The notes under the pieces: generated by a model
Databases searched by the model: none
Seen by the model: the letters and a program-made list of their open reading frames with translations, nothing else
Told to the model about the DNA's origin: nothing
Program-made: the position numbers and the translations under genes
In this document: positions 1 to 64,000 of the stretch, in pieces
How positions within the stretch are numbered: position 1 is the stretch's first letter
Layout: each line of letters begins with the position of its first letter
Origin: Terriglobia bacterium
GTDB lineage: Bacteria; Acidobacteriota; Terriglobia; UBA7540
Assembly (NCBI GenBank): GCA_030041095.1
Contig: JASHON010000106.1
Coordinates: forward strand, 1-64,000
DNA length: 64,000 nt
Reading direction: 5' to 3'

Positions 1-249
1 AAGCGGGCTCAACGCCTGGCCAAGAAACAGAGCCGCACCATGAGCGAGCTTTTCCGGGAGGGCCTGCGTCGCCTGGAGCAAGACGAACAGCAAAAGCCAC
101 TTGGCGAACTCGCGGGCGTTCTCCGGCTCATCCGGCAATCGGCCAGAAATGCGGGTCTCGATACGATGACGCCGGGTGAGATCGATGCCGAAGTTCAGGC
201 GGCCCGCCGGGAGCGCATAGCCAAGCTAGGATCATCCAGGAGAGGCTGA
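1..249 (+). CDS. Ribbon-helix-helix antitoxin, 5' end outside the window
   Basis: The frame is open from base 1, so the gene starts upstream of the window; the ATG at 40 is probably internal. The first visible residues (KRAQRLAKKQSRTMSELFRE) match the helix pair of MetJ/Arc/CopG ribbon-helix-helix proteins, with the usual SELFREGL-like second helix. The charged C-terminal part (about 50 residues) would be the toxin-binding tail. The stop lies 10 bp before a PIN-domain gene, the standard antitoxin-toxin order, so I infer autoregulation by DNA binding and neutralisation of the PIN ribonuclease. Family assignment rests on the fold pattern and the neighbour; the missing N-terminal strand cannot be checked here. 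Confidence 0.75.
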   Translation, partial: KRAQRLAKKQSRTMSELFREGLRRLEQDEQQKPLGELAGVLRLIRQSARNAGLDTMTPGEIDAEVQAARRERIAKLGSSRRG

Positions 250-259
250 TCCCACCCGA

Positions 260-682
260 ATGCCCAAAATTGTGCTAGACACGAATGTGCTCATTTCAGC
301 CCTCCTCACCACGCGCGGCGCCCAGGCCGCCGTGCTTGATTGTGTAGCGGAGAATAAAGCGCAATGGTGCGTTTCGCCGGCCGTACTCGCCGAATACGAA
401 GAGGTACTTCGCAGACCTAAGTTCTTGGGCATCCCTCGAGAGTACATTCATGCGCTCCTCGTGCTCGCCGCCCGCGCCAATCTCGTGAGACCCGATATCA
501 CACTCGCTGTTTCCCCAGACGAGACTGATAACCGGTTTCTTGAGTGCGCGGAGGCGGCAAATGCCGACTACCTCGTGACGGGCAACATCAGGCATTTTCC
601 GAAGCGGCATGGAAAGACCGAAGTAGTCACGCCCCGGCAATTTCTGGTAGTGGTGAGGGACCAGGCGGAGCAGGAAGGCTAA
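260..682 (+). CDS. PIN-domain ribonuclease toxin (VapC/PilT-like, COG1569 type)
   Basis: A 140-residue PIN-domain protein. It opens with the PIN strand and first acidic residue (IVLDTNVLISALL). A central acidic residue lies in AEYEEVLRRPKF, and the late acidic cluster SPDETDNRFLECA is followed by ADYLVTGN. These are the Mg-binding positions of the fold. In the usual family the toxin cleaves RNA, often tRNA, when released from its antitoxin. It follows the ribbon-helix-helix gene by 10 bp with no good ribosome-binding site, which suggests translational coupling. Length is normal for the putative-toxin PIN family, and there is no sign of damage. Confidence 0.88.
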   Translation: MPKIVLDTNVLISALLTTRGAQAAVLDCVAENKAQWCVSPAVLAEYEEVLRRPKFLGIPREYIHALLVLAARANLVRPDITLAVSPDETDNRFLECAEAANADYLVTGNIRHFPKRHGKTEVVTPRQFLVVVRDQAEQEG

Positions 683-1073
683 GACCCGGTTCAAGCACCT
701 CTTGAGCCTGGCCAGTCCGCCTGGAGTTCGTGGACAAGCGGTGATTTTATACTCGTGCGCTGGATCGGCGACAGGAAAGGCATCGAGCAGAGGACCAAAA
801 CCTGGGACAAAGCCAGGCCGCGGCTCCATTGCGTTTCGTAGGATTGGAACGACGGGAATATGAGTTTTGGGGATTTGCTCGACGCTCACCGCGACAATCC
901 CGACGAGGCCCATGCGCCCGGCCCCATTTCTCGGTTGTACAAGATTTCGTGGGAGACTTCGGACCACGAGTAGTCCGGCACATCCCACGGAAATCCAGGA
1001 CCACCCGGAATTCCTTTCCCGCTTCGAATGTGTTAACTTACGAGGTACTTCCAGGGCCGAGGGGACATTCTGA
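683..1073. other. Spacer between toxin and helicase; possible gene remnant at 740-973
   Basis: No complete gene is visible. One plus-strand frame is open from well before 740 to a TAG at 971-973, interrupted only by a TAG at about 839. Its last part, from ATG 860, encodes 37 residues (MSFGDLLDAHRDNPDEAHAP...) with ordinary protein composition. It could be the tail of a decayed gene, but I recognise no family. The helicase ATG at 1074 is preceded by a GAGGGG-type ribosome-binding site. Confidence 0.3.
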
Positions 1074-4000
1074 ATGCCCAGAATTTTTGACAACATTGCG
1101 CTCTCCCTCCTTCCGGCGCTGTCTGAAACCCTCAAAATTTCCGAACGTGCTGACTTCTGTGTCGGCTATTTCAACCTCCGGGGCTGGCGCCAGATTGACC
1201 ATCTCATCGAAGACTGGCCCGGAGGCGACGGCGCTTGCTGCCGGGTGATTGTGGGGATGCAGAGGCTGCCCCAGGACGAGCTTCGAGCACGGTTCAGTCT
1301 AGTTTCTGGCCCAGACGGCATCGACGCACAGGCAGCGCAACGGCTCAAGAGGGCAGCCGCACAAGACTTCCGCGCGCAACTCACTATAGGAGCGCCAACC
1401 GACCAGGACGAAAAGGGCCTTCGGCGCTTGAGCGCACAGTTGAAAGCTCGGAAGGTTATCGTCAAGCTGTTCCTGCGACATCCCCTTCACGCGAAGTTAT
1501 ATTTGGCTTACCGCACCGATCCCAACAGCCCCAGCATCGGCTTCGTGGGTAGCAGTAATCTGACCTTCGCTGGCCTCTGCAACCAAGGCGAGCTGAACGT
1601 AGACGTTCTTGACCAGGACGCCTGCGAGAAGCTCCAGCGATGGTTTGAAGGCCAGTGGAACGACACCTGGTGCATCGACATCTCGAAGGAGCTCGCTGAG
1701 ATCATTGATACAAGCTGGGCGCGCGAGGAGTTGATGCCGCCGTTCCACATTTACCTTAAAATGGCCTACCACCTTTCTCAGGAGGCGCGCGCTGGCCTTT
1801 CCGAGTTCACGGTCCCCAGGGACTTCGGCACACAGCTTCTACCGTTTCAGACAGCGGCCGTCAGGATCGCGGCGCACTATCTGAACAAAAGAGGGGGAGT
1901 AGTAATCGGGGACGTGGTGGGCCTCGGCAAAACGATCATGGCGGCGGGCCTGGCCCGCATCTTCCAGGACGAGCCCTACTTCCTTGAGACGCTCATCATT
2001 TGCCCGAAGAACCTCATCCCACTCTGGACGGATTACGTTTACCGATATCGGCTCGCGGCAAGGGTAGTCTCGCTTAGCGCCGTCATCAATGAATTACCAG
2101 AAATGCCGCGCTATCGCGTTGTCCTCATCGATGAGAGCCACAACCTCAGAAACCGCGAGGGTCGCCGGTACAAGGTGATTCAAGAGTACGTCCAAAAGAA
2201 TGGCTCCAAGTGCATCCTGCTATCTGCCACCCCGTACAACAAGACCTATCTCGATCTCTCTTCTCAATTGCAATTATTTGTTTCGGCAGATCAGGATCTT
2301 GGCATCCGCCCAGAGCGGCTCATCAAGGAGCTGGGCGAGACGGAATTCATTCGCCGCCATCAGTGTCCGGTTCGCTCACTCTCCGCATTTGAGAAAAGCC
2401 TGCACCCGGACGATTGGCGTGACCTTATGCGTCTTTATCTTGTCCGCCGCACCCGGTCCTTCATCAAGGACAATTACGCGAAGACCGATCCGGCGAACGG
2501 CCGGAAGTACCTCACCTTTGAGGGTGGCGGCCGGTTCTATTTTCCTGAACGCGTTCCAAAGACAGAGAAGTTCCATTTCGACGAGCACGATCCGGGAGAT
2601 CAGTACGCTCGCCTCTACTCGGACTCCGTCGTAGACGCGGTGAATCATCTCAGGTTGCCGCGCTATGGCCTCGGCAACTACATTAAGCCCACGCCGCACG
2701 AACCGCCCACCGATACAGAGAATAAGGAAATCAGGAAGTTGTCGCGTGCCGGGAACCGGCTGATGGGTTTCTGCCGCACGAACCTCTTCAAGCGACTTGA
2801 GAGTGGAGGCCCGGCGTTCATTCAGTCTCTCGAGCGGCATATTCTGCGCAATTTCATTTTCCTCTACGCCCTCGATAACGACCTACCGCTGCCCATCGGC
2901 TCCCAGGGAGCAGAGTTTCTGGACGCGAAGCTAGGCGATCAGGATCTCGACGACCTATTCAGCAGCGGGGCAGAAGACACGGACGACAATGGCGACGCAA
3001 AAGGCGATGTTGCCGTCTTTATGTCAAGTGAAGTCGAATTCCGCAAACGAGCCACCGAGGCCTATCAACGTTACTCGACCGAGCTCCAAAGTCGGTTCAG
3101 GTGGCTACGCCCATCGCTATTCACCAAGAGCCTCGAGACGGACCTGGGGAATGATGCCAGGGCTCTCTTGCAGGTGATGAAGACCTGCGGGTCCTGGAAC
3201 GCGAGCAAGGATGCCAAGCTTGCCGCGCTCCAGGCACTTCTGACGAAGAAGTATCCGGACCAGAAGGTGCTCGTCTTCACCCAATTTGCAGACACTGTCT
3301 ACTATCTCGCACGCGAACTGAAGGCACGCGGCGTCGACCGGCTCGAGGGTGTCACCGGCGATACTGAGAATCCCACCGCTTACGCCTACCGCTTTAGCCC
3401 GGAATCGAGCGCGAAGCGCGACCCGGTGAAGCCAGAGGATGAACTGAGAGTTCTTGTAACCACTGATGTGCTCAGTGAAGGCCAGAATCTTCAGGATTGC
3501 TCAGTAATCGTGAATTACGACCTGCCTTGGGCCATCATCCGGTTGATCCAAAGGGCCGGCCGCGTGGATCGGATCGGTCAGAAGTCCGACCGGATTTACT
3601 GCCACTCCTTCCTCCCTGCCGAGGGCATCGAGCGGATTATCCGGCTTCGCACCCGCGTTCGCCAGCGTCTGCTCGAAAACGCTGAGGTCGTCGGCAGTGA
3701 CGAGTCCTTCTTCGAGGACGACATGGGTGAAGGGCCCATCCTTGATCTGTACCACGAGAAATCAGGGATTCTGGAAGAATCAGACAACGAGGTTGACCTC
3801 GCCTCATATGCCTACCAGATCTGGAAGAACGCTACCGATGACGACCCGAAGCTGGCGAAGCTGGTCTCGGAACTGCCCAACGTGGTGTTTTCAAGCAAGC
3901 CTCACACGCCTGCGCCTGACCAGCCCCAAGGCGTGCTCGTCTACATGCGAACGGCGGAAGGTAGCGACTCGCTGGCGTGGATCAATCGTGAGGGCGCGAG

Positions 4001-4454
4001 TGTGACGGAGTCCCAGCTTACAATCCTTCGCGCCGCAGAATGCAAAGCAACGACGCCGGCGGCACCGCGCCTTTCGGAGCATCACGAACTCGTGGAGAAG
4101 GGCGTTCGATACATGGTCAAAGAGGAGAAATCGGCGGGCGGACAGTTAGGACGGCCGTCCGGTGCGCGTTTTCGCGTCTACGAGCGGCTGAAGGCTCATC
4201 TCAACCGCGTGCGGGGCACGCTCTTTGCTACCCAGGACTTGGCAAAGGCGGTAGACCAGATTTATAAGTATCCCCTGCGCTCAGCGGCCGCCGACGCTCT
4301 CAACCGCCAACTGCGAACCGGAGCCAACGATCAGCAGCTCGCCGATTTCGTGGTGTCCCTGTGGGAACAGGACCGCCTCTGCTCGGTTGAGGAAGAGGCT
4401 GAAGCCCAGGAGCCGCAAATCATCTGCTCGCTAGGACTGAATTCTCAAACATGA
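1074..4454 (+). CDS. Phospholipase-D-like domain plus SNF2-type helicase (defence cassette)
   Basis: A 1126-residue fusion. Residues ~1-220 form a phospholipase-D-like domain with HAKLYLAY near residue 139 and GSSNLTFAGL near 158, the split HxK/GSxN signature of PLD-like nucleases. A SNF2/DEAD-like motor follows: Walker A VVGLGKT (Lys ~286), Walker B DESHNLRN (~353), SATPYNKT (~383), and in the second RecA lobe TTDVLSEGQNLQ (~795) and QRAGRVDRIGQ (~827). The C-terminal ~250 residues are not assigned. The adenine methylase follows by 56 bp. PLD-helicase plus methylase pairs belong to defence systems such as DISARM relatives and the predicted helicase-methylase-ATPase (Hma) type. All motor motifs look intact; the function in this cassette is inferred. 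Confidence 0.88.
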   Translation: MPRIFDNIALSLLPALSETLKISERADFCVGYFNLRGWRQIDHLIEDWPGGDGACCRVIVGMQRLPQDELRARFSLVSGPDGIDAQAAQRLKRAAAQDFRAQLTIGAPTDQDEKGLRRLSAQLKARKVIVKLFLRHPLHAKLYLAYRTDPNSPSIGFVGSSNLTFAGLCNQGELNVDVLDQDACEKLQRWFEGQWNDTWCIDISKELAEIIDTSWAREELMPPFHIYLKMAYHLSQEARAGLSEFTVPRDFGTQLLPFQTAAVRIAAHYLNKRGGVVIGDVVGLGKTIMAAGLARIFQDEPYFLETLIICPKNLIPLWTDYVYRYRLAARVVSLSAVINELPEMPRYRVVLIDESHNLRNREGRRYKVIQEYVQKNGSKCILLSATPYNKTYLDLSSQLQLFVSADQDLGIRPERLIKELGETEFIRRHQCPVRSLSAFEKSLHPDDWRDLMRLYLVRRTRSFIKDNYAKTDPANGRKYLTFEGGGRFYFPERVPKTEKFHFDEHDPGDQYARLYSDSVVDAVNHLRLPRYGLGNYIKPTPHEPPTDTENKEIRKLSRAGNRLMGFCRTNLFKRLESGGPAFIQSLERHILRNFIFLYALDNDLPLPIGSQGAEFLDAKLGDQDLDDLFSSGAEDTDDNGDAKGDVAVFMSSEVEFRKRATEAYQRYSTELQSRFRWLRPSLFTKSLETDLGNDARALLQVMKTCGSWNASKDAKLAALQALLTKKYPDQKVLVFTQFADTVYYLARELKARGVDRLEGVTGDTENPTAYAYRFSPESSAKRDPVKPEDELRVLVTTDVLSEGQNLQDCSVIVNYDLPWAIIRLIQRAGRVDRIGQKSDRIYCHSFLPAEGIERIIRLRTRVRQRLLENAEVVGSDESFFEDDMGEGPILDLYHEKSGILEESDNEVDLASYAYQIWKNATDDDPKLAKLVSELPNVVFSSKPHTPAPDQPQGVLVYMRTAEGSDSLAWINREGASVTESQLTILRAAECKATTPAAPRLSEHHELVEKGVRYMVKEEKSAGGQLGRPSGARFRVYERLKAHLNRVRGTLFATQDLAKAVDQIYKYPLRSAAADALNRQLRTGANDQQLADFVVSLWEQDRLCSVEEEAEAQEPQIICSLGLNSQT

Positions 4455-4510
4455 CTTCCTTCGCCTCTCTGGGGGAGAAGGGACGGCAATGAGGGGGTAA
4501 GTTCGCACCG

Positions 4511-7500
4511 ATGCCAGCCACTTATCAGAATATTCAAAAGAGGCTCCAAGCCTTCGATTTCACCGGGCTGTTCACCCAGGAACTGATGTGGAATTTCCAC
4601 CGAACCGGCGACTTACACATACCGGTCGAGGGAGTGACCTACGCGCTGAGACCGGTTGCGGAGCGTGGCATGGCAGTTTTTGAATGTGTCCCGCCCACAG
4701 ACGCCGAATTCCCGAAATATACCACGCGGCGCAAAATCGATACCCAGGTCTCAAGGACGGCACGCGAGCACATTATCATTTTTCACGATAACGCCAACAC
4801 CGTCCAGGTCTGGCAATGGGTGAAGCGCGAAGCCGGCAAGCCTTCGGCCTGCCGCGAGCAGTTGTTCTACAGGGGCCAGTCCGGTGACGCGCTCACTCAA
4901 AAGATTCAGGGCATCGCGTTCGAATTAGAGGGTCAGCCCACCATCCTCGAAACAGTAGCGAAGGTCGGTGCTGCGTTCGATGTTGAAAAGGTCACGAAAC
5001 GCTTCTATGACCAATTCAAGAAGGAGCATGACGCCTTCCTGAAGTTCACCAAGGGGATTCCTGACGAGAAGCTGCAACGCTGGTACGCCTCCGTAATGCT
5101 GAATCGCCTCATGTTCATCTACTTCATCCAGAAAAAGGGCTTTCTCGCCGGTGACCTGCATTACCTGACCAACAAACTGGGCGAGTCCAAACAGCGAGGC
5201 GAGGACAGATTCTATCGGGACTTTCTCTGCCGGTTGTTCTTTGAAGGCTTCGCCAAGCGCGAAGACCAGCGCGGCTCCGAAACCAACCGCCTGCTTGGGC
5301 GTGTTCCCTACTTGAACGGCGGCCTCTTCTTGAGGCACCAGATTGAGGAGCTGCATGAAAAGGACATCGAAATCCCGGATAGGGCTTTCGATCGCATCTT
5401 CGATTTCTTCGAGCAGTACGACTGGCACCTGGATGACCGCCCGAAAAAAGGCGGTAATGAAATTAACCCGGACGTTATTGGTTACGTCTTCGAGAAATAC
5501 ATCAACCAGAAAGAAATGGGAGCTTACTACACCAAGGAGGACATCACCGGCTACATCAGCCAGAGCACCATCATTCCGGCCATCTTTGACATGGCGCGCA
5601 AAGACATGAGGCCTGATCTCCGCCGGATCGCCTTCGAAGGCGAACAGACCGTTTGGCGGCTTCTCCAAGCCGATCCCGACCGCTACATTTACGCCGCCAT
5701 GCTCAACGGGATGGACAAGGAGCTTCCTGACTGCATCGCAGCCGGCTTGAACGACGTCAGCAAGCGAGGCGAGTGGAACAAGCCCGCCGGTGCAGAGTAC
5801 GCGTTACCCACGGAAACATGGCGAGAAGTCGTCGCCCGGCGTAGCCGTTGCCAGGAGATTCGCGAGAAGCTCAGGGCAGGCGAAGTTCGTTCCATCAATG
5901 ACGCCATTAGGTACAATCTCGACATCCGTCGCTTCGCTGAAGACGCAATCCTAAACGAAGAGCACAGTCCAGAACTGATCTGGTCGATTTACAAAGCACT
6001 CCGCAACATCTCCGTTCTCGACCCTGCTTGCGGTTCCGGGGCATTCTTGTTCGCCGCGCTAAACGTTCTTGCGCCGCTCTATGACGCCTGCGTCGTTCGC
6101 ATGGAAGCGTTCCTTGACGACCTCATGCGTTCCGGCGAGCAACGTCGCCCAGAGAAGATGAGCCATTTCCGTGGCGAGATCGAACGAGTTCGCGACAAAA
6201 GGCTTCATCCCAGCCCGCGCTACTTCATCCTGAAGTCAATCATCCTGAACAACCTTTACGGCGTGGACATCATGGAGGAGGCGACGGAAATCTGTAAGCT
6301 GCGCCTCTTCCTCAAGCTGGTCGCCCAAGTAACCCCAGGTGAGAAAATCGAGCCGTTGCCGGACATCGATTTCAATATACGCGCGGGCAATACCCTAGTT
6401 GGGTTCGTTACTCGGGCCGAGGTCAAACAAGCAATCGGTGGCAAGCTCGACTTTGACAACACACTCGAAGCCATCGAAGAGAAAGCTGCGTTAGTCGAAA
6501 AGGCATTCGGTAGGTTCCGTCAGATTCAGATGGATTTTCGAATGGACCCGGCGGAGTTCTCAGAGGCGAAGTCCGAACTTAGCGCACGTCTCGATAAAAT
6601 GCGGCAGGAACTGGACGGCTACCTGGCCGGAGAGTATGGCGTCAGGCAACAAGACAAGAATGGGCTCCAACGGTGGCAGCGGTCTCATCAACCCTTTCAT
6701 TGGTTTGTTGAGTTCTATGCGATCATGGCCAGAGGTGGATTCGACGCCATCATCGGCAATCCGCCATACGTCGAGATTTCGGATCTCGGTCAAGCCTACT
6801 CAATCAGGAATCTCCAATTGACCTCCACAGGCAACCTATACTCTCTTTTCCTTGAGCGATTCACCGCGCTTCTCGGTGGCGAAGGCCGTGTCGGAATCAT
6901 TGTGCCCGTCAGCTCGGTTTCAACCCCACGGATGTGTGCCCTGATGGGCCTGATTAGCAGAGCGTATTCACCCTTGCTGATCAGCAACTTCGCAGTCCGT
7001 CCAGGCAAGCTGTTCGTGGGTGCCGACATGAATCTGACAATCATGGTGGGGCGAAAGTCAAGCTCCGGCAATGGGGACGGCGACCTATTTACAACCGCGT
7101 ACAACAGGTGGACCACTGAGTGCAGACCATTTCTTTTCCCAACGCTCAGTTATCACCGCAGCGCATTCGACCGACAATCGAGCAGCATACCGAAAGTCGG
7201 ATCACCCATAGCGGTGACTATCATCGACCGACTCAGGACTCACCCGAACCTCGCCAGTTACCGGGCGTCCAACTCGGGAGACGTCGTTTACTACCACAGC
7301 GGCGGAAGGTACTTTAGGAAGTGTCTGCCCCAGCAACTTTCTAACGAATACAAGGAACTGAGAGTTCAAAAGGGTCTCGGCAAAGCTGCAATCGCGGTCC
7401 TCTCGTCATCTCTGTATTACCTCTACTGGATAGTGATATCCGACTGCTATCACGTCACCAAGCGTGACGTCGATTTCTTTCCGATGGCAAGCACACTGAA

Positions 7501-7750
7501 GGACGACAAAGAGGTCGGACGACTCGCAGATGCCTTGGTTGAGGACCTGTGGAAGAATGCGGAGACGCGGAGACGAGCGCGGGCGGATGGCACGATACAA
7601 AATGAGACAAATTTTAAAGTGGGGAAGTCAAGGGGCTTAATCGACTGCATTGACACGGTGCTGGCCAATCACTACAAACTTACCCCCGAACAACTCGATT
7701 TTATCACCAGCTATGATGTCAAGTTTCGCACGACCGACATCGAGCCGTAG
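4511..7750 (+). CDS. Eco57I/PglX-like adenine-specific DNA methyltransferase
   Basis: A 1079-residue class I SAM-dependent N6-adenine methylase. The SAM-binding motif DPACGSGAFLF lies near residue 504 and the catalytic NPPYV near 750, in the order of gamma-class amino-methylases. Between them is NNLYGVDIMEEATEICKLRL, the usual Eco57I-family core. The N-terminal ~330 residues, including EKYINQKEMGAYYTKEDITGY just before the core, resemble large single-chain methylases such as PglX. I see no clear PD-(D/E)XK nuclease motif, so this is probably a methylase only. It sits 56 bp behind the PLD-helicase and 24 bp before a zinc-ribbon gene, clearly in one transcription unit. It probably marks self DNA for the cassette. 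The frame is intact. Confidence 0.9.
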   Translation: MPATYQNIQKRLQAFDFTGLFTQELMWNFHRTGDLHIPVEGVTYALRPVAERGMAVFECVPPTDAEFPKYTTRRKIDTQVSRTAREHIIIFHDNANTVQVWQWVKREAGKPSACREQLFYRGQSGDALTQKIQGIAFELEGQPTILETVAKVGAAFDVEKVTKRFYDQFKKEHDAFLKFTKGIPDEKLQRWYASVMLNRLMFIYFIQKKGFLAGDLHYLTNKLGESKQRGEDRFYRDFLCRLFFEGFAKREDQRGSETNRLLGRVPYLNGGLFLRHQIEELHEKDIEIPDRAFDRIFDFFEQYDWHLDDRPKKGGNEINPDVIGYVFEKYINQKEMGAYYTKEDITGYISQSTIIPAIFDMARKDMRPDLRRIAFEGEQTVWRLLQADPDRYIYAAMLNGMDKELPDCIAAGLNDVSKRGEWNKPAGAEYALPTETWREVVARRSRCQEIREKLRAGEVRSINDAIRYNLDIRRFAEDAILNEEHSPELIWSIYKALRNISVLDPACGSGAFLFAALNVLAPLYDACVVRMEAFLDDLMRSGEQRRPEKMSHFRGEIERVRDKRLHPSPRYFILKSIILNNLYGVDIMEEATEICKLRLFLKLVAQVTPGEKIEPLPDIDFNIRAGNTLVGFVTRAEVKQAIGGKLDFDNTLEAIEEKAALVEKAFGRFRQIQMDFRMDPAEFSEAKSELSARLDKMRQELDGYLAGEYGVRQQDKNGLQRWQRSHQPFHWFVEFYAIMARGGFDAIIGNPPYVEISDLGQAYSIRNLQLTSTGNLYSLFLERFTALLGGEGRVGIIVPVSSVSTPRMCALMGLISRAYSPLLISNFAVRPGKLFVGADMNLTIMVGRKSSSGNGDGDLFTTAYNRWTTECRPFLFPTLSYHRSAFDRQSSSIPKVGSPIAVTIIDRLRTHPNLASYRASNSGDVVYYHSGGRYFRKCLPQQLSNEYKELRVQKGLGKAAIAVLSSSLYYLYWIVISDCYHVTKRDVDFFPMASTLKDDKEVGRLADALVEDLWKNAETRRRARADGTIQNETNFKVGKSRGLIDCIDTVLANHYKLTPEQLDFITSYDVKFRTTDIEP

Positions 7751-7774
7751 ACGCCCTATCTTGAGGAGACGACC

Positions 7775-7969
7775 ATGCCTGTGAAGCTACCGGAGCCGCA
7801 TTCTAAGAAGGAGGCTGGGAAGGAGACCATTCCTCTGTGGAGATGTCCCCACTGCCATGAGCTTAAAAGGATCGAGCAGTTCGGGTTCCGCTTCCGCCGA
7901 GACGCCTACAACAAGGTGAACATGTGGCAGAAGCAGTCGTGGTGCAAAGTATGCAGAGGCGAGAGCTAG
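7775..7969 (+). CDS. Small zinc-ribbon protein in the defence cassette
   Basis: A 64-residue basic protein with two cysteine pairs, CPHCHELKRIEQFGF and WCKVCRGE, spaced as a four-cysteine zinc ribbon. A GAGGAG ribosome-binding site lies about 7 nt before the ATG, and the gene begins 24 bp after the methylase stop, so it is a real translated unit. Its end overlaps the longest version of the next gene. Similar short zinc fingers occur near HNH or methylase genes, but I do not recognise a named family. A DNA- or protein-binding accessory role is only inferred from the motif and the context. Confidence 0.7.
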   Translation: MPVKLPEPHSKKEAGKETIPLWRCPHCHELKRIEQFGFRFRRDAYNKVNMWQKQSWCKVCRGES

Positions 7970-8616
7970 ACCGGTCACGCCGGCACATCGTAGCTGCTGG
8001 CACCCAAGCCGGCGGCGCTCAACGAAGCGTGCTTGTCGCGAGAACACTGCGTATCCTAGGTAACGCGGCTGACGCGCTGGGCGATGACCAATTGCTTGGC
8101 TGGAGGAAACTTGCCCTGATCTGCTCGCAAAAATGCCCCGGCGCCGTGATTCTGAAGATATACGATTTTGCCCGGCTGGTTCGCGGATCAGGCGTGGCCA
8201 TCGTGAGCGGCTTCCATTCACCCACTGAGAAAGATTGCCTGTCGATTTTGCTTCGCGGCCCAGGTCCCATCACCATTGTCCAGGGCCACCGACTAAGCAC
8301 GTCACGCCTGCCGATGAAGTGGCAGCAGGCCATCGACGCCGGACGCCTGCTTCTGCTTTCTCCTTTCAGCGATAAATATAAGCGAGTCACCGCGGAACTC
8401 GCCGCCGCGCGCAATCGCTTCGTCGCGGCGATCTCCGACGAGGTGCTGATCCCCTACGCCGCGCCGGGCAGCAAGACAGAAGCCCTGGCTCTCGACCTGC
8501 TCAATTCCGGCAAGCACGTGTACACTTTCAGCGACCGCCCGTGCCCGTTGCTCTCCGCCGGCGCCCAACTCGTCGCCCCCGAATTCTTCTCAAAGAACCA
8601 AATCTCGCCGCTCTGA
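7924..8616 (+). CDS. DprA/Smf-like Rossmann-fold protein
   Basis: The conserved part resembles stand-alone DprA-like proteins: KLALICSQKCPGAVILKIYD, then GVAIVSGFHSPTEKDCL (the SGxxS-like nucleotide or ssDNA loop), then GRLLLLSPFSD, and finally PGSKTEALALDLLNSGKHVY. DprA loads RecA on single-stranded DNA; orphan relatives are frequent in defence islands with undefined roles. The longest open start is GTG 7924, with AAGGTG 5 nt upstream, overlapping the zinc-ribbon gene by 46 bp. Family similarity only begins around GTG 8029, so a start there (195 residues) is a real alternative. The frame is complete. Membership of the same operon as the methylase is inferred from spacing. Confidence 0.72.
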   Translation: MAEAVVVQSMQRRELDRSRRHIVAAGTQAGGAQRSVLVARTLRILGNAADALGDDQLLGWRKLALICSQKCPGAVILKIYDFARLVRGSGVAIVSGFHSPTEKDCLSILLRGPGPITIVQGHRLSTSRLPMKWQQAIDAGRLLLLSPFSDKYKRVTAELAAARNRFVAAISDEVLIPYAAPGSKTEALALDLLNSGKHVYTFSDRPCPLLSAGAQLVAPEFFSKNQISPL

Positions 8617-8658
8617 ACTTCTCTCCACTTCTCCATCTGCGGCCGTACCGTGGATCGG

Positions 8659-9123
8659 CTAAAACTCTCCCTCCTCCTCACGAATTTTCTGTTCCCGGAA
8701 GCGACGATCGAGTTCTCGTACTACATCCTTAGCAAATGCGCGGAACTCCGTGTCAGGGTCCTGAGCCCATTCTTTTGCAACCGCTAAGTCTCTCGCGATC
8801 TTATTTGAATAAGGACCCTGCCAGAATCCCGTGACCATATTTGCGTACAGCTCATTCCAAACAGCGCTGTTGCCCCTGAATGAGAGCACCAGTGCTCGCG
8901 CGCGTGAATGCCGATTGCGTGGGTCAGGTGCGATGAGGTGTGCCACGATCCAGGGTCCACGAGGCTCGTTCGCCTTTGCCCAGGAGATCAGATGTTCGAC
9001 TGGGATCAGCTCCCCGTACCATCTCCACAGTGCTGTCAGAAGTGCCGATGACACTTCTCCTTCGGACAATATGGCTTCGCCAATTGCGTTCCACGCACCG
9101 GTGGGGTCCGCTTCCGTAGCCAT
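8659..9123 (-). pseudogene. C-terminal fragment of a HEAT-like (possibly defence) protein
   Basis: A 154-residue minus-strand frame convergent with the DprA-like gene. Coding-like sequence continues past the apparent ATG (LVELERRQALQ) until a stop at 9157-9159, so the frame is not naturally bounded and the 5' part is missing. The tail (FRAFAKDVVRELDRRFREQK, ending EEEGEF) and the preceding WAQDPDTE and WNELYANMV segments resemble the helical C-terminal ends of large STAND-like or uncharacterised HEAT-repeat proteins; that comparison is from memory. It abuts an opposite-strand ATPase fragment at a probable rearrangement junction. I interpret it as a stranded gene end rather than a functional gene. 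Confidence 0.45.
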
Positions 9124-9648
9124 TTGCAGAGCTTGGCGGCGTTCGAGTTCGACGAGCTACTCAAGAAGACAACGGCCCTCCTACTGACCGCCGGAATTAA
9201 GGATCTGATGCTCGCCACTAGTCGGTTCATTCTCGAGAAGGTTTATTCGGCCATGTTGATGGGCGGCGTTACTAAACGGCTACGGGTGATGGCCATTATC
9301 GATGAGGCGCACAAGCTTTGCGGAGAGGGAACCGTTACGGCGCTCATCAAGGAAGCCCGGAAGTACGCAATGGGCGTCATCTTATCGCCTCAGGAGACTC
9401 GCGATTTTCATCCCTCCGTCTTCGCCAACACAGGCACACTCGTCGGGCTGGCCCGGGAGGAAGAGGACGCTAACGTTATGTCCAGGTATATGGGTTTGAC
9501 AGACAAAACGGAACGAACGCAAGCAAAGGGACTGCTCCTCAACCAGGCTAATGGCCATGCACTGATTCGGTCACAGCATTTTCTGCCATACGCGCAGGTA
9601 AAGATACTCTCATTCGAGGACAAAATTAGGCGCAACGGCAAAAGTTGA
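9124..9648 (+). pseudogene. C-terminal stump of a HerA/VirB4-like (DUF87) ATPase
   Basis: A 174-residue fragment starting at TTG. It contains the second half of a HerA/FtsK-superfamily ATPase: Walker B VMAIIDEAHKLCG, then IKEARKYAMGVILSPQETRDF (the sensor/Q-like region), SVFANTGTLVGL, and a C-terminal wrap with FLPYAQVKI. Walker A and the whole N-terminal half are absent from the window, so it cannot hydrolyse ATP as it stands. Homology begins about residue 6 (FEFDELLKK). Upstream the frame stays open but runs antisense to the neighbouring minus-strand fragment. An ATPase would complete the helicase-methylase-ATPase set seen upstream, so this is probably the decayed third component. Confidence 0.75.
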
Positions 9649-9748
9649 CACGACGCATCTGACAGAAAACTCGCCGTGCTGTCCTTGGCGGCTTAAAGTC
9701 CGGAAATTCGCCACATGCAACGCGCGAGGGCCGTCGTTTGTGCCTCCA

Positions 9749-10978
9749 TTAGCCGGTGACGGTTCCATCTTCTTTCAGGTAGGGCAAAAAATCTGAAGGA
9801 AACTCATTTTTCAGCATCCGACGCACAATGCACTTTGTCAGTGGCAGCCATCGGTTGACTTCCTCAGTGTGCAGCAGCTCGTCAGACGAAAGCGTAAGTT
9901 CCTCTCCTTCCAGCAGGCCTAGCGCGTGGCCTATCCGATCCCGTAAGGGCCTCAGAGTAGTAGCACTCACCTCGGCGACTGGCTTGCCCCGCGCCTCCGG
10001 CTGAAATATCGCGTCAAGTGACATAGCGTCCCACTCACGCTGGACGTGGAAAAGTGCCCGGAGCCATGGGACAAACTGACTCGGATCCGAGGGAATCACC
10101 TCGTCTGGGCGGCTGAATGTCTTGCCATCCCGGACGGCTTGTCGCTCGAGCCGTTTCCGCCGAGCACTTATGGCTTCGGCAATTTTGAAGAAGCAAAGGA
10201 ACTGATAAACGGCAGTGCTGTTCAACGCCTCCCGATACAAGCTGGCACAACCCCGGAATTCCTTATCGAGTAGCGCAAATGGCCTTATTGAGAGCGGTGC
10301 CTCCCGAAACGCGGTCACAATACTCATCTGCGTGTTTCCAGTCCTCAGTTCCTTGCTCTCGATCTGGAACACATGCAACGGAACGTCCAACTCGGCGGAC
10401 CACTTACTCAGCGATGTTGCCAGGGCACGATAGCATTTGCGCACACTGTCCATCAGGCTCTCGGCGCGAAATGGTTTCGATTTGATCTTACCTAGATACC
10501 CGCGCTTGTTCGGAAATCCGATAAATTCAAAATGCCCGTCTTCCGTGTTCCCGGCGATCAGTATGCAGTCGGCATTAGCATCGCCCGGCGGAGAAAACGC
10601 GGGTTTGGAGATAGCTAGGTGCGAATCGCCCTCCAACCCCTCAGCGAAGGAGTGCTGGTTCTCAGGAATTGGGCTGAAGCCGGGCCGGTTCAATACGAAC
10701 ACGCATTCATAGTCGCCAGGCAATCCCTTCGGAGCACCCAGATTCCTTGGGTCGCCGGGGTCTCGGTACTGGTTCACCGCCAAAAGATGCTGCGCTTGTC
10801 CCCCCAGCCCCATGACCTTAACATTGGCGCGCAGACTTGGATTCGAGGCTGCTGCTCTCGCCGTCCACGAGTCACGCGTTGGCTGCCGAGCGGCCGTTCT
10901 CGGCTGCCCGCCGTGGCAGTGCTTGTATTTCCTTCCGCTCCCACAGGGACACGGATCGTTCCTGCCGACCTTCCTCAT
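9749..10978 (-). CDS. SEC-C motif protein of unknown function
   Basis: About 409 residues with an N-terminal SEC-C zinc motif ([18 protein letters not shown]), as at the C-terminus of SecA and in many uncharacterised proteins. ATG 10978 is chosen because it places [12 protein letters not shown] at the very start, the usual arrangement; an ATG at 10990 adds four residues. The remainder (for example [20 protein letters not shown] and [18 protein letters not shown]) is not a family I recognise and has no membrane segments. SEC-C proteins of this size are common in mobile and defence islands. It is transcribed toward the ATPase stump and is separated from the tRNA by about 0.7 kb. Confidence 0.75.
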
Positions 10979-11476
10979 ATTCCCGAGCATAGCAGGCAGT
11001 CAGACCTTCGTCGGGCAGGTCCTCTGCATTTTACGGCTGACGGTCAACCGCGAACCTGAAACGCACACGGAAAACAATCCCGCCGCATGCTTTACCGTAG
11101 CAGCTATTCCCGAGCAAAAAAGCCAAAACTATTCCCACTGCGGGCAGCGCTTCCGATTCGTTCCCAGTCTGTCTCCCGGTTTAGCGAGCTCGGCCAGGTC
11201 CCCTTTTCCGCGCCTGTTCTCGCGGGCAGCGCTTCGGGGTCTTCCCTGCGCCCAGCGGACGCATGCTCGACTTCTCCCGCGCTGCGGGACCCCTTCGGGT
11301 TGCGGCGCCTCCAAAACAATCTCACGGCCAAACGATGGTTCATAAATGGCCATCGGATGGTTCAAACCATGCCGCCAGATTCTTTTGGTCCCTCCGCAAA
11401 AGCCGCCTTGGGAGCAGGACCCTCTCGCTTTTGGGTGCCCCGCGCGAAGCGGGAGCAGAAAACGGAGGATTCAAAA
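10979..11476. other. Gene-free stretch with short repeats
   Basis: No convincing gene. Open frames here have low-complexity, GC-biased translations and no ribosome-binding sites. The stretch contains a 14-bp direct repeat (gcgggcagcgcttc at 11140-11153 and 11222-11235) and a palindrome atggttcaaaccat at 11357-11370. It lies between the SEC-C gene start and the ssb pseudogene, so part of it should hold the SEC-C promoter, which I cannot pinpoint. Confidence 0.4.
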
Positions 11477-11665
11477 ATGTACTAGAATACCGTAGACATC
11501 ATGGGCTTCCTCGGCGCCGACGCTGAGAACAAGAACACGCGGGACGGCGCTCCCTACACTGTCCTTTCGCTCGCCACCAAGCGGTCCTGGAAAGACGCCC
11601 AGGGCGAGTGGCAGTCGTACACCGACTGGCATCGCGTCACCTTAGAAAGGAGGCTTTCTAATTAA
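11477..11665 (+). pseudogene. ssb: Truncated single-stranded DNA-binding protein gene with amber codon 3
   Basis: From ATG 11477 the frame reads Met-Tyr-TAG-Asn-Thr-Val-Asp-Ile and then MGFLGADAENKN, TVLSLATKRSWKD, YTDWHRV. These are the N-terminal OB-fold strands of bacterial SSB (LxGxLGxDxE, LATxxSWxD, TxWHRV). A GGAGG ribosome-binding site lies about 8 nt before the ATG, so this was the true start. Codon 3 is TAG where relatives have a sense codon, a single-base nonsense change. Similarity stops after WHRV and the frame ends at 11665, losing the rest of the OB fold and the acidic tip. SSB genes are typical cargo of mobile elements, and this remnant sits 21 bp from the 3' end of tRNA-Ser. 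Confidence 0.82.
11643..11660 (-). terminator. Perfect hairpin downstream of tRNA-Ser
   Basis: TAGAAAG-gagg-CTTTCTA is a perfect 7-bp stem with a 4-nt loop, 26 bp past the tRNA-Ser 3' end in the direction of tRNA transcription. No T-run follows, so terminator function is plausible but weak. It also overlaps the end of the ssb remnant. Confidence 0.4.
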
Positions 11666-11686
11666 ATGGAACTAAACAGGACATTT

Positions 11687-11780
11687 TGGCGGAGAGGGTG
11701 GGATTCGAACCCACGTGCCCGCTTTTGGCAGGCAAGACGCTTTCGAGGCGCCCCCGTTATGACCACTTCGGTACCTCTCC
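11687..11780 (-). tRNA. tRNA-Ser (anticodon CGA)
   Basis: The minus strand folds as a class II tRNA. The acceptor stem GGAGAGG/CCTCTCC has discriminator G and an encoded CCA (11687-11689). The D-arm is CCG...CGG. The anticodon stem GGCGC/GCGTC surrounds the loop CTCGAAA, giving anticodon CGA. A long variable arm follows (CTTGCCTGCC...GGGCA), then the T-arm with GGTTCGAATCC. The long variable arm and G discriminator are serine identity features. It decodes UCG. Its 3' end faces the accessory island, the usual orientation for integrase target tRNAs. Confidence 0.95.
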
Positions 11781-12053
11781 GCGGCAACGATCTTCAAAAT
11801 TCACAACACTGCCGGAAACCCATCGGCTGACGTGGTGTCCGACAAACCAACGGACCATCCTGCACCACGTCAAGGCGCCTCTGCGCCTCCACGGCCGGTT
11901 GAAAACCTCGCCATGTCGGCGATATAGAATCGCCGTTAAGCTCTCCCTCGAAATGCGGGACAGGACGCTCACCCCGACTCACCTCCAGGCAACCTTCACC
12001 AAAAAAACGAGCCTAAAGCGGTCAAAGACGGCAACCCACCCACATCCGGCGTG
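11781..12053 (-). other. Hairpin-rich spacer between tadA and tRNA-Ser, possible structured RNA
   Basis: No protein gene is visible. Three consecutive inverted repeats occur. The first is tgacgtggtg/caccacgtca (11828-11837 with 11863-11872), enclosing tccg/cgga. The second is aggcgc-ctct-gcgcct (11873-11888). The third is cggcgat-ataga-atcgccg (11917-11935). Stacked perfect stems between two RNA-related genes suggest a noncoding RNA or a processed leader of the tRNA. The tadA-tRNA-Ser setting made me look for SRP RNA, but its conserved GGAAGGAAGCAGC-type apical motif is not present. Strand is inferred from the neighbours. Confidence 0.4.
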
Positions 12054-12587
12054 CTATCGCGCGCGCCGCTCGCGGAAGAACTGCTGCAAAAGAGCAGCGC
12101 ATTCATCCGCCAAAACTCCCTCAACAACCTGAAGCCTGTGATTTAGCGCCGAGTGGTTAACCACTTGAAGGGCAGAGCCGCAAGCACCAGCCTTGGGATC
12201 TCTCGCGCCATAAACTAAGCGACTGAGACGCGCCATGACGAGCGCGCCCGCGCACATGGCACACGGCTCGATTGTAACATAAAGGGTGCAACCACCCAGC
12301 CGGTAGTTCTGCCGCTTTTTGCCAGCCTTGCGAAGAGCGAGGATTTCCGCATGAGCAGCAGGGTCATTTCGCCGGATTGGCTGGTTGTGGGCTCTAGCGA
12401 TGACACGCCCGCCATATACAATCACGGCGCCGACGGGCACCTCGCGATCCTTCAAAGCGCGCTCTGCTTCGCGCAGCGCCAACCTCATGAACCGCTCGTG
12501 CTCGCTCTCGCGGGCCTCCTCTGTTGCAAAACACGCAGGTTCTTCCAACGCGTTCAACGCGTTCCGCGGGCCCTCGGCCGCCAGCAT
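12054..12587 (-). CDS. tadA: tRNA-specific adenosine deaminase
   Basis: 177 residues. It deaminates A34 to inosine in tRNA-Arg(ACG), letting one tRNA read three codons. The zinc-dependent deaminase motifs are complete: HAEIL with the proton-shuttling Glu, and PCAMCAGAL supplying the two zinc cysteines. GAVIV and TLYVTIEPC match the family core. The ATG at 12587 overlaps the Hsp20 stop by one base (TAATG), favouring that start and translational coupling. This start adds about 30 residues before the usual beginning at [13 protein letters not shown], so a downstream start cannot be excluded. A tRNA gene lies downstream. Confidence 0.93.
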
Positions 12588-13069
12588 TAATCTGAACCTC
12601 CGGCCTGCGCGCCAGAATCCGCATCTTCCTTAACTATCCTTACGACGATCTCGCTATTTTTCATGCTGGCAAACGCCTGCTCGGGAATCACTGATGAAGG
12701 CAGGTCGATTTCCCCAAGCATCGTCGGATGGCCGCTTGCGGCAGCACCATTCTGGTGTTGGCCCCAAATCAATAACTTCCGGCGGCTGACACCTACCTGA
12801 ATCTCATCCCGGCTGAACCCGGGCACTCCCACATGAACCACCCACGCGCCACGAGTGTCCGTGATCCGCACAGGTTCCGGCTTGATCAATTCGCTTTCTG
12901 CGTGGAACCAATCCTCCCAGTCATGTCCGTGGGCGAAGCCGCGAGCGGAGAAAAGCTCATACGCGCGGCACGCGATGGCTCTCTCGATCGCGCGCTCAAG
13001 CGTTGCCAACTCCTCACCGCGAACGATTCGCATATCTCCGGAATCTTGATTCAGGTCCGCTCGACTCAT
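12587..13069 (-). CDS. DUF2934 plus Hsp20/alpha-crystallin-like protein
   Basis: 160 residues in two parts. Residues ~25-60 ([19 protein letters not shown]) match the DUF2934 motif, a short helical domain common in Acidobacteria. Residues ~65-150 form an Hsp20-like beta-sandwich ([20 protein letters not shown], then KLLIWGQ, then [20 protein letters not shown]). Hsp20 proteins hold unfolding proteins in solution. The C-terminal IxI/V motif used for oligomer assembly is not obvious, though IVVRIV is close, so a non-chaperone role is possible. It is coupled to tadA by a one-base overlap and lies 69 bp from an inverted repeat that probably marks its upstream boundary. Confidence 0.8.
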
Positions 13070-13137
13070 TCTAATATCCCAGGCTCCAGCACGCTTTGGC
13101 GCTCGCTGGTTCCGAAAGGGTGACTGTTACGCCGCCG

Positions 13138-13169
13138 CTCAGCGGTTTGCCGGGTTAAACGGCGCTGAG
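13138..13169. repeat. Imperfect inverted repeat between dcw end and hsp20
   Basis: ctcagcg at 13138-13144 pairs with cgctgag at 13163-13169, and the inner gttt/aaac extends the stem. It lies just after the truncated glycosylase frame in the direction of dcw transcription and may mark the transcript end. There is no T-run on the minus strand. Confidence 0.45.
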
Positions 13170-13175
13170 ACGATT

Positions 13176-13292
13176 TTAGCATCCGACGGCCACCTTCCGG
13201 CAGTAGCGGCTGAGCCTCGGGCACTTATGGCACGCCATCACATCCCGCTGAAGCGTATCCAAAGCTTGTGCCGATCGAAAGAAGCGAGCCAT
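13176..13292 (-). pseudogene. N-terminal remnant of a uracil-DNA glycosylase (UdgB/type 5-like)
   Basis: A 38-residue frame beginning one base after the JAMM gene stop. ALDTLQRDVMACHKCPRLSR matches the N-terminal start of iron-sulfur uracil-DNA glycosylases, where the ACxxCPRL pair supplies two of the four cluster cysteines. The frame ends in TAA shortly afterwards, and nothing resembling the catalytic GxAPG or HPS motifs follows. The close spacing indicates it was once the last gene of the dcw operon. It is too short to act; assignment rests on this one motif region. Confidence 0.6.
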
Positions 13293-13293
13293 C

Positions 13294-13698
13294 TCACACG
13301 ACCTCGATGTCCAGCTCCGCAGCTTTTCCGTTGACAAACTCGAACGCTCGCAGCGGGCGAATGCTGTGAGGCGACACAATGAAATATGTGCAGGAAGGAT
13401 AGAACGCCATCGCCGCGTCGCGGGCGGATGGGACGTTTTCTGTATCCGGATGGGAATGATAAATGCCCAGGTGCTTAAGATCCGATTCGCGAATGCGCCG
13501 GAGCGTTCCAATCAGTTCCGCCGCGTCGACGAAAAACTCACATGGCGAAGCAAGAGCGTTCGTGGCGGGGAAGGCAGCGGTGATCATTCCGTCGGTTCCG
13601 GCGAGCAATCCGCAGCATTCAAGCGGCCATTCAACGCGCGCGTGGCAGAGCATCCGATCCACGACCGCAGCGCGGATTTTGACAGGATGGGGACCCAT
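13294..13698 (-). CDS. JAMM/MPN (Mov34, M67-type) metallopeptidase
   Basis: 134 residues with the full JAMM+ zinc motif: catalytic Glu in WPLECCGLL and the HSHP-x(7)-SARD ligands (YHSHPDTENVPSARD). Bacterial M67 enzymes cleave after a C-terminal diglycine of ubiquitin-like sulfur carriers (for example CysO-cysteine in cysteine synthesis); no ThiS/MoaD-like or E1 gene is nearby, so the substrate is unknown. The start codon directly follows the ftsZ stop (TGA-ATG), implying coupled translation with ftsZ. A glycosylase remnant follows one base after its stop. The motif is intact, so it should be active. Confidence 0.88.
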   Translation of the reverse strand: MGPHPVKIRAAVVDRMLCHARVEWPLECCGLLAGTDGMITAAFPATNALASPCEFFVDAAELIGTLRRIRESDLKHLGIYHSHPDTENVPSARDAAMAFYPSCTYFIVSPHSIRPLRAFEFVNGKAAELDIEVV

Positions 13699-14874
13699 TC
13701 ATTGCACGCCCTCCTTTTTCGACCGCATGAACGTGGGCATCTCAAGAAGCTCTCGGATGCGATCCTCCGCGCTTTTCACCTCGGGCGGCGCAATCACGGT
13801 CGGAGTGGCCGCCGCGCCGTCCTTGGACGCCTGCTCAGCGGCTTGCCCGGCTCCTGAAGATACCGCCCGCGCCACTGCAGCCATCCTTTGATTCTTGATC
13901 CCGGTAGCAATCACGGTCACCTTCACCTCATGGCCCATCGCCTCATCGTGCACGGCGCCAAAAATGATATTCGCGTTTTCGGAGGCCGCTCGTTGCACAA
14001 TCGTCGATGCGGCGTGCACTTCGTGAAGCGTGAGTTTGCTCGATCCTGTGATATTCAGCAGGATGCCCTGAGCGCCGTTGATGGACGCGTCTTCCAAAAG
14101 CGGGCTGGCTATCGCGCGATTGGTCGCGTCAACTGCGCGGTTTTCTCCACTCGCCGTCGCCGTTCCCATCACGGCGTAGCCCATACCCTGCATAATGGTT
14201 TTGATATCTGCAAAGTCGCGGTTGATGATGCCGGTGATGGTGATAATGTCGGAAATACCCTGCACGCCTTGACGGAGAATATCGTCAGCAATTCTGAACG
14301 CCTCAAAAAAGCTCGTCCCTTTGTCGACAAACTGCATGAGCCGCTCGTTTGGAATGCAGATCACCGTATCGACGGCTGCGCTCAGCTCCGCCAATCCCTG
14401 CTCCGCCTGCATCATGCGGCGCTTCCCCTCGAACGCGAAGGGTTTTGTCACCACAGCAACGGTGAGGGCCTCGAGCTCGCGCGCGAGGCCGGCCACGATG
14501 GGTGCGCCTCCGGTTCCCGTGCCGCCGCCCAGGCCCGCGGTGATGAAGACCATATCCGCGCCACTCAGAACCTCAACCATCTTCTCCGTATCTTCGAGAG
14601 CGGCGCGCCGGCCGATTTCCGGATTGGCTCCGGCGCCGAGGCCTTTGGTGAGCTTTGCACCCAGTTGAATTCTGACTGGGGCCCGTGAGGCGGTCAGCGC
14701 TTGAAGGTCAGTATTCGCAACTGCGAACTCGACGCCTTCAAGCTTTGCGTCAATCATCCGGTTGACGGCATTGCCGCCTCCGCCTCCCACGCCAATCACT
14801 TTGATTTTCGCACCGCGCCGCAGATCGTCCGTGAAATCCACTCTGATCTCGCCGTTTGCGTTTTCGTTTGCCAT
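13699..14874 (-). CDS. ftsZ: Cell division GTPase FtsZ
   Basis: 391 residues from ATG 14874, chosen because AAGGAG lies 6 nt upstream; an in-frame upstream start at 14931 would add 19 atypical residues. The tubulin signature [10 protein letters not shown], the T1-like [10 protein letters not shown] loop and the T7-region ([14 protein letters not shown]) are present. The C-terminal peptide [12 protein letters not shown] matches the conserved FtsA/ZapD-binding tail. It polymerises with GTP into the Z ring at midcell. It is last of the conserved division genes in the cluster, 60 bp after ftsA, in the usual ftsQ-ftsA-ftsZ order. Confidence 0.98.
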
Positions 14875-14934
14875 GGCGGCTCCTTGATCGTGCAATCCGC
14901 TGTCACCAACCTCCGACTGCCAACCCTTCACCTT

Positions 14935-16158
14935 CTAATTCCGGTTCCGGAACGCTCCCGCGAACCTTGGCCAAAAGCCGCGTCGAACGGGTTCACGAAC
15001 TAACTGGAGGCGCTGCCCACGGAGCGCCAGGCCCACCACGGTTGCGTAGGTCGGGTCCGGAAGGCGCGCACCCAGGTTTTCGATTCCCGTCGGCTGGCCC
15101 GTCCGGACCGGAAGATGCAGCCTCTCTTCGGTCAAGGCAGCGAGCCCACCCAGCTTTCCACCACCCCCTACGAGAACAATACCGCTTCTCAGCCGCTCGC
15201 GCATGCCCGAATGGTCGAGCTCCTGAGCGAGCAAGTCGAGAAACTCATGGGCGCGCGGCTCAATGATATCTCGAAGCATCGAGTAAGTAACCAAGCGAGC
15301 TGGCTGCTCCCCGACACTCGCCGCTTCGAAAGGCGCGTTTTCGTCTTCAGATGAGCCGCGCGCGCCCCATTTGAGTTTCAGCTTTTCAGCTTCCGGGATC
15401 GGCGTGCGAAGGCCGATGGCAATGTCGTTCGTAAAGTGATCGCCGCCAACCGGGATCGACGAACTATATCGGACTGTTCCCTCATAGTAAAGGATGAGAT
15501 TGGAGTTGCCGCCACCCACATCGACCAGGCCAACGCCCAACTCGCGCTCATCCTGCGTGAGGCAGACTTCAGCCGCCGCTAGCGCTTCATAGATCGTTTC
15601 ATTAACGACAATTCCAGCGCGGTTCACGGCTGTGATGACGTTGTCGTGTGCTGCGGCCGAGGTCGTCACCAGGTGTATGCTCACTTCGAGGCGCGAACCC
15701 ATCATGCCCACGGGGTCGCGAATGCCATCCAGCGAATCCAACAGATATTCCTGAGGTTGCGCGTAAATCACCTTACGATCCGCCGGGAGGGTGACGGCCT
15801 GAGCGGCTACGAACACTCTTTTTCGATCCTCTGTCGTCACTTGCCGGCCTCCCTGGGATGGCTTGACCAGCATCACCGCGCCCCGCGAATCCACGCCCCG
15901 GATTTGCGGCCCTCCCACACCCACGTAGGCGTTGTCCACGGGTCGCTCAGCAGCATCCTCCGCGGCCTCAACCGCTTTTTTGATGGAGAGCACAACGGAA
16001 TCCAGGCTGGCAATCGATCCTCGCCGCCAGCCTTTAGATTCGGCGCAACCGAAGCCAGCCACCCGCAACTTCAGATCTTCGGTTTGCTCGCAAACCAGAA
16101 CGCAAGTTTTAGCGCTTCCCAGATCAAGCCCCACAATCGTCGGCCCCTTCGAGCTCAT
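14935..16158 (-). CDS. ftsA: Cell division actin-like protein FtsA
   Basis: 407 residues of the actin/Hsp70 ATPase fold: phosphate-1 loop GLDLGSAKTCVLV, phosphate-2 loop GLVDVGGGNSNLIL, and adenosine loop VLVGGGGKLGGL. An SHS2-like 1C insert follows the first strand set. The C-terminal end (RRGFWPRFAGAF) is the amphipathic membrane-targeting helix. FtsA tethers FtsZ to the inner membrane and recruits later division proteins. It starts 9 bp after ftsQ, in one operon with ftsQ and ftsZ. Confidence 0.96.
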   Translation of the reverse strand: MSSKGPTIVGLDLGSAKTCVLVCEQTEDLKLRVAGFGCAESKGWRRGSIASLDSVVLSIKKAVEAAEDAAERPVDNAYVGVGGPQIRGVDSRGAVMLVKPSQGGRQVTTEDRKRVFVAAQAVTLPADRKVIYAQPQEYLLDSLDGIRDPVGMMGSRLEVSIHLVTTSAAAHDNVITAVNRAGIVVNETIYEALAAAEVCLTQDERELGVGLVDVGGGNSNLILYYEGTVRYSSSIPVGGDHFTNDIAIGLRTPIPEAEKLKLKWGARGSSEDENAPFEAASVGEQPARLVTYSMLRDIIEPRAHEFLDLLAQELDHSGMRERLRSGIVLVGGGGKLGGLAALTEERLHLPVRTGQPTGIENLGARLPDPTYATVVGLALRGQRLQLVREPVRRGFWPRFAGAFRNRN

Positions 16159-16167
16159 CTCTCGCCT

Positions 16168-17094
16168 TCACTGGTGGACGTTCGGCATGGCCTGCGGTTG
16201 AGTGCGGCTTCCCGTTTGCGGGTCCGGCAGGGCAGGGTCCACCACGACTTCGTTACTGTAACGGAGGTCCATGGAATTGATTTTAAGGTAGGTTTGGAGG
16301 GCGCGTGGCGCCAGCGCCGTGAATCGCGCCAGACGCTGATGGTAGTCCCTGTCGCCGAAATCAGCCATGATGGTCTGATCGCCCTGGACCAATAGTGCCC
16401 GAACATTGCCTCCGTCGCTCAAATACACTTCCGAGATCTGCCAGCCGGAGCCGCTGAGCTCATCGTGGGCTGCACCAATAAATCGGGAATACGAATTGAG
16501 CAGATCTTCACGCTGCGCCGCGTTGGCAATCGCATTGAGGCCGTGAATTACCGGAAAATCAAAAGTTGCCTTGGGAGGCGCAGGCAAGAACGTTCCTTGA
16601 GAGTCGACCAACTCGATTCGCCCGTCCGCGTTGGCAAACGCCACCGGATTTTGTTCTTCAATCCGCAGTGCGAGGCCATGAGGAAAAACACGGCTCACTG
16701 CTGCTGAGCGGACCCAGGGAAGGCTCTCCGCCCTCTTTCGTGCCTCTGCCAGATTTACATCAAAGATGCTTGACGGACTCCATGCGGCGAGGTCGTCGAA
16801 TCCTAGTTGGTCAAGAACCTGATCTCTCTCAACAAAGTGATTGCCCATTAAGCGCACGTCGCGGGCGGGACTTAAAGCAAAACGGCTCGATTGCTGAGCG
16901 CGCTCGACAACCTTCCAGCACACAGCGAGCAACGTAACCAGGACCGCAAAGTCAACTAAAACTATACCGGCCATCCTGGGCCAGCGCGTACGCCGCGATC
17001 GGCGCACACCGACCGGCCGTTCCGGCCGCCGGAACGGCGAGGGCTCGCCCGCCTCCCAGACTTCCAGGAACGAGATTTGCTCGGGAGAAGCCAT
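16168..17094 (-). CDS. ftsQ: Cell division protein FtsQ (POTRA domain)
   Basis: 308 residues: a basic cytoplasmic stretch (RRSRRTRWPR), one membrane span (~residues 42-62, IVLVDFAVLVTLLAVCW), then a POTRA domain starting ARDVRLMGNHFVERDQVLDQ and a beta domain ending near DLRYSNEVVV. FtsQ links FtsL/FtsB to the divisome. Divergent sequence is normal for this family; position between murC and ftsA settles the call. It is spaced 51 bp from murC and 9 bp from ftsA. Confidence 0.93.
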   Translation of the reverse strand: MASPEQISFLEVWEAGEPSPFRRPERPVGVRRSRRTRWPRMAGIVLVDFAVLVTLLAVCWKVVERAQQSSRFALSPARDVRLMGNHFVERDQVLDQLGFDDLAAWSPSSIFDVNLAEARKRAESLPWVRSAAVSRVFPHGLALRIEEQNPVAFANADGRIELVDSQGTFLPAPPKATFDFPVIHGLNAIANAAQREDLLNSYSRFIGAAHDELSGSGWQISEVYLSDGGNVRALLVQGDQTIMADFGDRDYHQRLARFTALAPRALQTYLKINSMDLRYSNEVVVDPALPDPQTGSRTQPQAMPNVHQ

Positions 17095-17145
17095 CGTAGC
17101 AACCCAAGTCTGCCGTTTTCGATCCTCCGGCTCCGCTCACCCGGC

Positions 17146-18543
17146 TCAGGCTCCGCACTTGGCAACGGAAGTGAGCCGCTGCACCAAGTCTTCCGCAAGG
17201 CGCCCGACGTTCCCGGCGCCTATGGTCAGGATGAATAGTCCCGCCTCAACGTGGGATGCGATCTCTGCCACGACTTCTTCTTCCGACGGCGCATAACGCG
17301 CGTTTGGACAGCCCGTTTTCCGCATCCGCGCCACAAGGTTCTGGGCCGTAATCCCCTCAATCGGGGACTCTCCAGCCGGATAAATGTCGAGCACGTAAAC
17401 TCGCTCGCACGCCGAGAAGGCAGGGCCAAATTCATCGATGAGAAATTGGGTGCGCGTGTAGCGATGCGGTTGAAAGACAGCCCAGATTCGCCGGGCGCCA
17501 CGAGAACAGGCGGCTTCAAGCGTTGCCCGGATCTCAGTGGGGTGATGGCCATAATCATCGACAACCGTGACGCCACCGGCGTCATACTTTACTTGAAAGC
17601 GGCGATCCGCACCGCTGAAACGCTCGAGCCCGCTACGTATTTGTTCTCCGCTCAGCCCCAATTCGATTCCTACGCCCACGGCTGCCAAAGCATTCTGCAC
17701 GTTATGCCGGCCATGGACGGCAAGCCGCAAAGAAAACAACCGGTGTCCCGCGGAATCAATGGAAAAGTTTGACCCCGTACCGTCCTGAGCCACTTCGGTG
17801 GCGTGGATATCGGCGCCGGGCTCAATCCCATAGGTAACGAGCCGGCGACGCAGCCGGGGGCGAATTGCAGCAAGCTGAGCTCGCCAAGGCGGATCAGAAC
17901 AGGTGATGATCGCCCCGTAGAACGGGACTTTGTTCATAAAGGCGACAAACGCGTCGTGGATTTCTTCGAGGCTTTGGTAATGATCGAGATGCTCGCGATC
18001 GATATTTGTGACCACCGCAATCGAGGGTAGAAGACAAAGAAATGAGCGGTCGCTTTCGTCCGCCTCGACCACCATCAATTCGCCGCGCCCCAAGCGGGCG
18101 CTGGAGCCAAATGCGTCCAGCCGGCCGCCGATCACGGCAGTCGGATCAAAATCTGCGCTCGTCAGCATCAAAGCCACCATGGAAGTCACAGTCGTCTTGC
18201 CATGCGCGCCGGCAACGGCGACGCTGAACTTAAGCCGCATCAGCTCCGCAAGCATCTCAGCGCGAGGAATCACCGGAATGCCGCGCCGCCTCGCCTCCGT
18301 GACCTCGGGATTGGACTCCGGCACGGCGGAAGAGACCACCACAACTTCCACTCCTTCAATTTGTGTCGCCGCGTGTCCCCGGAACACCCGTGCGCCCAAG
18401 TGTTCGAGCCGCTCCGTCACTGGGCTGGCTTTCACGTCTGACCCTGAGACGTTGAATCCCAGGTTCAGCAGAAGCTCGGCGATACCGCTCATACCGATGC
18501 CCCCGATTCCCACAAAGTGAATCCTGCGAATTTTACCCAGCAT
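17146..18543 (-). CDS. murC: UDP-N-acetylmuramate--L-alanine ligase
   Basis: 465 residues from ATG 18543, where the family start MLGKIRRIHFVGIGGIGMSG begins; an in-frame upstream start at 18714 adds 57 residues of non-family sequence. The ATP loop AGAHGKTTVTSM, the central EADESDRSF and the DDYGHHPTEI motif are all intact. It adds L-alanine to UDP-MurNAc in the cytoplasm. MurB, which makes its substrate, is not in this cluster. A 308-bp spacer separates it from murG. Confidence 0.97.
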   Translation of the reverse strand: MLGKIRRIHFVGIGGIGMSGIAELLLNLGFNVSGSDVKASPVTERLEHLGARVFRGHAATQIEGVEVVVVSSAVPESNPEVTEARRRGIPVIPRAEMLAELMRLKFSVAVAGAHGKTTVTSMVALMLTSADFDPTAVIGGRLDAFGSSARLGRGELMVVEADESDRSFLCLLPSIAVVTNIDREHLDHYQSLEEIHDAFVAFMNKVPFYGAIITCSDPPWRAQLAAIRPRLRRRLVTYGIEPGADIHATEVAQDGTGSNFSIDSAGHRLFSLRLAVHGRHNVQNALAAVGVGIELGLSGEQIRSGLERFSGADRRFQVKYDAGGVTVVDDYGHHPTEIRATLEAACSRGARRIWAVFQPHRYTRTQFLIDEFGPAFSACERVYVLDIYPAGESPIEGITAQNLVARMRKTGCPNARYAPSEEEVVAEIASHVEAGLFILTIGAGNVGRLAEDLVQRLTSVAKCGA

Positions 18544-18851
18544 ACGCAAAAAGGAGCGCGCCACAGAACCAACCCGTTCAGAACAAGTTCGGGCTGCGCT
18601 CGCGAAGCCTTCGGCTTTTCCGCGTGTTGTGCGGAAGGGCTGAGCCGCTGCAGAGGAAGGCGACCGCACCCAACCTATTTCCACAGCACGCGAAGGCCCA
18701 TCGTTCTCGTGCAACGCCGGAACTCACAGGCGCGAATTCGGCCATCAAGCCGGAGGCTTGACACACATCAAGCAGCAGAGCCGCCGTCCGTTCAGCTTAT
18801 TCGAAAGCCCTTCGTCCCAAACCTGTTTGCCGGATAGTGATACGGTTAGCG
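18544..18851. other. Spacer between murG and murC with hairpins
   Basis: No gene is recognised. Contents include a perfect stem tcaagcc-gga-ggcttga (18745-18761), a smaller aagcc-ttc-ggctt stem near 18606, and a 12-bp palindrome gttagcgctaac (18845-18856) overlapping the murG stop. This is the longest break in the otherwise tight cluster, so attenuation or RNA processing could occur here. Confidence 0.4.
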
Positions 18852-20000
18852 CTAACTCGGCGCCATCCGGGCAACGCTCTCGATCAAATTCGCAATACGC
18901 GCTGCGGAATCCGGCCGGGAAAAAGCGCGAACGTTCTGCTCCATCTTTGCCAGTGTATCGGGCTGGGCAAGTAAGGCGCAAATGTTTTCAACCAACTCCG
19001 CCGGAGAGAGTCGATGCTGTTCGATCATGCGCGCACTGCCCGCACTTTCCAGGACTCGCGCGTTGGCGCTTTGGTGGTCATCCGCCGCAGCGGGAAACGG
19101 CACGAGAATGGAAGCCTTCCCTGCCGCCGCCAACTCCGCTACAGTGGACGCGCCCGCACGGCAAACCACCAGGTCAGCCCGCCCGAGCGTTTCCGGCATC
19201 TTATCAATGAACTTATAAACCTCTGATATAAGCCCTGACGCCGCGTAGGCGGCCTGCACGCGGTCGAAATCGCGCTCTCCGGTTTGATGGATGATCCTAA
19301 GTCCCGGCAGGCGGGAAGCAAGTAAGGGAATTGCCTGCACAACAACCCCGTTGAGGGCCGAGGAACCCTGGCTTCCACCCAGAATGAGGATTGTGAAGGG
19401 TGAAGCGTGGACTTTGGGGGCAATGCGGCTGAACGCTTCTCGAACGGGATGCCCGGTCACTCGCGCTTTCGTCCCGTAAAATTGCGCCGCACTGTCGAAT
19501 CCCAGCGCTGCAAAGCGGATCCAAGGAGCGAGGGCGCGATTCGTAAAGCCCGGTGACGCGTTGGGCTCGATCAGAATGGTAGGGATTCGAGCCAGGGCTG
19601 CTTCCAGCATCACAGGACCGGCAACATAACCGCCCAATCCCACCACGACGTGGGGCCGGAACCGACAGAGCAGCATCCCGCTTTGCCAAAAGGTTCGCGG
19701 AAGAACCAGCAGATTGCGGAACGTGGCCATTCTTCCCATACCCTTCAAGCCAGCCGCCGCTACCACGTGAAGCGCAAACCCTGCAGCCGGTATCACGCGC
19801 GATTCGAGCCCTCGGCCAGTACCCACAAACTCGATTGAGCATAGGCCTGCTCCTCTCATTGCCCGGCGAGACTGCAACTCCTGCGCAACAGCCAGTGCGG
19901 GGAATATATGGCCACCCGTTCCGCCTGCTGCGATGAGAATCCGCAGGCGTGAGCCACTGACGTCGTGGGTACGATTGACGGTGGACGACCGGTCGTCCAT
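18852..20000 (-). CDS. murG: Lipid II synthase (GlcNAc transferase) MurG
   Basis: 382 residues from ATG 20000; the frame is open to a GTG at 20120, which would add 40 unconserved residues. It carries the GT-B glycosyltransferase signatures: N-terminal AAGGTGGHIFPALA, GLGGYVAGP, and in the C-domain LILGGSQGSSALN and VVCRAGASTVAELAAAGKAS. It transfers GlcNAc from UDP-GlcNAc to lipid I on the inner face of the membrane. The gene lies behind ftsW as usual. Confidence 0.96.
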   Translation of the reverse strand: MDDRSSTVNRTHDVSGSRLRILIAAGGTGGHIFPALAVAQELQSRRAMRGAGLCSIEFVGTGRGLESRVIPAAGFALHVVAAAGLKGMGRMATFRNLLVLPRTFWQSGMLLCRFRPHVVVGLGGYVAGPVMLEAALARIPTILIEPNASPGFTNRALAPWIRFAALGFDSAAQFYGTKARVTGHPVREAFSRIAPKVHASPFTILILGGSQGSSALNGVVVQAIPLLASRLPGLRIIHQTGERDFDRVQAAYAASGLISEVYKFIDKMPETLGRADLVVCRAGASTVAELAAAGKASILVPFPAAADDHQSANARVLESAGSARMIEQHRLSPAELVENICALLAQPDTLAKMEQNVRAFSRPDSAARIANLIESVARMAPS

Positions 20001-20135
20001 TGGCAAACCATCATCATTCGGGCGACTGCAAATGTGTCGATGAATAGCTGAAGCACCCGCGAATGGCCGCGCGGATGTGTCCTTCAATCGGCATTCCTTA
20101 TCCATCCGGCCCGCCGTCACTCATCTCAATCGCCG

Positions 20136-21239
20136 TCACTGAGGTTGGCCGCTCGCTTGCTGAGAAATATTCAGCAGTATTCCTGCGGCGATCAGATTCA
20201 TCAATAGCGATGATCCACCATAACTGATGAACGGCAGCGGAATGCCTTTTGTAGGCATCAACCCTGCAACCACACTCATATTCACCAGCGCCTGCCCTAC
20301 AAGCAACACGATAATGCCCACCGCCAGAAGCCGGCCAAAGCCATCCCGGCAGCGTCGTGCCGCCTTGATTCCGCGCCACAATATGATGGCGAAGAGGGCG
20401 ACGATAATCGTGGCGCCAATAAACCCCCACTCCTCACTGATCACAGCGTAAATGAAGTCCGTTTGAGGATCGGGGAGAAAGAACAATTTCTGCCGGCTCT
20501 CCATCAAACCTACGCCCGCCAGCCCGCCGGTTCCCACCGCAATGAGCGACTGCAGCATCTGGAAGCCCTTGCCTAGTGGGTCGCTCGAGGGATGGAGAAA
20601 GGTAATCACCCGGCTCATTTGATATTTGAAATGAGTCATCACCACGTAGAGTGCAGGGACGCCGGCAGCCGTGGCGCCCACAAAGTAGCGGAAGTTGAGA
20701 CCGGCGGCAAACAAGATGCCCGACGCGATCAATAGAATCGCCATCGAAGTCCCGAGATCAGGCTCCCTGAGGATCAGGGCAACCGTCAGGCCTGTCACAA
20801 CGGCAAGCGGGAGAAGAGTGTGGCGCACATCATTCACGGCGCCACGCCTCCGGTCGAGAAAATAGGCATAGAAAACAACCAGGAACAATTTCGCCAACTC
20901 GGAAGGCTGAAAGCTTAGCGGGCCGGCGTGAAACCAGCGATGCGTGTGGTGACGACTCGGCAAAAGGAAAACCGCAAGGAGGAGCAGCAGCAGACAGGCC
21001 CACGCAGGAAACAAGAGACGGGGATTGGCGAGGCGGTGGTAATCAAAGTTCATCATATACACCATCGCGCCTAAACCCAGAATGGCCCAGATCGCCTGGC
21101 GGACCAGGAAATAATAAGTGAAGTGATATTGTTGCTGCGCGAGAATGGCCGACGCGCTGAATACCATAAGCAAGCCGATCAAAACCAGCGCGCCAATAGC
21201 TCCAAACAGAATTCGGTCGAATTCAAGGTGCCTTGCCAT
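20136..21239 (-). CDS. ftsW: Lipid II polymerase FtsW (SEDS family)
   Basis: 367 residues, about ten membrane spans. SEDS hallmarks are FSASAILAQQ in span 1, FQPSELAKLFLV, EPDLGTSMAILL, the MESRQKLFFLPDPQTDFI loop, and the terminal PTKGIPLPFISYGGSS. It polymerises lipid II into septal glycan together with FtsI. The neighbours murD and murG identify it as FtsW rather than RodA. It starts 10 bp after murD. Confidence 0.97.
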   Translation of the reverse strand: MARHLEFDRILFGAIGALVLIGLLMVFSASAILAQQQYHFTYYFLVRQAIWAILGLGAMVYMMNFDYHRLANPRLLFPAWACLLLLLLAVFLLPSRHHTHRWFHAGPLSFQPSELAKLFLVVFYAYFLDRRRGAVNDVRHTLLPLAVVTGLTVALILREPDLGTSMAILLIASGILFAAGLNFRYFVGATAAGVPALYVVMTHFKYQMSRVITFLHPSSDPLGKGFQMLQSLIAVGTGGLAGVGLMESRQKLFFLPDPQTDFIYAVISEEWGFIGATIIVALFAIILWRGIKAARRCRDGFGRLLAVGIIVLLVGQALVNMSVVAGLMPTKGIPLPFISYGGSSLLMNLIAAGILLNISQQASGQPQ

Positions 21240-21249
21240 CTTCGACGGA

Positions 21250-22986
21250 TTATGCCTTTCCCTGTGGGGGAGAGTCCCTACGCACTTGCCTCACATCCGG
21301 TCCCTCTATTGAGGTGTCCGCGTTTCGATTCGTAGGATCCATTGCAGGCGGGGCCGTCACTTCGTACGGCAAGGCAGGCCCCAAGTGCTCCTCTGAGACA
21401 GCAGATCCAGAACTCAATTCCGTTTCCTCGCTCTCTTCGTCCACGTTCAGCTCGAAATTCGGCGAAGCGTCGCAAGCTTCGAATTCGTACATCAGGGGTG
21501 CGGCCTCGTGGCTTGGCACTTCTGGCTCCGGTGACGCGACGGACGAAGACGGTGGAATTGTCTTGGGAGGCTTGGTGGCCACTGGCTCGTGCTGCGGGAC
21601 CGCTTCGCGAACGGCAGGCAAATCCGCGGCAAGCAGCTCGACAAGCTCCTTGAACGCTCGCCCACGTTGCTCGAAATCGTCGAACTGATCGTAGCTTGAG
21701 CATGCTGGTGAGAGCAGCACGACGTCCCCCGGAACCGCCCGAGCGAAGGCCGTCTCAACTGCCCGCCTCAGATCTCCGCATCGTTCCATGACGGCCCCGG
21801 CAAGGTCCTGGGCGATAAGGTCTTGCGCGGAGCCAATGAGGTAAATTGATTTCACCCGCCCCTCGAGCAAGGAACGGAGCGGCGTGTACGGAGCGCCTTT
21901 ATGCTTTCCGCCCAAAATGAGATGAACGCCGTGATCGAACGTGGAAAGAGCTTTCGCTGCCGCATCGACGCTGGTCGCTTTAGAATCGTTGTAAAAGGAA
22001 ACGTCGCGCACCGTTCTGACGAACTCCAACCGGTGCTCGACACCTGTAAAATCTCTTGCCACGTCGCGAATGGCTTTGAAATCCGCACCTAAGATACACG
22101 CGGCGGCAGCCGCTGCCATCACATTCTGCACATTGAACTCACCGCGAAGCCTGATTTCCCGCTGTTCCAGGAGCATTCGTTCCAGATGGCCGACCCGATA
22201 CACGATCCGGCCTTCTTGGATCAATACTCCCTCTGGTAAATCCTGCTCAAGGCTGAAAAAGACTTTCCTGCTCACGATTGCCGGGGCCAGGCTCATCACG
22301 ACGGGGTCATCCGCGTTCAGTACTGCAAAATCCTGCGGCTGCTGATTACGGAATATCTGAGCCTTGGCGCTGACATAAGCGTCAAACGTGCCGTGCCGGT
22401 CCAAGTGATTCTCGGTAATATTGAGGAGGATCGCCGCATGCGGTCGAAAACTGCGGATCGCCTCGAGCTGAAAACTGCTCAGCTCCGCCACGACAATGGA
22501 ATCCGGCGAAAAAATGTCGACCGCAGAGATCAAGGGGACGCCAATATTCCCTGCGACCAGCGTTTGAAAGCCCGAGGCCTCAAGCATCTTGCCGAGCAGT
22601 GTGGTGGTGGTGGTTTTGCCATTCGTGCCGGTGACTCCCACCAGCGTCCCATGGAAGAACCAACTCGCTGCCTCAACCTCCGGCACGACGGGAATCCGGC
22701 GGCGGCGTGCCTGGTCGAGCTGCGGCAGATTCCAGGGAACGCCCGGACTCACCACAATAAGATCCTGGTTTAAGAATGATTCGTCGCGGTGAATTCCCAG
22801 CTCAAAGCCAATCCGCGCTTGCATGAGTTCTTGAAGATATGCGCCGAACGAAGACGGCGGGCGTAGGTCCGTCACCGTCACCAACGCGCCCTCGCGCCGC
22901 AGCCGAGTCGCCACCGCCCGGCCCGTTCGAGCCAAACCGACCACCAGAACTCTCTTGTTTTTCAGTTCCATCATGGACGTTGCCAT
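21250..22986 (-). CDS. murD: UDP-MurNAc-L-Ala--D-Glu ligase with a long C-terminal tail
   Basis: 578 residues. The first ~452 are a normal MurD: VVGLARTGRAVATRL dinucleotide-like N-domain, ATP loop GVTGTNGKTTTTTLLGKML, TENHLDRH, NDSKATSVDAAAKAL, and LLSPACSSYDQFDDFEQRG at the end of the ligase fold. About 126 further residues (21250 to ~21630) are rich in Pro, Glu, Ser and Ala (PPSSSVASPEPEVPS, VDEESEETELSSGS) and look disordered and acidic. The tail is in frame with no evidence of frameshift. Its role is unknown. The gene adds D-glutamate to the stem peptide; ftsW follows by 10 bp. Confidence 0.96.
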   Translation of the reverse strand: MATSMMELKNKRVLVVGLARTGRAVATRLRREGALVTVTDLRPPSSFGAYLQELMQARIGFELGIHRDESFLNQDLIVVSPGVPWNLPQLDQARRRRIPVVPEVEAASWFFHGTLVGVTGTNGKTTTTTLLGKMLEASGFQTLVAGNIGVPLISAVDIFSPDSIVVAELSSFQLEAIRSFRPHAAILLNITENHLDRHGTFDAYVSAKAQIFRNQQPQDFAVLNADDPVVMSLAPAIVSRKVFFSLEQDLPEGVLIQEGRIVYRVGHLERMLLEQREIRLRGEFNVQNVMAAAAAACILGADFKAIRDVARDFTGVEHRLEFVRTVRDVSFYNDSKATSVDAAAKALSTFDHGVHLILGGKHKGAPYTPLRSLLEGRVKSIYLIGSAQDLIAQDLAGAVMERCGDLRRAVETAFARAVPGDVVLLSPACSSYDQFDDFEQRGRAFKELVELLAADLPAVREAVPQHEPVATKPPKTIPPSSSVASPEPEVPSHEAAPLMYEFEACDASPNFELNVDEESEETELSSGSAVSEEHLGPALPYEVTAPPAMDPTNRNADTSIEGPDVRQVRRDSPPQGKA

Positions 22987-23005
22987 TTTGCGTCCGCGCT
23001 CTACG

Positions 23006-24136
23006 TCAGCGAAGTTTCAGAGTCGTCAGGGCAAAAAGCGCAAAGACAAATGCCGCAATCCAAAAACGGGCAATGATCTTCGACTCCTTCCAACCGAGCA
23101 GCTCAAAGTGGTGATGGATGGGCGCCATCTTGAAAATCCGTTTCTTCCTTAGCTTGAAAGATGCCACCTGCATCATCACCGATAGAGCCTCAACCACGAA
23201 AATGCCCCCAAGAAACGGAAGCAGGAGCTCCTGCTTGATGATGACCGCGACCACAGCAATGGCTGCGCCCAGAGACAACGAACCTACGTCTCCCATGAAA
23301 ATTTGCGCCGGATACGCGTTGTACCAAAGGAAGCCGAGACTGGAGCCAACTGTTGATCCGCAGAAAATGGTGAGCTCCGCGGAGCGTGGCAAATGCTCAA
23401 GGTTGAGATAATGCGCCAAGGCCGCGTTGCTCACCACATAGGTGAGCACCGTGAGCGCCGATGCCGTCACGATAACACAGCCAATCGCCAGGCCATCTAA
23501 GCCGTCGGTCAGGTTCACGGCGTTCGAGGATCCGACCACGACGAGCACAACCAGAGCCAGGAAGGGCAAAAACGCCACCGCCGCCAGCCATCGCGAAGCC
23601 AGAAAAGATGCAATCAGGAAGTCGGGCCGGAGCTCTTTGAAAAACGGAAACGTGAGGCGGGTGGAGTACAGGCCTTCTCTCGTCAGCACGCCCAGCGCGG
23701 CCGCAAGCGCGACGCCGACCAGAACCTGCAGGGACAGCTTGGAACGCGCGCGAAGGCCGAGGTTTCGCCTTCGACGCAGCTTAATCGTGTCATCCCAGAA
23801 CCCGATCGCGCCGAAGCAAACCGTTACTCCCAACGCGATCCAAACAAAAATATTGCTGAGATCCGACCACAGCAAGGTCGGGACAACAATGCAAAGCACG
23901 ATCAGCACGCCACCCATCGTGGGCGTGCCGGCCTTGGGTTTATGCGATTGCGGGCCCTCTTCACGAACATATTGACCAATTTGGAATCGCTTCAGCCTCT
24001 CAATCAGCCAAGGGCCAAGAACGAGAGAGAGAAGCATCGCCGTGAGGCTCGCGTACGCCGTCCGAAAAGTGATGTATCGGAAGAGATTAAGCGCGTGAAG
24101 GTGGCTGTAGTATCTGATGTAGAGGTAATAAAACAT
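23006..24136 (-). CDS. mraY: Phospho-MurNAc-pentapeptide transferase
   Basis: 376 residues with about ten membrane spans. Family motifs: KAGTPTMGGVLIV near the start, SNAVNLTDGLDGLAIGC in the middle (catalytic Asp residues of the NLTDGLDGLA signature), MGDVGSLSLGAAIA, and APIHHHFELLGWKES near the C-terminus (the HHHFE metal/nucleotide region). It makes lipid I from UDP-MurNAc-pentapeptide and undecaprenyl phosphate. It lies 4 bp after murF and 19 bp before murD. Confidence 0.98.
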   Translation of the reverse strand: MFYYLYIRYYSHLHALNLFRYITFRTAYASLTAMLLSLVLGPWLIERLKRFQIGQYVREEGPQSHKPKAGTPTMGGVLIVLCIVVPTLLWSDLSNIFVWIALGVTVCFGAIGFWDDTIKLRRRRNLGLRARSKLSLQVLVGVALAAALGVLTREGLYSTRLTFPFFKELRPDFLIASFLASRWLAAVAFLPFLALVVLVVVGSSNAVNLTDGLDGLAIGCVIVTASALTVLTYVVSNAALAHYLNLEHLPRSAELTIFCGSTVGSSLGFLWYNAYPAQIFMGDVGSLSLGAAIAVVAVIIKQELLLPFLGGIFVVEALSVMMQVASFKLRKKRIFKMAPIHHHFELLGWKESKIIARFWIAAFVFALFALTTLKLR

Positions 24137-24140
24137 CCGA

Positions 24141-25529
24141 TCAAAACTCGGAATTCAGGACTTGAACCGCCTTCTCGAGGTGCACGGCGCGCGAGCCTTT
24201 TACGAGGATCACATCGCCCGGCTGGGCAATCCGCGTACAAAAATGTCCCGCCTCTTCCGCGTTGGCGAAAAAAAGAGCGGATCCCTGGGGCATACCGGCT
24301 TCAACGGCGCCCTCCACAATCCGCCGGGCATCGCCTTGCACCGCAAGGAGCCAGTCCACTCCGCTGTGGGCTGCGATGCGGCCCACACGGCGATGCAGGT
24401 CGGCCGATGCCGACCCAAGCTCGAGCATCTCACCCGCCAGAAAGATGCGGTGCGCCGCCCCAGGCCATTCGGAAAGCACTTCGATCATTCGCTCCGCCGC
24501 GCGCGGATTCGAGTTATACGCGTCGTCAATCAAGACGCGGTTATCTGCCAGCCGAATGACCTCCGCGCGCTGGCGCAAATGGCGGAATTTGGTCAGCGCC
24601 TCGTGCACGCCCTCCGCGCCAACGTCGAAAAGGCTCGCAGTGGCCATTGCAGCCAACGCGTTTTCCACATTATGACGCCCGGCAAGAGGAAGATAGAAAT
24701 GGTCGTTGTAGGGTCCGCCAAGCGCTTCGAACTCCACGCCCACTTCGGTCCCGTCTGAGCTTCCTGCCACATGCACGTTCAGTGCCCGAATGTCCGCACC
24801 CTCCTCAAGCCCAAAAGTCACAATGCGGCCCGTAAACCGCTCGGCAAACCGGCGTACGCGCTGGTCGTCAAAGTTCAGCACTGCGGCAGCGGGCGGGCAG
24901 AGGCCTTCTAAAAGTTCCCGTTTAGCTCGCGCAATTGAATCCACCGAGTCAAAGAACTGAAGATGGACGGGAGCCACGTTAGTGACCACCCCCGTTTGCG
25001 GCTCCGCCATCGAAGCAAGTAACGCAATCTCTCCAGCGGCCGACATCGCCATTTCCAAAACCGCGACTTGATGGTGCGGCTCGAGACCAAGAAGCGTTAG
25101 CGGGACACCATAGTGGTTGTTCAGGTTCCCTTCGGTTTTGTGTACCGAAAACTTCTGAGCCAAGATCGCCGCCACCATTTCTTTGGTTGTGGTCTTTCCC
25201 GTGCTCCCAGTGATCCCGATGACATGACCGCCCCATTTCCGGCGAACCGCGCGCGCTAGTTCCTGCAAAGCACGCTCGGCCGATTGAACGCGAATCAGCG
25301 GTGCGCCGGCTTCCGTCCCGTAAGACTCTTCGACCACAGCCGCCGCTGCGCCTTTTTCAAAAGCCTGCTTCACGAACTCGTGCCCGTCGCGGAGTTTTCC
25401 CCGCAAAGCGAAGAAGAGGTCGCCCGGGCGCAGCGTCCGAGAATCGATGGAGTAGCCCTCCACAGTCCTCGCCGGAACTGGCTGTGGGGAAGCAAGGGCT
25501 GAGGCAATTTCACCCGTGGTGAGTCGCAT
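24141..25529 (-). CDS. murF: UDP-MurNAc-tripeptide--D-Ala-D-Ala ligase
   Basis: 462 residues: an N-terminal MurF/MurE-like domain (YSIDSRTLRPGDLFFALRG), ATP loop GITGSTGKTTTKEMVAAIL, then GRHNVENALAAMATA, and LIDDAYNSNPRAAERMIEVL near the start of the third domain. It adds D-Ala-D-Ala to complete the pentapeptide. It is separated from murE by 273 bp, unlike the tight spacing of the genes after it, so it may have its own signal. It is 4 bp before mraY. Confidence 0.97.
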   Translation of the reverse strand: MRLTTGEIASALASPQPVPARTVEGYSIDSRTLRPGDLFFALRGKLRDGHEFVKQAFEKGAAAAVVEESYGTEAGAPLIRVQSAERALQELARAVRRKWGGHVIGITGSTGKTTTKEMVAAILAQKFSVHKTEGNLNNHYGVPLTLLGLEPHHQVAVLEMAMSAAGEIALLASMAEPQTGVVTNVAPVHLQFFDSVDSIARAKRELLEGLCPPAAAVLNFDDQRVRRFAERFTGRIVTFGLEEGADIRALNVHVAGSSDGTEVGVEFEALGGPYNDHFYLPLAGRHNVENALAAMATASLFDVGAEGVHEALTKFRHLRQRAEVIRLADNRVLIDDAYNSNPRAAERMIEVLSEWPGAAHRIFLAGEMLELGSASADLHRRVGRIAAHSGVDWLLAVQGDARRIVEGAVEAGMPQGSALFFANAEEAGHFCTRIAQPGDVILVKGSRAVHLEKAVQVLNSEF

Positions 25530-25802
25530 GTGTTTTGCCCGCTGGCCCGATTTGGCAAACGATCAAGCCGTTCGAAACGCCGCCGGCAAGCTGCGAAATC
25601 CTTCACCGGCAAACAGCGCCTGCCGCCATGCAAAAACCAAGGCCGTCTGAATTAATCTTGGTTGCCCTGTTCCGATAGATGGGATAAACCAGCGTCAAAC
25701 TTTCATGCAGGTGAAAGTGCCAGTATTATCTTCGCCCTACATTTCCGTCTTTCCTTCGCCGCCTGCCCCAAGCACCACAGCCCATCCTGGCGTCGTCTGC
25801 CG
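25530..25802. other. Spacer between murE and murF with two small inverted repeats
   Basis: No gene. Two inverted repeats are visible: aaccaag/cttggtt (25635-25663, 15-nt loop) and actttca-tgcagg-tgaaagt (25699-25718). The second is a perfect 7-bp stem with a 6-nt loop and could serve as a regulatory or processing hairpin in the dcw transcript. Confidence 0.35.
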
Positions 25803-27284
25803 CTACGGCTCGCTCTTCTGGTATCCTAACTCGCGCAGCACTTGCCTTGCGATTTCACGGTCGTCGGAAGGGACGGCCTGGTCCTTTAAGACTTGAACGG
25901 TTTCATGCCCCTTGCCGGCCAGTAACACCACGTCTCCTTCCACTGCTTCTTCAAGAGCCCGCCGTATGGCTAGCGGGCGGTCCACTTCCGCCAGGTAGTC
26001 TGCACCGGATTTTTGAAGGCCCACCATCACGTCGTTCATGATCAAGAAAGGATCTTCCCCACGCGGATTGTCGGAAGTCAGGGCCACCCAATCGCTGAGC
26101 CGTCCCGCCACCTCTCCCATCAGGGGGCGCTTCGTACGATCGCGCTCGCCTCCACATCCAAATACCACTAGCAGCCGGTGCCTGGTGAATTCGCGCAGTG
26201 CCTCAAGCGCATTTTTCAGCGCGTCGTGCGTGTGCGCGTAATCGACGAACACCACAAAAGGCTGGCCCTCATCGATGAGCTCCATTCGGCCCGGCACAAG
26301 CCTCAAGCGATGAATGCCTTCCTGAATGCAGCTACGATCCACTCCCAAGCCGCAAGCGGTTGCCGTAGCGGCAAGAATATTGGCGAGGTTTACGCGTCCT
26401 ACGAGAGGCGAAGCGCATTCGAGCCGGCCTTGCGGGGTTTCGATGACGGCGCGGATGCCGGCCAGACTCTGGCTGAATTGTGCTGGCCTGACCTGGGCGT
26501 TCGAATGAATTCCGTACGTGATCTGGCTCGTTTGCGGAAGCTGCAGTATGCGTTCGCCTCGTGGATCGTCCAGATTGATCACAGCCAGCCGTGGGGCCGG
26601 CGCTCCCTCACCTTCAAAGAGTCTCAGCTTCGCCCTGAAATAACTATCCAGGTCTTTATGATAGTCGAGGTGGTCGCCCGTGAGATTGGTGAACACCGCA
26701 GCTTCAAATTGGAAACTCCAAACACGCTCCTGCGCCAGCGCATGAGAGGAAACTTCCATGACCGCGGCGCCTCCGCCTTCCCGCTGAATCTCACTCAGGT
26801 ATTCAGCCAAGTCCAGCGACTCCGGTGTCGTGTGCCGCGCCGGTAAGATACGGTCTCCCAATCGGTAAGCGATAGTCCCCAGGAGGCCTGTCTTGATTCC
26901 GGAGGCTTCAAGAATGGAGTGGACCAGATAAGCCGTGGTCGTTTTTCCATTCGTGCCGGTAATGCCCACGAGCCTGAGCGGGCGATCGTCGAGAGCGAAG
27001 AAGACATGGCTGATCTCGGCCAACGCTCGACGAATGTTCGGAACCTGGACCCAGGTGGCCGGGAATGATGGCGGCGCAGGCCTCTCGCTGACGGCGCAGC
27101 GGGCTCCCGAACGGAGCACATCCTCGAGAAACGCGTGCCCGTCCGCCCGCGCCCCATGGATTGCAAAAAACATGCCGCCCGGTTGCACGCAGCGAGAATC
27201 GTAGGCTAGAGCCCGAATGTCCTGGGCCAAATCCCCCGTAATGCGAACAACCTGCGTGGCACGCAGTAACTCGGCAAGCGTCAT
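25803..27284 (-). CDS. murE: UDP-MurNAc-dipeptide--meso-DAP ligase
   Basis: 493 residues: N-domain YDSRCVQPGGMFFAIHG, ATP loop GITGTNGKTTTAYLVHSIL, TNLTGDHLDYHKD, GRVNLANILAA, DYAHTHDALKNAL, and the DNPRGEDP motif. The DNPR sequence is the determinant for meso-diaminopimelate, so the peptidoglycan should be DAP-type. The LAGKGHE motif at the C-terminus is intact. It starts about 200 bp after ftsI; the spacer holds nothing recognisable. Confidence 0.97.
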   Translation of the reverse strand: MTLAELLRATQVVRITGDLAQDIRALAYDSRCVQPGGMFFAIHGARADGHAFLEDVLRSGARCAVSERPAPPSFPATWVQVPNIRRALAEISHVFFALDDRPLRLVGITGTNGKTTTAYLVHSILEASGIKTGLLGTIAYRLGDRILPARHTTPESLDLAEYLSEIQREGGGAAVMEVSSHALAQERVWSFQFEAAVFTNLTGDHLDYHKDLDSYFRAKLRLFEGEGAPAPRLAVINLDDPRGERILQLPQTSQITYGIHSNAQVRPAQFSQSLAGIRAVIETPQGRLECASPLVGRVNLANILAATATACGLGVDRSCIQEGIHRLRLVPGRMELIDEGQPFVVFVDYAHTHDALKNALEALREFTRHRLLVVFGCGGERDRTKRPLMGEVAGRLSDWVALTSDNPRGEDPFLIMNDVMVGLQKSGADYLAEVDRPLAIRRALEEAVEGDVVLLAGKGHETVQVLKDQAVPSDDREIARQVLRELGYQKSEP

Positions 27285-27486
27285 AGCTTACACCCAGTAT
27301 ACAACCGCGTTGATGCGCGCCAAGCAAGCGGTGCTGAACGATCCAGCCTCCGAAGCGGGCAGCCAACGGCGGTGCCTTGGCGCCCGGATCGAATCGCCGC
27401 CAGCCGTTCTGCCCGGAAGGCTGGAGGGCCGGAGGCCAGCGCGCCGTGCCGGCAACTCGCCGCTCGTTTTGCCTGGTCGTCTCCCA

Positions 27487-29559
27487 TCATCGCGTGAAAT
27501 ACACTTCCACTTGTGAGCCGCCCGGCGCTTGAGCTCCTGCCGCGGGAGCCTGAGCGACGGCGAGGCCGGATCCCGTCACCGTGAGACCCAGTCCGAGTTT
27601 CTGACATTCATCCGCGACCCTTCGCTGGTCAAGGCCGGTGAAGTTTGGGATCGTAACCGTGGGGCCGTCATTCACCATGACGAGGGAACCGCCCGAATCG
27701 GTCTGTGCGCCCGGCGGTGTTCCTGCGATGCTCGCGGGCGTTGGAGGATCGGAGAACGCCACTATTGGAGGATCCGCTTCAGGCAGAGGCGGCCGATTCA
27801 CGGCAAGGTCTTGCAGCGAATTGTGCGGTGCGCTGACGGGAGCATCATGCGGCACTCCCAGATACCCCAGTGTTTGTTGCGCGATCTGGTTCCACGCAGG
27901 AGCAGCCACGTCCGCTCCGTAAATCGAGCCACGCGGTGTATCGACGGACACCAGAACGGTTATGGCGGGACGAGTCACGGGCGCGAATCCCACGAAAGAA
28001 GCGACATAATCGGTATGCGAATAGCGGCCATTAGGCGCCACCTTCTCGGCCGTGCCCGTCTTGCCGGCGGAGGTATATCCATCAAGCTGGGCCGCGCGGC
28101 CCGTCCCATATTCCACCACACCCTGAAGCAAACGCCGCATGGTGGCAGCGGTCTGCGCACTCACCACACGTCTCCGGACAGGCGGTGGAAGAGGGTCCTG
28201 TGTCTGTTTGTCAAGAACAGATTGGACAATGCGCGGCTGAATCAACGTCCCGCCATTGGCGATTGCGGAATAAGCGCCGATCAGTTGGAGGGCCGTTACG
28301 TCGATTCCCTGGCCGATGGCCAACTCGCCGATCGTGACACCGTACCAAGTGTCGAGGGGTCGCAAGAGTCCGGCTTCTTCTCCAGGAAGTAAGATACCCG
28401 TCTTAGATCCAAAACCGAACTTTTGGATGTCGTTATAAAACCGGTCTTCTCCGAGCCGGAGCGCCAGTTTCACCGATCCGACGTCACTGGAGTACGCGAG
28501 CACCTGGCGGACTGTAAGTGGGCCCGAATGCTCATGCACGATCGCCCCGGGATCATCGTGAATGATGCGGCCACCAAGCTGGATCTCGCCCATCTGGCAA
28601 TTGATGAGATCGCCAGGCTTTGCCAATCCAGCATCGATCGCTGAGGAAAATGTGATGGTCTTAAAGGCGGATCCTGGCTCGTAGATCCACTGGACGGCAC
28701 GGTCGAGGCGGTCCGGGCGCGGCGTTGCCTGGTAGTCGTTAGGATCGAACGTGGGGTCGGACGCTAAGGCAAGAATCTTGCCGGTGTTGGGATCCTGCAC
28801 AATGGCCACTCCGCCCTTCGCCCGCCAATGGGTGACGGCGGCGTCAAGCGCGCGTTGCGCGATGTATTGGATGCTGTCATCCAACGTAAGCTGGACGTTC
28901 ATTCCCGCTGCGCCCACGTTTTCTTTGGACTCGAAGGTTCGGCGCCGCGCGTCTTCCATGACCACGGCTCGGCCAGGCTTGCCGGCGATCAGGTCGTTCA
29001 AACTATATTCAACCCCTGCTAATCCGCGGTCGTCCATTCCCACGTAGCCGAGAACGCTGGCCGCAAGATTTCCCATCGGGTCAAAACGCTTGATCTCCTT
29101 CTGGAAGTAAATTCCCTTAAGATTCAGCGCCTTCACCTTCGCCGCTTCTTCACGCGAAACTTTCCGCTTAACCCAACAGAATGTTCGGAAGGCTCTGAAG
29201 CGCCCTTCCAGGTCGCGGGGGTCGAGTCCGAGAATCGATCCCATCAAGAGGGCCACGCGATGCGGGTGAGCCAGATGCGAGGGAATGGCGTAAACAGAAT
29301 CCACGGGCAGACTCATCGCCAGCGGATGACCATGGACGTCGTAAATGGTGCCGCGCTGCGGGGAGAGCACGATGGTGCGCTCCTGCTGGCCGTCAGCGCG
29401 ATTGAGCCAATAGCTGTAACGGATGATTTGAAGATACCAGAGGCGAGCAAGAACGATACCGATCCAGAGCGCAAAACACGCGGCGAGGATGAAGCGGCGA
29501 CGATCGAATAGAACTCGGGCAGCGTGGCCGGAGGCACTGAGAGGCGGAGGACGGAGCAT
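27487..29559 (-). CDS. ftsI: Septal peptidoglycan transpeptidase FtsI (PBP3) with C-terminal PASTA domain
   Basis: 690 residues: an N-terminal membrane anchor (~residues 24-44), the PBP dimerisation domain, then the transpeptidase with SAFK in YEPGSAFKTITF (catalytic Ser), SSD in AYSSDVGSVKL where most FtsI have SSN, and KTG in TSAGKTGTAEKV. A linker follows, then one PASTA domain (from about VTIPNFTGLDQRRVAD to the end). PASTA domains bind muropeptides or stem peptides. It cross-links septal peptidoglycan with FtsW. The start directly abuts the ftsL stop. Confidence 0.96.
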   Translation of the reverse strand: MLRPPPLSASGHAARVLFDRRRFILAACFALWIGIVLARLWYLQIIRYSYWLNRADGQQERTIVLSPQRGTIYDVHGHPLAMSLPVDSVYAIPSHLAHPHRVALLMGSILGLDPRDLEGRFRAFRTFCWVKRKVSREEAAKVKALNLKGIYFQKEIKRFDPMGNLAASVLGYVGMDDRGLAGVEYSLNDLIAGKPGRAVVMEDARRRTFESKENVGAAGMNVQLTLDDSIQYIAQRALDAAVTHWRAKGGVAIVQDPNTGKILALASDPTFDPNDYQATPRPDRLDRAVQWIYEPGSAFKTITFSSAIDAGLAKPGDLINCQMGEIQLGGRIIHDDPGAIVHEHSGPLTVRQVLAYSSDVGSVKLALRLGEDRFYNDIQKFGFGSKTGILLPGEEAGLLRPLDTWYGVTIGELAIGQGIDVTALQLIGAYSAIANGGTLIQPRIVQSVLDKQTQDPLPPPVRRRVVSAQTAATMRRLLQGVVEYGTGRAAQLDGYTSAGKTGTAEKVAPNGRYSHTDYVASFVGFAPVTRPAITVLVSVDTPRGSIYGADVAAPAWNQIAQQTLGYLGVPHDAPVSAPHNSLQDLAVNRPPLPEADPPIVAFSDPPTPASIAGTPPGAQTDSGGSLVMVNDGPTVTIPNFTGLDQRRVADECQKLGLGLTVTGSGLAVAQAPAAGAQAPGGSQVEVYFTR

Positions 29560-30063
29560 TCAAGGCTCCCGAGTGATGTGGTTCTTGCCGGTCACAATAG
29601 GGGCGAAGTTGTGAGCCACCACCGGCGCGCCTGGCGCAACATTTTCCTCCTTCCCCAGACGGACTACCTGCTCCGGACCCGCGATCGCCAAGCCAAGCTC
29701 GGTTCGTGCCAACCGGTCGATCCGCTGCGGGTCTGCCAGCAGGGCCTGTTCCAGACGAAGCCTTCGGTTCCATACGTTCAGTTGGGCATACTGGGTCCGC
29801 AGGTTCGCGATACGATAACCGTATCCCACGCAACGGAAATGCTCCCAGCCAACAAAAAAGAAGATGAGGAAGGCAAGAGCGCCCATGCCGAGAATCCCAA
29901 GGCACCGGCGTCGGTTGCGCGGATCCACTTCCTTGTAGAGGCGCGAGTTGTCGATCACGTTCCTGTACATTAAGTCTTGCCCGTTAAGCCTCGTTCGCGC
30001 CGGACGCGGCGAGACTTTCAAGTGAGGAATCGAATCGGGAAAGGTAATTGGGGCTATCGCCAT
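29560..30063 (-). CDS. ftsL: FtsL-like cell division protein
   Basis: 167 residues with one membrane span (~residues 55-78, LGILGMGALAFLIFFFVGW) followed by a coiled-coil-like stretch (LRTQYAQLNVWNRRLRLEQA) and the DPQRIDRLARTELGL motif typical of FtsL/FtsB-family proteins. A GAGG ribosome-binding site 7 nt upstream supports ATG 30063. The long cytoplasmic N-terminus (~50 residues) is larger than in Escherichia coli. FtsL joins FtsQ and FtsB to activate FtsW-FtsI. Placement between rsmH and ftsI is decisive, since the sequence is weakly conserved. Confidence 0.85.
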   Translation of the reverse strand: MAIAPITFPDSIPHLKVSPRPARTRLNGQDLMYRNVIDNSRLYKEVDPRNRRRCLGILGMGALAFLIFFFVGWEHFRCVGYGYRIANLRTQYAQLNVWNRRLRLEQALLADPQRIDRLARTELGLAIAGPEQVVRLGKEENVAPGAPVVAHNFAPIVTGKNHITREP

Positions 30064-30078
30064 AGCTTGCCTCGATCG

Positions 30079-30963
30079 TCAGTCGTTCGCCGCGAGTTCG
30101 AGGGCGCGAAGTTTCGCGCTACGCGACCGCGGGTTATTCTGGACTTCCTGGCTCGAAGGGCGCGCCGGTTTGCGCGTGAGCAAGCGCACTCGCCCCTCCC
30201 GCTCCCACTCCCGGAACGCATGCTTGACGCGAACGTCCTCGAGCGAATGAAAACTAAGCATCACCAGCCGACCGTCCGGCGCTAGAATTGAGAGGGCCGA
30301 GCGGAGAAATTCCGTCAAGTTCTTCAACTCGTCGTTCACCGCCAGACGAAGCGCGAGAAACGTTCGCGTGGCAGGATGAAGATGGCGAAGGCCCGTCCGG
30401 GAAGGGATTGCTCGCAGGACCACCTGCGCCAGTGTGGTGGTCGTGTGAATAGGACGGGCCTTCACAATGGCTCGCGCAATGCGGCGCGAGTGGCGCTCTT
30501 CACCCAAGGAAAAAAGCAAGTCAGCCAGATCACGCTCCCGGCTTCGATTGACCAAATCCGCCGCGGTGGTCGGGAGGGCCGGATCGACGCGCATATCGAG
30601 CGGCCCCGGCCGGTCGAAGCTGAAGCCGCGCGCAGCATCTTCCAATTGCACGGAGTTGATTCCTAGGTCCGCGACCATGCCGTCAAGAGGAGGTAATCCG
30701 CTTTCCCCGTGCAACCGGCTAACGTCCGCGAAATTCCCTTCCATCACCATCAAACGGCTCCCAAACCTTTCCAACCGACTCCGTGCCCGCGCGACCATCT
30801 CCGGGTCGCGATCGATCCCCAGAAGCCTTCCGCCGCTCAGATTCTGAAGAATAGCCTCTGCGTGACCTCCGGTCCCCAACGTAGCATCCACATAATGTCC
30901 ATCCCGGCGAATCCCCAGGAACTCGAGCACTTCCTTAACCATGACGGGAGCATGTTCTGTCAT
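30079..30963 (-). CDS. rsmH: 16S rRNA m4C1402 methyltransferase RsmH
   Basis: 294 residues: N-terminal HAPVMVKEVLEFL, SAM-binding VDATLGTGGHAEAIL, GIDRDPEM, DGMVADLGINSVQLED with the catalytic-region LGI(N/S)S, FSFDRPGPLDMRVDP, and C-terminal ARPSSQEVQNNPRSRSAKLR. It N4-methylates C1402 in the decoding centre. It is the second gene of the dcw operon, 145 bp after mraZ and 15 bp before ftsL. Confidence 0.97.
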   Translation of the reverse strand: MTEHAPVMVKEVLEFLGIRRDGHYVDATLGTGGHAEAILQNLSGGRLLGIDRDPEMVARARSRLERFGSRLMVMEGNFADVSRLHGESGLPPLDGMVADLGINSVQLEDAARGFSFDRPGPLDMRVDPALPTTAADLVNRSRERDLADLLFSLGEERHSRRIARAIVKARPIHTTTTLAQVVLRAIPSRTGLRHLHPATRTFLALRLAVNDELKNLTEFLRSALSILAPDGRLVMLSFHSLEDVRVKHAFREWEREGRVRLLTRKPARPSSQEVQNNPRSRSAKLRALELAAND

Positions 30964-31108
30964 AACCTCGGCGAGCTGAAGTGTTTCCCAAAGTCCTGCC
31001 AGTCTGATCCCCCAGTTGACCGAGAGGAATCCCCACGTTGGTTCTTCAGAAAGGTCCGAAGATGCCTCGCTTCGCTCACCATGACAGAATGACTTCTTCC
31101 GCCGCCGG

Positions 31109-31561
31109 CTAGATGTTCAGATCGCTGAGCGCTTTCATATCCTCCGCCGTGAATGGATTTTGCTCCAGGTGTTCCCGGAACCGTTGAGCGTTCCAAACGT
31201 CCAGGTAAGTCAGATACCCCATGACGGCCACTTCGCCGCGGACAGCCGCAGATTCGCGCAATTGTGATGGAATCAACACCCGGCCCTGGGCATCCATCCG
31301 GAGTTGCTGACCCCAGTAGTTGGTTCGGTCCAGCAGCTTCTTCCGGTGTTCGTTCATCGACGGAGTTGACATCAACCTCTCTTCTATCTTTTGCCACTCA
31401 GCGAATGGATAAATCCGGGCATAAAGGCCGTCCAGGCTAGTTACGTACAACTCCGGGCCATACTTTTCATCGAAAATCGCCTTGAACGATGCGGGAATCT
31501 TCAACCTCCCCTTGGCGTCGATCGTCGCAGGATATCTGCCTCGGAGCATGACTCTCCCCAA
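31109..31561 (-). CDS. mraZ: Transcriptional regulator MraZ
   Basis: 150 residues with two AbrB-like SpoVT/MraZ half-domains: GRYPATIDAKGRLKIPASFK and the second WGQQLRMDAQGRVLIPSQLR. MraZ forms a ring that binds repeated TGGG-type boxes in its own promoter and represses the dcw cluster. A promoter with three such 10-bp-spaced boxes lies just upstream. The C-terminal tail is normal. It is the first gene of the cluster. Confidence 0.96.
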   Translation of the reverse strand: MGRVMLRGRYPATIDAKGRLKIPASFKAIFDEKYGPELYVTSLDGLYARIYPFAEWQKIEERLMSTPSMNEHRKKLLDRTNYWGQQLRMDAQGRVLIPSQLRESAAVRGEVAVMGYLTYLDVWNAQRFREHLEQNPFTAEDMKALSDLNI

Positions 31562-31608
31562 AAGAGGCTGCGAAGGGATGGTATCTTGGGTAGGTAGCCC
31601 ACATTACT

Positions 31609-31633
31609 CCCTAAAAGACCACCCTGTCCCACC
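31609..31633 (-). promoter_or_regulatory. MraZ-type operator boxes
   Basis: On the minus strand three G-rich pentamers are spaced exactly 10 bp apart: GTGGG (31629-31633), GTGGT (31619-31623) and AGGGA (31609-31613). Known MraZ sites are TGGGN or GTGGG repeats separated by 5 bp, so the spacing and sequence fit. The boxes start next to the -10 element and run over the likely transcription start, suiting repression. Confidence 0.65.
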
Positions 31634-31634
31634 A

Positions 31635-31663
31635 ATATATAAACCACTCCCTGTTAAGTCAAG
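31635..31663 (-). promoter_or_regulatory. dcw cluster promoter upstream of mraZ
   Basis: Sigma-70-type promoter on the minus strand: -35 TTGACT (31658-31663) and -10 TATATT (31635-31640) with a 17-bp spacer, close to consensus. The start site would lie near 31628, about 65 nt before the mraZ ATG, with operator boxes covering it. It probably drives the whole ~18-kb cluster. Confidence 0.75.
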
Positions 31664-31674
31664 CTGTTTCAGAA

Positions 31675-32301
31675 TTATTTTTTTATAATGGCGGGAACGT
31701 CGGGGGCTGGGCGAGATCTGCTGTTGAGCTTGAGCTGGAGGGCTTGCTTCACTTGAGGCCACTCGGCATCCAAAATACTGTAGTAAACGGAGTGCCTGAA
31801 CCGGCCATCCGGCATAACCATGTGATTGCGGAGCGTCCCCTCTTCCTGGGCGCCAATCCGAAGGATGGCTTTTCGCGAGCGGTCATTCTCCGAATCTGTC
31901 TTAAGTTCCACGCGGATGCAGTGCCAGCACTCGAAGGCATGCTGGAGCAAGAGAAGCTTGGTCTCAGTGTTGACAAACGTTCTCTGCCAGGCTGGATCAA
32001 TGAATGTACCGCCGATTTCCACGCGTCGATTTTGCCGGTCTATATTCATGAACCCCGTCGAACCGGCGATTGCGCCGGACGACCGGACAAGGATGACGAA
32101 AGGCAGCGCTGTGCCCTCCTCCTGCGCCTTAAGAGCAAAGCGGATGTAGCTCTCGAGGTCGTCCCTGTTCTCCACCCAGTGCGGCCTCCAGCGCCACAGA
32201 TCAGGCTCAAGCGCAAAGCTCGCCAGGGCATCGAGATCGCTCAGCGCCAGAGGCCGCAAACGCACCCGGTCGCTTTGGAGGGTAACCGGTTCAACGATCA
32301 C
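31675..32301 (-). CDS. GNAT-family N-acetyltransferase (RimJ/RimL-like)
   Basis: 208 residues of the RimJ/RimL branch: RLRPLALSDLDALASFALEP at the start, PFVILVRSSGAIAGSTGFMN (strand 4), EIGGTFIDPAWQRTFVNTE with the acetyl-CoA loop region, and RVELKTDSENDRSRKAILRI at the end of the fold. The pyrophosphate loop is less canonical than QxxGxG. Substrate unknown; ribosomal or other N-terminal alanines are typical for relatives. The ATG overlaps the rpoZ stop by 4 bp (ATGA), so it is co-translated with rpoZ. Confidence 0.85.
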   Translation of the reverse strand: MIVEPVTLQSDRVRLRPLALSDLDALASFALEPDLWRWRPHWVENRDDLESYIRFALKAQEEGTALPFVILVRSSGAIAGSTGFMNIDRQNRRVEIGGTFIDPAWQRTFVNTETKLLLLQHAFECWHCIRVELKTDSENDRSRKAILRIGAQEEGTLRNHMVMPDGRFRHSVYYSILDAEWPQVKQALQLKLNSRSRPAPDVPAIIKK

Positions 32302-32516
32302 GAGTCCTCCTTGCCGTTTCTGGAACCGCCCGTTGGCTCCGAATGAGGCAGGTCGAGCGGAAGAAGGCCGCTACTCAGCTCGGCCATTGCGATTTTCGTC
32401 GACTTCTTATAGGGCGCCTGAACCAGGGGTTTCGCGCCGGCCTGTAACTGGCGCGCGCGCTTGGCGGCGATGAGAATATAGCGAAACTTGCTGTCCAATC
32501 CAGTAGGCAATTCCAT
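32298..32516 (-). CDS. rpoZ: RNA polymerase omega subunit
   Basis: 72 residues from ATG 32516, which has GGAGG 9 nt upstream; the frame extends to 32570 but that part lies over the gmk end. FRYILIAAKRARQLQ matches the omega core (YILVxxAAKRARQL), and KIAMAELSSG fits the second conserved helix (A-x-xE-x-x-x-G). Omega binds beta' and assists polymerase assembly. The gmk-rpoZ order is widespread in bacteria. Confidence 0.92.
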   Translation of the reverse strand: MELPTGLDSKFRYILIAAKRARQLQAGAKPLVQAPYKKSTKIAMAELSSGLLPLDLPHSEPTGGSRNGKEDS

Positions 32517-32521
32517 AAGAG

Positions 32522-33160
32522 CTATCCTCCAAAACTCTTGACGATTTTTTCCACAAGCCGGCGCTGGCAACCGCTGCGCTGGCGTGCTGCGAGGATGATG
32601 TCCCGCAACACATGAGCCGTTTCACCCACATCATCGTTGACGAGCACGTAGTCGTATTCGCGCCAATGACGGATCTCTTCTCGAGCCGCCAGGAGCCGCT
32701 TCCGGATTGCTTCGGGCGAATCCGACCGGCGATCGACCAATCGCCGCCGGAGCTCCTGATAGGACGGCGGAATCACAAACACGCCCAGGGATTCGGGCAG
32801 CCGGCGGCGAACCCAGTGGTGGCCTTGAACGTCGATGTCGAGCAAGATGTCCTCGCCGGCGCGTTGCGCGCGCCGGAGCTGGCGAACTGAGGTTCCATAA
32901 TAATGCCCGTAGACGTTCGCCCACTCTGCAAACTCACCGGCCCCTACCATTCTTTTGAAGCGGTCCTCGCTGACAAAGAAATACTCCCGTCCATCTCTTT
33001 CCCGGGATCGCGGAGCGCGCGTCGTATAGGAAACCGAGAAGCGAAGCTGAGGCAGAGAGGCCAGCAAACGCCGAATGATGGTGGATTTTCCGGACCCGGA
33101 CGGAGCCGAGAGCACGATGATGCTGCCCTCAGGCGGCTTAGAAAATCTGCGATTGGCCAT
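32522..33160 (-). CDS. gmk: Guanylate kinase
   Basis: 212 residues: P-loop SAPSGSGKSTIIRRLL, GMP-binding SVSYTTRAPRSRERDGREYF, EFAEWANVYGHYYGT, LLDIDVQGHHWVRRRLP, and the lid with RRSDSPEAIRKRL. It phosphorylates GMP to GDP. The operon yicC-gmk-rpoZ is conserved in many bacteria. It is 52 bp after yicC and 5 bp before rpoZ. Confidence 0.97.
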   Translation of the reverse strand: MANRRFSKPPEGSIIVLSAPSGSGKSTIIRRLLASLPQLRFSVSYTTRAPRSRERDGREYFFVSEDRFKRMVGAGEFAEWANVYGHYYGTSVRQLRRAQRAGEDILLDIDVQGHHWVRRRLPESLGVFVIPPSYQELRRRLVDRRSDSPEAIRKRLLAAREEIRHWREYDYVLVNDDVGETAHVLRDIILAARQRSGCQRRLVEKIVKSFGG

Positions 33161-33212
33161 GCCGAATGCCGCGAAGCCGTTCCAGGCTGCCTCGCCTGCC
33201 CCCTAAATCTCC

Positions 33213-34106
33213 TCATTCAACGTTTTGTGCCTGTTCGCGCAACTTCTCGATTTCCGCCTTCATCTCGATGGCGCTTGACACAATCGCGCTGCCGCAGCCC
33301 GGCACATCGGCAGTCTTAGCGAGCATCGTGTTGGCTTCACGGTTCAGTTCCTGCAACAGAAAATCCAATTTCTTCCCGGTGTCCCTCCCCTCTTGAAGCA
33401 GATGCTTTGCCTGCACCACGTGACTCTTGAACCGTGTCACTTCTTCGCTAATATCGGAGCGAAGCGCCAGCAGCGCAACTTCCTGCGCTATCCGCGACGG
33501 TTCGACGTCCTCCTCCCTCGCCAGCTCGCAGAGCCGCCTCTCGAGCCTCGCTCGAAAGTCTGCAGCAAGGTTGCGTGAGAGCTCATCCACGCGCGAGCAT
33601 AAGCCCTCCAGCTTCTCGAAGCGTGACTCCAGATCGCACTTCAGCGCCGCGCCCTCCCGCTCTCGCATCTCGTTCAAACGGTCCAAAGCGGCCTGCAGAG
33701 AACCCTCGAGGGCCGTTTGCAGGGCGTTTCGTGCCCCTTCGGGAATCTCGCCTCCTCCCGCCACAACGCCGGGCATTCGCAATAGAGCGGCCACATCCGG
33801 CTCTGAAGCCAGGTGAAACTCTTTCCTCAGTTCTTCGCACGCGCGTAAATACGCGAACAGTAGCGGGCGGTCCAGCCGGAGGTCGGCAGCTCCCGTGCAC
33901 TCCAGGTTCACGCTCACTTCCACATGGCCCCGCTGAACACGGCTTTTCAGCAGCGCGCGGGCGCGCGGATCAAAAAAGTCGAGGCACGGTGGAAAACGCA
34001 GTTGGGCGTCCAAAAACCGGTGGTTGGTGCTCTTCACGCTGACGCTCACAGAAAACTGCGGGCTTTCGGCGTGGGCTGTTCCATAACCCGTCATACTGCG
34101 GAGCAT
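33213..34106 (-). CDS. yicC: YicC-family endoribonuclease
   Basis: 297 residues. N-terminal MTGYGTA and VKSTNHRFLDAQLRFP are diagnostic, and the C-terminal DUF1732 half contains RSDISEEVTRFKSHVVQAKH, KLDFLLQELNREANTMLAK and EKLREQAQNVE. YicC proteins act as ring-shaped RNA endonucleases and affect small RNA decay in Escherichia coli. It starts 12 bp after the MsbA-like gene and precedes gmk. Confidence 0.94.
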   Translation of the reverse strand: MLRSMTGYGTAHAESPQFSVSVSVKSTNHRFLDAQLRFPPCLDFFDPRARALLKSRVQRGHVEVSVNLECTGAADLRLDRPLLFAYLRACEELRKEFHLASEPDVAALLRMPGVVAGGGEIPEGARNALQTALEGSLQAALDRLNEMREREGAALKCDLESRFEKLEGLCSRVDELSRNLAADFRARLERRLCELAREEDVEPSRIAQEVALLALRSDISEEVTRFKSHVVQAKHLLQEGRDTGKKLDFLLQELNREANTMLAKTADVPGCGSAIVSSAIEMKAEIEKLREQAQNVE

Positions 34107-34118
34107 AGCAAAGCGGTA

Positions 34119-35945
34119 TTAACCACGAACTACAGACTTCTCCACATCCACGAACTGAAGTTCATGAAGCCTCTGGTAGATGCCACCCGACGTCACCAAA
34201 TCCTCGTGGGTGCCAATTTCTGAAATCGTTCCGCGATCGAGGACCACAATTCGGTCAGCCCGGCGAACCGTGGAAAGACGGTGAGCAATCACCAGAACGG
34301 TTCGCCCTTCCATAAGATTCATCAAAGCCTCTTGCACGAGCAACTCGGATTCCGAATCGAGTGAAGACGTAGCTTCATCGAGGATCAGAATGGGCGAGTT
34401 CTTCAGGAGCGCGCGGGCAATGGCAATGCGCTGGCGCTGGCCTCCGGAAAGGCGGTGCCCGCGGTCGCCCAATTCGGTCTCGTACCCTGCGGGCAACTCC
34501 TCAATGAAATCGTGCGCCAGCGCGGCTCGCGCTGCCTCTTCAACTTTCCACTGGCTCACGGATTTCTGCCCGTAGGCAATATTGCTGAAAACCGTATCGT
34601 TGAAAAGCACCGTCTCCTGGGTCACGATGCCAATTTGCGAACGCAGTGACGCCAGTTTCAAGTCACGAATGTCGCGCCCGTCAAGAAGAATTCGGCCGCG
34701 AGTCACGTCGAAGAAGCGCGGGATAAGGCTGGCCAGGGTGGTCTTGCCGGCTCCGCTCGGCCCCACAATCGCCACCACTTCACCGTTCTGGATCCGCAGG
34801 TTCACCCGTTGGAGGATCGGCAGGTCTTCGTAGCTGAAATCCACATCCTCGAAGGAGATTTCCTTTTCGAATGGAGCCGTGGCCGTCGCACCAGCCTTTT
34901 CCGGCACCTCCGATTGCAGATCCAAAACCTCAAAAGCACGCTCCGATGCGCCCACCGCAGTCTGAAAACCGTTGTTCACGCTGGTGAGCCGCTTGATGGG
35001 GTCATACATTTTGAGCAAGGCGTAAATGAACGCGACAAAGCCACCGGTCGTTTGGGCGTGATGGAGGATTTCGTTTCGGGCATAGAGCAGCAACCCGGCC
35101 ACAGTGACAGAGCCCATCAATTCCATCAGCGGCGACGTGAGCGCGTTCGCGCGAACCCAGCGCATGTTCACTCTCAGCAGCCGCCGCGTGGCTGCCATGA
35201 ATTTTTCTCCCTCAAACTGCTCCATTCCAAAGGCTTTCACCACGTGGATGCCGCTGAACGTTTCTTGCAGAATGTGCGTCAACTCCGCCATCTTGTCTTG
35301 GCTCTTGCGGCTTGAGATGCGGATGTAGCGGCCGATCTTGGCTGAAGGAAAGATGACGAGCGGGACCAAAATGAGCGAAATCAGCGCCAGACGCCAGTCG
35401 ATGTAAAAAATGACTCCCAGCAATCCGATGAGCGTGAAAGTCTGTTTCAGAAAGTTTGCCGCAACGTGCGAAACCGCGTCCTGCACGCGCTCGATATCAC
35501 TCGTAACGGTGGAAATAAGGTTCCCAGTTGGCTTTTCCAGGAAGAAAGCCATGGATTGGCGGATGATTCTTGTGTAAAGCCGGTTGCGAAGATCGCGAAC
35601 GACGGATTGACCAACGTAGTTGATCGAATAGGTGGCGAAGTAAGAGGAAAGCCCCTTAATGAAGGTGACTCCGACAATCGCAATGGCCACCATCATCCAC
35701 GGATCGTGAACGCTGCGAGGCATGAAATCCTGCAACGTGATGGTGGGGCCGTGCAGCCGGTGCAAGTTAATGAGAACGATGGGCCCGTTCGCGTGGGCTC
35801 GCTGAAACACGCTGTCGAACACCGGCTTGATGAGGAGCGCCCACAGCGCTTCGCAGGCTCCTACCACGGCCATTAAGATGATCGCGATAGCAAAAGTCGG
35901 TGTGTAAGGCCGGATCAGTCCGGTCAGTCGCCGGGTTCTATTCAT
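34119..35945 (-). CDS. MsbA-like ABC exporter (lipid A/lipid flippase type)
   Basis: 608 residues from ATG 35945 (an in-frame upstream start at 36002 adds 19). A six-span type IV ABC membrane domain (residues ~1-310) is fused to an ATPase: Walker A VGPSGAGKTTLASL, Q-loop GIVTQETVLFND, signature HRLSGGQRQRIAIARAL, Walker B PILILDEATSSLD and AHRLSTVRRADRI. It resembles MsbA, which flips lipid A core across the inner membrane; multidrug export is the alternative. It heads the operon with yicC, gmk, rpoZ and the acetyltransferase. Confidence 0.88.
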   Translation of the reverse strand: MNRTRRLTGLIRPYTPTFAIAIILMAVVGACEALWALLIKPVFDSVFQRAHANGPIVLINLHRLHGPTITLQDFMPRSVHDPWMMVAIAIVGVTFIKGLSSYFATYSINYVGQSVVRDLRNRLYTRIIRQSMAFFLEKPTGNLISTVTSDIERVQDAVSHVAANFLKQTFTLIGLLGVIFYIDWRLALISLILVPLVIFPSAKIGRYIRISSRKSQDKMAELTHILQETFSGIHVVKAFGMEQFEGEKFMAATRRLLRVNMRWVRANALTSPLMELMGSVTVAGLLLYARNEILHHAQTTGGFVAFIYALLKMYDPIKRLTSVNNGFQTAVGASERAFEVLDLQSEVPEKAGATATAPFEKEISFEDVDFSYEDLPILQRVNLRIQNGEVVAIVGPSGAGKTTLASLIPRFFDVTRGRILLDGRDIRDLKLASLRSQIGIVTQETVLFNDTVFSNIAYGQKSVSQWKVEEAARAALAHDFIEELPAGYETELGDRGHRLSGGQRQRIAIARALLKNSPILILDEATSSLDSESELLVQEALMNLMEGRTVLVIAHRLSTVRRADRIVVLDRGTISEIGTHEDLVTSGGIYQRLHELQFVDVEKSVVRG

Positions 35946-36243
35946 GCAGTCAAGGATTTTGGTCCTGTTTCGCGGCAAAGAAGCCGAGTTCCCGGATGGC
36001 ATCCTCCCGCCGGGCTAGGGTCAATTCCCTATTGTAGCATATAACCTCTTGAAAACGCTTTGCTTAATATCTCGTTACCCGTACCCTCGCCCGCAGCTCG
36101 CTTTCTGTGCTAGTCTTGCATTTAGAGAAGGATGAGAAACTGACGCGGGAGCCGTGCTCCTCCAGGGAGGAAATATCATCATGCTCGGGCCCTGGCCGGC
36201 ACATTTCCGCGCCCATCCTCCCGCACGAATCAAGGAGAAGCTT

Positions 36244-36717
36244 ATGGACAAGGCGATCTTCGCAGCGGGCTGCTTTTGGGGAGTCGAAGCGGCATTCCGT
36301 AACGTGCCAGGGGTCCTTTCCACCCGAGTCGGTTACGCGGGCGGGACCTTGCAGAACCCGAGCTACCGGGACGTCTGTACCGATCAGACGGGCCACGCCG
36401 AGGCTGTCGAGGTCACTTACGATCCGACTCGCGTCTCCTACGATGATTTGTTGGGAGAGTTCTGGAAGCACCATGATCCTACCACGCTCAACCGCCAAGG
36501 CCCGGACGTCGGAACCCAATATCGCTCGGCCATCTTTTATCTCGACGCGGCTCAGGAGGCCGCTGCGCGCGCCTCGAAGGACCGGCTCGAAAAATCCCAT
36601 GTTTTTCGGCATCCTGTCGTCACGGAGATCGTTCCGGCGGAGACGTTTTGGGAGGCCGAGGAATACCATCAGCGCTACCTTGAAAAACGAGGCTTGGCTC
36701 ACTGCCACACCGCTTGA
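36244..36717 (+). CDS. msrA: Peptide methionine sulfoxide reductase MsrA
   Basis: 157 residues from ATG 36244, chosen for AAGGAG 6 nt upstream and because the catalytic [13 protein letters not shown] lies near the N-terminus; the in-frame ATG at 36154 would add 30 unlikely residues. Family motifs: [38 protein letters not shown], and HQRYLEK. It reduces methionine-S-sulfoxide. No classic resolving cysteine pair is evident beyond Cys near the end (AHCHTA). It is divergent from the MsbA-like gene. Confidence 0.95.
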
Positions 36718-36917
36718 TGAGCTTGGCCACAACTCGAGCCGCTCTCGCTTGCTTTTTCGGCTAAGTCTTAGTACCATCCGGCTTGGACGAGATCGAGCGC
36801 CACGTCTTATCCGCCGGACCGCTCCCTCATCTGTGCCGCATGGGCTTATCTTACGGTGACTTTTCCCCAACATAGCGACGCATCTTAAAAACTCTTAAGC
36901 TGAGGTTCCAGATCAAG

Positions 36918-37265
36918 ATGACACTCTTCAAGCGATATCTTACAATCGGCGCAATGGTTGGCTTCAGCTTTGCTCTGGGGCCTAGCGCTTTCGGCGCCGC
37001 CCAAGGAAAGACAGCAGGGAGAAGCCTTTTCAACTCGAAGTGCGCCATGTGCCACGGGACCGATGGGAAAGGGTTCCCTGCCTTGCATACGCCGGACTTC
37101 ACCAGCCCGAAGTGGCAGGCGTCCGTTTCAAACGCCAAGATCGCTCGCGTCATCGCCGACGGCGTGAAGGGTACCGCCATGCCCGCGTGGGGCAACAAAC
37201 TCACCGCCGCGCAAATTCAAACTCTCGTGCACTACATCCGCTCCTTGAATAGCGCGAAGAAATAA
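36918..37265 (+). CDS. Secreted monoheme cytochrome c
   Basis: 115 residues: a Sec signal peptide (~1-27, YLTIGAMVGFSFALGPSAFGA) and a class I cytochrome c with heme motif CAMCH and a distal ligand region KGTAMPAWGNKLT (axial Met). The C-terminal helix is IQTLVHYIRSLN. It would carry electrons in the periplasm; no partner oxidase is adjacent. A zinc-ribbon gene follows by 15 bp, probably co-transcribed. Confidence 0.9.
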   Translation: MTLFKRYLTIGAMVGFSFALGPSAFGAAQGKTAGRSLFNSKCAMCHGTDGKGFPALHTPDFTSPKWQASVSNAKIARVIADGVKGTAMPAWGNKLTAAQIQTLVHYIRSLNSAKK

Positions 37266-37280
37266 CGCTTCCCCTCGCCG

Positions 37281-37694
37281 ATGGATAGAAAATATAGACA
37301 ACGCGGCTACATGGACTCGGGCGGGGCGCCAAAAGAGAAAAGGCCCAGGGCCAAAGCCGAACCGTTCGGACCCAAAACACCTCAGATGCCCGGCGAGCGG
37401 ATGGTAACGCGCTGCGCGCGTTGCGGCAAGTTGCTGCCGGATGAATTCGACCCCAAGGGCCAGTGCCCGCATTGTAACTTCGAGCTTCATAGCTGCAAAC
37501 AGTGCGCCTTTTTCGACACTTCAGCGCGCTTCGAATGCGCCCAAGCCATTCCCGCCCGCATCGCGCAGAAAGACGCGCGCAACGACTGCGCTTTTTACTC
37601 ACCGCGAAAGACCGTCGAACGCCATACTTCCCCAGACGCCGCCCGCACCAACGATCCTCGGAAGGCCTTCGAAGCGCTCTTTAAGAAACAGTAA
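37281..37694 (+). CDS. Zinc-ribbon protein of unknown function
   Basis: 137 residues with multiple cysteine pairs: CARCGKLLP, CPHCNFELHSCKQCAFFD, then CAQAIPARI and CAFYSP. The first two pairs look like a rubredoxin-like zinc ribbon, and later cysteines might bind a second metal. The N-terminus is basic and Pro/Lys rich (PKEKRPRAKAEPFGP). I do not know a named family; relatives of this architecture occur in Acidobacteria. It follows the cytochrome by 15 bp, and a later ATG at 37311 is possible. Confidence 0.65.
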   Translation: MDRKYRQRGYMDSGGAPKEKRPRAKAEPFGPKTPQMPGERMVTRCARCGKLLPDEFDPKGQCPHCNFELHSCKQCAFFDTSARFECAQAIPARIAQKDARNDCAFYSPRKTVERHTSPDAARTNDPRKAFEALFKKQ

Positions 37695-37710
37695 GCAGCG
37701 CCAGGGAAGG

Positions 37711-37760
37711 CGTTGTCCTTCGTCCCTGGTTCTTTGTCCCTGGCCTTTCGCCTTTCGACT
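37711..37760. repeat. Word-like intergenic repeat (gtccctgg type)
   Basis: Between convergent genes, gtccctgg occurs twice in near-tandem context (cttcgtccctggttctttgt, then ccctggcctttcgcctttcg), and cctttcg is also doubled. Short phrase-like repeats of this kind also occur at 14902-14932 and 43386-43427. Confidence 0.5.
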
Positions 37761-37776
37761 GGCCACTACCGGTTGC

Positions 37777-38646
37777 CTATTGCTTCCCGCTCGCCTCTCG
37801 TTCCATCGCCGCCGCTCGCTCAAAGTCACTTTCCAGCTTGTCATCCTGAAGGCGCCGCTTGATGCTTTGCAATTTCTCGATGTACGCGTCCAGCGCCTCC
37901 GCGATATTCGCATAGTTGGCGCGGCATATGTCCCGCCAGACTCCGTAAGGACTCCCCGCCAGGCGAATGGCGTCTCTGAATCCGGTAGCCGCCAGCTCGA
38001 GCGGAAGCGGACGCCGCTCCTTCTGCTCTTGAATCATGCTGGCGAGACCGGTTGAAGCAAGCTGAGGCAAGTGGCTGAGGTAGGCTACAGCGAGGTCGTG
38101 CGCCGAAGCATCCGTTATCCAAGGGCGTGCCGTGATCGAAACCAGCAGCTTTATGAAGGCCTGCGCCCTGGGGTCCTGAAGCTGGTCCTGAGCCAGTGGA
38201 ATCACGGCATAGCGCGCGTTCTGGAACAGTGCGGCATCGGCGTTCTCCACGCCTGAGCGTTCCTTGCCGGCCAGCGGATGCCCGCCCAGAAACATGGCTT
38301 GGCCGGTAAAAACTTCTCGCGCCCGCTCCATGACCACCCCCTTGACACTGCCCACGTCCGTAACCAGAGCATGTGCGGGCGCCGCGTGACTCACGGTCGA
38401 AAGCCCCTCCAAAATCGCTCCCACCGGCGCTGCGAGGATTACCAGATCTGCTCCGGAAACCGCGCGTGCTGGATGCCGTTCCCCCTCATCAATTGCCTGT
38501 GTGGCGAGAGCAGCTTCCAATACGTCCGGCTGGTCGCAGCCAACCCGGATTGCGCGATGGCCGTACTTCCTTAAAGCAAGGCCCCACGTGCCGCCAATCA
38601 GTCCAACCCCTATAATGGCAACGCGTCGGAATGTCAGTTCAGCCAT
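37777..38646 (-). CDS. tyrA: Prephenate dehydrogenase
   Basis: 289 residues: NAD-binding IIGVGLIGGTWGLALRK, VILAAPVGAILE, TDVGSVKG, catalytic-region GGHPLAGKERSGVENAD with the conserved His, and AYLSHLPQLAST. It oxidatively decarboxylates prephenate to 4-hydroxyphenylpyruvate in tyrosine synthesis, though some homologues prefer arogenate. No chorismate mutase or ACT domain is attached. It stands alone on the minus strand, convergent with the zinc-ribbon gene. Confidence 0.92.
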   Translation of the reverse strand: MAELTFRRVAIIGVGLIGGTWGLALRKYGHRAIRVGCDQPDVLEAALATQAIDEGERHPARAVSGADLVILAAPVGAILEGLSTVSHAAPAHALVTDVGSVKGVVMERAREVFTGQAMFLGGHPLAGKERSGVENADAALFQNARYAVIPLAQDQLQDPRAQAFIKLLVSITARPWITDASAHDLAVAYLSHLPQLASTGLASMIQEQKERRPLPLELAATGFRDAIRLAGSPYGVWRDICRANYANIAEALDAYIEKLQSIKRRLQDDKLESDFERAAAMEREASGKQ

Positions 38647-39037
38647 GTAACGGTACCGCGGCTAAATATAGCCAATATGTTTTCACTGACCCATAGTTCC
38701 GGCCTTAGTGATTTCAATAGCTTGCTGGGTTACCGCGAATTTCTTCAACCTCTATTTCAGATTATCATTTTCCCTTTCATAAACTTACCAGGATAGCGCA
38801 CGACGGCTGCTCGTAACTCATTTGTTTTCATAAACTAATAAGAATTGCCGGTATTGAGTCTCATCGCTATTCTTTGTTTTCAACAAGTGGCAGCTCAAGA
38901 CACGCTTCCGCCTGGGTGAATTGGGCCGGCGATTCGGGAACAAAGGACTACCCGTTCTCATGCGCCTTGGCTTCAAGACTGTCATTGCCCCCGCCGCCCT
39001 CCATCCCACACCTCACCTCCGGGCGGCTGAACGAGTC
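38647..39037. other. AT-richer spacer upstream of tyrA
   Basis: About 390 bp with no recognisable gene or strong hairpin. Base composition is clearly more AT-rich than in the neighbouring genes in 38660-38880. It should contain the tyrA promoter and the 3' region of the permease gene; I cannot assign specific elements. Confidence 0.4.
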
Positions 39038-41515
39038 TCACTCATGGTGGAGTGCAAGGATAGGATCAATCTTGGCCGCGCGCTGGGCTGGGATATAGGA
39101 AGCAGCGAATACGATAATCAGAAAAATCAGGGAAACGGCAACGTAGGTGAACCCATCCGTCGGTTTCACACCATAGAGGAGGGCCGACACCAGTTTGCTT
39201 AGAATCACTGCAGCAACGAGGCCAGCGCCAATTCCAGCAGCCATCAAAACCGTCGCATCCGCCAGGATGAGCTTCAAGATATCGGCCTGACGCGCCCCGA
39301 GGGCCATCCGAATGCCAATTTCGTGCGTTCGATGAGCTACGGAATATGAAACAACGCTGTAGATCCCTACCGTTGCAACAACCAAGGCGATAGCCGCAAA
39401 AAGCGCCAGCAAGGCGGCAATGGCTCGCGGCTGAGATAGCGACCGGTCGATCTCATCTTGAAGCATTTGCGCCTCGAAAATCCAAACTTCACGATCCAAC
39501 GTACCCACAATCTTTCGTACTCTCGGCAGGAAGTTCATTGCGCTTCCGCTCGTTCGAACCAGCAATGTAAGCGCAGGATCGTACTCTTGAGCCGCGGGCA
39601 GGTAGATATACGGCTGTCGTCCCTCCCACAATGTGTGGTACTTGATATCGGCAACGACGCCGACCACCCGCCGGGGTTCACCTTCTCCGCGAAGCTCCAG
39701 CAGCTTCCCAATGGCGTGCTTGTGCGGCCACATGCTTTCCGCCAATGCCTGGTTGACGATTACAACCGGCGGCGCCTGCGCGGAATCACGAGATGTGAAA
39801 TCAGTTCCCCTGAGAAAGGGGATGCCGAGTGAGGCAAAGTATCCGGGCGAAACGGTGTCCGTTTGGACGCTGATTCCTCTCCGGGGGCCTTGGCCTTTCC
39901 CGCCCAATGGGATGATTTGCCTTGCCTCGCGAAGGTTGCTTAGAGGAAGGAATTCGGTCAGGCATGCCGACCTGACGCCCGGAGAGCTGGAAACCCGATC
40001 GAGCAGGTCAGCATAGAACCGGGAGCCTGCCGAAGGCGCATATCGCGAAGGAGACAGGAACAGTGTCACGGCCAAGACGTTATGGGGATCGAAGCCCAAG
40101 TCAGCCTTCTCAAGTTGCAGAAGGCTCCGCACAAAGAGTCCGCTCCCGATAAGACAGAGGAAGGCAAACGCGAGCTCTACGATGACGATGCCTCGACGCA
40201 CCCGGCGGCCGCCGGCGTGGGCGGATGAATAATCTGACCCGTCCTTGAGCTGCTGGTTCAGGTCCACGCGCGAGGCGGCAAAAGCCGGAATCAATCCAAA
40301 GATCAGGGTAACCACGATCGAGAGAAGCGCCGCGAAGAGGAGGACGCGCTGATCGACCCGCAAAGTCAAGTTCATGTGCATGTGCTGACTCAGCTCGAAA
40401 GGAGGGGCGACGCCGACGAGGACATTCGCAAGCAGCAAACCACCCAGCGCACCCGCGACGGCCAAAAGGAAACTTTCCACCATGAGCTGCAAGATCAGCC
40501 GCGCGCGGCTGCTTCCCACGGACAGGCGTACCGCCATTTCCCGCTGTCTTGCCGCGGCCCTCATCAGAAGCAGGTTTGCCACATTCGCGCACGCCACCAG
40601 GAGCACGAAGCCAACCGCAGCCCCAAGGAGCAACAGCGCCCGAATCACGGACTGGCGCCAGCCAGGCCACATCCTCGATTCGTTCGCAGTCAGCACGAAG
40701 GCGGTTCGGCCTTTATCGGCTACGGGATAGGCTTGGACAAGTTGGCGGGCGGCCACCTTCATCTCTGCTCGCGCATCCTCCATGCTCGCGCTCTGCTTCA
40801 GCCTGCCCATCATGAGGAACACTCGCGCCGTACGGTTTTGCAGAATATTCAATTTGGCGCCACCGGGCAGAGTAACGACTGCCATGGCCACGGGAATCCA
40901 AATCTCCGGGATTCCACCCCAAGCAAGATCCACTCCCTCGAAGCTCTTCGGAAGAACGCCGGCGATCGTAAAAACGTGACCGTTCAGGACCAACGGCTTG
41001 CCGATGACATTCGGGTCAGATGCCAATTGCCGCCTCCAGAATCGATCGCTCACCACGGCAACAGCGGACTCGCTGCCAACGCGGTCTGCCATGGGGAGAA
41101 AAAGCCTTCCCATGAGGGGCCTGACACCTAAGACGGTGAAGTAGTTGCTGCTGACGACAGCGGCCCATGGAAAGCTGGTCTCGCTTTCGTGCGTCCAGCG
41201 AAGCTGAAGATGCAAGTACGCCATGAGACCCGAGAAGACGTGACTGTGGCTCCGGTAGTAGGCGTAGTCCGGGTAGGAAGTGGAACTGTAGCCTGTTTTC
41301 CCAGCTCCGCTGGTATAAACGCCAACGAGCCGGCCTGGCTCTCTTACCGGAAACGAGGGGAAAAGGGCTGCCTCAGCCAGGCTGAATATGGCCGTGTCTG
41401 CGCCGATCCCCAGCGCAAGGATCATCACCACACACGCTGTGAAGCTTTTATTGCGCCGGGCCTGCCGAAGCCCGTAACGGAAAGCCTGCAGGAGAGTTTC
41501 AAACCATCTAACCAT
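39038..41515 (-). CDS. ADOP-type ABC permease (MacB/FtsX family)
   Basis: 825 residues from ATG 41515, where the family start (RWFETLLQAFRYGLRQARRN) begins; an in-frame start at 41620 adds 35. The acidobacterial duplicated orphan permease layout is present: a first membrane helix (FTACVVMILALGIGADTAIF), a MacB-like periplasmic core, three spans near the middle (LLLGAAVGFVLLVACANVANLLLM), a second periplasmic core (ACLTEFLPLS), and a closing FtsX domain (RTHEIGIRMALGARQADIL, IDPILALHHE). No ATPase gene is adjacent, typical of this class. Substrate unknown. Confidence 0.92.
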   Translation of the reverse strand: MVRWFETLLQAFRYGLRQARRNKSFTACVVMILALGIGADTAIFSLAEAALFPSFPVREPGRLVGVYTSGAGKTGYSSTSYPDYAYYRSHSHVFSGLMAYLHLQLRWTHESETSFPWAAVVSSNYFTVLGVRPLMGRLFLPMADRVGSESAVAVVSDRFWRRQLASDPNVIGKPLVLNGHVFTIAGVLPKSFEGVDLAWGGIPEIWIPVAMAVVTLPGGAKLNILQNRTARVFLMMGRLKQSASMEDARAEMKVAARQLVQAYPVADKGRTAFVLTANESRMWPGWRQSVIRALLLLGAAVGFVLLVACANVANLLLMRAAARQREMAVRLSVGSSRARLILQLMVESFLLAVAGALGGLLLANVLVGVAPPFELSQHMHMNLTLRVDQRVLLFAALLSIVVTLIFGLIPAFAASRVDLNQQLKDGSDYSSAHAGGRRVRRGIVIVELAFAFLCLIGSGLFVRSLLQLEKADLGFDPHNVLAVTLFLSPSRYAPSAGSRFYADLLDRVSSSPGVRSACLTEFLPLSNLREARQIIPLGGKGQGPRRGISVQTDTVSPGYFASLGIPFLRGTDFTSRDSAQAPPVVIVNQALAESMWPHKHAIGKLLELRGEGEPRRVVGVVADIKYHTLWEGRQPYIYLPAAQEYDPALTLLVRTSGSAMNFLPRVRKIVGTLDREVWIFEAQMLQDEIDRSLSQPRAIAALLALFAAIALVVATVGIYSVVSYSVAHRTHEIGIRMALGARQADILKLILADATVLMAAGIGAGLVAAVILSKLVSALLYGVKPTDGFTYVAVSLIFLIIVFAASYIPAQRAAKIDPILALHHE

Positions 41516-41642
41516 AGCGATGGAACTAATGTACGTTGGCCTCCCGCCGCGGTCAACAGGCCGGTCGACGTTTCGGAGATGATGCCCCGGCCTGGGGTTA
41601 CGGTTCGTTCTGATTGACATGCGGACCGAAGCGTGATTTAAT

Positions 41643-41660
41643 TAACTATCCAGTCAGTTA
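41643..41660. promoter_or_regulatory. Candidate TetR operator
   Basis: taactatccagtcagtta is an imperfect palindrome (TAACT...AGTTA with partial inner symmetry, cagtcagtta resembling half-sites of TetR-controlled efflux operons). It lies 10-27 bp before the tetR start, an appropriate place for autorepression. Confidence 0.45.
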
Positions 41661-41669
41661 GATTTCTGA

Positions 41670-42332
41670 ATGAGCGGAACCCTACCCAAGACGGATCAGC
41701 GGCTGTTGCGCGGGGCAAAAGCCCGGGCGGAAATCCTGCGAGCGGCGATGCAGGTTTTTGCGGAATCCGGGCTGGAGGGCGCGCGAACGGAGGCCATTGC
41801 GGAAGCGGCAGGCGTGAACAAGGCTCTGCTCTTCTATCATTTCAAAAGCAAAGAAGACCTCTTCCGCGCCGTCATCGAAGACGTGCATGGAACGTCGAGC
41901 GGGCAATTCATGGCTCTTTTATCCAGCCGCAGGGCGCCGCGGGAGATTCTGCTGCGTTACGTTGACGTGTTTGTAGAGAGGATCACAGCTTGCCCTGAGT
42001 CCGTCCGCCTCTCGCAGCGAGCGCTGATGATGGATTCCAAGCTGGCGGACCGGATGATGGAGCGGTATTTCTTCCCGCGACTCGAGCGCCTGGCAGCGCT
42101 CATCCGGCGTGGGGTGAAAGAAGGCGATTTTCGACCCGTCGACGGTCTCCAGGCTGCTATCTCCGTCACCGCGCTGCTCGTTTTTCCTTTTCTGGGAGCG
42201 ACCTTATTCAAAAAGGTCGAACAGTACCAGCCCTTCGAAAAGGCCAATCTTCGGCGCCATCGAGAGATGGTGAAGGACATGATTCGCCACGGGCTGTTTC
42301 GCCACCCCGAAGGACATCATCATGACGCGTAA
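41670..42332 (+). CDS. TetR-family repressor of an efflux operon
   Basis: 220 residues. The N-terminal helix-turn-helix reads AAMQVFAESGLEGARTEAIA then EAAGVNKALLFYHFKSKEDL, a standard TetR DNA-binding domain. The C-terminal region resembles CecR-type regulators (YbiH). Its stop overlaps the start of the HlyD-like gene by 11 bp, so it is co-transcribed with the efflux genes and probably represses them through the palindrome upstream. The inducer is unknown. Confidence 0.9.
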   Translation: MSGTLPKTDQRLLRGAKARAEILRAAMQVFAESGLEGARTEAIAEAAGVNKALLFYHFKSKEDLFRAVIEDVHGTSSGQFMALLSSRRAPREILLRYVDVFVERITACPESVRLSQRALMMDSKLADRMMERYFFPRLERLAALIRRGVKEGDFRPVDGLQAAISVTALLVFPFLGATLFKKVEQYQPFEKANLRRHREMVKDMIRHGLFRHPEGHHHDA

Positions 42333-43389
42333 AATTCTGATCGTCGTTCTCATACTTGCGGCGGCCGGCAGCGCCGTCGCGTACTACGTCCTGCGGCCGG
42401 GCGGCGGCGGCCTGGCGCTCACCGGCATTGTGGCCACGGACGAAGTGGTCGTCAGTTCGCAAATCGGCGGCCAGATCACGCAGTTGCGCGTGGATGAGGG
42501 TGACCGCGTGCAGCGCGGCGAGTTGCTGGCCGTGATCGACCCCTCGCAGTACGTGGCGGATCTCCATTATTACGGGCGCTCCCAGCAAAGCCTTCTGGCT
42601 CAAGTGCAGCAAGCCGAGGCCACGCTCCGCTACCAGGAGTTGCAAACGCGTGACCAGGTGAGGCAGGCGCAGGCGAACTTGGCCGCGGCAAAAGCGCAGG
42701 TGGCGCAAGCAGCCGCCAACCGGGTGAATGCCCGGGACACTTTCCGCCGGACGGACGCCCTTACTGAAGAAGGTGTTCTTCCTCCGCAACAAGACGTTCA
42801 GGCCCGAACCGCCTACGATGCAGACCAGGCTGCCTACCAGTCAGCCGTGAAGCAGGTGCAGTCGCAGCGGGCCGCACTGGCATTGGCTGAATCCAACGAA
42901 CAGCAAAACCTGGTTCGCGACCGCCAGTTGGAATCCGAGCGGCGCCAGTGGGCGGCCTCAGCGGCTCAAACGCAAAAAGCACGAGTCATTCTCGACGAGA
43001 CCCAAATTCGCGCTCCGATCGACGGAGTAGTCGATGTCCGCGCGGCCCTGCAAGGCGAAGTGGTGAATTCCGGCCAAGCGATCGTTTCGCTGATCAACCC
43101 TAGCGATCTTTGGGTCAGCTTTGACCTTCCGGAAACTTATCTCGACCGCGTTCGTGTGGGCGATCGCCTGAGCGTTCGGTTTCCTTCCGGCATGACCAGG
43201 ATTGGAACGGTTTACTTCCGCGGCGTGGACGCTGATTATGCCACCGAGCGGGACGTGAGCCGAACGAAGCGCGACATCAAAACGTTCGAAATCCGCCTGC
43301 GTGTGAACAACCAGGACGGGCGCATCTGGCCCGGCCTGACGGCCTTCGTCACCATCCCCTGGAAAATGCTTCGGGTGAAGGGGCAGTGA
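42322..43389 (+). CDS. HlyD/EmrA-type membrane fusion protein
   Basis: 355 residues: one N-terminal membrane anchor (ILIVVLILAAAGSAVAYYVL), a first lipoyl half (VVVSSQIGGQITQLRVDEGD), a long alpha-helical hairpin rich in Gln and Ala, a second lipoyl half (QIRAPIDGVVDVRAALQGEV), and a beta-barrel (SDLWVSFDLPETYLDRVRVG). It would bridge the inner-membrane ABC-2 transporter to an outer-membrane channel. The arrangement regulator, fusion protein, ATPase, permease parallels Escherichia coli cecR-ybhG-ybhF-ybhS. Confidence 0.92.
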   Translation: MTRKILIVVLILAAAGSAVAYYVLRPGGGGLALTGIVATDEVVVSSQIGGQITQLRVDEGDRVQRGELLAVIDPSQYVADLHYYGRSQQSLLAQVQQAEATLRYQELQTRDQVRQAQANLAAAKAQVAQAAANRVNARDTFRRTDALTEEGVLPPQQDVQARTAYDADQAAYQSAVKQVQSQRAALALAESNEQQNLVRDRQLESERRQWAASAAQTQKARVILDETQIRAPIDGVVDVRAALQGEVVNSGQAIVSLINPSDLWVSFDLPETYLDRVRVGDRLSVRFPSGMTRIGTVYFRGVDADYATERDVSRTKRDIKTFEIRLRVNNQDGRIWPGLTAFVTIPWKMLRVKGQ

Positions 43390-43427
43390 CGAGAGACAAG
43401 TGACAAGTGACGAGAGACAAGTGACAA
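43386..43427 (+). repeat. Perfect 2 x 21-bp tandem repeat
   Basis: The unit gtgacgagagacaagtgaca plus one a occurs twice without mismatch (43386-43406 and 43407-43427). It begins at the stop codon of the HlyD-like gene and ends 18 bp before the ATPase start. The inner gtgac/gacaag words repeat further, a style also seen in other gaps of this window. Confidence 0.9.
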
Positions 43428-43445
43428 GCAGCGCCCGTTTCTGCA

Positions 43446-44435
43446 ATGAATGCTGTTGAAGTTGAGAACATCACAAAACGCTTTGGAACGTTCACGGCGG
43501 TAGATTCCGTCACGTTTTCCGTAGAGCACGGTGAGATTTTCGGCCTGCTCGGACCGAACGGCGCCGGCAAGTCCACGCTCATTCGAGTGCTGACGACGCT
43601 CCTCACTCCGACTTCCGGCACCGCCCGCGTAGCCGGATTCGACGTGGTGCACTCCGCAGACGACGTCCGTAAGCGGATCGGCGTGATTCCCCAGGCCATG
43701 ACCTCGGATCTCGATTTGAGTGCCGAAGAAAACATGCTCATCTTCGCGCGCCTTTATAGCGTGCCCCGCGAGCGCCGAAAGCGTGTGGTGCGGGAGCTTC
43801 TGGAATCCGTCCAGTTGTTGGATTGGGCCAAGAAACCCGTGCGCACCTTTTCCGGTGGAATGCGCCGCCGGCTTGAAATTGCGCGCGGGCTGGTTCACGA
43901 GCCTACGCTGTTCTTCCTGGATGAGCCAACGACGGGCCTGGACCCCGTTTCCCGCGTTGCCGTTTGGGAAATGATTGGCAAGCTGAAGCGCGAGCGTGAC
44001 CTCACCGTCCTTATCACCACGCATTATATGGACGAGGCAGACCGGCTTTGCGACCGTATTGCGATTGCCGATCACGGCAAGCTCGTCGCTTTAGACGCGC
44101 CGATGAAGCTAAAAGCCGCGATTCCCGGAAACAACATTCTTGAGGTGAGTTTTTCCGAACTTCCGCCAAACTGGCAGGAGACGTTGGAGCGCCTTCCGGA
44201 AGTGCAAAGCGTCACCGCACGAGACCACGTCTTCAGAATCGCCTCCAATAACGGCCCGACCACTACCACCAGCCTTTTTGAGGCGGCGCGAAACGCATCC
44301 GTGAACGTCACGTCCCTTTCCGTGCAGAGCACCACCCTCGACGACGTTTTCGTGCATTACACCGGACGCCAGTTGCGCGATACCGCGCAGGACGGGAGCC
44401 GCTACGACGTCAGCATCTTTTACGACCGGAAGTGA
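43446..44435 (+). CDS. ABC-2 type exporter ATPase subunit
   Basis: 329 residues: Walker A LLGPNGAGKSTLIRVLTTLL, Q-loop GVIPQAMTSDLDL, signature RTFSGGMRRRLEIARGLVHE, Walker B LFFLDEPTTGLDPVSR, H-loop LITTHYMDEADRLCD, and a DUF4162-like C-terminal domain ending TLDDVFVHYTGRQLRD. It is the energising subunit for the permease 9 bp downstream; the DrrA/YbhF-like type suggests drug or lipid export. Confidence 0.95.
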   Translation: MNAVEVENITKRFGTFTAVDSVTFSVEHGEIFGLLGPNGAGKSTLIRVLTTLLTPTSGTARVAGFDVVHSADDVRKRIGVIPQAMTSDLDLSAEENMLIFARLYSVPRERRKRVVRELLESVQLLDWAKKPVRTFSGGMRRRLEIARGLVHEPTLFFLDEPTTGLDPVSRVAVWEMIGKLKRERDLTVLITTHYMDEADRLCDRIAIADHGKLVALDAPMKLKAAIPGNNILEVSFSELPPNWQETLERLPEVQSVTARDHVFRIASNNGPTTTTSLFEAARNASVNVTSLSVQSTTLDDVFVHYTGRQLRDTAQDGSRYDVSIFYDRK

Positions 44436-44444
44436 CGGATTCCT

Positions 44445-45557
44445 ATGCAACGCATTTGGGCCATCGTCGAGCGAGACCTAAGAAAATTCCAGCGAAGCCC
44501 TACCTTGATTTTCGTCACGCTGATGTTCCCGATGGTGCAATTGATTGTGTTGGGGTACGCTTTCGGCGGCAACCTCAAAGGCCTCCGGCTGGGCGTCGTG
44601 GATCAGGACCGCGGATCCGAAGCCGTCAAATTGCGCGAGATGCTCGACGCCATCCAGGACAATGCGCGCACCTTCACCACCTACGACTACCACGATCTTC
44701 ACCGTGCGGTGACTGATTTGCGCGACGGACGGCTGGACGGCGTCGTCAATATTCCTCCGGATTTTTCGCGTAACATCCTGGCGCAAAACGATCCTCAAGT
44801 GGGCTTGATCGTCGATAACACGGATAACTTTGTCGCCTCGGCTCTGGAGCAGACCTTTTCAAGCCTGACGGATGATTTCTACCAAAACGGGATTGACGCT
44901 CCGATTCAGCCGACCGTCCAGCTTGAAACCGTCGAGGTTTATCCCTATACGCCCTACATACAGTTTCTCTTGCCCGGCGCCATTGCCCTCGCCATCTTCA
45001 TGACCGCGATGATTGGCGGCGGCATCATCTTCATTGACGATAAGGCGCGCGGCCTGCACGAAGGCTACCTGATCACGCCGATTACCAAAGCCGAGCTCAT
45101 TCTGGGCTTCAACCTGGCAGGCGCCATCAAAGCGGTCATCGCCGGCTTCATCCTTACCCTCTTCGGCGTTCTCATTGCCGGCATCCACAACCCATTCGAT
45201 CTCTGGCGGCTGGCGAAAATGTTTCTTCTGATCGTTCCGGCTTCGACCGCATTCATCAGCATGATGTTCCTCATCATGGTGCGGATCTCCGATCCTCTTG
45301 TTCCGCGCGCGATCTTTGGCGTGCTCAACACCTTGTTGTTTTTCCCGAGCGGCGCCGTCTATCCGGTGAACGCCTTCCCCTCCTGGATGAGAGTGATCAC
45401 CGCCGTCGATCCATTCCATTACGCGGTCGATGGATTCCAATCGTTGCTGCTGAAAAACGTTCCTCTCTCTGCCCTTGGAACCGACTTCGCATTTCTCGCC
45501 GGCTTCTCCCTTATTATGATCATCTCCGCAACCGCGCTTTTCCAGCGCACGTTTTGA
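44445..45557 (+). CDS. ABC-2 type exporter permease
   Basis: 370 residues: one N-terminal span (LIFVTLMFPMVQLIVLGYAF), a periplasmic domain of ~150 residues (GVVDQDRGSEAVKLREMLDA, GVVNIPPDFS), and five C-terminal spans (for example GAIALAIFMTAMIGGGIIFI and FAFLAGFSLIMIISATALF). It matches DrrB/YbhS/YbhR-like permeases of the ABC2_membrane_3 type. Only one permease gene is present, so it would act as a homodimer. It ends the efflux operon. Confidence 0.93.
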   Translation: MQRIWAIVERDLRKFQRSPTLIFVTLMFPMVQLIVLGYAFGGNLKGLRLGVVDQDRGSEAVKLREMLDAIQDNARTFTTYDYHDLHRAVTDLRDGRLDGVVNIPPDFSRNILAQNDPQVGLIVDNTDNFVASALEQTFSSLTDDFYQNGIDAPIQPTVQLETVEVYPYTPYIQFLLPGAIALAIFMTAMIGGGIIFIDDKARGLHEGYLITPITKAELILGFNLAGAIKAVIAGFILTLFGVLIAGIHNPFDLWRLAKMFLLIVPASTAFISMMFLIMVRISDPLVPRAIFGVLNTLLFFPSGAVYPVNAFPSWMRVITAVDPFHYAVDGFQSLLLKNVPLSALGTDFAFLAGFSLIMIISATALFQRTF

Positions 45558-45668
45558 AAGCGCGGAACGCCCTTCTCAGGTCCGGCCGCGGTGTCCAGCC
45601 GAAGATGTGGGTGAAGATCAGGGGCGCCGGTGGAGGCTTTTCACGTTATACTTTCTGAAAGGAGCCCC

Positions 45669-46022
45669 ATGGGAATGACGTATCTGGAGGGCACGGTGAG
45701 CGGCCCGGCTGGTGCGCAGGCCACAGTCCGGTTCCTGGTGGATAGCGGCGCCACGTACACCGTCCTGCCGTTCGAAACATGGAAAGAAATCGGCCTGGCG
45801 CCGCGCCGTTCAATTCAGCTTCGGTTGGCGGATGGAACCGCGATTGAACGAAACGTATCCGAATGCCTGATTCGCCTGCCCCAGGGCGAGGGCCACACGC
45901 CGGTGATTCTTGGTGAACAGGCGGATCAGGCTCTCCTGGGCGTGGTGACGCTCGAAATACTCGGATTCATCCTCAATCCCCTTACCCGCGAGTTGCAGCC
46001 GATGCAGATGCTGCTCGCTTGA
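45669..46022 (+). CDS. Retropepsin-like aspartic protease
   Basis: 117 residues from ATG 45669, supported by AAAGGAG 5 nt upstream; an in-frame start at 45630 would add 13. It contains the catalytic FLVDSGATYTVLP triad (DSGA) and a later ILGFILNPLTREL, which fits a one-domain retroviral-type protease acting as a dimer. Similar soluble bacterial retropepsins occur in Acidobacteria and other phyla, roles mostly unknown. It stands alone between the efflux operon and a convergent heme gene. Confidence 0.8.
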   Translation: MGMTYLEGTVSGPAGAQATVRFLVDSGATYTVLPFETWKEIGLAPRRSIQLRLADGTAIERNVSECLIRLPQGEGHTPVILGEQADQALLGVVTLEILGFILNPLTRELQPMQMLLA

Positions 46023-46058
46023 CGTTAATTCTCACCTTCATCGGCAAAGCAACCGCAC

Positions 46059-47615
46059 TCAACGGGCTACCGCAAATTCCACTGACTGCGCAGCCGCCGC
46101 GCGGGCGGAGCGGATGCAATCGGAAATGCCCACGCCTGAGTAGGCACTTCCGGCCAGAAACAGGCCGGCAGTCTTCGCGATCTCAGACCGGATCCTGCCG
46201 ACGCGCTCTTCGTGCCCCACCACGTATTGCGGCATGGCGCGAGGCCATCGGTATACTGTCGAAAAAAGCGGCGGCTCCGCAATCCCCAAAATCCTGCGTA
46301 GCTCGCGGATGGCAAGGGAGCACAAGGCTTCAGAATCCAGTTCAACCACTTCCGGATCTCTCGCGCCGCCCAGGAAGCAGCGAAGCGAGGCGCTTTCAGC
46401 CGGGGCTCGAAAAGGAAACTTGTCATGAACGAACGTGCACGCCAGCAAAGGGCAGCCCGCAGTTCGCGGAACGAGAAAGCCGAATCCCTCCGGGAGAGAT
46501 GCCGGGCGTAACCGATAGGCCAGGCTGACCGTCACGGCCGATGTGTAGGGAATGGCCGCGAGCTCGGTGGCCAGCGACGGCCGAATGCCGTTTAGGACGC
46601 GTCCGCACTCGAAGGCCGGCAAGGCAAGGATCAGCGCATCGGCTGAGACACTTTGGCCGTTGTCGCAATGAATGGAGTAAGCAATGGGGCCGCGTGCGGA
46701 CGCGCCGGCTTCCAACGCGGCTACGCGCGTTCCCAGCAGCATGCGGCCGGCGCCGCCCTCCGTGGAGGCTTTTTCCACAAGCTTATGAACGAGTTGGTCC
46801 AAGCCGCCGCGCAGAGTGGTGAACAACGGCCGTGAAGCAGGCTTCTGCGCCCGGCTCTTCAGAATGCCACGTGCAAGGCTGCCGTACTGTTTTTCCAGAG
46901 CGCAGAAGCGCGGCAAAACGGAGCGTGCGCTCAGGCGCTCCGAATCACCACCGTAAACCCCTTCAAGCAGCGGGGCGGCGATGTTCTCCAGCATGCCAGC
47001 CCCGAAATGCCGGCGAACCATCTGAGCGACCGGCTCGTCATCCGTATCGTGGCGCCGCTTCACCGGCCGGCGAAAATAATCGCGAACGATGGCAAGCCTG
47101 GAGGAGAACGGAAGCAAGGGCGACCGCAATACCGAACCGACCCGTGCGGGAATGAAAAGCACCAAACCCTCCGGCAAAGGAACCAGGCGGTTTCTATGCA
47201 AGATGTACGTGCGGCGCCGCACGTCGTTGGAGCCGGTGAGTTGCCCGCCCAAGCCTAATTCCTCAGCGAGGGCCGCCGCCTCCGGCTTTTCAGTGAGAAA
47301 ACTATCCGGCCCGCACTCGAACGTGAAGTTTTCGATGCGTTCCGTCTGAATCACGCCGCCCGGCCGAGGGCTCGCTTCGATCAGGAAAGGTTCGATGGGT
47401 GCGCCCTCGCGGCGTGCTCTTGCCAGTGCGTAGAGCGCCGTCAGGCCGCTAATGCCGCCGCCCAGGATGGCAATGCGACACACGAAGTCCGAGGCGCCGC
47501 TCGCCGATTCTCGACGGCCGATCTTGGAAGTTGTATCCACAGAACGCACCCCAGCCCTGACACCGTTGCGTCTTTCAGCAACCTGCTCAAGGAGCGCGGG
47601 AGAGCGAGAACTCAA
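46059..47615 (-). CDS. hemG: Protoporphyrinogen oxidase (HemY/PPO type)
   Basis: 518 residues: FAD-binding IAILGGGISGLTALYAL near residue 48, EASPRPGGVIQTE, FECGPDSFLTEKP, and a C-terminal FAD stretch (LFLAGSAYSGVGISDCIRSA). The oxygen-dependent FAD enzyme oxidises protoporphyrinogen IX to protoporphyrin IX. The first ~45 residues are unusual and may reflect an upstream start; its ATG overlaps the next gene upstream by 4 bp. Coproporphyrinogen oxidase (HemY of monoderms) is a close alternative. No other heme gene lies in the window. Confidence 0.9.
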   Translation of the reverse strand: MSSRSPALLEQVAERRNGVRAGVRSVDTTSKIGRRESASGASDFVCRIAILGGGISGLTALYALARARREGAPIEPFLIEASPRPGGVIQTERIENFTFECGPDSFLTEKPEAAALAEELGLGGQLTGSNDVRRRTYILHRNRLVPLPEGLVLFIPARVGSVLRSPLLPFSSRLAIVRDYFRRPVKRRHDTDDEPVAQMVRRHFGAGMLENIAAPLLEGVYGGDSERLSARSVLPRFCALEKQYGSLARGILKSRAQKPASRPLFTTLRGGLDQLVHKLVEKASTEGGAGRMLLGTRVAALEAGASARGPIAYSIHCDNGQSVSADALILALPAFECGRVLNGIRPSLATELAAIPYTSAVTVSLAYRLRPASLPEGFGFLVPRTAGCPLLACTFVHDKFPFRAPAESASLRCFLGGARDPEVVELDSEALCSLAIRELRRILGIAEPPLFSTVYRWPRAMPQYVVGHEERVGRIRSEIAKTAGLFLAGSAYSGVGISDCIRSARAAAAQSVEFAVAR

Positions 47616-49012
47616 GCTCGCGCCGCAACACTTTTTCTCTTCTTGGGTGGCATGTGCCCTGCTGTTGCGGGCGAGGGTGGAGCGGCCGGAGCAGGCACTC
47701 CGACAAGATCGCGAAGCTTCTTCATCATTTGGGGTTGTGACTTTACCTTGCCGTCCAGAACATCCGCGAACAACTGATCCATGATTTTTTCAAAGCGCGG
47801 ACCCGGCTCAACACCCAAAGCTTGCAGTTCAGCACGAGGCAGCCTGGCGCGTACCTGCGGAACCTTCGTCAGAAAGTGTTTTATCAAGCTCTGAATCCTG
47901 GCCTGCGGATAGTGGAGCATAACGTAGAGCAAAAGCAGGCGAGGCTTGGCATCGAGAATCCGGACGACGCCGCTTGGAGCCAGCTTCCTCCCGCTTCCCA
48001 GCGTGCGGACCAATTTGCCTGCCTCGCTCTCGAGACTCAGCGCCAGACGCAAAGTGCCGGCTTCTGGCATGACCTTTTGGGCGAGACGTTTCCTTTGGGC
48101 GCGGGGCAGCTTTTCAACGAGGCTATCGAAATACAGCACAAAAAGACTGTCCCTGGGCTGCAAACGAGCAATCGACCGGGCCTTCTCCAAGCGGTCAAGG
48201 CGAATTCGGGTAAGCACCGGATCGAGTCCGGCAAGCAAGTCACGGCTTTCCAGTTCCTTCAGGATGCGTGCGGGATTTTCCTCCTGCAAGGCCGCCCGAA
48301 GCTCGCGGCCCTGCTGGGCTGGAGACAAGGACTGCCAAAGTTTCCCTGCAATGGCAGCGTCGAGCCAGGCCTGCGTGCGCGGCTCGATCTTGAATCCCAA
48401 ACGTAGCGCGAGACGCAGCAGACGGTAGATGCGCACCGGGTCCTCAAGGAAGCACCGGCTGGTGAGGGCTCGAAGCTCGCGGCTCTCAATGTCCGCGGCG
48501 CCGTTGGTAGGATCGAGCAGCAGGCCGCGGGAATTCGGATGAAGCGAGATGGCCATGGCGTTGGCGGAAAAGTCACGCCCCCGCAGATCGTCGAAGACAC
48601 CCGAAGGAATGACTTCAGGCGGGCGCCCCGGCTTGGCATAGACTTCTCTGCGCGTGCGTTTGATCTCCAACTCAACGCCGTTCGAAAAGGTCATCGCTCC
48701 GCTTAGACGGCGCGCGTCAAAATGGGCGCGCTCAACCGCCAAGCGAGCCTGGGCCCGCGCGGGCTGTGCGCGGCTCTTCGTATGCTCGCTCTTTTCTTCC
48801 CGCTCAATGGCGTGAAACAGCTTTTGAACATTTCCCTCCGTAACAAAATCGAGGTTGCGCACGGGAATCTGCCCGAGCGTGAGATCGCGCACCGCGCCCC
48901 CCGTCAGATAGATATTCAGCCCAAGGCCGGCGGCGATGCGGCTAATGTGGTTGAGCGTCTGAAGCTGAGGAGCAGTCAGCCGGATTTCCAGGAGAAAGTT
49001 GTAATCGCTCAT
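47612..49012 (-). CDS. Class II tRNA nucleotidyltransferase/poly(A) polymerase-like protein
   Basis: 466 residues: GGAVRD (residues 38-43), then VRNLDFVTEG, RRREVYAKPGRPPE-like (RTRREVYAKPG), DDLRGRDFSANAMAISL, LLLDPTNGAADIESRELRAL and EDPVRIYRLLRLALRLGFKI. Family members add CCA to tRNA or A tails to RNA. The first catalytic Asp of the metal-binding pair (family DLD) is Asn (codon 53, 48854-48856), while the second Asp (55) is kept. Otherwise complete, with a Lys/Arg-rich tail (PPKKRKSVAARA). The stop overlaps the hemG start. Activity is doubtful if the Asn is real. Confidence 0.88.
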   Translation of the reverse strand: MSDYNFLLEIRLTAPQLQTLNHISRIAAGLGLNIYLTGGAVRDLTLGQIPVRNLDFVTEGNVQKLFHAIEREEKSEHTKSRAQPARAQARLAVERAHFDARRLSGAMTFSNGVELEIKRTRREVYAKPGRPPEVIPSGVFDDLRGRDFSANAMAISLHPNSRGLLLDPTNGAADIESRELRALTSRCFLEDPVRIYRLLRLALRLGFKIEPRTQAWLDAAIAGKLWQSLSPAQQGRELRAALQEENPARILKELESRDLLAGLDPVLTRIRLDRLEKARSIARLQPRDSLFVLYFDSLVEKLPRAQRKRLAQKVMPEAGTLRLALSLESEAGKLVRTLGSGRKLAPSGVVRILDAKPRLLLLYVMLHYPQARIQSLIKHFLTKVPQVRARLPRAELQALGVEPGPRFEKIMDQLFADVLDGKVKSQPQMMKKLRDLVGVPAPAAPPSPATAGHMPPKKRKSVAARA

Positions 49013-49024
49013 AGAGTGTCTGAC

Positions 49025-50029
49025 CTACGCTCGCGGATGATGAGCCTCATAAACACTTTTCAAACGCTCTTTCAGGACATGCGTGTAGATCTGAGTGGTT
49101 GAAATGTCACTGTGCCCCAGAAGGAGCTGGATGGACCGCAGGTCTGCGCCCCGTTCCAGGAGATGAGTGGCAAACGAGTGCCGCACGGAATGAGGGGTGG
49201 TGGGAGCGGAGACGGATGCCTTACGGCCATAAGCCCGCAAAACCTTCCAAAAACCTACACGGGAAAGGCGCCTGCCATTTTTGTTCAGAAACAAGAAAGA
49301 GGCCTCGTGTTTCCCGCCAAGAACGTTGCGGGCCGCACGAAGATAAGCCTCAACTGCCGCGAGCGCATCTTTCCCAGCCGGTATCAACCGTTCCTTTCCG
49401 CCTTTTCCCATGCACCTCACAATGCCCAGATTCAGGTCAACATCTTCAGGCTTAAGATTCACCAGCTCCGACACTCGCATCCCTGTGGCGTAAAGCAGCT
49501 CCAACATGGCCTTGTCGCGAAGACCCAAGGTTGAAGAAGGATCGGGCTGCTGCAAGAGCATATCGACTTCAGAAACAGCGAGATACCTGGGCAAACTCAG
49601 ACCAATCCTGGGAGCGTCAATCCCTTCGACCGGATCCGCATCCAGAACTCTCTCGGCAACAAGAAAGCGGAAAAACGTGCGCAGGGCAATCAAGTTTCGG
49701 GCAACAGAACGCGCCGCCAAGCCCTGTTTGAACTGGTGTTCGAGAAAAGAACGGATATCCTGGCGGCTAACCGTACCGAGTTCTGCTTTCCGTGACGTCA
49801 TGAAAGCCGCAAATTTCGTCAAATCTCTTTGATAACTAGTGATGGTGTTTGCAGCAAGTCCTTTTTCGACACGGAGATAGTTTAAAAATCGCGCACTTTC
49901 GGTCTTAAATTGGTCTGGCAAAGAAGCCCCGGAGAGTTCGCTGCTTCGTGCCTGGCCCGTCGGGCGGGGTACCGGTCCGCCCTGCGACCCGCTAAGCCCT
50001 TGTTTCCGTTGTGGATGCTCGTGTGTCAT
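49025..50029 (-). CDS. Site-specific tyrosine recombinase XerC/XerD-like
   Basis: 334 residues: an N-terminal SAM-like core-binding domain (FLNYLRVEKGLAANTITSYQ), then the catalytic domain with Arg in YATGMRVSELVNL, Lys in GKGGKERLIP, HSVRHSFATHLL (HxxR), LLGHSDISTTQIYTHV with His and the nucleophile Tyr. All six active residues are present. Chromosome-dimer resolution at dif is the expected role; no dif-like site was found here. About 40 N-terminal residues precede the family start. A promoter with an inverted repeat lies about 120 bp upstream. Confidence 0.92.
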   Translation of the reverse strand: MTHEHPQRKQGLSGSQGGPVPRPTGQARSSELSGASLPDQFKTESARFLNYLRVEKGLAANTITSYQRDLTKFAAFMTSRKAELGTVSRQDIRSFLEHQFKQGLAARSVARNLIALRTFFRFLVAERVLDADPVEGIDAPRIGLSLPRYLAVSEVDMLLQQPDPSSTLGLRDKAMLELLYATGMRVSELVNLKPEDVDLNLGIVRCMGKGGKERLIPAGKDALAAVEAYLRAARNVLGGKHEASFLFLNKNGRRLSRVGFWKVLRAYGRKASVSAPTTPHSVRHSFATHLLERGADLRSIQLLLGHSDISTTQIYTHVLKERLKSVYEAHHPRA

Positions 50030-50125
50030 CGATCAAATAGGCCGGACGCCGCTCCTGAAGTGCAAGCCATTCATTTTCAATTGCTTATGCGTTGCCCCGG
50101 CTTCCGCGAACACGGTTTCCGCTCA

Positions 50126-50150
50126 AGTATCCTTTTTTCAATTGGATACT
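50126..50150. repeat. Inverted repeat at the xer promoter
   Basis: agtatcc (50126-50132) and ggatact (50144-50150) form a 7-bp stem with an 11-nt loop that contains a T6 run. It overlaps the -10 box of the xer promoter and could be an operator. Confidence 0.55.
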
Positions 50151-50174
50151 AACACAATAGAATTCGTCTTGCAA
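50146..50174 (-). promoter_or_regulatory. Promoter upstream of xer gene
   Basis: On the minus strand: -35 TTGCAA (50169-50174), 17-bp spacer, -10 TAGTAT (50146-50151). The xer start is about 110 nt downstream. One arm of an inverted repeat covers the -10 element. Confidence 0.6.
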
Positions 50175-50449
50175 AAGTTCGTTTTATGTGAAAGAGGCGG
50201 GACCATTGGTTTTCAACACTTTTGTTTTCAGTCGGGAGGATTGAGAGGATGAAACCTGAGAAACTGAAGACCACATGAGCGCTTCTATCAAGTATTTACC
50301 GCTTACTAAATATATATATGTTATCTACTGTGTTAAGAGGAACATCTGCGCGCAACTGAAGAGGATCCGGCAAAGCCGGTGTTTATCACAAGGAGACCTC
50401 GAAAGCAATAGCAATTATTGTTCGCCATTGCCGTCAAGCTGAAAAAGAG
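50175..50449. other. AT-rich spacer downstream of fmt
   Basis: No gene is visible. The stretch includes an AT run (tatatatatg near 50311), and ccggcaaagccgg (50367-50379), a short 5-bp stem with a 3-nt loop that could be part of the fmt transcript end. It belongs to a ~420-bp gene-free region between fmt and the xer gene. Confidence 0.4.
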
Positions 50450-51397
50450 CTAAGCCTGCGCCTCGGCGCCAGCTATTTCGCCCGGCGCCAGCCGGACCCC
50501 GTTCAGAAATTCCCGCGCCGCAACGCGCTTTCGCCCTTCGAGCTGAAGTTCGAGGACTTCGAGGACCGTATTTCCGCCGCAGCCGGCTAATAGCCTGCCT
50601 CCATCTTCCCGAAGCTCCCCAACCGCCAGATGGGCATCGGTTTTAGTGCCCGGCCGTGCAGCCCAAAGCCGCAGGTTTCGGCCACGATACGTAGTATGCG
50701 CCACGGGCCAGGGTTCGAAGGCACGCACTCTTCGCGCGATTTCCTCCGCGCTCATCGACCATACGATCTGGCCATCTTGCTTCTTAAGCATGGGAGCACG
50801 CGTGGCGAAAGCGTTGTCTTGCGGCCGGGGCTGCAACTCGTTGCGTTCGAGCATGCTCAGTGTCTTCACCATCAGTTCCGCCCCCATCTCACTGAGGCGC
50901 GCGGAGAGCGTTGCCGTTGTATCGTCGTCTTCAATTTTCGCTTCCCGCTGGAGGAGAATGTCCCCCGTATCGAGCCCGGGATCGATCTTCATGGTGGTCA
51001 CTCCGGTCACGCTCTCGCCCTGAATGATGGCCCATGGAATGGGGGCAGCGCCGCGGTAGCGGGGCAGAAGAGAGGCGTGGAGGTTGATGCAGCCGTAACG
51101 CGGAAGGTCGATCATCCACGAGGGAATGATGTGTCCGTACGCCACCACAACAATAGCTTCGGGTTGAGCTGCCGAAATCGTGGCCTCAGCCGCGGGGTCC
51201 TTCAGCCGGACAGGCTGGTACACCTCCATGCCCACCTCGATCGCCACTTCCTTCACCGGCGAAGGCGTTAGGGCGTAGCCGCGCCCGCGCGGCTCATCGG
51301 GATTGGTCAGAACGAGCGGAATGACGAAACCGTCTGCGACGAGACGGCGGAGCGTGGGAACGGCGAATTGAGGTGTACCACAAAAAACGAGGCGCAA
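50450..51397 (-). CDS. fmt: Methionyl-tRNA formyltransferase
   Basis: 315 residues: MRLVFCGTPQFAVPTLRRL, VAYGHIIPSWMIDLPRYGCI, NLHASLLPRYRGAAPI (catalytic Asn-His region), GVTTMKIDPGLDTGDIL, and a C-terminal OB-like tRNA-binding domain. It formylates Met-tRNAi for initiation. Its start abuts the def stop directly, and the aroC-def-fmt order gives the formylation and deformylation enzymes together. Confidence 0.97.
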   Translation of the reverse strand: MRLVFCGTPQFAVPTLRRLVADGFVIPLVLTNPDEPRGRGYALTPSPVKEVAIEVGMEVYQPVRLKDPAAEATISAAQPEAIVVVAYGHIIPSWMIDLPRYGCINLHASLLPRYRGAAPIPWAIIQGESVTGVTTMKIDPGLDTGDILLQREAKIEDDDTTATLSARLSEMGAELMVKTLSMLERNELQPRPQDNAFATRAPMLKKQDGQIVWSMSAEEIARRVRAFEPWPVAHTTYRGRNLRLWAARPGTKTDAHLAVGELREDGGRLLAGCGGNTVLEVLELQLEGRKRVAAREFLNGVRLAPGEIAGAEAQA

Positions 51398-51907
51398 CTA
51401 CCACTCCCCCGCTTTCACCATTTGCTTCACTCTTCGCTTGATCGAATCACGCTTGAGCATACTGAGGTGCCGGATAAAGAGAATGCCGTTCAGATGGTCG
51501 ATTTCGTGGCAGAAAGCCCGGGCGAGCAGCCCTTCCCCGCTGAGCGTCACCTCGTCGCCGTGCACATCCTGTGCCCGAACTGAAGCGCTCATCGGACGCG
51601 TGGTAGGGGCACGAAAGGTGGGAAGGCTCAGGCATCCCTCTTCATCCGTCTGTTTGCCTTCCATCGACAGCAGTTTCGGGTTCACCAGGACGATACGGTC
51701 GGCTGGGTTTTCGCCGGAGGAAACATCAATCACGCACAACTGTTTTCCAATTCCGATTTGCGGAGCAGCCAGGCCAACACCGCGCGCGGCGTACATGGTT
51801 TCAAACATATCCGCAACCAGTTTTTCCAGCTCGCCATCGAACGCGGTGACCGGCTCACCGGGAGCATCGAGAACGGGCTGGCCGTATTTGACAATAGGAT
51901 AGATCAT
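51398..51907 (-). CDS. def: Peptide deformylase
   Basis: 169 residues with all three family motifs: GVGLAAPQIG, EEGCLSLP (metal Cys), and FCHEIDHLNG (HExxH, metal ligands and catalytic Glu). It removes the formyl group from nascent chains. It overlaps the aroC stop by one base and runs straight into fmt. Confidence 0.98.
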   Translation of the reverse strand: MIYPIVKYGQPVLDAPGEPVTAFDGELEKLVADMFETMYAARGVGLAAPQIGIGKQLCVIDVSSGENPADRIVLVNPKLLSMEGKQTDEEGCLSLPTFRAPTTRPMSASVRAQDVHGDEVTLSGEGLLARAFCHEIDHLNGILFIRHLSMLKRDSIKRRVKQMVKAGEW

Positions 51908-53082
51908 CAGAATCGCTCGACCTGCTCGAGGTAAGCACGGTAGTTCCGGAGCGTTTCATCCATCGAATCGCCCCCGAATTTTTCAAGCAGGGCACGCGCC
52001 AACACCAGAGCGACCATCGCTTCGCCCACCACGCCGGCCGCGGGAACGACACAAACATCGGAGCGCTCGTAGGCAGCCTTCACCGGATTTCGTGTGACGA
52101 AGTCCACAGATTCCAGCGGCCGGCGCAGCGTCGAGATGGGCTTGAGAAATCCCTTGACCACGATCTCCTCACCGTTGGTCATACCGCCTTCAATGCCGCC
52201 TGCACGGTTGCTTTTGCGCGTAAAGCGCCGCGCCGAACGATCGTAGCCGATCTCGTCTTGCACTTCCGACCCAAACCGGGCGACGTTCTCAACCGCCGAT
52301 CCGATCTCCACGCCCTTCACCGCTTGGATCGACATCACCGCCTGCGCCACCTGGCCGTCGAGCTTTTCATCCCACTGCGCGCACGTGCCAAGACCCGGCG
52401 GAACGCCACGAGCCCGAACTTCGAAGACGCCTCCCACCGTATCCCGATTTTCCGTGGCAGAATCCACTTCCGCCTTCATCCTCTGTTCGACGGCGCGGTC
52501 AACACAATTGAGCAGAGTCTCTTCATCTTCCCGAAGGGCTAGAATCGCATCGAACGAAACAGCGCCGGGCGGCAACGAGACGCGGCCGACAGCCACTACG
52601 TGGCTCGCCACTTCCATGCCGAACTCACGGAGAAACAACCGCGCTACACCGCCTGCGCCCACACGCGCCGCGGTTTCTCGCGCACTGGCTCGCTCGAGCA
52701 CGTAGCGTGCATCCCGAAAGTTGAATTTCAGGCATCCGGCAAGATCGGCGTGACCGGGGCGCGGCGATGAAAGCGGCCGGTACAGTGCCCGCGTCTCCGG
52801 CTGGTCTTCCACAGACATCGCCTGCTTCCAATTGGCCCAGTCGCGATTCTCAATCAAGATCGTAATGGGCGAGCCGATGGTGACGCCGTGCCTGACACCG
52901 GAAAGAAACTGCGCGGTATCGGACTCGATCTTCATCCGTCCGCCGCGCCCGTATCCGCGCATTCGGCGCCGCAGGTCCAGATTCACTGAGTCAAAATCAA
53001 TCCGAAGTCCGGCTGGAATGCCCGAAAGGATGGCGACGAGCCCTTGGCCGTGAGATTCTCCCGAAGTTTGAAACTTCATCAT
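51907..53082 (-). CDS. aroC: Chorismate synthase
   Basis: 391 residues: FQTSGESHGQGLVAILSGIP at the start, RRMRGYGRGGRMKIESDTAQ, FLSGVRHGVTIGSPI, ARETAARVGAGGVARLFL, and GGIEGGMTNGEEIVVKGFLK. It makes chorismate from EPSP with reduced FMN, the last shared step to aromatic amino acids; tyrA elsewhere in the window uses this branch. The start could be the second Met (MKFQTSG). Confidence 0.97.
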   Translation of the reverse strand: MMKFQTSGESHGQGLVAILSGIPAGLRIDFDSVNLDLRRRMRGYGRGGRMKIESDTAQFLSGVRHGVTIGSPITILIENRDWANWKQAMSVEDQPETRALYRPLSSPRPGHADLAGCLKFNFRDARYVLERASARETAARVGAGGVARLFLREFGMEVASHVVAVGRVSLPPGAVSFDAILALREDEETLLNCVDRAVEQRMKAEVDSATENRDTVGGVFEVRARGVPPGLGTCAQWDEKLDGQVAQAVMSIQAVKGVEIGSAVENVARFGSEVQDEIGYDRSARRFTRKSNRAGGIEGGMTNGEEIVVKGFLKPISTLRRPLESVDFVTRNPVKAAYERSDVCVVPAAGVVGEAMVALVLARALLEKFGGDSMDETLRNYRAYLEQVERF

Positions 53083-53218
53083 CGAATTCTGCAGCTAGCG
53101 CTGCGATATAAGAATAGCAACCCGAAATTTAGCATTCCCGGCTTCCGGTGCCAAGTGTGTTTGAAGTTTTGCAGAGGGGGACGCGGGTTTGAACTCCAGA
53201 AGGAGGGCGGCAACCGGC

Positions 53219-55348
53219 TCATCGACCTGGGGCGTCTCTTCTCGCCCATTTTTGCCAAACAGACGGCAGGCAAAGCATTCTCATAAAGAGAGCGCCAACC
53301 ACCGGCCGCGCCTGAAAGCCGGTTTGGGTGCCGTCCACCGTCCAATACCAATCGCTCAACGGTACACGCGAAGGAGTGCTGTCAGCATAGCGATACAGCG
53401 AAGAAAAGATCAACTCGAATTCAGAGGCGGACGGAGCAAGCGACGCGCACCAAACTTCCCAATCAAGCTTTGTATAATCCGACCGGCTATCGAGCGGAAA
53501 GCCGAAGGAACCTTCATGTTGGCGATAATAAGCGAGCTCCTGGCCCGCAAGGCTCGCTGGAAACAGGTGAATGCCGAGGACACGATCCCAAACCAGATTG
53601 TATTTCTGGCTCCAGCTTCCCGGCAGATCGTAGGCCAGGCGCGTGTGATCGCCATCGTTCGCCTTCTGCATCCACGCCTGAGCGTATTGCCGCGCGGTGA
53701 CTTCATACGCAGCCGCCGTTTGCTGCTTGCCCAGCATTCGAGCGAGCATCGCGTAAGCGCCCAGCGCCTCCACCGCCTTTAATGCGAGGTTAGCGTTGTG
53801 GGCAAGAAGGCCCGTGAAATCGTCTGTGCAGAGCTGATCTCCCGGATCCAATCCATGCTCCTTCAAATAGCCTGCCCACCGGGAAATAAGCGGCCAGTAC
53901 CTGCCCGCGAACGAGGCGTTCCCTTCCGCTTTGGCAATCCCAGCAATCATCAGCAGCATGTTGCCGGATTCTTCCACCGGCATGCTTTCCATCTTCGACG
54001 GTAGACGCCCCTCCACGAGCGGGTAGGTCCCCAGATCGTGTGGAGCGTAGGGGTACGGCCAATTTCCCGATTGCGCGTAGTCGAGGAGCGGAATGAGGGA
54101 ATCCTCCAGCAACTTCGGGTTGAGGAGCAGCAAAATGGGTGATTCCGGATAGATCACGTCCGCCGTCTGAGAGCATCCGCAACTCGATATTTCCTTGAGA
54201 AACATCAACGGCTGACCCTTGGGTCCGACGGCAAGCTTATTGGCGGCGAAAGCCTGCCGGTAGGCGAGCGCGGCAACATCCGCATATTCCGCACCGCCCG
54301 CAATGGTGAGGTCGTGCATCAGCTCTACGTCAAAAGCGCGGCAACGCGCCACGAGCTGCGGGTAATCGCGATCGGCGGCTTGTAGCAGACCGGTCATGGT
54401 GGCGCCGTTATGCCGCCACCAGCCCCGGAGCCGCTGATGGAAATACTCGACCGGATAGATTTCGTCGTAGGCCAGAATCAAGTGGCGGGAAACGGAAGTG
54501 GTTCCGACGCGGCCTAGATTGAAAGTAAAGGCCATCACCGGCCAGCCCGCATTCGCAGGAATTGGCGGAGTTAACGCCGCGCCTTCCGGCGCAGCTTGCG
54601 AGACAAATGATTCAGTGAGAACGCGCCCTCGGCCCACCGCTGCACGCGTATCGCCGGATTGGGGCGCGGCCACGTAAAGATATCCCCAATCGATGCGAAT
54701 GAAGTCTCCGGCCTTGGCAAGAACGGGCTGAGAGGCAGTTCCCATTTTCAGCACGTCCAGGCCGGGAATGGACATTTGCGCCCACTCGACGGGCTCGTTC
54801 GGAGTATTAACAACTAATTCCGCCGTATTGGCGTAGTAAATGGAGACGTCATGCGGCTTTCCATCCATCGAACGAGCGCGCCACGTGAGGTAAGTGACCG
54901 GGCGGGAGAGCACGTCGAGATCGTGCGGCAGATCGGGCGTGAGGAAAGTGAGCGTGATGTGGACGGCTCCCGCCCGGAAAGCGTAAATCGTGCGCGTCGG
55001 AAAGACCTCCAGGCTCAACTGCCTTGCCGGCTGTATGTTTTCAGGCTGGGCGCCCATCATGCGATAGGTTTTCCCGTCCACGCGGACGAGGCTTTGCATC
55101 GTCATGCGCGCACCCGTCCAGTGGCGCGTGGGCTGGTAAGTTAAGTGATTCGCGAAGGACCAGACACTGAAGTAAGGATCGACGGCAACCAAAGGGACTG
55201 CGGGAGGACGGAAGGCATGATCCGCGGCACAGGCCGAACCACACCAGGCCATAAGCACACAAACCAGCAATCCGGCGCTCGCAAGCCGGCGTTCGATCAA
55301 TAAATGAATTGAAGGCGTAGGCGGAGACATCGGTCCGTGTCGAAACAT
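53219..55348 (-). CDS. Secreted glutaminase-like protein (DUF5127/DUF4965/DUF1793, GtaA-like)
   Basis: 709 residues with a signal peptide (SAGLLVCVLMAWCGSACAA). An N-terminal beta domain (VAVDPYFSVWSFANHLT, DUF5127) is followed by an (alpha/alpha) region with DYPQLVARCRAFDVELMHDL, LMFLKEISSCGCSQTADVIY, PYAPHDLGTYP, VEESGNMLLMIAGIAKAEGN and LDSRSDYTKLDWEVW. These match fungal glutaminase A-like proteins also annotated as DUF4965/DUF1793. Enzyme activity in bacteria is little tested and a glycosidase-like role is possible. It diverges from the GH172 gene. Confidence 0.88.
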   Translation of the reverse strand: MFRHGPMSPPTPSIHLLIERRLASAGLLVCVLMAWCGSACAADHAFRPPAVPLVAVDPYFSVWSFANHLTYQPTRHWTGARMTMQSLVRVDGKTYRMMGAQPENIQPARQLSLEVFPTRTIYAFRAGAVHITLTFLTPDLPHDLDVLSRPVTYLTWRARSMDGKPHDVSIYYANTAELVVNTPNEPVEWAQMSIPGLDVLKMGTASQPVLAKAGDFIRIDWGYLYVAAPQSGDTRAAVGRGRVLTESFVSQAAPEGAALTPPIPANAGWPVMAFTFNLGRVGTTSVSRHLILAYDEIYPVEYFHQRLRGWWRHNGATMTGLLQAADRDYPQLVARCRAFDVELMHDLTIAGGAEYADVAALAYRQAFAANKLAVGPKGQPLMFLKEISSCGCSQTADVIYPESPILLLLNPKLLEDSLIPLLDYAQSGNWPYPYAPHDLGTYPLVEGRLPSKMESMPVEESGNMLLMIAGIAKAEGNASFAGRYWPLISRWAGYLKEHGLDPGDQLCTDDFTGLLAHNANLALKAVEALGAYAMLARMLGKQQTAAAYEVTARQYAQAWMQKANDGDHTRLAYDLPGSWSQKYNLVWDRVLGIHLFPASLAGQELAYYRQHEGSFGFPLDSRSDYTKLDWEVWCASLAPSASEFELIFSSLYRYADSTPSRVPLSDWYWTVDGTQTGFQARPVVGALFMRMLCLPSVWQKWARRDAPGR

Positions 55349-55605
55349 TGTATCGTAGCATTAAAAACGCAAAGAACGTGCACCCTGGCAGCATCCAGCG
55401 TAGCGTCCAAGAATTGAGTAGGCCATCTTGGACATGAGCGTGAGCTCACCCAACTCCGCAGCAAGAGGGCTTCCATCAAGCGCCCGCGTGGTTTACTCTT
55501 TATTCCCAAACCGCTAGACTTTGCTTTGGCCGCCGGGGCGCATCGACGGCCTCCAGAGATTGAGTCGCACTCGGACGACGCCCAAAAACACGGAGGACAT
55601 GATTT
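55349..55605. promoter_or_regulatory. Divergent promoter region of glutaminase-like and GH172 genes
   Basis: About 255 bp between two outward-facing starts must hold both promoters. GGAGG at about 10 nt before the GH172 ATG is its ribosome-binding site. I could not assign a firm promoter. Confidence 0.4.
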
Positions 55606-56757
55606 ATGGACGGCAAGAAAGAACTCTTGCGAAGGGATTTGCTCGTGCTTGGCGCAGCGTCGGCGGGTTTTCTTGGTTTGGGCAGTACGCCGGCTAACGG
55701 CGCACCCACCCACGCGAGCGCAACGCCTCCAGCGATGCAGCTTGCCTTGCTCCGCAATGGCCGTACCGCCAAAGCGTCTACCTATGACCGCAGCGGCGGC
55801 AATGCGGATTATCGACGGATTGAGCCGGGGCAAAGCCTCACGCTGATGAAGTCATCCGGCCCGGGCATGGTAAGTCACATTTGGTTCACGATTGCCTCTT
55901 CAGACCCTCAACACCTCAAGAGACTGGTTCTCAGGATGTTCTGGGATGGCGAAGCTGAACCGAGCGTTGAAGCGCCCATCGGCGATTTCTTCGGCTTGAA
56001 TCTGGGCGACTATTTTCTTTACCAATCCGCGCTTCTGACGGTTGCGCCAGTGAAGGCGCTCAATGCATATTTTCCCATGCCGTTTCGCAAATCCGCAGAA
56101 ATCACGGTGACGAGCGAAAGCGAAAAGCCCGTGGACGCCTTTTACGCCAATATCGATTACCAGCTTCTGCCCAGCATGCCTGAAAACGCCGCCTATTTCC
56201 ACGCGCAGTACCGTCAGTCCGCACCTTGTCCTGGCTGGCGAACCGCGGAAGAGAAGAATATCTATGGAACGAACAACTACGTCTTTATGGAAGCAACCGG
56301 GCGGGGGCACCTGGTTGGCGTCACGCAGGGCGTCGTCTTGAATCAAAATGGCTGGTGGGGTGAAGGCGACGATATGCTCTTCGTTGACGGCAGCCCAAAG
56401 CCTGTGACGAACGGCACCGGATCGGAAGACTATTACAACGGCGCCTGGGACTTTGACGGCAAACCGTTCTGCTATCCGCATAATGGCGCGCCTTACCTGG
56501 CCAACCCGTTTTCAATTGGCGGCCAGTGGTGCGTCTACCGCTGGCACCTGGAGGCTCCGCTCGCTTTCGAAGAATCCATTCGTTTCACCATCGAACACGG
56601 AACCGGCAATAACCGCTCCGACAGTTTCTACTCGATGGCGTATTGGTACCAGACCGAGCCGCATGCCAAGTTTCCTCCTTTGCCCCCGCCTTCTGAACGC
56701 TGGCCGAAAGTGTTCGCCGTTCCAGGCGGCGCACGTCCGGCGAATCTGTCCGGGTGA
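55606..56757 (+). CDS. GH172-family (DUF2961) glycoside hydrolase, Tat-exported
   Basis: 383 residues. The N-terminus (LLRRDLLVLGAASAGFLGLG) is a twin-arginine signal. DUF2961 features: GPGMVSHIWFTIAS, FWDGEAEPSVEAPIGDFFG, YFPMPFRKSAEITV, DDMLFVDG, and NGTGSEDYYNGAWDF with the acidic catalytic-region residues. GH172 includes difructose-anhydride synthase and D-arabinofuranosidases; the substrate here is not predictable. It is divergent from the glutaminase-like gene. Confidence 0.9.
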   Translation: MDGKKELLRRDLLVLGAASAGFLGLGSTPANGAPTHASATPPAMQLALLRNGRTAKASTYDRSGGNADYRRIEPGQSLTLMKSSGPGMVSHIWFTIASSDPQHLKRLVLRMFWDGEAEPSVEAPIGDFFGLNLGDYFLYQSALLTVAPVKALNAYFPMPFRKSAEITVTSESEKPVDAFYANIDYQLLPSMPENAAYFHAQYRQSAPCPGWRTAEEKNIYGTNNYVFMEATGRGHLVGVTQGVVLNQNGWWGEGDDMLFVDGSPKPVTNGTGSEDYYNGAWDFDGKPFCYPHNGAPYLANPFSIGGQWCVYRWHLEAPLAFEESIRFTIEHGTGNNRSDSFYSMAYWYQTEPHAKFPPLPPPSERWPKVFAVPGGARPANLSG

Positions 56758-56841
56758 GAAGTTCGACTCTGTAAGGGGTCGGTCCTTTGTGACAGAAGTC
56801 CTGGACCCAACCATCCTCCCGCCGATACGCTAAAGAAGAAC

Positions 56842-57705
56842 ATGATGAACCCATCGCGTGCCTACTGGCGTGGGATTTACCCGGCACGGCGCCGGACTCT
56901 GGTGTGGCCGCGCGAGCACGGCGCCTGGGGCATCCTGTTCATCTCTCTGATTGCCGGCGCGGCGTGCGGGCTTTCGAACGCTCAGAACGTTCCTCGCCTG
57001 TTATGGCTTATGGTCGGGGTGGCTGCCGTGTTTTGCCTGCGTACTCCGGTTGAGAACAGTTTGCCGCGATCGCCTTTTCGTCCCCGCGGAGCGGACGAGT
57101 GGCGCTGGATGATGGGTGTGGCAGCGGCCTATGCGCTCACATGCGCCGTTGCGCTGGCAATGCTCGATCGCGGAGGAGCGATTGACCTGATTTGGAAGCC
57201 AGGCATTGCGGCAGCAGGGCTGTTTGTTGTGCAAGCGGCGGTGAAACGCGCAGGCCGCGCTGGGCGACTGCCGGGCGAAGTGATTGGAGCGTTCGGCCTG
57301 GCTCTCGCAGCCGTGGCAGGCTGGGCGGTGGGCGCCGGCCAAGTTGAGCGTCCGGCGCTCTCTCTCTGGATTCTGAGCGGGCTCTTCGCCACCAATCAGA
57401 TTCTTTACGTCCAGCTTCGCATCGGGGACGGCCGCGGCGCTGCGCCTGCTTCCTCTTCAAGAGCCAGAAAGTTTTTTCTCGCCGGAGAGGCGCTCATGGC
57501 GCTGCTTTTAATGGCCGGCGCGATGGCTCGTCTAGTCCCCCTCTTGGCGCTACTGGCTTTTGTGCCTGTTCTCGCACGGGGCGCAGTCTGGTCCTTCCGG
57601 ACGGAGCGTTCGCCCCTGCGCATTCATCGGCTGGGAAAAACGGAATTGATCTATTCCATCCTGTTTGGGCTCCTCATCATCGCCGGCTTTCGACTCGCCC
57701 ACTGA
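56842..57705 (+). CDS. YwiC-like membrane protein
   Basis: 287 residues with about seven to eight membrane spans. RTLVWPREHGAWGILFISLI matches the PREHGAWG signature of the YwiC-like family, and the final KTELIYSILFGLLIIAGFRL is also typical. YwiC is named from Bacillus near nitrate-respiration genes but its role is unknown; weak resemblance to UbiA-type prenyltransferases has been suggested, though I see no DxxxD pair. It follows the GH172 gene by 84 bp. Confidence 0.82.
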   Translation: MMNPSRAYWRGIYPARRRTLVWPREHGAWGILFISLIAGAACGLSNAQNVPRLLWLMVGVAAVFCLRTPVENSLPRSPFRPRGADEWRWMMGVAAAYALTCAVALAMLDRGGAIDLIWKPGIAAAGLFVVQAAVKRAGRAGRLPGEVIGAFGLALAAVAGWAVGAGQVERPALSLWILSGLFATNQILYVQLRIGDGRGAAPASSSRARKFFLAGEALMALLLMAGAMARLVPLLALLAFVPVLARGAVWSFRTERSPLRIHRLGKTELIYSILFGLLIIAGFRLAH

Positions 57706-57795
57706 GCGATCCTGCCCGCATGTGATTAGAAAGTGCGAACAAAGTCACTTTGCGCGGGGTGAGCCTGAGAGGAATTTGCTACAATACTGGAAAAA

Positions 57796-60474
57796 ATGGA
57801 ACGCATACAGCGGCGGAATTGGGGAACGCGGGGCTGGCTATGGCTGGACCGGCTGCTTCAGGATGCAAGCTACGGCCTGCGTCAGCTTCGGCGTAATCCT
57901 GGCTTCGCGGCGGTGGCCGTGATCACATTGGCGCTCGGCATAGGCGCCAACACGGCCATCTTCACTCTCATTGATTCCGTCATGCTGCGCGCTATGCCCG
58001 TGCGCGATCCATCGCAGCTTGTGCTGTTTCGCTGGCAAGCGCGCCACCCTCCTCAGAACATAGGCACCTGGAGTTTCGGCGATTGCTCCGGCCGTTTTGC
58101 CGGGGCCAGCGCCTCCGGCTGCTCGTTACCGCTTCCCGTTTTCGAGAAGTTTCAATCGCAGACCCGCCTTTTTGGCGGCGTTACTGCTTTTGCCGGACCA
58201 TTGCAGCTCGACATGAGCGGAAATGGCGCTCCGAGAATCGTACAAGGCGAACTGGTATCTGGCAGCTATTTTCGTACGCTTGGCGTTAGCCCGGCGCTCG
58301 GCCGCTTGATCGTCCCAAGCGATGACACCCCGACGGCGTCTCCGGTTATTGTCCTCAGTTTCGCTTATTGGCAAAACGCGTTCGGCGGCAGCAAACGGAC
58401 CGTCGGGCGTACAGTTGAACTGAACAACGTTCCTGTTACGATCGCGGGCGTCGCCGCGCCCAGCTTCACGCGCCTTTCTCCCGGCAAGACACAGGATTTT
58501 TGGCTGCCTTTTGCTGCATCGCAACGGCTCAACATCAGCTCGTGGGGTACGGCTTTGCAACGAACCGAAAGCATGACGCAGTGGTGGGTTGTGCTGCTCG
58601 GCAGGCTCAGGCCGGGCGTCTCGCGCGCACAGGCCCAGGCCGCGGCAAGCGTGATATTTCACAACATGGTGTTGCACGCAGCCGGTAAGCCGATGTTCAA
58701 ACCGCACGATGACCCTGCCATTGCGCTTGTCCCAGCGCAGCAAGGCCTATCAGGAATTCGCGGGCTTTTCCGAACGCCGCTTTACGTCCTGATGTTCGCG
58801 GTGGGATTCATTCTCTTGATCGCTTGCGCGAATGTTGGCGGCTTGCTGCTGGCACGCGGAAAGGCTCGGCAGAAAGAGATGGCGGTTCGGCTGGCCGTAG
58901 GCGCGGGGCGCGCCCGAATTGTGAGGCAGCTTCTGACAGAAAGCATGGTGCTTTCAGCTTTTGGAGGTTTGCTTGGTATTCTCTTCGCTTATTGGGGCGT
59001 GCACGCCCTCACCAAGCTGATGTGGGGCCGATCCGACCATTCAATTTCCTTTGTCGTGGGGCCGGATTGGCGCGTTCTTCTTTTTGCGATCTCAGCCACA
59101 ATTCTTACGGGCATTCTCTTTGGCGTCGCGCCGGCGTTGCACGGCACGAGCGTGGATTTGACTCCGGCGTTAAAAGACAACACTTTGGCGTTTCAGGAGG
59201 GCACGAGCGCTGCACGGAGATGGCTTCACTTGGGTGACGCGCTCGTTGTGGTGCAAGTGGGACTTTCCGTGGTGTTACTCGTGGGAGCCGGCCTCCTGGT
59301 GCGCACGCTCGAGAATTTGCGGGATATAAACCCCGGCTTCGACACGCACAATCTTTTGACTTTCGGCATCGATCCAACGAGCTTGGGTTACAAAGACTCG
59401 CAGATTCGAAACCTTTATCGCGAGATGCGATCCCGGCTCGCCGCGATTCCCGGCGTCACTTCCGTAAGCTACTCCACGTTTCCAGTGCTTGCGGGCTCCT
59501 CGTGGACCGAGGACATTTACATCGAGGGACATTCAGGGAAGGATACCGCAGGTATGGTTTCCGCCGGGCCGGACTTCTTCCACACTCTTCGCCTGCCGTT
59601 ACTTGAAGGCAGAACGTTCGGCTCCACGGATTTCGAGCAAGCGCTTGAAGTTAATAGAGCTGAAAAGGCGGAAAGCGCCAAGAAAAAGGCTTCAGACCTG
59701 GCACCCCCTGGGCCAGCCACGGAATCGCAAAAACCGGCCGTCCCCCCAGAGCCTGTGCTCATCAATCGGATGTTCGCCCGCACCTACTTCCCGCATCATA
59801 ACCCGGTTGGCAAACGCATGTGGACCGATAAATCCAAAAAACACATGTGGGAGGTTGTAGGCGTCGTCAGCGATGCGAAAATTGTCAACCTGCGCGAGCC
59901 CATCCGGCCAACGGTTTACGTTCCAGACACGGGAGGCGAGGCGTTTTTCGCAATGCGCGCAGGGGAAGATCCCACCGCGCTGATTCCGACGGTCCGCAAG
60001 CTCATGAACGAGATTGACCGTCATTTGCCGCTCTTCGACGTTCGCACACAAACTCAGAACATGAACGATTTGCTGGGCCAGGAACGATTCATCTCTCGCG
60101 TTTCCAGCGTCTTCGGTGTTCTCGCGCTTCTCCTGGCCAGCATCGGCCTTTATGGCTTGCTGTCTTACGAAGTAAGCCGCCGGACGCGCGAAATCGGCAT
60201 TCGTATGGCTTTGGGCGCCGAACGTGGAACGGTGCTGCGGCTCGTCCTGAGACAAGGTCTGAAACTCACGCTTCTGGGCCTTGCTCTGGGCGCGGCCGGC
60301 GCGATGGTACTCACGCGCTTTTTGGGAAGCCTGCTTTACGGCGTGAAGCCTTCCGATCCCGTCACTTTTGGACTTATCTCAATCATCCTGATGGCCGTCG
60401 CTGCGCTCGCCTGCTATCTGCCATCCCGCCGCGCCGCACTCGTTGACCCCATGGCCGCATTGAGGTGTGAGTGA
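57796..60474 (+). CDS. ADOP-type ABC permease (MacB/FtsX family)
   Basis: 892 residues. The N-terminus (LLQDASYGLRQLRRNPGFAA) and first span (VITLALGIGANTAIFTLIDS) are family markers, followed by a MacB-like periplasmic core, mid-protein spans (LYVLMFAVGFILLIACANVG), a second core (SVSYSTFPVLAGSSW), and the final FtsX domain (RTREIGIRMALGAERGTVLR, LVDPMAALRCE). Closely similar in layout to the 39-kb permease but not identical, so not a recent tandem copy. No ATPase partner is adjacent; substrate unknown. Confidence 0.93.
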   Translation: MERIQRRNWGTRGWLWLDRLLQDASYGLRQLRRNPGFAAVAVITLALGIGANTAIFTLIDSVMLRAMPVRDPSQLVLFRWQARHPPQNIGTWSFGDCSGRFAGASASGCSLPLPVFEKFQSQTRLFGGVTAFAGPLQLDMSGNGAPRIVQGELVSGSYFRTLGVSPALGRLIVPSDDTPTASPVIVLSFAYWQNAFGGSKRTVGRTVELNNVPVTIAGVAAPSFTRLSPGKTQDFWLPFAASQRLNISSWGTALQRTESMTQWWVVLLGRLRPGVSRAQAQAAASVIFHNMVLHAAGKPMFKPHDDPAIALVPAQQGLSGIRGLFRTPLYVLMFAVGFILLIACANVGGLLLARGKARQKEMAVRLAVGAGRARIVRQLLTESMVLSAFGGLLGILFAYWGVHALTKLMWGRSDHSISFVVGPDWRVLLFAISATILTGILFGVAPALHGTSVDLTPALKDNTLAFQEGTSAARRWLHLGDALVVVQVGLSVVLLVGAGLLVRTLENLRDINPGFDTHNLLTFGIDPTSLGYKDSQIRNLYREMRSRLAAIPGVTSVSYSTFPVLAGSSWTEDIYIEGHSGKDTAGMVSAGPDFFHTLRLPLLEGRTFGSTDFEQALEVNRAEKAESAKKKASDLAPPGPATESQKPAVPPEPVLINRMFARTYFPHHNPVGKRMWTDKSKKHMWEVVGVVSDAKIVNLREPIRPTVYVPDTGGEAFFAMRAGEDPTALIPTVRKLMNEIDRHLPLFDVRTQTQNMNDLLGQERFISRVSSVFGVLALLLASIGLYGLLSYEVSRRTREIGIRMALGAERGTVLRLVLRQGLKLTLLGLALGAAGAMVLTRFLGSLLYGVKPSDPVTFGLISIILMAVAALACYLPSRRAALVDPMAALRCE

Positions 60475-60482
60475 AAGCGCAA

Positions 60483-61754
60483 CTAATGTTGAACGACGGG
60501 CAAAGCAGGCAGGACGTGCAATCGCAGCGCGGCATAAGCGGCGCGGAGAGCATCTTCGACCAATGCGGGCGAGTTGCCGCGCGCGAAAATGAAGCCGGGA
60601 TAGCTGCACCCCTCCGGCCACGGCACTAAGACTTGACCTGATTTTGCGGTAATGACGACGTCCTCCACGCCCGGCGTGAGCAACGCGTCGCTCACGCCAT
60701 CAACGCCGTCGTATACCCCCGCTTGTTTCACTGGAATCATCATGACGCCCGACGCGGATTCTTCCCGGCGCACAGCCTGAACGTCTTCACCCAGCGACAG
60801 GTGGATGATCAGCTCCTCCAGGGAAATATGCGATTCCGCCGCAGACATCCGAAAGCGGAGCGCGCGAGAGCAAAGCCCGCCAATCGGGCGAGCGGCCAGC
60901 TCGAGAGGCCAGATTCCGCGGCCGTTGATTCTGAATTCGGCATGCAGCGGTCCGTGAGACAAACCGAGAGCGCGAACGGCCTGCTGTAGCACCTCCGTTA
61001 CGGCAAATTGATCTTCGGCGGGCAGGCGGCTCGGCGTAACATAGATGGTTTCTTCGAAGAACGGGCCTTCCAGCCGGTCAGGCTTATCGAAGATGGCCAA
61101 TATTCTTGGCTCACCTTGTATGACCAATGCCTCGACCGCGATTTCTGTTCCGTCAATGTACTCTTCCACCTGAATATACCGGCTGGTTTCCTCGCGGAGC
61201 ACTTGCACGTGCGGGGACGCGAGCAGCTCGCGGATGCGGGCAAATGCTGCCACGAATTGCGCCCGATCGTCGGCGCGTATCACGCCCTGGCTTGCGGCCA
61301 GAGCCAGCGGTTTGAGCACACAAGGGAAACCGATGCGTGCGGCCGCGACCCCCGCACTTTTTCCCGCGTCGTTTGCTTTGGAGAATCGAACGAACCTTGG
61401 TGTCTGTAGGCCCGCCGCGCCTAGCGTTTTCCGCAATCGCGACTTATCGCGGCAGAGATCCACTGCGGCAGGCGGATGAAACGGCAGTCCCAGCGTCTGG
61501 CAGGCGCGGGCCGCGGTTTGCGTTGGGCGGTCTCCAAGCGCCACCAGGGCGGCAATGGGCGTGCGGCTGGCGAAGCCGGCAATCTGACTTGCCGCCTTGT
61601 CTGGATCCTCGAAGCGCAAGGGCAACGCGCCGTCTTGCCACGGGTCATCGAGGACGTGGCACCGGTCGCTTCCAAATACCACCTCCAATCCTAAATGGGC
61701 CGCAGCTTCGGCAAACGAGCGCGTCTGATAACCCGTCGTAGAGCACAGGATCAT
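60483..61754 (-). CDS. ATP-grasp ligase of unknown substrate
   Basis: 423 residues from ATG 61754, where the Rossmann-like N-terminus ([18 protein letters not shown]) begins; an in-frame upstream start at 61841 runs over the promoter side of comM. ATP-grasp landmarks: [36 protein letters not shown] (lysine and glycine-rich loop), [36 protein letters not shown] with the metal ligands. It joins a carboxylate to a nucleophile using ATP; the relatives are annotated as carboxylate-amine ligase-like or biotin carboxylase-like. Divergent from comM. Confidence 0.85.
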
Positions 61755-61830
61755 CAGCCGGCAATTTCTGTTAGTGACTGCCACGGTGAAATGCCCCGAC
61801 AATGCTAATATAGCGGATGGCCTGGGACCT

Positions 61831-63363
61831 ATGCTCTTCAAAAGCTTTAGTGCCGCAGTTTATGGAATTGACGCCTACCTCGTTGAAGTAGAAGTGGACG
61901 TCTCGGCGGGCAAGGGAGACTTTATGACCGTCGGCCTGCCGGACGCGGCAGTTCGCGAAAGCCGGGAGCGGATCAAATCCGCCATCAAAAACTGCGGTCT
62001 GGACTTCCCTTTTCAAAACATTACGGTGAATTTGGCGCCGGCCGACGTGAAAAAGGAGGGGTCAGGATTCGACCTCGCGATCGCTCTGGGCATACTCGGC
62101 ACAACCGGCGCATTGCTCAAACCTGATTTGAAGCATCATCTCTTCCTGGGCGAGCTTTCTCTCGATGGCGGACTCAGGCCCATCAAAGGCGCGCTTTCCA
62201 TTGCCGCGATGGCGCGCCAAAAAGGCATCCGGAAAGTGGTCTTACCCGTCGAAAATGCGCCTGAAGCCGCGGTGGTGCAGGGTGTGGACGTCTACGGTTT
62301 GCGCTCTCTACCCGAGGTTCTCGACTACATCAACGAAACACGCGAGTTTTCTCCCACGCGAGTGAACGTCCAGGAGACGCTGACGCAGGGCGGGCAGTAC
62401 GCGGTGGACTTCCGCGACGTGAAAGGCCAGCTTCATGCAAAGCGAGCCATTGAAGTGGCGACAGCGGGTGGGCACAACATCCTGATGATCGGCCCGCCGG
62501 GCGCCGGCAAGACGATGCTCGCCAAGCGAATTCCAACGATTCTCCCGCCTTTGACGTTTGAAGAAGCCATTCAGACCACAAAGATTCACAGCGTTGCGGG
62601 AGTGTTGGATTCGGGAGCAGGGCTGCTCGGCATCCGGCCGTTTCGCTCGCCGCACCACACCATTTCAGACGCGGGACTGATTGGCGGAGGCGCCATGCCG
62701 CGCCCCGGCGAAGTGAGCCTGGCGCACAATGGACTCCTGTTCCTGGACGAATTGCCCGAATTTCAGCGCAATGTCCTGGAAGTTCTCAGACAGCCACTTG
62801 AGGACGGAACGGTAACGATCGCCCGCGCCTCAATGTCGCTGACGTTCCCGGCCCGCTTCATGCTGGCTGCCGCGATGAACCCCTGTCCGTGTGGATTCTT
62901 CAACGATCCGTCGCGCCAATGCACGTGCACGCCGCCGTTGATCCAGCGTTACGTCTCAAAGATCTCCGGACCGCTTCTCGACCGTATTGACATTCACATT
63001 GACATGCCTGCGGTCAAATACCGCGAGCTCCGCACGGATTCGGGCGGGGAGGCTTCGGAAGCCATCCGAGAGCGCGTTGTTCGGGCACGGCAGCACCAGC
63101 TCGAGCGGTATCAGGGCGAGAAGATTTACTGCAATGCGCAAATGAGTCCTCGCCAAATCCGGCGCTATTGCCCGATTTCGGCGGAGAGCGAGCAGTTGCT
63201 CGAAAGCGCTGTCAACCGGCTTGGATTGAGTGCGAGGGCCCACGACCGTATTTTGAAAGTGGCCAGAACGATTGCGGACCTGGATGCCATGCAAGATATC
63301 GGCTCCTCTCACATCTCTGAAGCCATTCAATACCGCTCGCTCGACCGCAACTACTGGGCTTGA
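61831..63363 (+). CDS. comM: YifB/ComM-type Mg-chelatase-like AAA+ ATPase
   Basis: 510 residues from ATG 61831 ([20 protein letters not shown]), the exact family start; an in-frame start at 61774 would add 19. An N-terminal Lon-like subdomain ([20 protein letters not shown]) is followed by Walker [38 protein letters not shown], Walker [11 protein letters not shown], sensor [11 protein letters not shown] (cysteines continuing to RQCTC), and a C-terminal helical domain. ComM is a hexameric branch-migration helicase aiding integration of transformed DNA. This interests because a DprA-like gene also occurs in the island. Confidence 0.95.
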
Positions 63364-63382
63364 CTGGCCGCAACAACAACGT

Positions 63383-64000
63383 TCACGCTGCCAGCCTCTT
63401 CCTCCAGAATAAGCCCAGCACGGCAAGCCCACTCACCAGCAGGAACACGCTCGCCGGCTCGGGAGTTTCAGTCAGAAACTCCTGTGGTGAATTGCATGAG
63501 GCGCCGGTGGGCGTGAGGATCTCGAAATTCGAGAATTCGCCGGCGTAGTACGTCTGGTTCTCGGCTTGTTGCAGCCAGCTTAACGAAGAGTTTTTCCCGA
63601 TCTTCGTGAAACCCGAAGACCATTCGACACTCGGAGTGAAAACGGACCACAGGGCAAACGATATGTTGCCATAATCCGATGGGTTAGCCAGAAGAGCGTC
63701 GTAAAGCCACGCCACTTCCTCGTAATCCTTCAGCGTCTCCGCTGGTGTGTTCTGTTGGAATCGAACTGAGTTGAGGTCGGCAAATGTTGAGACCGTAGCG
63801 GTCCAGGTTTCTCCAATGGACGTTTCATGCTGGAAATCGTCGCAGACGAGCACAGCAGGATTTCCATCGATCGTGCCGTAATAGGGATCCGCGTAAACGC
63901 CGCCTTGCGTCTTTCCGTTGACGCCGGTCAACTTCACCGTTACCGTATCAGCCGGCGCTTCAATCGCCACCGCTAACAGCAAAAAAAAGACGGCAAGCAT
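63383..64000 (-). CDS. PEP-CTERM exported protein, 5' end at the window edge
   Basis: 205 residues visible; the start coincides with the last base, so the true start may lie outside. A signal-peptide-like N-terminus (LAVFFLLLAVAIEAPADT) leads a secreted body without recognised catalytic motifs, ending in the PEP-CTERM signal TPEPASVFLLVSGLAVLGLF followed by a basic WRKRLAA tail. Such proteins are sorted by exosortase in bacteria that make extracellular polymer. The body (GVNGKTQGGVYADPYYGTID) is of a type seen in many such proteins. Two cysteines are present. Confidence 0.85.
   Translation of the reverse strand: MLAVFFLLLAVAIEAPADTVTVKLTGVNGKTQGGVYADPYYGTIDGNPAVLVCDDFQHETSIGETWTATVSTFADLNSVRFQQNTPAETLKDYEEVAWLYDALLANPSDYGNISFALWSVFTPSVEWSSGFTKIGKNSSLSWLQQAENQTYYAGEFSNFEILTPTGASCNSPQEFLTETPEPASVFLLVSGLAVLGLFWRKRLAA

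Follow-up and report, generated by a model that had tools for sequence, protein, structure and literature searches.

Two neighbouring genes near the start of the window (the whole analysed stretch of 64,000 nucleotides) most likely form a complete two-gene, ATP-dependent restriction-modification unit, made up of a helicase-nuclease and an adenine methylase, with a predicted role in phage defence and with a DprA-like gene as a frequent third component. Based on sequence comparisons and structural models, we give this reading a probability of about 0.72. The features concerned are the following:

1074-4454, plus strand: PLD-SNF2 helicase, predicted restriction/motor subunit (1126 aa; Pfam PLDc_2, RE_NgoFVII, SNF2-rel_dom and Helicase_C)
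4511-7750, plus strand: gamma-class N6-adenine methylase, Eco57I-type, BrxX/type IIG-like (1079 aa; Pfam Eco57I and MmeI_Mtase)
7775-7969, plus strand: zinc-ribbon-like protein with two CxxC motifs (CPHC...CKVC), recognised from its sequence, in the variable methylase-DprA slot (64 aa)
7924-8616, plus strand: DprA-like Rossmann (SLOG-superfamily) protein, encoded last in the operon (230 aa; Pfam/NCBIfam support)
8659-9123, minus strand: C-terminal piece of a large, unrelated protein (154 aa; frames of 1216 and 1239 aa from other genomes match weakly at their ends)
9124-9648, plus strand: C-terminal fragment of a DndH/HerA-like ATPase (174 aa; PADLOC mad8/HerA/DndH, and DptH and HerA in the PDB)
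11687-11780, minus strand: tRNA-Ser(CGA), a probable boundary (integration site) of the island

The original prediction described a partly decayed cassette in which the helicase and methylase frames nevertheless looked intact. The latter is correct and the decay does not apply to these two genes, both of which are full length and retain every catalytic motif that is conserved among their relatives. The helicase has an N-terminal PLD nuclease domain (H139, K141 and SSN160-162) and the motor motifs Walker A VGLGKT (282-287), DESH (353-356) and motif VI QRAGRVDRIGQ (826-836). The PLD HxK/N, Walker A, Walker B and motif VI are invariant or almost so among 28-57 helicase homologues, and the invariance of the PLD residues indicates that the nuclease is under selection. 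In the methylase, motif I (DPACGSGAF, 504-512) and NPPY (750-753) are conserved in the homologues. Mean conservation is 0.72-0.77 in the core and drops to 0.38 in residues 801-1000, as expected for a target-recognition domain, and this C-terminal part is thus the putative variable target-recognition region. The type IIG model of PADLOC (PDLC03628) matches the methylase over its full length with 934 bits, and structural matches of the AlphaFold model were CamA, BrxX, LlaGI and DrdV. The identities first proposed for the helicase, the methylase and the DprA-like protein are backed by Pfam and NCBIfam.

Gene order was compared in 78 loci of methylase relatives, coming from well over ten phyla. 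Directly upstream of the methylase, the helicase is found in 45 of the 50 loci with enough sequence, within 150 nt in 30 of them, and its identity across the loci ranges from 26 to 73% (mostly above 50%). A DprA-like gene is located 3' of the methylase in 27 of the 47 loci whose downstream sequence extends for 5 kb or more, and 44 of 79 loci gave a match to the DprA-like profile. One of the loci (L141) is compact and has just three genes, the DprA-like one included. The distance matrices of the three proteins are correlated (r = 0.57 for helicase-methylase, 0.74 for helicase-DprA and 0.62 for methylase-DprA; 0 of 5000 permutations in each case), in part as expected from common descent alone. 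Within the phylum, the helicase was detected at E <= 1e-100 in 12 of the 247 sampled genomes. Judging from these comparisons the helicase and the methylase are a conserved, intact pair, and the conserved gene order in the 78 loci bears out the defensive nature that had been proposed for this core.

A homologous pair is present on plasmid pSYSX of Synechocystis sp. PCC 6803. Its helicase is 52% identical over the full length, and its methylase scores 1565 bits against the family profile and 2662 bits against PDLC03628 (1-1100 of 1100). The locus differs in that its helicase and methylase are separated by a VapC-type toxin-antitoxin pair and a DUF2513 gene follows the methylase, with no DprA nearby; moreover, the literature consulted regards the enzyme as a methylase and does not assign it to a helicase-nuclease system. 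Two enzymes, M.Ssp6803IV and M.Ssp6803V, are encoded by pSYSX (PMC6604393). Since M.Ssp6803V is the type I enzyme slr6095-97 and the plasmid annotation lists a single further methylase, the methylase of the pair is, by elimination, M.Ssp6803IV. Hagemann and co-workers reportedly attributed GAm6AGGC to slr6050 in 2018, and this gene is said to be essential. M.Ssp6803IV modifies GAm6AGGC on one strand, at 1446 of 1451 sites (PMC7296061). Because the motif methylated by this homologue is documented and its host is a model cyanobacterium that is tractable, the restriction hypothesis can be tested directly.

The interval between the methylase and the DprA-like gene often contains unrelated defence genes (HNH, DarTG, Gabija, PIN, TIR); its cargo is rich in defence families, and the context is defence-rich. 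By its gene content, this stretch appears to be a slot that takes up other defence genes as cargo, filled here by the zinc-ribbon gene. The latter frame had no database match. A counterpart (52% identical) lies right after the methylase in one locus (L007), and besides this only one frame, in G141 and without a visible methylase, was found. We have therefore rejected the zinc ribbon as a core part and consider it slot cargo. Of the two extra components suggested originally, gene order in the 78 loci favours only the DprA-like one.

The DprA-like protein is distinct from the genome's own DprA (392 aa). Its annotated GTG start is uncertain and the conserved portion begins at about 8035-8060. The AlphaFold model (pLDDT 85) has DprA as its best PDB match (Foldseek E 6.5e-10 to 3uqz), and the invariant R163-N164 align with the RN of HpDprA, so that both the Rossmann fold and the RN motif are present. 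The score against the NCBI equivalog TIGR00732 is 30-31 bits, below the cut-off of 191 bits, versus 259 for the genome's own DprA. The gene is absent from about 40% of the testable loci, and it is also found apart from the helicase-methylase pair, for which reasons it may be a hitch-hiker. No DprA was found within the stretch read around the pSYSX, Pelobacter, Rhodococcus and Anabaena plasmid pairs. Where present, the protein is probably an accessory, ssDNA-binding regulator.

The 3' end of the region has a different character. All five frames of the supposed cassette are indeed on the plus strand, but they do not form one unbroken run because the minus-strand frame at 8659-9123 is interposed between the DprA-like gene and the ATPase fragment. 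As originally described, the fragment is a C-terminal piece with Walker B (IIDEAHKL) and without Walker A. Its matches are weak and only to HerA, DndH and mad8 models. We found no homologue of it in any of the 78 loci, which consistently lack an adjoining HerA-like ATPase, nor in viral contigs; the plasmid search returned two weak matches, to ATP-binding proteins, and the 247 genomes of the phylum four weak matches. DndH-sized proteins (1665-1888 aa) occur in 4 genomes of the phylum. The ATPase was consequently rejected as a component of the system. The minus-strand frame did not have a counterpart in the 78 loci either. The ATPase piece, which has no counterpart there and adjoins a second C-terminal fragment back to back, is debris; so is the latter, and both fragments fall outside the helicase-methylase system.

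Further downstream, the tRNA-Ser(CGA) is the probable integration-site boundary of the island, as suggested by comparison among relatives: it is linked to tadA in six members of the family while the DNA beyond is wholly different, and in a genome of the same genus a tyrosine recombinase abuts it. No repeat of the tRNA end of useful length for an attachment site was found within the window. The contig starts at base 1 of the window, and the left border of the island is therefore outside view. Rfam gave no other family near the cassette.

From conservation, gene order, motifs and folds we infer the enzymatic roles, the licensing step and the part played by DprA. The variable C-terminal target-recognition region would let the methylase read an asymmetric site, at which it would mark one adenine on one strand. 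At unmethylated sites it would probably recruit or license the PLD-SNF2 helicase, which would translocate along the DNA and cut unmarked DNA with its PLD active site. There is one HxK motif per chain, so this active site would require two copies of the protein. The DprA-like protein would probably bind ssDNA or DNA ends produced by the motor, and tune or protect against the nuclease.

Other readings of the same genes have to be weighed against this one. The class originally assigned, a helicase-methylase-ATPase (Hma) cassette, here one that had lost most of its ATPase, would account for three protein types found side by side and for the match of the helicase to HmaA. However, this match (65 bits) is confined to the shared helicase C-domain, and the helicase scores higher against C3a139 (142 bits) and DrmD (109 bits). 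In published Hma (PMC8565338) the methylase, HmaB, is of the m5C type and a dedicated ATPase, HmaC, is included, whereas the present methylase is of the N6-adenine type and the ATPase fragment matches no HmaC model. Added to the absence of the fragment from the homologous loci, this contradicts the decayed cassette and makes it very improbable. Homologous loci that consistently have no HerA ATPase beside these genes were also what the original prediction itself had named as refuting it. A BREX-like exclusion is unlikely but deserves more weight. In this reading methylation would serve to mark self, and the helicase, with DprA as accessory, would stop the replication of phages while leaving their DNA uncut (the PLD being only a last-resort or self-directed nuclease). 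Compared over its whole length by Foldseek, the methylase has its top match in BrxX/PglX, a methylase without nuclease, and HKD-SNF2 helicases are present in BREX-related systems (PMC12839542). Yet the proteins of the window have no match to BrxC/DUF499, PglZ or BrxL, the genome lacks DUF499, and the invariant PLD residues point to a nuclease under selection.

Somewhat less likely still than exclusion is a reading of the methylase as a type IIG restriction enzyme sufficient in itself, with an N-terminal nuclease, the helicase being a separate, co-travelling activity. The family label in PADLOC is type IIG restriction enzyme-methyltransferase; in one VIA-align row, DrdV residues 2-1029 fall on residues 4-1052 of the methylase model, and the strand order in residues 17-92 resembles a PD-(D/E)XK core. 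An N6 methylase with its own target-recognition region and asymmetric one-strand methylation, as type IIG enzymes have, is indicated by PDLC03628 and by the GAm6AGGC modification of the homologue deduced to be M.Ssp6803IV, the activity of the present copy being predicted. A nuclease active site within the same polypeptide is another matter: no conserved D...(D/E)xK was found in the N-terminal alpha-beta domain (residues 1-150) among 43-69 homologues, which leaves the PLD domain as the nuclease, and the helicase adjoins the methylase in most loci. Even so, the N-terminal domain may be a nuclease that escaped recognition.

Returning to the two-gene restriction-modification unit, it might tentatively be regarded, at somewhat less than even odds, as a distinct and broadly distributed translocating class. 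Motor and nuclease would be united in the PLD-SNF2 protein, the N-terminal nuclease domain of the gamma-class adenine methylase would be degenerate, and the operon would close with a DprA-like ssDNA protein dedicated to the system, the interior of the operon serving as docking slot for unrelated defence genes. The pair is widespread in many bacterial phyla, yet it is not named as a system in the defence catalogues and literature searched; PADLOC labels the methylase only, as type IIG. No system combining DprA, SNF2 and methylase was found in the literature. A conserved DprA-like partner would place such proteins, involved in transformation and in the ShosTA/PsyrTA toxin-antitoxin defences, in a restriction-type system. 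The window protein shares with DprA, ShosA and PsyrA the Rossmann/SLOG fold and the RN motif, but is shorter and has no SAM or winged-helix domain.

Among known systems, Hma (HmaABC) resembles the locus in the helicase adjoining the methylase, but the required m5C methylase and dedicated ATPase are both missing here. The type-2 BREX-related (DUF499-centred) systems have the same HKD(PLD)-SNF2 helicase fusion and N6-methylase, with a predicted RM-like logic; however, they depend on a DUF499 AAA+ ATPase and, with few exceptions, on DUF3780, and DprA is unmentioned (PMC12839542). DUF499 (PF04465) had no match in the 95.5% complete genome and did not figure in the commonest families when 226 neighbouring proteins were compared, while DUF3780 had no match in the cassette and was outside the 25 commonest neighbour families. 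PbeABCD / CxC-ABC (PMC10853773) has an HKD + SF2 helicase effector, the PbeA model matching our helicase weakly, but is built around an ABC ATPase-DndE pair of which the cassette has none. The type ISP enzymes LlaGI and LlaBIII are similar in their methylase-TRD fold (Z 22-24 for the AlphaFold model). These enzymes translocate in an ATP-dependent manner and methylate an asymmetric site on one strand, all within a single polypeptide with a PD-(D/E)XK nuclease, whereas in the window the motor and the nuclease, of the PLD type, are in a separate gene.

The helicase and the adjoining N6-adenine methylase are the conserved core of the cassette, which stands in the stretch that begins contig 90 of a 4.9 Mb, 95.5% complete draft genome. 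The five plus-strand frames described in the original prediction (1074-9648) are present in the sequence, with an additional minus-strand frame among them:

1074-4454 (+), helicase: N-terminal PLD domain (PLDc_2, RE_NgoFVII), then SNF2 motor
4511-7750 (+), Eco57I/MmeI-type N6-adenine methylase
7775-7969 (+), zinc-ribbon frame of 64 residues (CPHC and CKVC)
7924-8616 (+), distant DprA relative
8659-9123 (-), additional frame
9124-9648 (+), C-terminal fragment of an ATPase, without Walker A
11687-11780, tRNA-Ser(CGA)

Directly 5' of the cassette lie a small frame cut by the contig start (1-249, +) and a PIN_3-domain gene (260-682, +), which together look like a toxin-antitoxin pair. The frame at 9749-10990 (-) encodes a protein that has a SEC-C motif at its N terminus and a MauJ-like domain at its C terminus.

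The methylase, whose closest relatives come from Acidobacteria, retrieved 78 loci in a single scan of 84,980 genomes. According to their record titles, these loci belong to Acidobacteria, Planctomycetes, Verrucomicrobia, Chloroflexi, Cyanobacteria, Gemmatimonadetes, Latescibacteria, Nitrospirota, Armatimonadetes, Elusimicrobia, several proteobacterial groups, Firmicutes and others. In 45 of the 50 loci with enough upstream sequence, the helicase gene precedes the methylase on the same strand, and the gap between the two open frames is at most 150 nt in 30 of these 45. Helicase identities are mostly 51-73%; two matches reach only 26%, and two others are short C-terminal remnants (36-38%). At E <= 1e-60, the helicase finds a match in only 4 of 39 genomes of the same taxonomic family, and two of these matches are full length. 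Tandem family methylases occur within one locus in L028, L038, L050 and L073, possibly corresponding to two target sites. Downstream of a divergent pair in reversed order (methylase-helicase; L139:454-12726, +) come a 642-aa protein similar to DUF262/GmrSD and an OLD-like/UvrD-like pair, and this region is a dense defence cluster.

The homologue alignment shows little or no variation in helicase residues H139, K141 and N162, in Walker A, in DESH or in motif VI. BfiI has a dimeric active site, and the single HxK motif per helicase chain suggests a similarly dimeric PLD site. The AdoMet motif and NPPY of the methylase are conserved throughout, and its least conserved part is residues 801-1000 (0.38 vs 0.72-0.77 in the core); a conserved D...(D/E)xK was absent from its N-terminal domain across the homologues. 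The methylase model matched CamA (Z 26), the type ISP enzymes LlaGI and LlaBIII (Z 22-24), BrxX (Z 22) and DrdV (Z 22). These features are most simply read as a split system of type ISP/III-like design, in which recognition and marking of an asymmetric site would fall to the methylase, and translocation and cleavage to the separately encoded PLD-SNF2 subunit.

The pair is also found on the Synechocystis plasmid pSYSX, for which two methylases, M.Ssp6803IV and V, are reported (PMC6604393). Since M.Ssp6803V belongs to the type I system slr6095-97 (PMC7296061) and the only other annotated DNA methylase of the pSYSX record is the neighbour of the helicase, the family member is, by elimination, M.Ssp6803IV. 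The product of this enzyme is GAm6AGGC, at 1446 of 1451 sites (PMC7296061), so that one member of the methylase family almost certainly modifies a single strand of an asymmetric six-base site. The PADLOC type IIG model PDLC03628 matches the pSYSX methylase end to end with 2662 bits and those of the window and L002 with far lower scores (934-950 bits), and from this gap we suspect that the pSYSX protein was used to build the model. The plasmid has a duplicated segment of ca. 24 kb (NC_005232.1, 3505-27242 and 58222-81960; L161 and L160) with mostly identical protein accessions.

A DprA-like gene was detected by profile in 44 of 79 loci (the window included), and 3' of the methylase in 27 of the 47 whose downstream sequence extends for 5 kb or more. 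It is distinct from the housekeeping DprA, a separate 392-residue frame scoring 259 bits against TIGR00732, whereas the cassette protein reaches 30 bits (cut-off 191). For its AlphaFold model (pLDDT 85, 41 sequences), the top matches are DprA from S. pneumoniae and from H. pylori, followed by the defence protein ShosA, and the invariant RN motif of the family aligns with DprA. In some genomes the gene is solitary or near other genes, so we regard it as an accessory not strictly bound to the pair. In L130 (9641-12351) it stands beside a different DNA methylase, predicted by eye, in the absence of the PLD-SNF2 helicase, which suggests that members of this DprA family work with more than one kind of modification system.

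Where DprA does not immediately follow the methylase, unrelated genes lie in between: PLD, DarT with a macro domain, HNH with MTaX1, OLD plus UvrD (Gabija-like), SMODS nucleotidyltransferase, STAND, a weak TIR match and many PIN toxins. The window has the zinc-ribbon frame in this slot; across the 78 loci this frame has just one near counterpart (L007), also directly 3' of the methylase. In L003 (13865-16827, +), the DprA-like gene is directly followed by genes for a TIR-domain protein and for a 512-aa protein that has no Pfam match; we take them to resemble a short prokaryotic Argonaute pair.

The original prediction counted a HerA ATPase as part of the cassette and named its consistent absence from homologous loci as refuting evidence, and this is what the comparison shows: the ATPase fragment has no homologue among the 78 loci, and it is related to the C-terminal portions of DndH/HerA-type proteins, among them frames of 1665-1888 residues. 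Nor was a homologue found in the 10.3 kb of locus sequence of a same-family genome (G003), in which the helicase and methylase genes are accompanied by a cargo gene of 605 residues and a DprA-like gene truncated at the contig end. The abutting minus-strand frame is weakly similar to the C-terminal ends of large proteins, and two C-terminal fragments meet head to head at 9123/9124. This junction fits a deletion of the 5' halves of two divergent genes, or it may be an assembly join. The ATPase fragment is debris.

The cassette is probably part of a tRNA-borne island, since the six relatives examined all have tRNA-Ser(CGA) linked to tadA, each has different DNA beyond the tRNA, and in a genome of the same genus the tRNA directly adjoins a tyrosine recombinase gene (L143:11875-13356, +). 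The left edge is beyond the contig end. Oddly, this recombinase has a match to HSDR_N as well, the N-terminal domain of type I restriction R subunits.

Both the methylase type and the ATPase contradict the Hma-like assignment proposed originally, and Hma is excluded for this cassette. Type-2 BREX-related systems share with the pair the idea of an HKD-SNF2 protein with an N6-methylase, but they need DUF499, which is absent from the window genome. No name for the helicase-methylase-DprA set was found in the literature or PADLOC, within the libraries searched, and we call the set an intact ATP-dependent RM/BREX-related variant with a DprA-like accessory.

Follow-up and report, generated by a model that had tools for sequence, protein, structure and literature searches.

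A DprA-fold protein closing helicase/methylase operons in distant bacteria suggests an undescribed defence system

Introduction

DprA-like proteins also occur outside competence, where their role is unclear, and the helicase-bound examples are known mainly as antitoxins. RqlI binds and restrains the helicase RqlH (PMC4670107). The DprA homologues of shosTA, syrTA and rqlHI are named as antitoxins, and protection from T7 and lambda is provided by a pair of DprA and PRTase (PMC9122126). ShosA binds DNA, counters ShosT and probably promotes recombination (PMC12593503). An HKD-Swi2/Snf2 helicase and an N6-methylase are combined with DUF499 and DUF3780 in the type-2 system of the BREX-related, DUF499-centred group (PMC12839542), and a SNF2 helicase is combined with a PglX-like methylase in DISARM class 1 and ARMADA (PMC12458937).

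The locus described here shares features with each of these systems. Like RqlHI and PsyrTA, it contains a helicase and a DprA-like protein, and the PsyrA profile partially matches the latter. However, the partner in RqlHI/PsyrTA is a RecQ-PRTase, whereas here it is an HKD-SNF2 helicase with a methylase, and the DprA-like protein is half as long (221 versus 462 aa). The ShosTA antitoxin has the same DprA fold, but no ShosT PRTase partner is found among the nine neighbouring ORFs. The nearest published description is the BREX-related type-2 system, whose helicase and methylase are both present here, with a DprA-like gene instead of DUF499. DUF499 has no match in the genome that carries the locus (95.5% complete), a Pfam scan of the neighbouring genes finds no DUF3780, and the available text of that paper contains none of the words 'SLOG', 'Smf' or 'DprA' (PMC12839542). 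With regard to DISARM class 1, the helicase reaches 127 bits against the NCBIfam DrmD model, which has a cut-off of 610. The nine ORFs over positions 40–10990 include no drmA/drmB or YprA/DUF1998, apart from matches of the helicase's own motor. Membership in the DUF499/BREX-related, DISARM or ARMADA systems is rejected, given the missing DUF499, the low DrmD score and the lack of drmA/drmB among these nine ORFs.

The plasmid pSYSX of Synechocystis PCC 6803 carries the same helicase (52% identity) and methylase (44% identity), but a VapC-type pair lies between them, DUF2513 follows, and there is no DprA-like gene. A VapC-type pair is likewise located between helicase and methylase on a PCC 73109 plasmid. 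The initial annotation had regarded the pairing of a DprA-like protein with this helicase and methylase as possibly new, and no account of it was found in the literature, supplements and subscription papers aside; an earlier mention is possible.

Results and discussion

Organization of the operon

The operon occupies the left part of the window, the 64,000-nucleotide stretch of a Terriglobia bacterium contig that was analysed, and contains four genes:

1074–4454, forward strand: PLD (HKD)-SNF2 helicase, 1126 aa, a putative translocase-nuclease effector (Pfam and catalytic motifs)
4511–7750, forward strand: Eco57I/PglX-like m6A methylase, 1079 aa (Pfam, PADLOC and motifs)
7775–7969, forward strand: four-cysteine zinc-ribbon-like protein, 64 aa, lineage-specific cargo between the methylase and the DprA-like gene (ORF)
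7951–8616, forward strand: DprA/SLOG-fold protein, 221 aa from the ATG at 7951, last gene of the operon (profiles, model fold and operon position in relatives)

The coordinates given in the initial annotation, including the 24-bp gap between the methylase stop (7750) and the 64-residue ORF and the overlap of this ORF with the DprA-like frame, are correct. GAGGAG is located just 5´ of the zinc-ribbon ATG, and the protein contains CPHC and CKVC, which provide its four cysteines. The DprA-like frame is open from a GTG at 7924 to 8616 (230 aa), and the ATG at 7951, which yields 221 aa, fits the family N-terminus better. The two genes overlap in different frames by 46 bp (GTG 7924) or 19 bp (ATG 7951). 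No clear Shine-Dalgarno sequence lies ahead of either start, which would agree with translational coupling of the DprA-like gene to the upstream ORF.

Helicase and methylase

The helicase matches Pfam PLDc_2, RE_NgoFVII, SNF2-rel_dom and Helicase_C, and contains the H-x-K...GSSN motif at residue 139, DESH at 353 and SNF2 motif VI at 826. The methylase matches Pfam Eco57I (5e-24) and, over its full length, the PADLOC profile for type IIG restriction-modification (RM) methylases (REase_MTase_IIG, PDLC03628; 934 bits), with the motifs DPACGSGAF at 504 and NPPY at 750. The model of its N-terminal domain, a candidate nuclease (pLDDT 81), has a best structural match of Z 6.1 and no clear match; restriction-endonuclease-like folds (9y1l, SPARDA, TSEN) appear among the weak matches only. 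Two methylases are placed on pSYSX (PMC6604393), and the other one has a bipartite motif (PMC7296061). By elimination, therefore, the 44% identical pSYSX relative is probably M.Ssp6803IV (GA-m6A-GGC). The conserved neighbourhood described below suggests that annotation tools which label the methylase on its own as type IIG RM overlook a system of several genes.

Fold and family of the DprA-like protein

The label 'DprA/Smf-like' of the initial annotation holds as a fold assignment, with matches in Pfam, NCBIfam and PADLOC. The window protein stays below the cut-offs of Pfam DNA_processg_A (25.6 bits; cut-off 29.6) and NCBIfam dprA (30.9 bits; cut-off 191), and five of six relatives pass the Pfam cut-off, L019 being below it. 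PADLOC PsyrA matches the window protein partially (E 2e-11, 128 of 398 profile positions) and all six relatives (2e-23 to 8e-5). An AlphaFold2 model based on 60 family members (pLDDT 87.8, pTM 0.85) can be superimposed on Streptococcus pneumoniae DprA (3uqz) with a Z of 19.6 and an rmsd of 3.5 over 202 aligned residues, which places it in the DprA Rossmann fold. Helicobacter pylori HpDprA (Z 18.9) and ShosA (Z 17.2) follow. Full-length DprA has extra domains beyond the Rossmann core, and the 221 residues of the window protein form the core alone.

LOG and Moco-carrier proteins rank lower among the structural matches (Z 9–13). Since SLOG is a ligand domain in Thoeris ThsA (PMC11204291), these matches could point to a SLOG-like nucleotide binder, through which the system would be tied to signals of infection or to nucleotide levels. 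Such a role is highly improbable, because DprA and ShosA (Z 16–20) match far better than LOG and no signal synthase stood out in the shared neighbour clusters.

The genome has an ordinary DprA as well, encoded separately on contig C82. The family profile gives only 12.5 bits to this housekeeping protein, versus about 56 bits to two RecQ-linked DprAs, one on an E. coli plasmid and one in an Acidobacteriota genome, the RecQ link of the latter being read by eye. The profile scores favour a closer relationship to the PsyrA/RqlI type than to housekeeping DprA, and together with the linkage described below they rule out that the gene is a mere second housekeeping DprA. On the E. coli plasmid (L157:229-10308), hsdS and hsdR of a type I RM locus flank the RecQ helicase and DprA genes. 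In the Acidobacteriota genome (L011, G235:C2), an RqlI/PsyrA-like gene appears, by eye, to follow the end of a RecQ helicase, and the same genome also has a short DprA-like gene.

The profile distance and the reduced size also bear on a role in repair, in which the DprA-like protein would act as DprA does for RecA and load recombination proteins where the nuclease has damaged self DNA. The DprA fold and the reported DNA binding and probable recombination activity of ShosA (PMC12593503) speak for it. With the Rossmann core alone and a profile far from the genome's own DprA, however, we consider this role quite unlikely.

CSxKCPG takes the place of the basic GSR motif of DprA and GGFHSPMEKEC that of the SGxAxGID motif, while the RN motif is retained in all 60 rows of the family alignment. 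This alignment leaves out 10 relatives without the regular expression C..PG, as well as L072 and L091, and conservation at positions 58–64 is overstated because rows without C..PG were omitted. A further family motif, CPAR (55–58 of 60 rows per position), is replaced by VQGH at residues 110–113 of the window protein, which may be a diverged or decaying copy.

Linkage to the helicase and methylase across genomes

The DprA-like family is found at 1e-6 in 9 of 297 Acidobacteriota genomes, the genome of the window included. Two of the eight other loci have helicase and methylase upstream (L017 and L019); in L017, genes for a HipA-like kinase and a DUF3037 protein separate the methylase from the DprA-like gene. 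L021 is a broken remnant of all three genes, L018 retains a methylase tail, and L014, L015, L016 and L020 show no helicase or methylase on the stretch examined. A cargo gene before the DprA-like gene of L016 (9806-10657, reverse strand) encodes, by eye, a macro-domain (DarG-like) protein, and a methylase is present on another contig of that genome.

Genome contigs were then scanned with the DprA-like alignment alone. The pattern occurs in 412 stretches, 374 of which encode a relative, and 80 loci were kept; L026 and L097, which are contigs of the seeds L016 and L015, are counted in the 80 but do not enter the alignments. For relatives, ORFs were called greedily as the longest frames and are not gene predictions. 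Of the 80 loci, 46 have a helicase and/or methylase upstream in the same orientation, as do 45 of the 61 with at least 2 kb upstream and 34 of the 45 with at least 8 kb; both genes are present in 29 of these 45. The pair is never downstream or on the opposite strand in the 80 loci, except for a weak match to another helicase downstream in L058. By their record titles, the linked loci come from Nitrospirota, desulfobacterial and other deltaproteobacterial groups, Chloroflexota, Poribacteria, Planctomycetota, Cyanobacteria, Verrucomicrobia (Opitutia), Acidobacteria (Bryobacterales), Latescibacterota, Zixiibacteriota, Gammaproteobacteria and others. The helicase family is rare, with 12 of 297 Acidobacteriota genomes, and the linkage is therefore far from chance. 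The suggestion that the DprA-like gene belongs with the helicase/methylase pair is thus supported well beyond this genome. The whole trio is present in three of five IMG/VR matches, which indicates that it may travel on mobile DNA.

Ten loci have methylase and DprA-like match ends less than 150 bp apart. Six of these DprA-like genes start 3 nt past the methylase stop, three have possible starts in a 4-nt (ATGA) overlap, and in the tenth locus the start is ambiguous. In the remaining linked loci, cargo of up to 8 kb separates the DprA-like gene from the methylase. Among nine sampled cargo genes, seven have Pfam matches, which include Schlafen/AlbA_2, AAA_21/AAA_15 ATPase, HNH, PIN, DUF3644 and an M78 peptidase after an HTH gene. 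Nucleotidyltransferase-HEPN, DUF3800-like and OLD-like genes were read by eye, and toxin-antitoxin (TA) genes are among the cargo kinds.

The three genes also vary together. In 17 complete trios, the window included, the pairwise distances correlate at 0.77 (methylase/DprA-like), 0.70 (helicase/DprA-like) and 0.79 (helicase/methylase); none of 2000 permutations is as high for any of them, and shared ancestry is still contained in these values. The DprA-like gene is under purifying selection in one lineage, with a dN/dS of 0.15–0.22 in all six pairs of four Desulfobacterales copies. On the helicase tree, the presence of the DprA-like gene needs 4 changes versus 10.8 when shuffled (0 of 500), a result of little weight as the rows were chosen by different routes.

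A defence-island rider without any tie to the helicase could also occupy this place, where cargo genes are common. Eleven of the 45 loci with at least 8 kb upstream have neither helicase nor methylase. L160 (10192-12578), for example, holds a full DprA-like gene, followed some 1.5 kb further downstream by a partial second copy, among other genes that resemble defence genes. We nevertheless regard a mere passenger as very unlikely, given the linkage in 34 of 45 loci, always downstream and on the same strand, the 3-nt or ATGA spacing and the co-variation with both partners.

Pairs without the DprA-like gene

The association is not obligatory. A DprA-like gene is linked in 4 of the 12 Acidobacteriota helicase genomes (G000, G051, G217 and the remnant G021), five have none despite at least 3.7 kb downstream (G170, G197, G116, G096 and G123), and the other three are truncated at contig ends or split (G112, G052 and G235). 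The DprA-like family is absent by tblastn from all 24 plasmid records that carry the helicase, and the family profile finds none in the eight of them that were read. A search of plasmids for the family itself returns a single E. coli DprA, a distant one with 25% identity. Conversely, G328, from the window's own family, has a DprA-like gene without the pair on a 12.7-kb contig. The pair can thus live without the DprA-like gene, as in RqlHI, where the helicase is often found without it (PMC4670107). The helicases on plasmids and in Acidobacteriota that lack a DprA-like gene indicate that the helicase is not generally toxic without the DprA-like protein. The check that the initial annotation had set on its proposal thus comes out both ways: the DprA-like gene and the pair occur together beyond this genome, but 11 of the 45 DprA-like loci with at least 8 kb upstream are without the pair, and several pairs are without a DprA-like gene.

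The zinc-ribbon gene

The initial annotation had joined the zinc-ribbon and DprA-like proteins into one accessory module, which the distribution of the zinc-ribbon gene contradicts. One good relative was found, in the Acidobacteriota genome G084; it is full length, 39% identical and retains all four cysteines and the C-terminal WxKQSWCxxCRGxS. It directly follows a DpnI-family endonuclease gene (Pfam DpnI 4e-56; L143:9488-10544, reverse strand). A two-row profile detects the family in 2 of 297 Acidobacteriota genomes, one of them that of the window; in a search at E 0.01, 6 of 101 genomes matched (own included), four of which are weak (9e-4 to 6e-3) and were not counted. By tblastn at E 1e-4, the gene is present in none of the 80 DprA-like loci and none of the eight Acidobacteriota loci. 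IMG/VR and phages give no match, plasmids one weak match only (E 0.08), and the PDB contains no relative. Since a full-length homologue of 39% identity keeps all four cysteines, the gene is, on sequence grounds, real beyond chance though rare, and is seen twice behind a restriction gene. Its rarity and its absence from DprA-like loci rule it out as a conserved partner of the DprA-like protein, and it looks like a local add-on or passenger in the cargo slot. 'Accessory' therefore suits the zinc-ribbon protein and undersells the DprA-like protein, which follows the methylase in every linked locus.

A possible guard of the helicase

The recurrence of a DprA-like gene as the last gene of the helicase/methylase operon in many distant bacteria suggests an undescribed defence system. 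Our preferred reading, to which we give somewhat less than an even chance, is a widespread three-gene restriction-like system in which the DprA-like protein would be the guard subunit of the helicase-nuclease and the zinc-ribbon protein a passenger. The HKD (PLD)-SNF2 helicase would act as a putative translocating nuclease, and the PglX/type IIG-like m6A methylase would mark self DNA. On methylated or intact self DNA, the DprA-like protein may hold the helicase or the exposed DNA safe; it would give way or hand over ssDNA once the helicase encounters invader DNA that is unmodified or replicating. This role is modelled on RqlI, which restrains RqlH, on ShosA, which counters ShosT, and on the RecQ and DprA genes inside the RM locus of the E. 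coli plasmid. Against it, the best-described DprA-like antitoxins pair with PRTase-bearing toxins rather than with HKD-SNF2 proteins. The helicases without a DprA-like gene, the 11 of 45 loci without the pair and the loss of CPAR in the window copy also count against a guard.

The initial annotation had proposed that the DprA-like protein could sense or process single-stranded phage or plasmid DNA. In this direction, the protein would be an activator of the helicase-nuclease that responds to ssDNA from phage replication or plasmid entry. The solved ssDNA-binding relative HpDprA, the invariant RN motif and the position of the last gene, which suits a sensor subunit, are consistent with an activator. 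We consider it unlikely, as CSxKCPG replaces the basic GSR motif, helicase/methylase pairs occur without the DprA-like gene, and the DprA-like proteins of the precedents, RqlI and ShosA, counter their partners.

Returning to the guard, we hold with a shade more caution, as a possibility only, that the trio constitutes a distinct, undescribed three-component anti-invader system present in roughly a dozen phyla. Its DprA-fold subunit, with a motif set of its own (CSxKCPG, GFHSPxE, CPAR and RN), would control both the HKD-SNF2 translocase-nuclease and the PglX-like methylase, and the space that separates the methylase from the DprA-like gene would be a slot for TA and effector cargo. If true, such a system would unite the principle of RM/BREX with that of helicase-DprA toxin-antitoxin pairs. 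The link of the DprA-like gene to a nuclease-helicase and a self-marking methylase would offer a clean genetic test of whether a DprA fold restrains or triggers DNA-targeting immune helicases.

Surroundings of the operon

At the right edge of the island, a tRNA-Ser(CGA) (11687–11780, reverse strand) is a possible integration site; the window contains no second copy of the tRNA end. A SEC-C motif protein with a MauJ-like domain is encoded at 9752–10990 (reverse strand). The short HerA/MAD8-like ATPase fragment at 9124–9645 (forward strand; PADLOC mad8 4e-10) starts with TTG and looks like the remainder of a defence gene that has been truncated. A small ParD-like ORF and a PIN_3 toxin-like gene closely precede the helicase, at 40–682 (forward strand).
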